From: a virus
IMG/VR virus record: IMGVR_UViG_3300025141_000856
Location: 1-22,300 of that record
DNA length: 22,300 nucleotides
Direction: 5' to 3' (one strand)
Shown here: piece by piece, positions 1 to 22,300 of the stretch
How the letters are laid out: each line of letters starts with the position of its first letter
Position numbering within the stretch: position 1 is the first letter of the stretch
The notes under the pieces: generated by a model
The model's input: the letters and a program-made list of their open reading frames with translations, nothing else
Databases searched by the model: none
What the model was told of the DNA's origin: nothing
Made by a program: the position numbers and the translations under genes

Positions 1-1296
1 ACCTGCACAATCTATTCCTTTAGCGGTTGTAGTTGCAGCATTCCAGTTGGCAAATGATGGGTCTGGACAGCCAAATTGTTTATACATACAACAGCTATCC
101 CAGTCCTTGGTTTGCATATATAACTCACCATAGTATTCTCCATTAGAGGCTGGGTTATAGTCCCATGTTGACCCATAGTCATCTCCTGTTCCCATCGTGT
201 TACAGCCGGAGAAAAGAATATTATTGGAGTTACCATATGTCGCAGGGTCACCCACACCTACCGGGCTTTCCCAAAGGTCTGGTGCACCATTCCATAATGG
301 TGTCACGTCCGTTCCACTATTATAACATGGGTGATGAACGGGCTTTCCTTGACAATCAAAACATCCATTATCTTGGGGTATTGGGTCGGAGGCAATATTA
401 AAACCATTTAAAATAGAATTGTTTGAAATACATCCTGTAGGGGATAGATTAGATGGAGGTCCCATACAGACTCCATTAGGGCTACAGTTTTGGTCTTCAC
501 AAGTATCCCATACTGTTGAACTTGGGGGACAATTAGCTATCAAATCATGCCCACCTGGTATTGCTTGAGAAGGTATACCTGTCCCATAATCCATAGAATT
601 TAAACATGAAGATAGTGGACAACCATCATTATTTGTTGAACCAAGAGTTAATGGTGAAATACATAAACTAATATAAGGAAATCCTCCTTCGTTGGGTGCA
701 TTTTGGATTCCACATTGCACCGAGTACCCTAACCAACTACAATAGAACCAACTATTGGGTGCCCACGACCATCCTCCTGGGTTTCCACCCCATAAGTAAT
801 ATTCAAATGTAACGTCTAACCTACCATTTCCGGCCCAACTGTAAGTACCACAAGAGTTATTCATCCATTTGCCTCTGTCAGGGTGTAATTGATAAAGACC
901 TGCGTAAATTTGACCACATCTTTCTATTTGTCCTACATTAAAATACCATTGTTTAGTTGATGTTGACTTCATATATATCCCAGTAGTTCCTCCTGGAAAC
1001 CATCCCTGGTCCCAAGTATCTTCGTGTGAAGTGTAAGTACTGTTTCTAACAAATTGATAGAAAAATGGCATCTTACCAGCATACATACCAGAACAAAGAC
1101 AAGAACATGAGTCATTATTTAAAGCTGAAGGATTTCCACCTGCAGCAGCACTATCGTAATTAGCCATACTAAAAGCTGAATATTTAGAAGATGGATTTTG
1201 ATAGACATTAGGATAGTTATAACCCACACCCCATGTAACTGCTCCTATTCTTTCAGTTCCTAATGATGGTCCTGATGCATTTCCTGGACATCCCAT
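1..1296 (-). CDS. Cys-rich secreted/adhesin-like structural protein, 3' end cut by window edge
   Basis: An uninterrupted frame runs from ATG at 1296 to the left edge: 432 codons without a stop, and an in-frame TAA (1302-1300) just upstream fixes the start. The protein has no obvious signal peptide or membrane segment. It is rich in Gly, Asn, Ser, Trp and Tyr and has more than 20 cysteines, many close together (SCSCLC near residue 64). The last 25 visible residues (about 408-432) match the GC.DP...N..A.....DC pattern of small Cys-bounded repeats common in secreted proteins of marine Bacteroidetes, so more copies may follow outside the window. The gene lies 19 bases after the PKD/SprB-like gene and is probably co-transcribed with it. 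I infer a virion surface, tail-fibre or adhesin role. No enzyme motif is visible, and I do not recognise the family beyond that repeat. Confidence 0.8.
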   Translation of the reverse strand, partial: MGCPGNASGPSLGTERIGAVTWGVGYNYPNVYQNPSSKYSAFSMANYDSAAAGGNPSALNNDSCSCLCSGMYAGKMPFFYQFVRNSTYTSHEDTWDQGWFPGGTTGIYMKSTSTKQWYFNVGQIERCGQIYAGLYQLHPDRGKWMNNSCGTYSWAGNGRLDVTFEYYLWGGNPGGWSWAPNSWFYCSWLGYSVQCGIQNAPNEGGFPYISLCISPLTLGSTNNDGCPLSSCLNSMDYGTGIPSQAIPGGHDLIANCPPSSTVWDTCEDQNCSPNGVCMGPPSNLSPTGCISNNSILNGFNIASDPIPQDNGCFDCQGKPVHHPCYNSGTDVTPLWNGAPDLWESPVGVGDPATYGNSNNILFSGCNTMGTGDDYGSTWDYNPASNGEYYGELYMQTKDWDSCCMYKQFGCPDPSFANWNAATTTAKGIDCAG

Positions 1297-1315
1297 AATT
1301 TATATTTTCTTTTTA

Positions 1316-3247
1316 TTAATCATTAGTTTCTACTAATATCGTTATTTGTTTAGTACAACCTTTATCATCTAATATTGTAAAGGTGTAAAGACCTGCTGTT
1401 GGCCCATTTATATTTGTATAATTGCTAGGACAAAGATTGTCAAAGAAAATATTATTATATTGCCCATTTATTGGATAAATAGTTGTAGATTCTCCCGTAT
1501 TATCGTTCGTAATTGTATATTCTAAACTTCCCATATTAAAACCACTTATTTCTACTACACCATCACAATCAAAACTATTGGTCATAATTCCATTTGCGTC
1601 AGTTAAAGTAATAGTAGTGCATTTTTGGACATTAATTATAGATAAATTAAGATTTTGTATTTCAGTACAGCCACAATTACCATTACACTCCTCTAAACTA
1701 GCAAACATATTATTTTGAGATAATAAAGTAGAATAAGTAGATTGCCCTGTGGTCTCATCTATCCAACTGTTTTGTGGTACTTCACTGCACACTGTATTAA
1801 CACACTCAAATAACCTATCTAGTGGAGTTATATTACTTACTGGTGGGATTATTGGGGTAGGTAATGGGGACATCTCAGCTTGTGGTCCCCCATAGACTAT
1901 AGCAGAACCCACTGCACCACCTCCTGATGGTCGTGTTTGGGTACCAGAAGTGGTGAGCCTCCATCCATGTCCGCTTCCACAGCTGTTTATACATTCAGCC
2001 TCAGTACAATATAAGTCACTTCCTTGTCCAGAATGATATACCCCATTTGAGTCTGGAGGTCCTAACCAAGTCATCATATCTGCGTAATTTCCTGAAAGAC
2101 TTCCAGGCCCCCATCCACTATCTAGATAGAATTGAATTGTGAAACAATCTATACCCATATGACATATCCAACAGTCTAACTGAGGGTTTGTAGGACAGTC
2201 ACAGCCTTCTTCTTCTTCTTCTCTACAACAATAATAATCTATATTATTATGGTTTAATCCCATGCTCATTGCAGAATATGCCGTGGTTCCACCACTATAA
2301 TCGATATAGTTAATGTCATTTAAGGTATAAGCTGTATACCAAGAAGAAAGAGTTGTTATTACTCCTGTACCAGATAACCCCACATCTACAACACTTCCTA
2401 CATTTGGGTAGGGATTAGTTCCATATTGTTTTAATACATTTAACTGACTAGTGTACGAATGTCCTGTTACAGGAAAAGGTGTAGTTACCCAACTACTACT
2501 TAATGTGTCCCACACATCTGGATTACTATCACCCCAGAATATCCAATCTTGTGTTACTGAATCACACCCTATTGGGTCGCCGATATTAGGGGCAAGAAGA
2601 GAAAAATTACCAAATGGATTAGGTATTACTGGAGTATTAAAATATGGAATAGGTATTGTCTTAGATATAAATGTAGTGCCCCACGGATTTATTTGACTTA
2701 ATGTTATCGTGTATCCTGTACTTGGGGTGGTGTATGTATGACTTGCAGTAACCTGTAATGGAGGTGTAAGTTGTGCGGTGTTACCGTCACCCCAATCTAT
2801 ATCGTATGGTGCAACTCTTAAGAATTTTCTAAATTCTAAATCTGCAGTATTAAATACTGTAATACTATTATTATTACCTGTGTATACAAAATTAGCTAAG
2901 ACATCTCTTTGTACTGCTAAACCATCAAAAGGTGTATAAACACCAATATCGTTAAAATCTTGAGTTAACAAAATAGGAATTGTAATTCCAGTTAGGCATG
3001 GGGAAGGGTCAGGAAGTGGTGCAGTAGACGTTAAACTTCTCCATAAGTCACACCTATAATCATCTCTTACTTTTGCTTTCCAATAATCACATTTTCCAGA
3101 TTGATTAAAGAAACAATTATTGCAATTTTGTCCTTGAATAGATGAGAGGTACTGGTCCGACACATAGTGGGGCGGTAGTTGTATTGGTATTGCATCCAAT
3201 TGTCCTGGATATAATCTTCTTCTAATTTGTAAAGAGTGTGTTTCCAT
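1316..3247 (-). CDS. PKD- and SprB-like-module Cys-rich phage surface protein (643 aa)
   Basis: A modular protein with no catalytic motif. Residues 42-66 hold four cysteines spaced C-x2-C-x7-C-x12-C (C42, C45, C53, C66) among aromatics, like a small metal- or Fe/S-binding knuckle. Residues 148-200 look like a PKD domain (YDIDWGDG, then SHTY). Residues 233-300 look like a second, degenerate one (FWGD, then HSY). The middle, 335-530, is Cys-rich and includes CC followed by EEEEE at 340-347. The C-terminus (about 527-641) ends with AGLYTFTILDDKGCTKQIT, the hallmark end of a SprB repeat from Bacteroidetes gliding adhesins. PKD and SprB modules are known for extracellular binding, so a role in host attachment is inferred. 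It starts 3 bases after two tandem TAG stops of the preceding gene. No signal peptide is seen, as expected for a virion protein. Alternative: a minor tail or whisker protein. Confidence 0.85.
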   Translation of the reverse strand: METHSLQIRRRLYPGQLDAIPIQLPPHYVSDQYLSSIQGQNCNNCFFNQSGKCDYWKAKVRDDYRCDLWRSLTSTAPLPDPSPCLTGITIPILLTQDFNDIGVYTPFDGLAVQRDVLANFVYTGNNNSITVFNTADLEFRKFLRVAPYDIDWGDGNTAQLTPPLQVTASHTYTTPSTGYTITLSQINPWGTTFISKTIPIPYFNTPVIPNPFGNFSLLAPNIGDPIGCDSVTQDWIFWGDSNPDVWDTLSSSWVTTPFPVTGHSYTSQLNVLKQYGTNPYPNVGSVVDVGLSGTGVITTLSSWYTAYTLNDINYIDYSGGTTAYSAMSMGLNHNNIDYYCCREEEEEGCDCPTNPQLDCWICHMGIDCFTIQFYLDSGWGPGSLSGNYADMMTWLGPPDSNGVYHSGQGSDLYCTEAECINSCGSGHGWRLTTSGTQTRPSGGGAVGSAIVYGGPQAEMSPLPTPIIPPVSNITPLDRLFECVNTVCSEVPQNSWIDETTGQSTYSTLLSQNNMFASLEECNGNCGCTEIQNLNLSIINVQKCTTITLTDANGIMTNSFDCDGVVEISGFNMGSLEYTITNDNTGESTTIYPINGQYNNIFFDNLCPSNYTNINGPTAGLYTFTILDDKGCTKQITILVETND

Positions 3248-3250
3248 CTA

Positions 3251-4192
3251 CTATATTGGATTTATATATTCCCAAAACTCTATTGGGGTGTTTATGTTGG
3301 TTCCAACTCTTGTTCCTGCTAAATCTTCAATCCAATAAGTAAAATTATTTTTGTCTAATAATAATCTATAATACATATTAGTAGCTGGGTCAAAACTAAT
3401 TTGATTAGGTATGGAAGTAGGTAAGACATTGGTAAATCTCGTTACTTCTCCATCTCTTCCATTATAAAACTTAGCAGACATAAAAAAAGTATTAATGTTT
3501 AAATATGTGCTTTCTTTTAACCAATAAAAAAAATAACCTATACTCCTATTATCCATATCAAAATCATAACGTGGGGTCGGTACGTTTCTAACAGTATCTA
3601 ATATAATGTTTATACCACTGGCATCAAATATTGGTGAGTCAGGCACATTCATATTTAAATCCGCCCATGCTGCTGTTTGATTGGGTACTACTGAAATATT
3701 CCTACAATCAGCATCTATTGAACATAATGGTCGTCTTGTACCATTTACTGGACTTAGTAAATTGGACATATAAAATTTTTGTCTAGTCTTGACTGGACTA
3801 TCATGAAAATCTAATTTAAAAAAACTCTTTAATAAATCAGATGTATTTTCCGATAATTCTACATTATTATATCCTTTAAAATTAAATCCAAAAGGAAATG
3901 GTTGGGCTGGAGGTGCAATAGGTAGTAAAGTAGGCCATGTATTAGTAAGTTTATCAAAAAAATTAAATTGGTAGAAGATATCGGGACTTTCTTCACTATT
4001 ATCAAATAAAGGAGCATGTCTAAATCTAGTTACTTCAAAATCTTTAGTAGGATTTACTAATTGTCTAACTACGTCGTTCTCATATACTTTTATTAAATCT
4101 TCTCTACCAGCTTCATCAAAAGTAGTGCCAAACCCTAACTGAATAGTCGGGTCTTTTGTATTGATATTAAATATAAATTTATTCGCAGCCAT
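3251..4192 (-). CDS. Hypothetical tail/baseplate-cluster protein (313 aa)
   Basis: I do not recognise this family. The protein is soluble-looking, with no signal peptide or hydrophobic segment. It is rich in Asn, Phe, Asp and Pro, and a beta-rich fold is plausible. Only two cysteines are seen (C157 and C163, in the CSIDADC stretch). Its ATG lies inside the end of the preceding 598-aa gene, with a 14-base overlap, so the two are probably translationally coupled; it is followed after 3 bases by the PKD/SprB-like gene. Its place downstream of gp25 and gp6, and its length near that of T4 gp8 (334 aa), make a baseplate or tail accessory role plausible, but I see no sequence likeness to gp8. Role inferred from position only. 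Confidence 0.8.
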   Translation of the reverse strand: MAANKFIFNINTKDPTIQLGFGTTFDEAGREDLIKVYENDVVRQLVNPTKDFEVTRFRHAPLFDNSEESPDIFYQFNFFDKLTNTWPTLLPIAPPAQPFPFGFNFKGYNNVELSENTSDLLKSFFKLDFHDSPVKTRQKFYMSNLLSPVNGTRRPLCSIDADCRNISVVPNQTAAWADLNMNVPDSPIFDASGINIILDTVRNVPTPRYDFDMDNRSIGYFFYWLKESTYLNINTFFMSAKFYNGRDGEVTRFTNVLPTSIPNQISFDPATNMYYRLLLDKNNFTYWIEDLAGTRVGTNINTPIEFWEYINPI

Positions 4193-5975
4193 CTATTAAA
4201 AATTCGTCTATTATTTCTGTTATTCCTGTAACTGACAGGTCTGATTCCGCTCTAATTTGTTTTTGAACATAAAATGGAATAATCTTACTAGGGTATTGTG
4301 CATTATTCATAAATGGATAATCTACTCCATGACCACCATCAATAAACCCTATTTCCCACAAATCTCTCCATCTCCATGTTTTTTCTCTTTCCCAATATTC
4401 AGCCCAATCTGGTATATTAATTACTTCTTGTGGGTCACCAAATTCAATATAGGTAGAAAATCTCCTAATTGGGACTTCATGGTGTGGTTTATATATGTAT
4501 CCTTTTTGTCCATCTATGGTCCCTTGTCCCATCATAAAAACCGCGTTATTCCATGAAAACTGATGTTGTATTTCACTTATAACTCTTTCTTTAAGTTCTT
4601 CTGCATTATATTCACAAAAGTCCCCCCTCAATAAATCCCCTACTCGTAATTCTGTACCTCTAATTAATGCACTACCACCAGGTAGTGGGTCCACTATTAG
4701 TCCTGAAGGTTGTTCGTCCCCAACACTTCCTCCTCTTACTATATTAGGTCCTACCGGACCAAAAGGTAAAGGAACTGCTGCAGCATCCGATACTCCATCA
4801 ATGGATGTATCCATATAAGTCAGTGGAAAATTCCATTCCCATCCATATTTTGGTGGATATAAAAAATATCCTAGATTATTTCTTAAAAATACTGTTACAT
4901 ATAAATTAGTTAACGGCCTCCCTAAATTATCTCTTAATGTTTTAACATCTATATCTCTATTAAAAGAATACAAATAAGAAGGATATGAATTTTTAATCGA
5001 TATCCTACAGGTTGCAGTGGGTGTTACTCTGTCTATTTGTTTTACATCAGGAAATACACCTTGTTCAAACCCACAGTCGTCTAATACTGCATCTGATACT
5101 TCAGTTAAAATTTTATTTATTCTAACATAATAACTAGAAATACTTTCTGAGTTAGCTTTATTCGTTTGTCTTCTCATAGTTCCCATTGAAAGATTAGGTA
5201 AAGCTGGGAACCCTACTACGGTTCCTTGTGGAATTAAAAGATTAAATATTTTTTCTGAAGACTTTCTAGTCGAATCCCCTACGCTATAAACAGGAAATAC
5301 ATTATCTCGCAAAGTGTATGTTGTTCCTTGTCCATTATCCATATTTAATACCACATATTCTCCTTTACTTAATCCGTGTGGGGCAGAACAATAGAATCTA
5401 ATCATATCTCTTCCGTTAAATACAATTTGTTGAGTATAAAAAGGAATTCCTTGATTAGCTAAAAAAGCAATCGCGTTGGTTGTTGGGGACTGTTCCATCT
5501 GATACCACATTCTTTGGTCACTCTTACATTCAGAAGGATAGCTAAGAAACATATTCCAATTAGTAGTGGTAGAAACAAATTCATCTAAGTCTTTTCTTTT
5601 CATATCAAACTCTTGAAACTGGGGATATCCTGCCCATGGTGAATATGCTGTTCCTCCTGAACTATGAATATAGTATAATTGTTGAAATAAAAGAGTAGTG
5701 AATCCACTTGAACTGGAGGAGGTATTTGTGTTTATTGCTAATCCACTATAATCATTATCTACAAAAGGTGATATCTTACCATAAACTCTATAATTACTTA
5801 TATTTTGTCTCTCTTCATTAAATCTCTCATTAATATTAAGATTAACTGTTCTATCGCCTTGTATTAAAGTTCTGGAAGTATCATTTAATGAAACCTGAAA
5901 AGTTAAATCTTCCTCAGTTGCCCCAGCAAATTTTTTAGTTGGTATTACTTTTAATATGTTTTTTCTATTTCCCAT
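4179..5975 (-). CDS. Hypothetical baseplate/tail structural protein (598 aa)
   Basis: A large soluble protein without a recognised enzymatic motif, signal peptide or membrane span. The N-terminal third is rich in Asn, Thr and Ser, with a run of Ser and Thr near residue 85. The C-terminal quarter (from about 446) reads GDLLRGDFCEYNAEELKERV, then a Tyr-Lys-Pro-His-His stretch and a Trp/Tyr/Arg-rich segment (about 520-545); it looks like the most conserved part and could be a docking domain. The gene starts 3 bases after the stop of the 1171-aa membrane-type protein and overlaps the next gene by 14 bases, so the three genes probably form one translation block and possibly one complex. A role as baseplate wedge or tail protein is inferred from its place directly after gp25 and gp6. 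I cannot assign it to a T4 gene. Confidence 0.82.
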   Translation of the reverse strand: MGNRKNILKVIPTKKFAGATEEDLTFQVSLNDTSRTLIQGDRTVNLNINERFNEERQNISNYRVYGKISPFVDNDYSGLAINTNTSSSSSGFTTLLFQQLYYIHSSGGTAYSPWAGYPQFQEFDMKRKDLDEFVSTTTNWNMFLSYPSECKSDQRMWYQMEQSPTTNAIAFLANQGIPFYTQQIVFNGRDMIRFYCSAPHGLSKGEYVVLNMDNGQGTTYTLRDNVFPVYSVGDSTRKSSEKIFNLLIPQGTVVGFPALPNLSMGTMRRQTNKANSESISSYYVRINKILTEVSDAVLDDCGFEQGVFPDVKQIDRVTPTATCRISIKNSYPSYLYSFNRDIDVKTLRDNLGRPLTNLYVTVFLRNNLGYFLYPPKYGWEWNFPLTYMDTSIDGVSDAAAVPLPFGPVGPNIVRGGSVGDEQPSGLIVDPLPGGSALIRGTELRVGDLLRGDFCEYNAEELKERVISEIQHQFSWNNAVFMMGQGTIDGQKGYIYKPHHEVPIRRFSTYIEFGDPQEVINIPDWAEYWEREKTWRWRDLWEIGFIDGGHGVDYPFMNNAQYPSKIIPFYVQKQIRAESDLSVTGITEIIDEFLIDGCE

Positions 5976-5978
5976 AAT

Positions 5979-8900
5979 TTAATCTAATGGTGGCATGTAA
6001 CCATTAATAAATTTATCATATGCATTATTTCCTTGATATAATCCAAAATAGTAATGATAATACCCCATAGATACTTCATTGGTCGTTGGAATAAGGGGGA
6101 TAATTGGACCTGTTGGTGGGACAATTATCGGTCCTGGTTGAGCTCTATTACTTATTATAGTCATACTAGTACTATCTACAGCGTCCCAATTATTGTTTAA
6201 AGTACCAAATTGTGGACTCGTTTTCATCCATGGATAATATGGAATGGTTTGAGAAAAGGCGTATCCAGTACTATCTCCCATTATTTTTGTTCTTAACCCT
6301 TGATTAGAAATAATGATTGGTTTATTAGCAAACGCATCATTAATCTCAACGTCGATAATAGTTGGGGGTAATGGACCATAGTTAGGGTCTTCTGGATAAT
6401 AAAATGGGCTCATATATTTATGTACCCCTATCTCATTATTAAAAGCAATTGCTTGTGAAATATCACCATCTAATAATCTATGTTGTCCTCCTGAGATTCC
6501 TGCACTAGTAGCTTTTAGTTTTCTCTTATTTCTATTGGTGGCACCCCCTGTAGCTGGGAAACCAAATACCTGCCAACCTCTAGTCCCACCAAACCAATTG
6601 TTAATTCCCGTGTATTGTATTTCCCACCAATCATAATTCATTAATTTCTGATTAATAAAGTAATCTAGAATACCTGCAGGAGATTTAGCGGAACTTGATT
6701 CTAACTGGTCTATATAGAAATCATTATTTTGTTGGTTTTCACAATCTATACATGAATTATTAGTAGTTAGGTCTTCAAATGTTCCTAACTCCAATATAGC
6801 AGTAGGATAATTAATACCTTTATATTGGAACCTGTACTGTAAAGTATCTGGAGTTCCGTCAGGCTGAGTATAGTTAAAGATAAAATTAGCATTAGGGTTA
6901 CTAGTTTGGAAAGTTCCAGCTCCTGAAGGATTATAAGGACAACTTCTATAATAATATTCGTTAGGATTAGTAAAACCGTCATCAGGACCTACTATTACAT
7001 CCCTACAAAAATAATCTGTAGTTGTTTCTGTTAATGTATTAGGGTCTGTAGTTACTATTCTCTTATTATCAAACCTAAAATGGTAAAGAGTACCTCTAAT
7101 CCATGAGGCCCAAAATCCCATATTAAATACTCCTTGACAAAGACCGTTATAAATATTCTTTCTAACTCTCCATTCATTTAATCCAAAAAATATCTTGCTC
7201 AACCTAGTTAACAAGAAAAATCCTAATATTACTACAAATCCATCAATTATTAATTCCATTATGATTGGGGATAAAGCTGCACCAACACCAGGAATCAATG
7301 CCGTAACAGCTCCTATGGTTATCATTGTCCATACTGCTGCTGTAAACATACCCTTAAATCCTGAACCATCATAACTAATAATATAACAACCTTTCATACT
7401 AGTACCATCTTTACCTTCAGTATCTAGCTCTTCATTATGTTCATCACTATAATATAAGATACTCGCATCTCTCAATGCAGGAATTTGGCAGTTAGGGTCG
7501 TCGACTAATGGATTACCAGAAGATTGTTCTATATCCCCAACACCAAAAAGACTAGGAAAATCTAACTCAAAAAAGCTACCGCAATTACAATCTTCACATT
7601 CATCATATTTGGTGAGTGGTAATCTGTATTTTACAGAATCTATCAATCCAACTACTAAATTTGCTAAAACTATCGTAAAAATAGCTACTGCTAATGCAAA
7701 TGCAAACTGACCTATTGCCGAAAGAATTGCACCTAAAGGAAGCATCCCCGCCATCCCAATCACTATATTCAATATTTGTGTCATTGCTACTGCTAAAGCG
7801 GCTACTGCATTAGCAATATTCATGAGCAAACTATACATTTGTATGATAATAAAGACAGCCATAATAGCAAAGGGCACAAATATAGATAAGACTGTTAAAA
7901 ACAGTGTTAGTTGACTCATTAGGAATATAAATGACCCACCTCTAAAACCATCATTAGCTGGAAATTCTTTTATACTTCCACTACAATCTGTTTCTTTAGC
8001 GGGATTAGTACTTTTTATTCCTATGAAACTCCATCTATCTCTTTTAGCACTATATCCACCAAACATGGTTCCTCTACCAGGAAGGTCAGCATCAAAAGAA
8101 TTGCCGTCAAAAGGATTATTATTATAATCATTTCTATAAATGTCTATAAAATTTGAAAGTGTATATACCCTATCTGGAACCATTTCATAAAAATAATCTT
8201 CACCTAAAAACGCAGGAGAACTAAGATAATTATCACATTTCGTTTGGAGTGTTGTGCCCATATCATGAGGATAATCTAATAAATCTGTGGAAAATTGATA
8301 ACTAGAAATCATATCATTAGTGTATTCTCGAATATTTGGAACTAGATACTTTCCTTTACGTGACTCAGAACTAACTTCACTATCGAAACTAATTCTGAAT
8401 CTATATTTTCCCCTTGTTGGCACTCCTATAGCGGGGTCATCAGATATTTGTTCGTTTCCAAATTCATCGGTATAAATATAATCTAAATTCATTGGCACTT
8501 TAGCTACAAATGAACCAGTACCATCTATATTATGTAAATTAATTTTTTCTAATTTAGGTCTACATGCACAATTGGGGTTTGCGTCATCATTCTCTTTAAA
8601 TACCGTAAATCTAATTGCCTCTATCTTTCCACTACCTGTAGTTAATTTGCAAACATCCCCCTGACTTCTACCAGGGCCACATTTCCACCCTAAACTACCA
8701 CTATTATCATCACTAATAATACTTCCCATAAATAAAGCGTTAGGTCTAAACTCTACGTTTGAATCTCTTAGGTCAAAATCAGCTCGGGATATACCTGAAT
8801 TACACATTTCATCATCTCCCCAGAAAGAAACAGATTCTATTGTTTTGTTCTGAATTACTATTTGTGGTAAAGTATCTAAATTCTCGGAGTCACTAAAAAC

Positions 8901-9494
8901 TGCTGAATTTTTAAATTTTTCTATAGATACTCCTTGTGAAACAAAATCAAAAGGTTTCATAGAATAACATCCAATATCACTAACATCTACAGACATATGG
9001 AGTTGGTGGATTCCTAACGGAACTCCCCAAATCATATAATCACCATTCTCATTAGTTTTTACAGTAAATTTATAATATTTTTCGTAGACCTCTAATTTAA
9101 GTGGATTAGATATAGTTTCTTCCGCTGTTAAAAAACTTCCTGTAGGTGTATGTCTATTATGTTGTTTAGTGGTAGGTAAGAGATTATATCTGTATCCTTC
9201 TTCATTTTTATCCGTAACATCCTTAAATGGATACATCTCTTTTATTGCTTGGTCTTCTTCATCTTCTGCGGTTAAAGGAATGAATATAGAAAGTTTAGCA
9301 TTAGGCACTCCTAGTCCGCTATTGGCGACTACTCTTCCTACAATTACACCATAGTCTGCACACATTCGTGCGTACACCTCTGACTGGGTCAATTTTAGAC
9401 TCAATACTTCTAAAAGGTCAAAGTCTTGTTGTAAATTTACCTTAACAAAACTATCTTTACCTACGTTAGTTCTTATTCTATATGATTTGGGCAT
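5979..9494 (-). CDS. Giant baseplate-cluster protein with carboxypeptidase-regulatory-like domain and several hydrophobic membrane-type segments (1171 aa)
   Basis: Visible architecture: an N-terminal head (1-47); a carboxypeptidase-regulatory-like beta sandwich split by an insertion (about 48-72, GVIVGRVVANSGLGVPNAKL; and 142-171, TNENGDYMIWGVPLGIHQL); a long soluble region to about 515; hydrophobic segments at about 521-556 and 560-617, enough for about four spans; a Cys-containing loop (CEDCNC, 632-637); two more probable spans at 716-763; and a soluble C-terminal part of about 400 residues. It directly follows gp25 and gp6, the place of gp7 (1032 aa) in T4, but I see no likeness to gp7, which is not a membrane protein. 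Possible roles are a baseplate or tail protein that inserts into the host membrane during DNA entry, or a protein anchoring assembly at the membrane. The reading frame and composition are solid; the function is inference. Confidence 0.88.
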   Translation of the reverse strand: MPKSYRIRTNVGKDSFVKVNLQQDFDLLEVLSLKLTQSEVYARMCADYGVIVGRVVANSGLGVPNAKLSIFIPLTAEDEEDQAIKEMYPFKDVTDKNEEGYRYNLLPTTKQHNRHTPTGSFLTAEETISNPLKLEVYEKYYKFTVKTNENGDYMIWGVPLGIHQLHMSVDVSDIGCYSMKPFDFVSQGVSIEKFKNSAVFSDSENLDTLPQIVIQNKTIESVSFWGDDEMCNSGISRADFDLRDSNVEFRPNALFMGSIISDDNSGSLGWKCGPGRSQGDVCKLTTGSGKIEAIRFTVFKENDDANPNCACRPKLEKINLHNIDGTGSFVAKVPMNLDYIYTDEFGNEQISDDPAIGVPTRGKYRFRISFDSEVSSESRKGKYLVPNIREYTNDMISSYQFSTDLLDYPHDMGTTLQTKCDNYLSSPAFLGEDYFYEMVPDRVYTLSNFIDIYRNDYNNNPFDGNSFDADLPGRGTMFGGYSAKRDRWSFIGIKSTNPAKETDCSGSIKEFPANDGFRGGSFIFLMSQLTLFLTVLSIFVPFAIMAVFIIIQMYSLLMNIANAVAALAVAMTQILNIVIGMAGMLPLGAILSAIGQFAFALAVAIFTIVLANLVVGLIDSVKYRLPLTKYDECEDCNCGSFFELDFPSLFGVGDIEQSSGNPLVDDPNCQIPALRDASILYYSDEHNEELDTEGKDGTSMKGCYIISYDGSGFKGMFTAAVWTMITIGAVTALIPGVGAALSPIIMELIIDGFVVILGFFLLTRLSKIFFGLNEWRVRKNIYNGLCQGVFNMGFWASWIRGTLYHFRFDNKRIVTTDPNTLTETTTDYFCRDVIVGPDDGFTNPNEYYYRSCPYNPSGAGTFQTSNPNANFIFNYTQPDGTPDTLQYRFQYKGINYPTAILELGTFEDLTTNNSCIDCENQQNNDFYIDQLESSSAKSPAGILDYFINQKLMNYDWWEIQYTGINNWFGGTRGWQVFGFPATGGATNRNKRKLKATSAGISGGQHRLLDGDISQAIAFNNEIGVHKYMSPFYYPEDPNYGPLPPTIIDVEINDAFANKPIIISNQGLRTKIMGDSTGYAFSQTIPYYPWMKTSPQFGTLNNNWDAVDSTSMTIISNRAQPGPIIVPPTGPIIPLIPTTNEVSMGYYHYYFGLYQGNNAYDKFINGYMPPLD

Positions 9495-9509
9495 ACATTA
9501 CTTTAACAG

Positions 9510-9516
9510 ATAAATA
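9510..9516 (-). promoter_or_regulatory. TATTTAT motif upstream of the 1171-aa gene
   Basis: On the minus strand the leader reads AAATATTTATCTG, with the heptamer ending 15 bases before the ATG. The same heptamer is found 14-22 bases before three other gap-preceded genes, so it may be a phage promoter element or leader signal. It is the reverse complement of the T4 late-promoter core and so does not match that promoter in this direction. Inference only. Confidence 0.3.
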
Positions 9517-9567
9517 TTTGTTCTGTCAAAATTAAAAGTAATATACACTACCTATTTGTAAATCTAA

Positions 9568-11406
9568 TTATGTTATGGATGGTTGGGCTAAAGATTTAAT
9601 CCTTACAGCGATATCTTTATTCGGTAACTTAACCTGAAATATTTGATTAGGTTGTGCAAATAATGTACCATCAATTAAAGCTATCTCTTTTGTTATTGGA
9701 TTTTTATATGGTTGGGATACTGTATTTTCAGAATATTCACCTCCCACATTATTTATCAATCTTATATCTACTAAATTTATAACTCCTGGTTGGTTTACTA
9801 TATCTTTGGTTAGTTCTCCTGTAAAAACATCTTTACCCATTTCTTTATTATCAGGACTGAAAAACGTTGTTGTCTTATCGATAATATTGGTTATAATGTC
9901 CGATTGATTATATCCTGGGTCTATAATTAAGTCTAGTTCTACACTTAAATCAATAACTTCAGCAGAAGTTACGCTTATATAATCATTTAACATTCTATAA
10001 TCAGAAAGATATTCAGCGATATTTTTCATCATCGTCGTGCTTACTTTGGAACTTAGGGAGCCGTCTTCTGAATAAGATAATAAATTAATAAAAACCTTAT
10101 TCTCTACTTCCATTACCCCTACTTTTGCGGGTGAACCAAATATGCTAGGCATTGTTTGTATTCGGGAAACATAATCATTAACCGTTACCGCTCTTTCTTG
10201 AGCAGAAAAATTAAACGAGATATAATTTCTTATTTCTTCTACACTTGGTTGATTGGCTCCCCCAATTGCTGAAGTTACATTATTAACAGTTAAAGAATCT
10301 CTTACAGAGGAATTAATACTACTTATAGGACCGTTAATTGCAAAATCTATACTAGATACGGTATTAATACTATTAGGACCTACATTAGTCCCTTTACCTC
10401 CACCTACACGATATTGGATAAAGATTGTTGTATTAGATTGTGGTGCTTTACCAAGTGATAAATTATTCATATATTGATTTAAATCTAGCTTATATCCTGT
10501 TGAAGTCAGTTCGTCTAATGAATCTTCTGCTGAACTACTTCCACCACCTAATGTTAGAAAAAAGAACCCTTCAGGTGTGTACTCCGTAATAAACCTTTGG
10601 TCTGTATTTTGCCATTTACCTATTTTAATTCCTGGTTTATCAGACTTCTTACTATTCTGCTCAATGAATACTTTGTCTTGTACTAACGCTTCTACCTCAT
10701 ACCACTTATTTGTTGCGTTAATGAAATCAGTATTTTTTGGTAGAGATTGTATACTAGTACCGTCTTTCTGCATTACTGCAGTAACACCTAAAACGTTTTT
10801 CTCTGGTAAAAATACTTTAAGAAATGGTTTAACATCAGTACTAGTTATTACTTTTTTAAATACTTTAGTTACTCCGTTAACTACTACTTCTCGTTTAGTT
10901 ATAGTATAATTAATAACATTTCCATTTGCATCAAAATTAGGGGTTTTGGTTCGGTTTGGGAATCCTTTACTGTCATATGCATTCGCAAAATCCACGTCAT
11001 TCACTAACTCAAATACCTCACCTGCTCCTTTAAATTGTGAATTTCTACGTAATAATCCTAAGTATCTTGTATTTTCCTTATCTCCCATTACTGGTACAGT
11101 AACAGACAAATCTGCCACTGCTACTGAAGGACGATTTCCTGGTATTTTTAAACCATAAGTTCTTGCTATATTATACAGTGAAGACCTTTGTTGTGCATAT
11201 TCTAAAACTGTCTCTTGAAGACTTCTATCAATATGATAGTTTAGATTATCACCAATTGCCGCGTTTAAATCTAATAAAACTGAAAATATAGAAGCGTCAT
11301 TGGCATTTTGAATTAGGTCCGGATATTGTTGTTTTACATATTTTAATAAGTCTGTTCTTAATCCAACAAAATCTCTTTCTGTATATGATATTTTATTATT
11401 TGCCAC
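9568..11406 (-). CDS. gp6: Baseplate wedge protein gp6 (T4-like, baseplate_J-type)
   Basis: A homologue of the T4 gp6 wedge protein, which forms the inner iris of the baseplate around the hub. The N-terminus is typical (SYTERDFVGLRTDLLKYVKQ, then DASIFSVLLDLNAAIGDNLNYHIDRSLQE). The C-terminal half carries the baseplate_J-like core (about residues 390-560), with SAQERAVTVNDYVSRI, then VINLVDI. Its length of 612 aa is near the 660 of T4. The start is GTG, overlapping the gp25 stop as TAGTG; an in-frame TAA three codons upstream leaves no ATG choice, so the GTG start is well supported and coupled to gp25 translation. The order gp25 then gp6 fits a wedge assembly unit. After its stop a 73-base gap leads to the 1171-aa gene. 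Confidence 0.93.
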   Translation of the reverse strand: MANNKISYTERDFVGLRTDLLKYVKQQYPDLIQNANDASIFSVLLDLNAAIGDNLNYHIDRSLQETVLEYAQQRSSLYNIARTYGLKIPGNRPSVAVADLSVTVPVMGDKENTRYLGLLRRNSQFKGAGEVFELVNDVDFANAYDSKGFPNRTKTPNFDANGNVINYTITKREVVVNGVTKVFKKVITSTDVKPFLKVFLPEKNVLGVTAVMQKDGTSIQSLPKNTDFINATNKWYEVEALVQDKVFIEQNSKKSDKPGIKIGKWQNTDQRFITEYTPEGFFFLTLGGGSSSAEDSLDELTSTGYKLDLNQYMNNLSLGKAPQSNTTIFIQYRVGGGKGTNVGPNSINTVSSIDFAINGPISSINSSVRDSLTVNNVTSAIGGANQPSVEEIRNYISFNFSAQERAVTVNDYVSRIQTMPSIFGSPAKVGVMEVENKVFINLLSYSEDGSLSSKVSTTMMKNIAEYLSDYRMLNDYISVTSAEVIDLSVELDLIIDPGYNQSDIITNIIDKTTTFFSPDNKEMGKDVFTGELTKDIVNQPGVINLVDIRLINNVGGEYSENTVSQPYKNPITKEIALIDGTLFAQPNQIFQVKLPNKDIAVRIKSLAQPSIT

Positions 11407-11864
11407 TATAAATTAATTATTACAAAATCTTTAGTTTCGAACGCACTACTAGTAGTGGTGAAATCAACTCTTACTTTAGCTGTATATTCTTCTGCAGCAG
11501 CACCAGAAACCCTATATACTCTATCATCATTCGTAGTAACTAATGTGCCTTCTGTTTCTTCTGCTTCTAAAATTGGTGTTACATCTATACTGTCTATCCT
11601 TAGGTTTGGTATGTATTTGTCTACTTGTTCTCTTATTTCTGCTTCAATAGAATCAAAAGTTGGTGTATCCATTGGTTCAAATATATATTCGTATAGTCTC
11701 GTACCAAAATCAGGTAAGAAATACCTCATTCCTTTTCTGGTTAAAAGTAAATGTATTAAATCTGCTTTAATCTCGTCTTCTGGGGTTTCGGTTAAATCAA
11801 ACATGTAACCCAACCTACTCTTATTTAAAGGAAAATTTATCCCGTATGTTCCGAATTCTGGCAT
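11406..11864 (-). CDS. gp25: Baseplate wedge protein gp25 (GPW_gp25 family)
   Basis: A small baseplate protein that contacts gp6 and the first sheath ring and helps start sheath assembly. Its 152 residues fit the family (T4: 132). Diagnostic stretches are FDLTETPEDEIKADLIHLLL (23-42), GMRYFLPDFGTRLYEYIFEP (45-64), and a C-terminal strand with acidic linker (IDVTPILEAEETEGTL). Despite old descriptions of this family as lysozyme-like, I see no lysozyme catalytic arrangement and call it structural. It is the first gene after a 78-base gap behind the ribonucleotide reductase, so a promoter could lie there. Its stop overlaps the gp6 start by one base. Alternative: the paralogous W/gp25 protein of contractile injection systems, but the phage context decides. 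Confidence 0.93.
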   Translation of the reverse strand: MPEFGTYGINFPLNKSRLGYMFDLTETPEDEIKADLIHLLLTRKGMRYFLPDFGTRLYEYIFEPMDTPTFDSIEAEIREQVDKYIPNLRIDSIDVTPILEAEETEGTLVTTNDDRVYRVSGAAAEEYTAKVRVDFTTTSSAFETKDFVIINL

Positions 11865-11878
11865 TATAACTTTTTTAT

Positions 11879-11885
11879 ATAAATA
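11879..11885 (-). promoter_or_regulatory. TATTTAT motif upstream of gp25
   Basis: The minus strand reads AAGTATTTATATAAAAAAG, with the heptamer ending 14 bases before the ATG of gp25. It lies in the 78-base gap between the ribonucleotide reductase and gp25, where a switch from replication to structural genes could need its own promoter. There is no matching -35 element or Shine-Dalgarno sequence. See the finding on this recurring motif. Confidence 0.3.
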
Positions 11886-11942
11886 CTTGTAAGATTAGTT
11901 TGTTTTGTCTTTTATGGGTTGGGTTTTATTTTAGTGGTCTTA

Positions 11943-13844
11943 CTACCCTTGTGTTTCACTCAATTCTTCTATTGGGGTCAACTCAACATCAATCTCACAT
12001 TGGCCACCAGAACAAGCTAATTCACCTGACAAATCAGTATTGTCTTCCAACTCTACAACTTTAGATAAATCGATATCTTTTAATGAGTTTAACATTTCAT
12101 AATATTTTTCTTCAGTTATATCCTCAAATGGTGCTTGTATATAACTTCCACCATCATAAGGTAACACTGAAAGTCCGTTGTAATGTTTCTTATTTTCCCA
12201 CATCCACTCTCCTGCTGCGTCCCACTCATGGTCTCTTAATGATATAGTTGCAGAAACATTATGACTATTAGACCCCTTTCTATGGCCAGCATTTACCCAT
12301 TCGGTTGCAACTTTTTTAACTCTTTCCAATAACTGGAATGGTGATTCTGTTCTCATTATTGAACCTTTTGGAGCTCTCTGCGGGATTTCAATCACTGCAG
12401 TATCATGTGGTCTGAAAAATTCGTCTTCGACTAACTCTGGATGGTTTATAAGTAAGTAATTGTAAATTGCCTCATTTTTACCAACTCTAAGCCTTCTAAC
12501 GTAATAATCATTATGCCATGCATGAATTCCTGATGAGGTTCCTAATGTTAAAGAAGTTGTTCCTGCTGGTTTCACTGTTGTTGTTCTTGCTGCTTGATTA
12601 ATCCCTAAAAGTTTAGACACTCGTGTATTTTCCCTTTTTACTAAACTAGCAGCTTTAGACATATCATAATTAAGTACTTTACCTGACCCTATACCTGTCA
12701 TTGAAACTCCGATTAGGGCTTCTTTTTCAGTTGTCTCTCTCCAAACTTCTCTTAAGTAATGGAATTCTGTATATCCTGCTTGAAGTGTTCCTATAAACGC
12801 AGCTGTTTTAACTCTTTCATTTAAGTCTTCTTGTGAATATATATTTGATACGTTTACTTCACATAGATTACAGAATTGAAATGGTCTTAAAGCAATCTCA
12901 CAACATGGATTAGTTCCCCAATCTTTATCATTATTTAGATAAATTCCTGGTTCACCTGCTCCAGATAATTCTACTCTTTTCCATAGTTCCATAAAAAACT
13001 CCTTAGTAATTTTATGTCTCATTAAAACTGCTGAATTATTTGCTCTTCCTCTCTGGGCATTTAATTCCCACCAATTTCCAGCTTTACATCCAATCATAGA
13101 ATCATCGTCAGCACTAAATAATGAAATAAGTGCAGCTCTTCTAATGCCTCCTGCTAATACAGCATCTGCTATATAACAAATAATATCATGTACCTCAAGT
13201 GTAGATAATTTGTCCCCATTTTCTTTTTCTGATAATATACCTTCAATCTTTACTAAACATTCTTTAAGTGGTTGAGGTCCTGGTGCTTTACCACCTGAGG
13301 TCACAAGTCTTGCACCTTTTTGTCTGATATCTGAGAAATCAAACTCTATTCTACTTCCTCCACCATTCATGTATGATTTAATTAAAACTTTAATTGAGTC
13401 AGCCCAGCCTTCTATAGAATCTCCAATCAAAAACCTTCTCTTTCTTTTTGGGTATGGTTTTTGAATTACTGGTAATTTTGCAACATGGTGTTTTTGTACT
13501 GAATATCCTACTCCAGTCCCTCCAAGTAATAAAAACATTGTTTCACTAAATGAGTCAGGATGGTCAATAGGTAAATACGCACAGTTATAAATTCTATTAG
13601 GACTTATCTCAATTGGTTTTCCTCCGAACTGCATACTTCTCATTGATGGTAATACCTTTTTATCGTATACTAGTTTATATTTTTGATTAATATCCTCTTT
13701 AAGATGAGGGTATTTTTTTATATGCATATTTTTATTCCTTGTCACTAATTCTCCCCATGTCTCTCGTCTATTTAACTGTGGCATATATTTTGCATACTTC
13801 ATGTAAACTGTAATGTCCGACAAAATTTTATTAGATACTTCCAT
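11943..13844 (-). CDS. nrdJ: Adenosylcobalamin-dependent (class II) ribonucleoside-triphosphate reductase
   Basis: Reduces ribonucleotides to deoxyribonucleotides with a cobalamin-generated thiyl radical; it needs no oxygen and no separate small subunit. Residues matching the Lactobacillus leichmannii enzyme are visible. N312-P313-C314-x-E316 holds the radical cysteine and its Asn and Glu partners. C325, eleven residues later, pairs with C88 (NRIYNCAYLP) as the substrate-reducing disulfide. C611 and C616 (CSGGQC), near the C-terminus, form the re-reduction pair fed by thioredoxin or glutaredoxin. TTTVKPAGTTSL (421-432) is the phosphate-binding loop. Its 633 aa are about 100 shorter than the 739-aa bacterial enzyme. 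No ATP-cone is seen at the N-terminus. It sits between the replication cassette and the baseplate genes, 50 bases after the helicase stop. The residue after the radical cysteine is a second Cys instead of the common Gly. All catalytic residues are intact, so it should be active; supply of B12 depends on the host. Confidence 0.95.
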   Translation of the reverse strand: MEVSNKILSDITVYMKYAKYMPQLNRRETWGELVTRNKNMHIKKYPHLKEDINQKYKLVYDKKVLPSMRSMQFGGKPIEISPNRIYNCAYLPIDHPDSFSETMFLLLGGTGVGYSVQKHHVAKLPVIQKPYPKRKRRFLIGDSIEGWADSIKVLIKSYMNGGGSRIEFDFSDIRQKGARLVTSGGKAPGPQPLKECLVKIEGILSEKENGDKLSTLEVHDIICYIADAVLAGGIRRAALISLFSADDDSMIGCKAGNWWELNAQRGRANNSAVLMRHKITKEFFMELWKRVELSGAGEPGIYLNNDKDWGTNPCCEIALRPFQFCNLCEVNVSNIYSQEDLNERVKTAAFIGTLQAGYTEFHYLREVWRETTEKEALIGVSMTGIGSGKVLNYDMSKAASLVKRENTRVSKLLGINQAARTTTVKPAGTTSLTLGTSSGIHAWHNDYYVRRLRVGKNEAIYNYLLINHPELVEDEFFRPHDTAVIEIPQRAPKGSIMRTESPFQLLERVKKVATEWVNAGHRKGSNSHNVSATISLRDHEWDAAGEWMWENKKHYNGLSVLPYDGGSYIQAPFEDITEEKYYEMLNSLKDIDLSKVVELEDNTDLSGELACSGGQCEIDVELTPIEELSETQG

Positions 13845-13870
13845 ATTTTTAATTTTTTTTAAGTTGGTTT

Positions 13871-13889
13871 GAGATTATTTATTAATCTC
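13871..13889. repeat. Perfect 7-bp inverted repeat in the helicase-nrdJ gap
   Basis: GAGATTA, five bases (TTTAT), then TAATCTC: perfect arms with a 5-base loop. It sits just after the helicase stop and 26 bases before the nrdJ ATG. No T-run follows on either strand, so it is a poor intrinsic terminator. It could be a weak RNA hairpin that protects an mRNA end or affects nrdJ translation, or a protein site. Structure seen; role unknown. Confidence 0.4.
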
Positions 13890-13894
13890 CTATA

Positions 13895-15262
13895 TTAATT
13901 TATTGTTTGGTTTCTTCTATCTAGTGCTGCTCTTACTCGTTGAGCATTTCTTACTTCCCTCGCATTTTCTAGGTCTAAAAAGGTTTGTGATTGTTCTGTA
14001 TCGATTTCTAAATACTCATTATCAAATTTACAATTCTCAAAAACTATACCATCTTTACCAATTCTAGATTTAGTTAAAGCAATAGTAGCTAACCCTAATT
14101 CTTTTTGTTGTAAACTTTTTGCGATAGATATTATCACATGCCCAACTTGTGCTTTTTTAATTGACCCTCCCATCATATCATTAGTTACTACATTGGAACT
14201 TATCGAAGTTCTATTTCCTTGTGCAGCGGTCCATCCAACTACATCAAGTTCGTTACACATACTCTCAAATTGTCTCATAACTGAACCTTCCCCTTTCCAT
14301 TCATCAGAGAATATCCTATCTGGTAAAAGACAATCAATATAATCTAAAATTATTAAATCTATTTTATTATCTTCTGCAATTAATTTTCTAACTCGATTTT
14401 TAATTTGATTAATATTCATTGTATCAGAAGGTAATTTCTCTAACAATAATTTACCTCTTCCTTTGTATTTTTCTAATTTCTTTAATACTTCTTCTTTTTG
14501 GGACGCTTGTTCTTTTGAGGAAATTCCTGTCCAACAAGTTATATGCTTTCTTTGAATTATCTTTGGATTGTCCTCAAAAAATATTTGTAAAACATTAAAT
14601 CCTAAATTATAAGCTGTATTTGCAACTTTAGTTAATATAGTGCTTTTCCCTACACCCGTTGGTGCTAAAAATAGCCCTATTTCTCCCTTTGCAAGACCAC
14701 CATCTAATAAATTGTCTATTCCGGTAATGCCTGTAGGTATAGGGTCTCTAAAATCATCTTTTAATACTTCTTCTAATCCACTAAACACATCTAATAAGGT
14801 TTGGTCTAATTCTCCAACCTGGATAGCTTCTCTAATATATGATTCACATTTATCATAAGATTCAAAATCTCCATCATCTAAAATCTTATTAACTTTAGTG
14901 ATAGCTTTTTTTAATTCTTGTTGTTTACAAAACTTTAAGGATTTTTCTTGTACCCATAAATGGTCTTCATATGGACAGTCTTTAATTTCGGATAACATAT
15001 CAAATACATTTTGCCTTGCCATATCAGATGTTACTTCTATTCTACTTATTTGGTCCAAAGCATCAAATGATGGGGGTAAATTGTACTTATCATGATATTC
15101 TTTTATCATCTGCATAATAAGTTTAAAATATTGATTGTCAAAATATCTAGCTTCTATTACATCTATGATAGTAGACGCAAATTTCTTATCAACAATTAGT
15201 TGATTTAAAAGTTTTATTTGAAAGTTATATCCTAGATAACCAAAATTGTTTTTTCCGCTCAT
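13895..15262 (-). CDS. gp41: DnaB-family replicative DNA helicase (T4 gp41-like)
   Basis: A ring-shaped 5'-3' helicase that unwinds the replication fork and works with the primase. The N-terminal part (1-140) looks like the helical DnaB N-domain. The RecA-like motor follows a PTGITGIDNLLDGGLAKGEI segment (176-195). Walker A is APTGVGKST (200-208), Walker B is IDLIILDYID (301-310), the Gln sensor is in TAAQGNR (345-351), and the basic Arg-finger region is LTKSRIGKDG (397-406). Its 455 aa are close to T4 gp41 (475). No primase gene is visible in the window. It follows a 38-base gap after the 151-aa unknown gene and precedes nrdJ. ATG begins in an A/T-rich leader without a Shine-Dalgarno sequence. 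A RadA-like or gp17-type ATPase is less likely, because the DnaB linker and the Gln sensor fit well. Confidence 0.93.
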   Translation of the reverse strand: MSGKNNFGYLGYNFQIKLLNQLIVDKKFASTIIDVIEARYFDNQYFKLIMQMIKEYHDKYNLPPSFDALDQISRIEVTSDMARQNVFDMLSEIKDCPYEDHLWVQEKSLKFCKQQELKKAITKVNKILDDGDFESYDKCESYIREAIQVGELDQTLLDVFSGLEEVLKDDFRDPIPTGITGIDNLLDGGLAKGEIGLFLAPTGVGKSTILTKVANTAYNLGFNVLQIFFEDNPKIIQRKHITCWTGISSKEQASQKEEVLKKLEKYKGRGKLLLEKLPSDTMNINQIKNRVRKLIAEDNKIDLIILDYIDCLLPDRIFSDEWKGEGSVMRQFESMCNELDVVGWTAAQGNRTSISSNVVTNDMMGGSIKKAQVGHVIISIAKSLQQKELGLATIALTKSRIGKDGIVFENCKFDNEYLEIDTEQSQTFLDLENAREVRNAQRVRAALDRRNQTIN

Positions 15263-15284
15263 ATTATAAAATTTTTACACATTA

Positions 15285-15291
15285 ATAAATA
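15285..15291 (-). promoter_or_regulatory. TATTTAT motif upstream of the helicase gene
   Basis: The minus strand reads ACTATATTTATTAATG, with the heptamer ending 22 bases before the helicase ATG, in the 38-base gap after the 151-aa gene. It is the most distant of the four copies described in the findings. Low confidence as a promoter element. Confidence 0.25.
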
Positions 15292-15300
15292 TAGTTAACT

Positions 15301-15756
15301 TCATCTTAATACCTCTATTGGTGTTGTTTTTCTAAGTGACAATGTGTCACTAAGCTCAGATAATATCTGTGGTATTAGAGGCCTTATATCAACTGTATAT
15401 CTTACTCTTGTTGGGTATATGTGAGACGGTAAAATAGTGGCAATTATATTTCTTCCATTCTCTTTAATTTCAATCTCAAAAACTTCTTTCTCTGACCCTT
15501 CTAGGTCTTGGTCTGACAAATTAACCACATTAGTGTATTGATTATATTGGTCATATAGGTAATCCCAACTCCTTTTTTTTAAATGATATCTCAACTTTGT
15601 CTTTATATCTTCAACTTCTTCAAAAAGTTCTAAAGATGTTAATGTTTTAGGATTATGTTTTCTAACATTAAAATATCTCTGACAAATAATATTTCCATTT
15701 ATTTTTAATAGGAACTCAAATTTTGATATTAGTTTTTTATCTATCTTATTTTCCAT
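15301..15756 (-). CDS. Hypothetical protein between RNase H and helicase (151 aa)
   Basis: I do not recognise this family. It is a soluble, charged protein. The N-terminus, FEFLLKINGNIICQRYFNVR (13-32), looks like a beta hairpin. A Lys-rich helical segment, KTKLRYHLKKRSWDYLYDQY, follows at 52-71, and the C-terminus is helical (PLIPQILSELSDTLS). The start overlaps the RNase H end by 11 bases, which suggests coupled expression. Its place between RNase H and the DnaB-type helicase suggests a replication-accessory role. T4 has small accessory proteins (gp59 helicase loader, gp33, DsbA) near gene 32 and rnh, and none of them is otherwise visible here. I see no clear likeness to gp59, which is larger (217 aa). 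Confidence is high that this is a gene, but its function is unknown. Confidence 0.8.
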   Translation of the reverse strand: MENKIDKKLISKFEFLLKINGNIICQRYFNVRKHNPKTLTSLELFEEVEDIKTKLRYHLKKRSWDYLYDQYNQYTNVVNLSDQDLEGSEKEVFEIEIKENGRNIIATILPSHIYPTRVRYTVDIRPLIPQILSELSDTLSLRKTTPIEVLR

Positions 15757-16765
15757 TTCTTTTATTTTTAAAATTATACGTTTCTTTTTTTATTAACTCA
15801 ATAAACGGTTCAAAAAAATCTAGCCACGCATTGTCCTTTTGTGGTAAAAATTTATTTAATCCGTCTCTTAATGTCATTTCAATAACATTTTCTATTCTTC
15901 TATCTGTAGGGTCTAAAGGCAGTTTAGAGATTGACGTAATCTCCTCTTTTGCTTCTTCTGTTAGGAAAGGAATAGATAAATCAATTAATCTTCTATTAGT
16001 CTTATAAAATTCGTCTCCTCTCTCTCCACTTTTAGTGACACCTTCTAAGATATTAATTATAGCTTTTTTATTTTTATTAGTAGTATCTTTAAGTTTTTTA
16101 CTCCTATCTAATACAAATTCTAAATTTATCTCTTTTTCAGCTAATTCTGGAAATAAATTAAATAAAGTTTTTTCCCCTAAATAACTTATCCCTTCTATAT
16201 TGTCACTTTTATCCCCAGTTAATAGTTTAAATAAAACTATATTTGTCACCGGGATTTGTTGTTTCCCAATTTTTACCATACTACCATGTTTAACATATTC
16301 TTTTTTTCTAGGTAAATACTGAGTTACTTTCTTGTTTATAAGTTGTATTAAATCTTTATCGGAACTTATTATTGTTTTTTCTTCTTTGGGTGTGATTTGA
16401 CAATAATACGCAATTCCATCGTCCGCCTCACAATACTGGAATTGGCATTGTCTTATAAATAATTCTTCTAGGTATTCGGATATTCGATTCTTTTGTTCCA
16501 TCATTGATTGAAACCTTTCGTCATCCATTCTCTTTTTTCTATTTGCCTTGTAAGACGGATATATTTCTTTTCTAAAGTGATTGCTTTTAGGTCCATCCCA
16601 AAAAACAACTACCTTATCATAGTTTTTTTCTAATAAATGTTTCTGTAATGTAAGTATGAAATGATATAACGCTCCTAAATGTTTATCTTTATTGTAAACA
16701 TTCTTGACGCCATGAAAACCAATTTGTAATATACAATTACCATCAACAACTAAAGTTTTCTTCAT
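15746..16765 (-). CDS. rnh: RNase H-like 5'-3' exonuclease (T4 rnh / FEN-1 family)
   Basis: Removes RNA primers and adjacent DNA from lagging-strand fragments, as T4 RNase H does. The metal-binding acidic residues of the family are visible in order: D8 (VVDGN), D57 (VVVFWDG), E114-D115-D116 (EADDGIAYY), D136 and D138 (SSDKDL), and D185 and D188 (TGDKSDNI), followed by a helix-hairpin-helix-type segment (EGISYLGEKTLFNL). The conserved IYPSYKANRKKR arch basic region lies at 68-79. Its 339 aa are somewhat longer than the 305 of T4; the extra length is C-terminal. It follows UvsX after a 30-base gap and overlaps the 151-aa unknown gene by 11 bases. Function is well supported by motifs and by the replication neighbours. 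A stand-alone DNA polymerase I 5' domain is the nearest alternative, with a similar reaction. Confidence 0.94.
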   Translation of the reverse strand: MKKTLVVDGNCILQIGFHGVKNVYNKDKHLGALYHFILTLQKHLLEKNYDKVVVFWDGPKSNHFRKEIYPSYKANRKKRMDDERFQSMMEQKNRISEYLEELFIRQCQFQYCEADDGIAYYCQITPKEEKTIISSDKDLIQLINKKVTQYLPRKKEYVKHGSMVKIGKQQIPVTNIVLFKLLTGDKSDNIEGISYLGEKTLFNLFPELAEKEINLEFVLDRSKKLKDTTNKNKKAIINILEGVTKSGERGDEFYKTNRRLIDLSIPFLTEEAKEEITSISKLPLDPTDRRIENVIEMTLRDGLNKFLPQKDNAWLDFFEPFIELIKKETYNFKNKRNGK

Positions 16766-16795
16766 TTATCATCTTTATAGGGTTAAACATTCTTT

Positions 16796-17806
16796 TTAAA
16801 ATAATTCTCCGGTATCTTCTACAGCTAAATTATAATCTCCCTCAGAACCTATAATTTTGCCCCAATACTCAGCATTTTGTGTTTTGTAAATTTCTATTGA
16901 TTTTTTTTCTTCTGACTGGTCTTTTCCTTTTAAAAACCCATGTGGTGTGATTAGTATCTTTCCATCTTCATAACCTAAACCATTCACATGGTTCTTCAAG
17001 ATAGATATTTTAGTTCTAGTAGCAAACTTAACTTTTCTTTTGTCCTTAGTTGCAGTTATTTTACTTACTCCAGAATTCTTTTGATTGCCGTATAGAAACA
17101 CTAATGTAGAATTTAACCACAATGATTCACCTCCTTTTGCCTTAATTTTAGGTTGACTAAAAGGATTGTCAGCCAGTTCTACCCATGGTTGATTGACTAC
17201 TACTAGGGTGTTAGTGTGTTGAGATGTGTCTTTTCTACTTCCTGAAATTCTTTGGTTAATTCCCATTCCAATTTTATCAGCTAATGTAGCTGCATTATGC
17301 ATTTTTCCACCTTTACCATCAAATGTCATTTTACACGGTACTGAACCTACTGAATCCCACATAAATAATAAATCATATTGTATCTCACCACTTTTTTGTG
17401 CATCTAATAATTCATTAATATAATCGGTGATTTGTTCTATGTATTGGAAGTCGTTGTTAAATAAAAAGAATCCATCCCATTCTACTTCTCCTGTTTTAGG
17501 GTCTACTTTACCTTCACATTCTAATCCCATTAATTTAGCATGGTCAAAATCCCATTTTTGTTCAGTAATAATGAATACAGGTAAAATACCTTTTCTTTGT
17601 GAATCTATTGCTGTTTTCACTAAAGCTGTTGTTTTTCCAGTATCTGTATGCCCTAAAAACATATTAATATGGCCCATAGCTGGACCGGGAATACCAGAGG
17701 CATCTAAGAAAGCTTCACCTAAATCAAAAAATCTATCTTGTTTAAATGTTGCTTTCTTAGAAAATTTCTCTTTTATATCTTTAAAGCTCTTTTTCTTTAT
17801 TGCCAT
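16796..17806 (-). CDS. uvsX: UvsX/RecA-like recombinase
   Basis: A strand-exchange protein for recombination-dependent replication and repair. Walker A is GHTDTGKT (52-59), a canonical GxxxxGKT loop, unlike the atypical loop of T4 UvsX. Walker B is DLLFMWDS (145-152). The DNA-binding loop region around 205-232 (NQPWVEL to KAKGGESLWLNS) fits the RecA/UvsX core, and the C-terminus ends acidic (EDTGELF). Its 336 aa are shorter than T4 UvsX (391) and similar to RecA (about 350). It lies 9 bases after the SSB stop, so the two should be made together; in T4 this protein loads onto DNA coated by gp32 with the help of UvsY. No UvsY is seen in the window. The call as a recombinase is firm; UvsX rather than RecA rests on phage context. 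Confidence 0.92.
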   Translation of the reverse strand: MAIKKKSFKDIKEKFSKKATFKQDRFFDLGEAFLDASGIPGPAMGHINMFLGHTDTGKTTALVKTAIDSQRKGILPVFIITEQKWDFDHAKLMGLECEGKVDPKTGEVEWDGFFLFNNDFQYIEQITDYINELLDAQKSGEIQYDLLFMWDSVGSVPCKMTFDGKGGKMHNAATLADKIGMGINQRISGSRKDTSQHTNTLVVVNQPWVELADNPFSQPKIKAKGGESLWLNSTLVFLYGNQKNSGVSKITATKDKRKVKFATRTKISILKNHVNGLGYEDGKILITPHGFLKGKDQSEEKKSIEIYKTQNAEYWGKIIGSEGDYNLAVEDTGELF

Positions 17807-17815
17807 AGTATTAGA

Positions 17816-18679
17816 TTAAAATGGTAAATCTTCGTCCTGTGGTGTGTTTGCTTGTGGGTCGGATTGTGTAGAAACAACTGTCTCCATATCGATACTTGTT
17901 GTTTCACTATCGGTATAGACATATTTCTTAAGATTGCTATCCCATTCTGGAACTTCTCCTTTTGATATTGCTTCTAAATATTCGATAGGTTTTCGTGCAT
18001 ATACATCTGTCCACACTTCTACATTTCCGGTCCATTCTTGTACTTTTGATTCATCAGTACTTAATGGTGCTGGGTCATCTGCCATAATCATACTAACAGA
18101 GGTGTATGTTCCATTACCACTTGGTGTGGGTAGAGCTTTTAGAATAAGACTAAGGTCTCTACCTTCTGTAATATTTGTTACATCACCTTTTTTCTGGAAT
18201 AATGGGATTAATTTATCCATAATACCATCTCCTCGGAAATTATGTTTGAATCTCCAGAACTTTACACCGTGTTCTTCGTTATCTCTATCAATAACTTTAA
18301 CGATATAAAATTTTCTAGAACGATATTGTCTTGATAAATCTCTATCTTGTTGATTTCCTGTTAATTTTAAAGCCTCTTCAACTTCATTTAAAGGACTTCT
18401 TTCTCCTGAAGAACTTCCATCAGCGTTCTTACCCGGGTCATAAATTTTCATCCATTTTCCTTGTACTTGCATTTCATGAAACCACACTTCTTTAAAAGGT
18501 GATGTACCATCTGCAGTAGGTAAAATTCTAATATTTGATTCTCCGTCAGTTTGTCCTTTTATTAAAAAAGTCGCAAAGTACTTTTTTAATCTGTCTTCGT
18601 TACTAACGAATTTCTTTTTTTCTGAATCAGATTGTGAATTTTTTTCGTACTGACTCAAGATTGCATCTAAACTACTCAT
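17816..18679 (-). CDS. gp32: T4 gp32-like single-stranded DNA-binding protein without zinc cysteines
   Basis: Coats single-stranded DNA in replication and recombination and binds partner proteins through its C-terminal tail. Its 287 aa fit T4 gp32 (301). The N-terminal basic segment (about 20-40), SNIRILPTADGTSPFKE (48-64), and the FHEMQVQGKWMKIYDP segment (67-82) correspond to the OB-fold start of gp32. Unlike T4 gp32, which uses one His and three Cys for zinc, the protein contains no cysteine at all; the region after H68 is Gly/Ser-rich. The end, DEDLPF, is an acidic tail like that of bacterial SSB (often DDDIPF). It is the first gene after the terminator, followed 9 bases later by UvsX. 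The A/U-rich leader is described separately. Assignment rests on this partial sequence likeness, length and context. Confidence 0.85.
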   Translation of the reverse strand: MSSLDAILSQYEKNSQSDSEKKKFVSNEDRLKKYFATFLIKGQTDGESNIRILPTADGTSPFKEVWFHEMQVQGKWMKIYDPGKNADGSSSGERSPLNEVEEALKLTGNQQDRDLSRQYRSRKFYIVKVIDRDNEEHGVKFWRFKHNFRGDGIMDKLIPLFQKKGDVTNITEGRDLSLILKALPTPSGNGTYTSVSMIMADDPAPLSTDESKVQEWTGNVEVWTDVYARKPIEYLEAISKGEVPEWDSNLKKYVYTDSETTSIDMETVVSTQSDPQANTPQDEDLPF

Positions 18680-18759
18680 AGTTATTTTCTTTTTTAATTA
18701 ATAATTAATTTTATACATGTAATAGTACATTATATATTCAATGAAGTAAAGTACCTTAC
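18680..18759 (-). promoter_or_regulatory. SSB gene leader: two weak hairpins and a long A/U-rich tract
   Basis: Just upstream of the SSB ATG, the minus strand has 37 bases of almost only A and T (18716-18680), with no Shine-Dalgarno sequence. Before it lie two short inverted repeats: ATGTA-4-TACAT (18717-18730) and the imperfect palindrome GTAAAGTACCTTAC (18746-18759). A TATAAT hexamer (18727-18732) could be a -10 box, but no -35 partner is visible. T4 gp32 represses its own translation by binding an unstructured leader after a folded element; the same layout is possible here. Inference. Confidence 0.35.
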
Positions 18760-18798
18760 ATTTTATTTTCATACTAAATATATATAAAATTAAAGCAT

Positions 18799-18823
18799 AA
18801 AAAAAAGCGAAAATCGCTTTTTT
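18799..18823 (-). terminator. Intrinsic terminator after the 273-aa gene
   Basis: A 10-bp perfect stem (AAAAAAGCGA with TCGCTTTTTT) has a 3-base loop, and on the minus strand it is followed by eight T. It lies 21 bases after the stop of the 273-aa acidic-protein gene, so it should end that transcript. A stem with A/T ends and T on both sides could also act on the other strand, but no plus-strand gene needs it. Confidence 0.8.
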
Positions 18824-18843
18824 GTTTTACTATTTTAATGCTT

Positions 18844-19665
18844 TTATTTGTTAGGTTTGGTGCCTAAAACTTTGAACTCTTCCTCAGAATCTTCATCTTG
18901 TTCTTCAGTCGGCGCATCAAAACTATTTTCTATATCAACATTATTAAAGTCTTCTACGTCGTCTTGAGTGAGTACGTATTCCGCTTTTCCTTTCTTATTA
19001 GTGTTTTCCTCACTTTTTTCTTGCCAGTAATCTAATGGTTTCTGGGAATAAGGACCACTATCTAATGATATCATCTCTAATCTTTCTTCTTGTGTTGGTG
19101 GTGCTGCTTGTTCTATTTTTTCCCCTAGTTCATCGATTGCCTGGCTTATTGTCTCAATACTACTTAATTTAGTTTCTAAATCACCTAATTTATTCATTAG
19201 GTCCTCTATTTTATTGGTTTGTTTATCTAGAGTGTCTTTAGCTTCTCCAGCTTTCTCCTCAGCTCCTTTTGCCATTGTAACAATATCAGTTACATCAACC
19301 TCAGTAGAATCGGAACCTAAATCATCGCCTATATCATCACCCATATCATCACCCATATCATCACCCATATCATCATCTCCTAATCCAAACTCATCATCTC
19401 CTTCTAAGTCACCTTCGTCTTCAGCTTCTGCACCTGCGGGGTTGGTTGGGTCTACCTCTCCTTCTAATTCATCATCAGATACCTCAATTGGTTCATCTGT
19501 TTCTGCTTCTGGGTCATCTTGTTCTCCAAATCTTGACGGTTGATTCTTAATAAACCCACTACCACCACCTAGTCCTCCGACCATCTGTTCAGATAAAGAT
19601 TCTACATAAGTGCCTATTTGGCTGAATCTTTCTAATTCTTTCTCTAAATTCTCTTCTCTTTTCAT
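18844..19665 (-). CDS. Acidic GDD-repeat and coiled-coil protein of unknown role (273 aa)
   Basis: Very acidic. An N-terminal short helix (1-30) and a Gly-rich turn (GGLGGGSG, 30-37) are followed by an Asp/Glu-rich segment (50-120) with tandem GDDM units (about 97-116). A long charged helix, probably a coiled coil, lies at 131-187. The tail ends with TKPNK. No known domain is recognised. Acidic, coiled-coil proteins of this kind serve as scaffold, prohead core or chaperone-like proteins in phages, but I cannot choose between these. The ATG overlaps the stop of the 73-aa gene (TAATG), so the two are coupled, and the intrinsic terminator ends this unit. The position next to the hub-amidase gene suggests a virion-assembly role rather than a replication role, by inference. 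Confidence 0.78.
   Translation of the reverse strand: MKREENLEKELERFSQIGTYVESLSEQMVGGLGGGSGFIKNQPSRFGEQDDPEAETDEPIEVSDDELEGEVDPTNPAGAEAEDEGDLEGDDEFGLGDDDMGDDMGDDMGDDIGDDLGSDSTEVDVTDIVTMAKGAEEKAGEAKDTLDKQTNKIEDLMNKLGDLETKLSSIETISQAIDELGEKIEQAAPPTQEERLEMISLDSGPYSQKPLDYWQEKSEENTNKKGKAEYVLTQDDVEDFNNVDIENSFDAPTEEQDEDSEEEFKVLGTKPNK
19319..19378 (-). repeat. 12-bp tandem repeat encoding GDDM units
   Basis: On the plus strand, three identical 12-base units, ATATCATCACCC (19331-19366), are flanked on each side by one imperfect copy. On the coding strand each encodes Gly-Asp-Asp-Met. The unit number can change in steps of four codons without breaking the frame. Confidence 0.85.
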
Positions 19666-19886
19666 TATCCCATTAATAGTGTACGACCATCTTCTGTGAC
19701 CATTCTTTTATTAACCTTTTCTACTAAACCATCTTTACGTCTTAATGTGTAACATTCTCCTGTTTGCATATCACAAACTTCTTCCTCTTCTACCTCATCA
19801 GTAATTTCTACTTTCTTTGGTGTTGGTTCAGTCTTACCTAGATAAGTGTCTAAAGTATTTCCTAAATTATTTTCTTTATTTTCCAT
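19665..19886 (-). CDS. Small acidic hypothetical protein (73 aa)
   Basis: Not recognised. It is a short soluble acidic protein. Features are an EVEEEEVCDMQTGEC-like acidic run with two cysteines (about 31-44: C38 and C44, spaced C-x5-C) and a basic stretch (LRRKDGLVEKVNKR, 48-61). The ATG has an A/T-rich leader without a Shine-Dalgarno sequence. The stop shares a base with the ATG of the next gene (TAATG). It follows a 41-base gap after the hub-amidase gene. The coupling suggests that both acidic proteins act together. The two cysteines could bind metal or form a disulfide; no evidence decides this. Confidence 0.65.
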   Translation of the reverse strand: MENKENNLGNTLDTYLGKTEPTPKKVEITDEVEEEEVCDMQTGECYTLRRKDGLVEKVNKRMVTEDGRTLLMG

Positions 19887-19903
19887 AATAATGTTATTTA
19901 CAT

Positions 19904-19910
19904 ATAAATA
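19904..19910 (-). promoter_or_regulatory. TATTTAT motif upstream of the 73-aa gene
   Basis: The minus strand reads TTATATTTATATGTAAATAAC, shown here without its outer bases, in the 41-base gap after the hub-amidase gene. The heptamer ends 17 bases before the ATG. One of four such copies; see the finding. Low confidence as a promoter element. Confidence 0.3.
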
Positions 19911-19927
19911 TAACAGATAATGTAAAA

Positions 19928-22300
19928 TTACGAACCAGAATTGTAAGATTGTGGTGTTCCTGTGAAATCACCACTTATAAGTGTTGGTTTTATAGTTAGA
20001 TTTAATTTTTTAGCAATCATATCTTCAATTAAGTCAGGTTTTACATAACTCATATTGTCTTCTGCAAACCAGGTCGTTGATAATCCTACATTATTATTAG
20101 CAAAGCTTAACAGTTGTGGCCATACAACTTTTAAGTAACCGTTTAATTTATCTTTTAGTTTTCCGTCCAATGCATTTTGTACTTTAAAACAGGGGCACTT
20201 TTTATTACCAAAATCATTATGTCCTCTTACAAGTTGTTTGTATGTTTCTCCAGCCACCCCATTTAATGGTGATGGGATATGTTTTGGCCATGCGACGATT
20301 CCTTGTGGTCCCATTATTGTTAATTGTATAACTGCAGGTGATACACTATCATCTTTTGTTATTCTAAATATTCCTAACTTAAACAATTGAAAGATAATAA
20401 ATCTTTCTAGAGATGAGTTTTGGGCTGCTGTTGAAAGTTCGCCTGATGTTGAACCATATGGTTTATCACTACTACAGTTAGATATAAGGGCTATACTTAA
20501 AGTATTGCTATTTACATCTAAAACATGTGCTCCTTGGTATGTGTCTGGTCTTGCGGTTAAAATTGTACCACTCCTATCTCTATTTACCAAATAATGAAAA
20601 GCTATACCAGCAAAACCTAAATCCTTATGGGTCACATTTAAAGTTCCTACTGGGTCATTACCTAATTCCACATTCCCTGTAGAATGAAGAATTATCATAG
20701 TTATCTTTCCTGTCATTGGTAAAGCTGGTGGGTTAGGTCCTGTATCTTTTTCTACTCCCTCTGGTCCAAATCCGCTAACTTGAACATCTGTCACCACTTT
20801 TCCTTTTACCCTTTCAATAAATGATTTATTAACTTTTGAAACTATGTCTTCAATATTTGGTAAGTCAAAAAATGGTGACCTAATACCAGTAAAAGATGTT
20901 TCCATATTATTAGGGCTGATATTATGTTCTACATCTGTAATTAAGTATGGTCCCGTAAACATAGGCACATAACGTAAATTAAAATACATTGTAGGTTGTA
21001 TGCATGCATTTCCCATCGCATTAATTTTTGCAGTGTAAGACCTACTTCTATAAATGTTAAATAAATTTAATCCTTGTGTAGAAATTGTTTTGTCGTTAGA
21101 AGAGTCTGCTAATTGTTGTGTTAGTCTAAATGATTCAGCTGTATTTCTAAATTCGTTCTGGTCTAAAGTAACCCCTTTAAATACACCTTGATTTTGTATT
21201 CCAAAATCTACATTAAAAGCTACAACCTTGTTGCACTTTGTTGGGTCTGTGCAATTAGAAAATAAAGGATTGTCAGAAGTTCTACCTAATAGGAAAGAAT
21301 CAGTATCATAACGATATATGTCCGATTGTACATTTATGTGTTGTGAAGGTTCTCCAACATACATACATAAAAATTTAGGTGAAGAATCTATATAATCTAC
21401 CTCCATATGTGTACCAAATAAGGCATTAGCTTCATCACTAGTATTATATTTAGATATTTGTTCTCCATTTATATTGGTTACCCCATAAAAATTAATATAA
21501 CTAGGTAATGGTAAGAAATGAAAATTATTCTCCTTTAATACTGCTCCAATAAAACCTAATAATGTTGTATTTGCATTACTTTCCATTGCTAATAATTTAA
21601 ATGGTTCAACATCTATAATAGCTTTATCTCCTATATCTCTATTCGCTCTATCAAAGAATAAAAAATCCTCAAATAAAGTTTTATCACTAAATTCTTCACC
21701 CGCAACCCATTTATCATTTAATGTTTTAAAGGTTTGATATATTTCTAATTTTTGTACATCAGTTTTAAATATAGGGTCTATATCGTCTATTTGTGTTCTA
21801 ACAGGTATTTTATCAAATATTGTTTTACTCTGTAGAAACACTTCATTTAGATGCACAGCCTGAGAATCGTCTAATCCACTAATTAATTGACTTATTTTTT
21901 CTTTAAACTGAGTTACAAACCCTGTAGGTTCTGGATAAGGTGTTACTGTATTTGTATTTACTACTGCACTAGATACTCTAGTAGAAGATATAGGTTCTTG
22001 CCTTATTCTTTCTGTTACATACATTCTAATTACCTTCCTAAGTAATTTAATATTTGTTTGTGTGAAATCTATATCTAGAGACACAAAAAAATCTGTTATC
22101 TCTGACCCTAAATCATTATAGTGAAGGGTTGGTAATTCTGGGTCATCAAAGAATCCAACGTGTAGGGCTAAACTAGCCCATTCTGCTGGATAAGTTGCTT
22201 GAGATACTGCTACAGTAACATCAGGTGGGAGGTTATTTTGGTAGGACCCAAAATTATAATAATCTTTCTCCCCACTTATGGTACGAAGTACTTTTAAATC
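19928..22300 (-). CDS. Tail hub-like protein fused to a T7-lysozyme-type N-acetylmuramoyl-L-alanine amidase, 5' end outside window
   Basis: The frame is open from the right edge (22300) to the stop at 19928: 790 visible codons. A GTG at 22084 is in frame but is not the start, because 72 codons lie upstream without a stop. Residues here count from the edge. About 1-530: hub-like part; the segment FTGPYLITDVEH (448-459) before an ISPNN...T.FTG.R stretch resembles tail-hub proteins. About 533-720: amidase of the PGRP/T7 lysozyme family, which cuts the bond between muramic acid and the peptide stem. Visible are H539 (ILHSTG), H569-Y570 (FHYLV), H592 (QGAHV), H694, K700 and C702 (GHNDFGNKKCPCF), with the same spacing as T7 H122, K128 and C130, so zinc site and catalytic Lys look intact. 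The position before the acidic genes and the fusion suggest an entry lysin, as T4 gp5 has, rather than an endolysin. Confidence 0.88.
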   Translation of the reverse strand, partial: DLKVLRTISGEKDYYNFGSYQNNLPPDVTVAVSQATYPAEWASLALHVGFFDDPELPTLHYNDLGSEITDFFVSLDIDFTQTNIKLLRKVIRMYVTERIRQEPISSTRVSSAVVNTNTVTPYPEPTGFVTQFKEKISQLISGLDDSQAVHLNEVFLQSKTIFDKIPVRTQIDDIDPIFKTDVQKLEIYQTFKTLNDKWVAGEEFSDKTLFEDFLFFDRANRDIGDKAIIDVEPFKLLAMESNANTTLLGFIGAVLKENNFHFLPLPSYINFYGVTNINGEQISKYNTSDEANALFGTHMEVDYIDSSPKFLCMYVGEPSQHINVQSDIYRYDTDSFLLGRTSDNPLFSNCTDPTKCNKVVAFNVDFGIQNQGVFKGVTLDQNEFRNTAESFRLTQQLADSSNDKTISTQGLNLFNIYRSRSYTAKINAMGNACIQPTMYFNLRYVPMFTGPYLITDVEHNISPNNMETSFTGIRSPFFDLPNIEDIVSKVNKSFIERVKGKVVTDVQVSGFGPEGVEKDTGPNPPALPMTGKITMIILHSTGNVELGNDPVGTLNVTHKDLGFAGIAFHYLVNRDRSGTILTARPDTYQGAHVLDVNSNTLSIALISNCSSDKPYGSTSGELSTAAQNSSLERFIIFQLFKLGIFRITKDDSVSPAVIQLTIMGPQGIVAWPKHIPSPLNGVAGETYKQLVRGHNDFGNKKCPCFKVQNALDGKLKDKLNGYLKVVWPQLLSFANNNVGLSTTWFAEDNMSYVKPDLIEDMIAKKLNLTIKPTLISGDFTGTPQSYNSGS

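Follow-up and report, generated by a model that had tools for sequence, protein, structure and literature searches.

Membrane parts on the baseplates of contractile machines have been described in injection systems of bacteria and archaea (PMC8894136, PMC11566945, PMC10781749). They include Cis12 and Cis13 of Anabaena, Hbor_38620 of Halogeometricum and TssN of the Bacteroidota T6SS, whose gene lies between tssK and tssG (PMC10781749). In Streptomyces, CisA is a single-span anchor of a cell-bound contractile system. No phage example of baseplate-attached membrane parts was found in the literature. The protein described here bears on two questions: by what route contractile phages bring their tube and DNA through the inner membrane, and whether their baseplate grips lipid.

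Two kinds of phage tail protein are relevant. T4 gp7 (PHROG 964; 1032 aa), a solved baseplate wedge subunit, is encoded directly after gp6; in XM1, an N-terminal helix-turn-helix of gp17 joins the core bundle of (gp6)2-gp7 (PMC10457771). Tape measure proteins such as those of TP901-1 and T4 (gp29) carry membrane-type helices and are thought to aid DNA across the inner membrane. In TP901-1, each of the tape measure's two hydrophobic regions has three putative spans, and infection requires the first region (PMC5099701).

The window (the whole stretch of viral DNA analysed here, 22,300 bases) encodes a protein of 1171 aa in the position of T4 gene 7 (Table 1). Baseplate-operon proteins with a built-in membrane module of this kind appear to be widespread and, as far as searches reach, undescribed. 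All long genes of the window are on the minus strand. In transcription order they encode a hub protein fused to an amidase, an acidic coiled-coil protein and a gp32-type single-strand binding protein; these are followed by a RecA-like protein, a 5'-3' exonuclease, a DnaB-type helicase and a B12-dependent ribonucleotide reductase, and finally by gp25, gp6, the 1171-aa protein, ORF598, ORF313 and ORF643. The 1171-aa ORF runs from an ATG at 9494 to 5979. The original prediction placed it directly after gp25 and gp6, and this is borne out by family matches of both neighbours (Pfam GPW_gp25, 3e-12; PHROG baseplate wedge, 4e-22). No family match was found for ORF598.

Table 1. Features of the baseplate operon and of the 1171-aa protein (window coordinates)
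Feature	Position	Strand	Basis
1171-aa baseplate-operon protein with membrane-type module	5979..9494	(-)	ORF calling, family of at least 392 loci, strict synteny
gp6-like baseplate wedge protein (Baseplate_J), upstream neighbour	9568..11406	(-)	PHROG 219 3.9e-22, Pfam Baseplate_J
gp25-like sheath initiator/baseplate wedge	11406..11864	(-)	Pfam GPW_gp25 3e-12
ORF598, conserved downstream neighbour	4179..5975	(-)	synteny
ORF313, conserved downstream neighbour	3251..4192	(-)	synteny
ORF643, conserved downstream neighbour, 25 Cys	1316..3247	(-)	synteny, Cys count
N-terminal soluble region, residues ~1-500	7995..9494	(-)	weak Pfam matches, structural comparison, cysteines
First predicted hydrophobic hairpin, residues 517-620 (strongest 529-551, 597-618)	7635..7946	(-)	hydropathy, free-energy scan, model
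Near-invariant C-x2-C-x-C motif (C633, C636, C638), just past first hairpin	7581..7598	(-)	alignment
Second predicted hydrophobic hairpin, residues 711-786 (716-737, 748-770)	7137..7364	(-)	free-energy scan, model
C-terminal soluble region, residues 787-1171, conserved end motif YHYYFGLYQGNNAYDKF	5982..7136	(-)	alignments

Location immediately downstream of gp6, as for T4 gp7, holds in the window and in about 80 related loci. In nearly every one of these loci the order gp25-gp6-1171-aa gene-ORF598-ORF313-ORF643 is kept wherever the contig reaches. The order is retained down to gp6 identities of 55-60%; where gp6 identity falls to 32-43%, in the most distant loci, the gene still has gp6 upstream and ORF598 downstream. 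Tail-sheath genes are present in six of nine longer related records. The protein could be a membrane protein with some other role, such as host takeover or lysis, that lies in the operon by chance. This is very improbable: in practically all loci it stays between gp6 and ORF598, its ORF starts 73 bp past the end of gp6 and stops 3 bp short of ORF598, and lysis or takeover proteins do not typically have a large beta-rich scaffold. The 1171-aa protein is probably present in virions.

The protein had been predicted to carry about six membrane-type segments, in long uncharged stretches, between two large soluble regions. The hydrophobic middle is confirmed by Kyte-Doolittle hydropathy, a charge-free run and an apparent-free-energy scan, and its place between two large soluble regions is supported. 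With a Kyte-Doolittle segment taken as a 19-residue window of mean at least 1.6, there are six peaks (533-551, 556-574, 577-595, 600-618, 716-734 and 744-762); same-composition shuffles (n=1000) give a mean of 1.2 segments and a maximum of 5. None was found in the other checked ORFs of the window. Residues 519-618 form a 100-residue run without D/E/K/R/H; the stretch 716-763, in contrast to the prediction, contains E747 and D751. The free-energy scan gives four to five segments: 529-551 (-2.2 kcal/mol), 574-595 (+0.6) and 597-618 (-2.3) in the first part, and 716-737 (+0.5) and 748-770 (-1.4) in the second. The scale uses published parameters, and controls behaved as expected (glycophorin A -1.1, polyleucine -7.5).

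AlphaFold also builds hydrophobic helices here, as four in two hairpins and not as six. The whole-protein model (41 sequences in, mean pLDDT 66.7) and a model of residues 486-812 alone (18 sequences in, helix pLDDT mostly 75-88) agree on helices at about 517-580, 587-620, 711-733 and 737-786, with lengths of 59-64, about 33, about 20 and about 50 residues. Given the free-energy scan and these models, the hydrophobic middle is better put as four long helices than as the six short spans that Kyte-Doolittle peaks suggest. The first and last modelled helices exceed one bilayer crossing, so the two-hairpin topology is provisional; a plain two-crossing hairpin for 517-620 is not certain, as its first helix is about 60 residues long.

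The TM1-TM2 loop is uncharged in the window's protein and has a mean of 2.1 acidic residues across 18 relatives. In relatives, the TM3-TM4 loop averages 0.1 K/R and 0.1 D/E; the run past TM4 averages 3.1 K/R versus 1.2 D/E. With so charge-poor a TM3-TM4 loop, the second hairpin could enter from one side and the charged soluble parts would not be dragged across.

At least 392 stretches encoding relatives of the 1171-aa protein were found by a profile search of IMG/VR; 80 of them were fetched. Close relatives in viral contigs are 59-78% identical over the full length. The family has a short form of about 1140-1180 aa (n=22), mostly with 3-4 favourable segments, and a long form of about 1590-1780 aa (n=25), mostly with two. 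In the long form, the CxxCxC motif is separated by a large insertion from a W-R motif near residue 775, and no free-energy segment was found at the second-hairpin site. In all 47 full-length members examined, the first hydrophobic segment begins at residues ~494-531. About half of shuffled sequences of family composition yield a free-energy segment; constant position and number, above mere presence, therefore argue for function. Residues 486-812 diverge faster than the rest of the protein (27-29% identity, against 36-43% over the entire protein when these relatives are compared) and nevertheless stay hydrophobic. Predicted insertion energies reach -2.3 in the window's protein and -4 in relatives. 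Segments of favourable predicted insertion energy are conserved in the family, whose members would by prediction be integral membrane proteins.

Segment number ranges from none (L094) through one (L066, L093, L095 and L096) up to five, so a fixed module architecture is not conserved. L093, L095 and L096 are distant members on other contigs. L094, a 744-aa relative, comes from a contig of 7 kb that is recorded under a bacterial MAG. It keeps the N-terminal region and two motifs: YDFYNSWINGSLYSFGF, which in other members sits past the second hairpin, and the C-terminal YYFYFGL. Neither the hairpins nor the CxxCxC motif was found in it. As L094 keeps both flanks without the module, the hydrophobic module is separable from them.

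T4 gp7 had been taken as a soluble contrast to the protein in the window. It does not serve cleanly as one: gp7 has a TM-like segment of its own (886-904, Kyte-Doolittle 2.07, -0.2 kcal/mol), and its GenBank note reads 'C-terminus is predicted integral membrane domain'. In the free-energy control, T4 gp29 also has one segment; T4 gp6, gp10 and gp11 have none. The segments in gp7 and gp29 mean that such segments in tail proteins are no proof of bilayer crossing. The helices may thus never meet a membrane, and may instead pack with each other or with neighbouring wedge copies inside the baseplate. This explanation is unlikely but retains real weight because of the gp7 control: gp7, the positional counterpart, is a solved wedge protein, and its TM-like segment may be enclosed by protein. 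Such packing would fit the modelled helices, which at 59-64 and 50 residues are too long for a single bilayer crossing, and would parallel the core bundle formed by (gp6)2-gp7 helices in the XM1 baseplate (PMC10457771). However, a 100-residue run free of charged residues and histidine, with the insertion energies given above, goes far beyond T4 gp7, and a module that changes fast in sequence yet stays hydrophobic is unlike a tightly packed core. On balance, the module probably inserts in a lipid membrane.

In the whole model, structural neighbours of the helical part are helices of a pentameric channel, Kir and TRPML (Z ~5-7), and also soluble bundles (a FlgL fragment and Spelter), which again would suit burial; all Z are below 8. 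The channel matches were not counted as evidence, since Z of 5-7 is the same level as that of the soluble bundles. When the helical domain was searched by itself, no fold stood out from common helical arrangements.

Outside the hydrophobic part, the model of the 1171-aa protein is mostly beta. For residues ~45-250 the model shows a beta sandwich of transthyretin/carboxypeptidase-regulatory-like type, interrupted by a large insertion; it aligns with domains of carboxypeptidase N/D/M and teneurin (VIA-align Z ~6-7, rmsd 1.9-2.7 over ~80 residues). CarboxypepD_reg (PF13620) is weakly matched in 12 of 20 relatives (best 0.0026, below cut-off). These weak profile matches and modest structural scores suggest that the N-terminal part may be a domain of this type. 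In the whole-protein model, residues 1-42 contain no helices of the XM1 helix-turn-helix kind, but pLDDT there is just 36-53.

Eight cysteines are near-invariant (C45, C231, C282, C504, C633, C636, C638 and C786). The last five bracket the hairpins: C504 precedes the first (41 of 41 relatives), C786 follows the second (36 of 36), and C633/C636/C638 are present in all 38-39 aligned relatives.

The 1171-aa protein has no match worth keeping in PHROG, Pfam, NCBIfam or PDB sequences. With four family members as queries, tblastn of 50,697 phage records yielded either no match or chance matches only, and no description of the family was found in the literature. The only full-length structural match is A0A8S5LA66 of Myoviridae sp. 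ctPuP5 in BFVD (Foldseek E 6e-50; 22% identity over ~1020 columns). It shares the fold across most of its length; it is an unnamed, unstudied protein.

Homology to T4 gp7, the obvious candidate, was rejected. The hhalign probability is 0.1%, and none of 18 aligned members matches a PHROG gp7 family; as a positive control, T4 gp7 itself matches PHROG 964 with E=0. Different large proteins without spans lie past gp6 in Flavobacterium phage immuto and Microcystis phage Mel-JY01 (cultured) and in the 484-kb metagenomic LR756508. The gp6 proteins of immuto and Mel-JY01 are related to that of the window; their large post-gp6 proteins were rejected as homologues (hhalign 0.1-0.2%; no hydrophobic segments). 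A Cis13-type membrane anchor, which is fibre-like with a single C-terminal TM helix, was rejected as the protein has 1171 aa and several internal helices instead. No Pfam match to TssN was found in relatives, and the window's protein is without any Pfam match.

Prochlorococcus was considered as a host, because one homologue is on a contig filed under Prochlorococcus AG-409-L21. No paper on that contig was found, and the viral records searched did not contain psbA, so Prochlorococcus is no more than a possible host.

In G002, a relative of 190 kb that has a sheath, the protein can be compared with a likely tape measure from the same phage. The 80 kb around the homologue's gene contain 51 ORFs of 130 aa or more; of those above 200 aa, only the homologue has a segment below 1 kcal/mol. 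A helical 687-aa protein (54560-56623), encoded upstream of the hub genes, is the tape-measure candidate by position and sequence character, no family having matched; it has no segment below 1 kcal/mol. The 1171-aa protein is not itself a tape measure, as its gene lies past gp6, its model is mostly beta and a separate helical candidate precedes the G002 hub genes.

The original prediction proposed that the protein may enter the host inner membrane as a DNA channel. Release into that membrane to form a genome-entry pore, a job often done by the tape measure, gains some plausibility from the span-less G002 candidate alongside a homologue with spans, and from TP901-1, where infection depends on the first hydrophobic region of the tape measure (PMC5099701). 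Yet a wedge-position protein is expected outside the tube, at the cell surface; a drop to two, one or no segments in relatives is odd for an essential pore; and likeness of the helical part to channel folds is just Z ~5-7. A multi-span DNA channel formed by a wedge-position protein is therefore among the less likely versions, and quite improbable.

The reading favoured here, tentatively and with a probability of roughly 0.4, is of a baseplate component that stands in the T4 gene 7 position without detectable homology to gp7, and that carries a separable membrane-inserting module acting at docking. By analogy with T4, it would probably be present at wedge level in about six copies. Its two soluble parts, the beta-rich N-terminal half and the C-terminal part, would form a scaffold that joins the baseplate. 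One or two helical hairpins, bracketed by C504, C633/636/638 and C786, would be folded away in the free virion. On tail docking, the hairpins would enter the host envelope and hold the baseplate against the membrane; they may also ease passage of the tube during sheath contraction. Both soluble scaffolds would remain on one side of the membrane. Insertion by a wedge-level component on cell contact is suggested by the charge-poor loops and the operon position.

An anchor for assembly, the other role originally proposed, would sit in the inner membrane of the producing cell and gather wedges there, like TssN or the anchors of cell-bound systems. Cis13, the six-TM Hbor_38620 and the five-TM TssN all act in the producing cell, and an even number of helices would put both soluble parts on one side. 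However, a free phage must quit the membrane after assembly, unlike a cell-bound system, and a strongly conserved soluble scaffold of ~900 residues in mid-operon resembles a structural subunit and not a detachable anchor. Such an anchor is improbable as a whole explanation; action of the module at docking is somewhat favoured over action during assembly.

A bolder possibility is that this lineage has shifted its membrane-crossing apparatus from the tape measure to a wedge protein. A ring of about six subunits with up to two hairpins each would then insert on docking and form a collar or pore for tube and DNA; some lineages would have cut the module down to one hairpin or dropped it altogether. 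This is improbable as well. In any case, a family in aquatic phages whose module steps in size and is absent in one natural relative provides a comparison set for function.

In comparison with known systems, the 1171-aa protein resembles T4 gp7 in gene position, and gp7 also has a TM-like segment. It differs in having several hydrophobic helices in mid-protein and a CxxCxC motif; the single segment of gp7 is near the C-terminus. Like tape measures (TP901-1, PMC5099701; T4 gp29), it is a tail protein with membrane-type helices; unlike them, it is beta-rich and encoded in the baseplate wedge cluster, and G002 has a separate, span-less tape-measure candidate.

With Anabaena Cis12/Cis13 (PMC8894136) it shares a baseplate-linked membrane attachment and a gene in the baseplate cluster. 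Cis13 differs as a fibre-like trimer with one C-terminal TM helix, and Cis12 in that its extension has no TM helix; moreover, the thylakoid-anchored machine sits in the membrane of its own cell. Hbor_38620, from a haloarchaeal T6SS-like CIS (PMC11566945), and TssN (PMC10781749) resemble it as multi-span membrane proteins tied to a contractile baseplate, but they are separate anchors with a small cytoplasmic domain and are not from phages, and no sequence link to them was found. The expectation that such a protein would be unusual and possibly undescribed thus holds in that no described family matches, and has to be qualified in that membrane parts on contractile baseplates are known from injection systems of bacteria and archaea. 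Those anchors work in the cell that produces the machine, so a phage would have to use its counterpart either on the cell it attacks or solely while particles are assembled. The family links phages with these membrane-anchored contractile systems.

The hydrophobic module of the 1171-aa baseplate-operon protein is not present in every natural relative. The 744-aa homologue at locus L094 retains both flanks; the entire module is absent, together with the CxxCxC motif that follows the first hydrophobic hairpin. Alignment places a small cysteine-bearing insert (C.C..YT...) at locations that differ from one long-form homologue (~1590-1780 aa) to another; in this it resembles a mobile domain of structural proteins. 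The gap preceding the 1171-aa gene ends, immediately before the start, in ATTTATCTGTTAAAGTAATG. This sequence is conserved in close relatives and is a possible late promoter.

Coordinates of features in the window and in related loci
Feature	Location	Strand	Size or note
Gap preceding 1171-aa gene	window 9495-9567		73 bp
Homologue lacking the module	L094 2879-5113		744 aa
Insert C.C..YT...	L071 homologue, near residues 1000-1090		alignment
Insert C.C..YT...	L050 and L054 homologues, near C-terminal third		alignment
Hub-type protein fused to Amidase_2 cell-wall hydrolase	window 19928-22300	-	
Hub-type/Amidase_2 fusion, relative G002	L099 2294-8710		2138 aa
Cysteine-rich protein, distal tail region	window 1-1296	-	24 Cys
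Cysteine-rich protein (ORF643), distal tail region	window 1316-3247	-	25 Cys
T4 gene 7	L106 7061-10159		

Absence of Shine-Dalgarno-like motifs before start codons is usual in Bacteroidota. None of the 14 starts checked in the window is preceded by such a motif; this hints at a Bacteroidota host. A 1637-aa homologue (L093), neighboured by gp25, gp6 and ORF598, lies on an 83.8-kb contig (QCKH01000004.1) filed under Prochlorococcus genome AG-409-L21; this contig reflects either an infected cell or a co-sorted virus.

In contrast to the two distal tail-region proteins, which are rich in cysteine, gp6 and gp25 of the window contain none. The tails of phage Milano are described as stabilised by disulfides (PMC10811340).

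T4 gp7 has a single TM-like segment (residues 886-904), and its GenBank entry notes a predicted integral membrane domain; despite both, it is a solved wedge protein.
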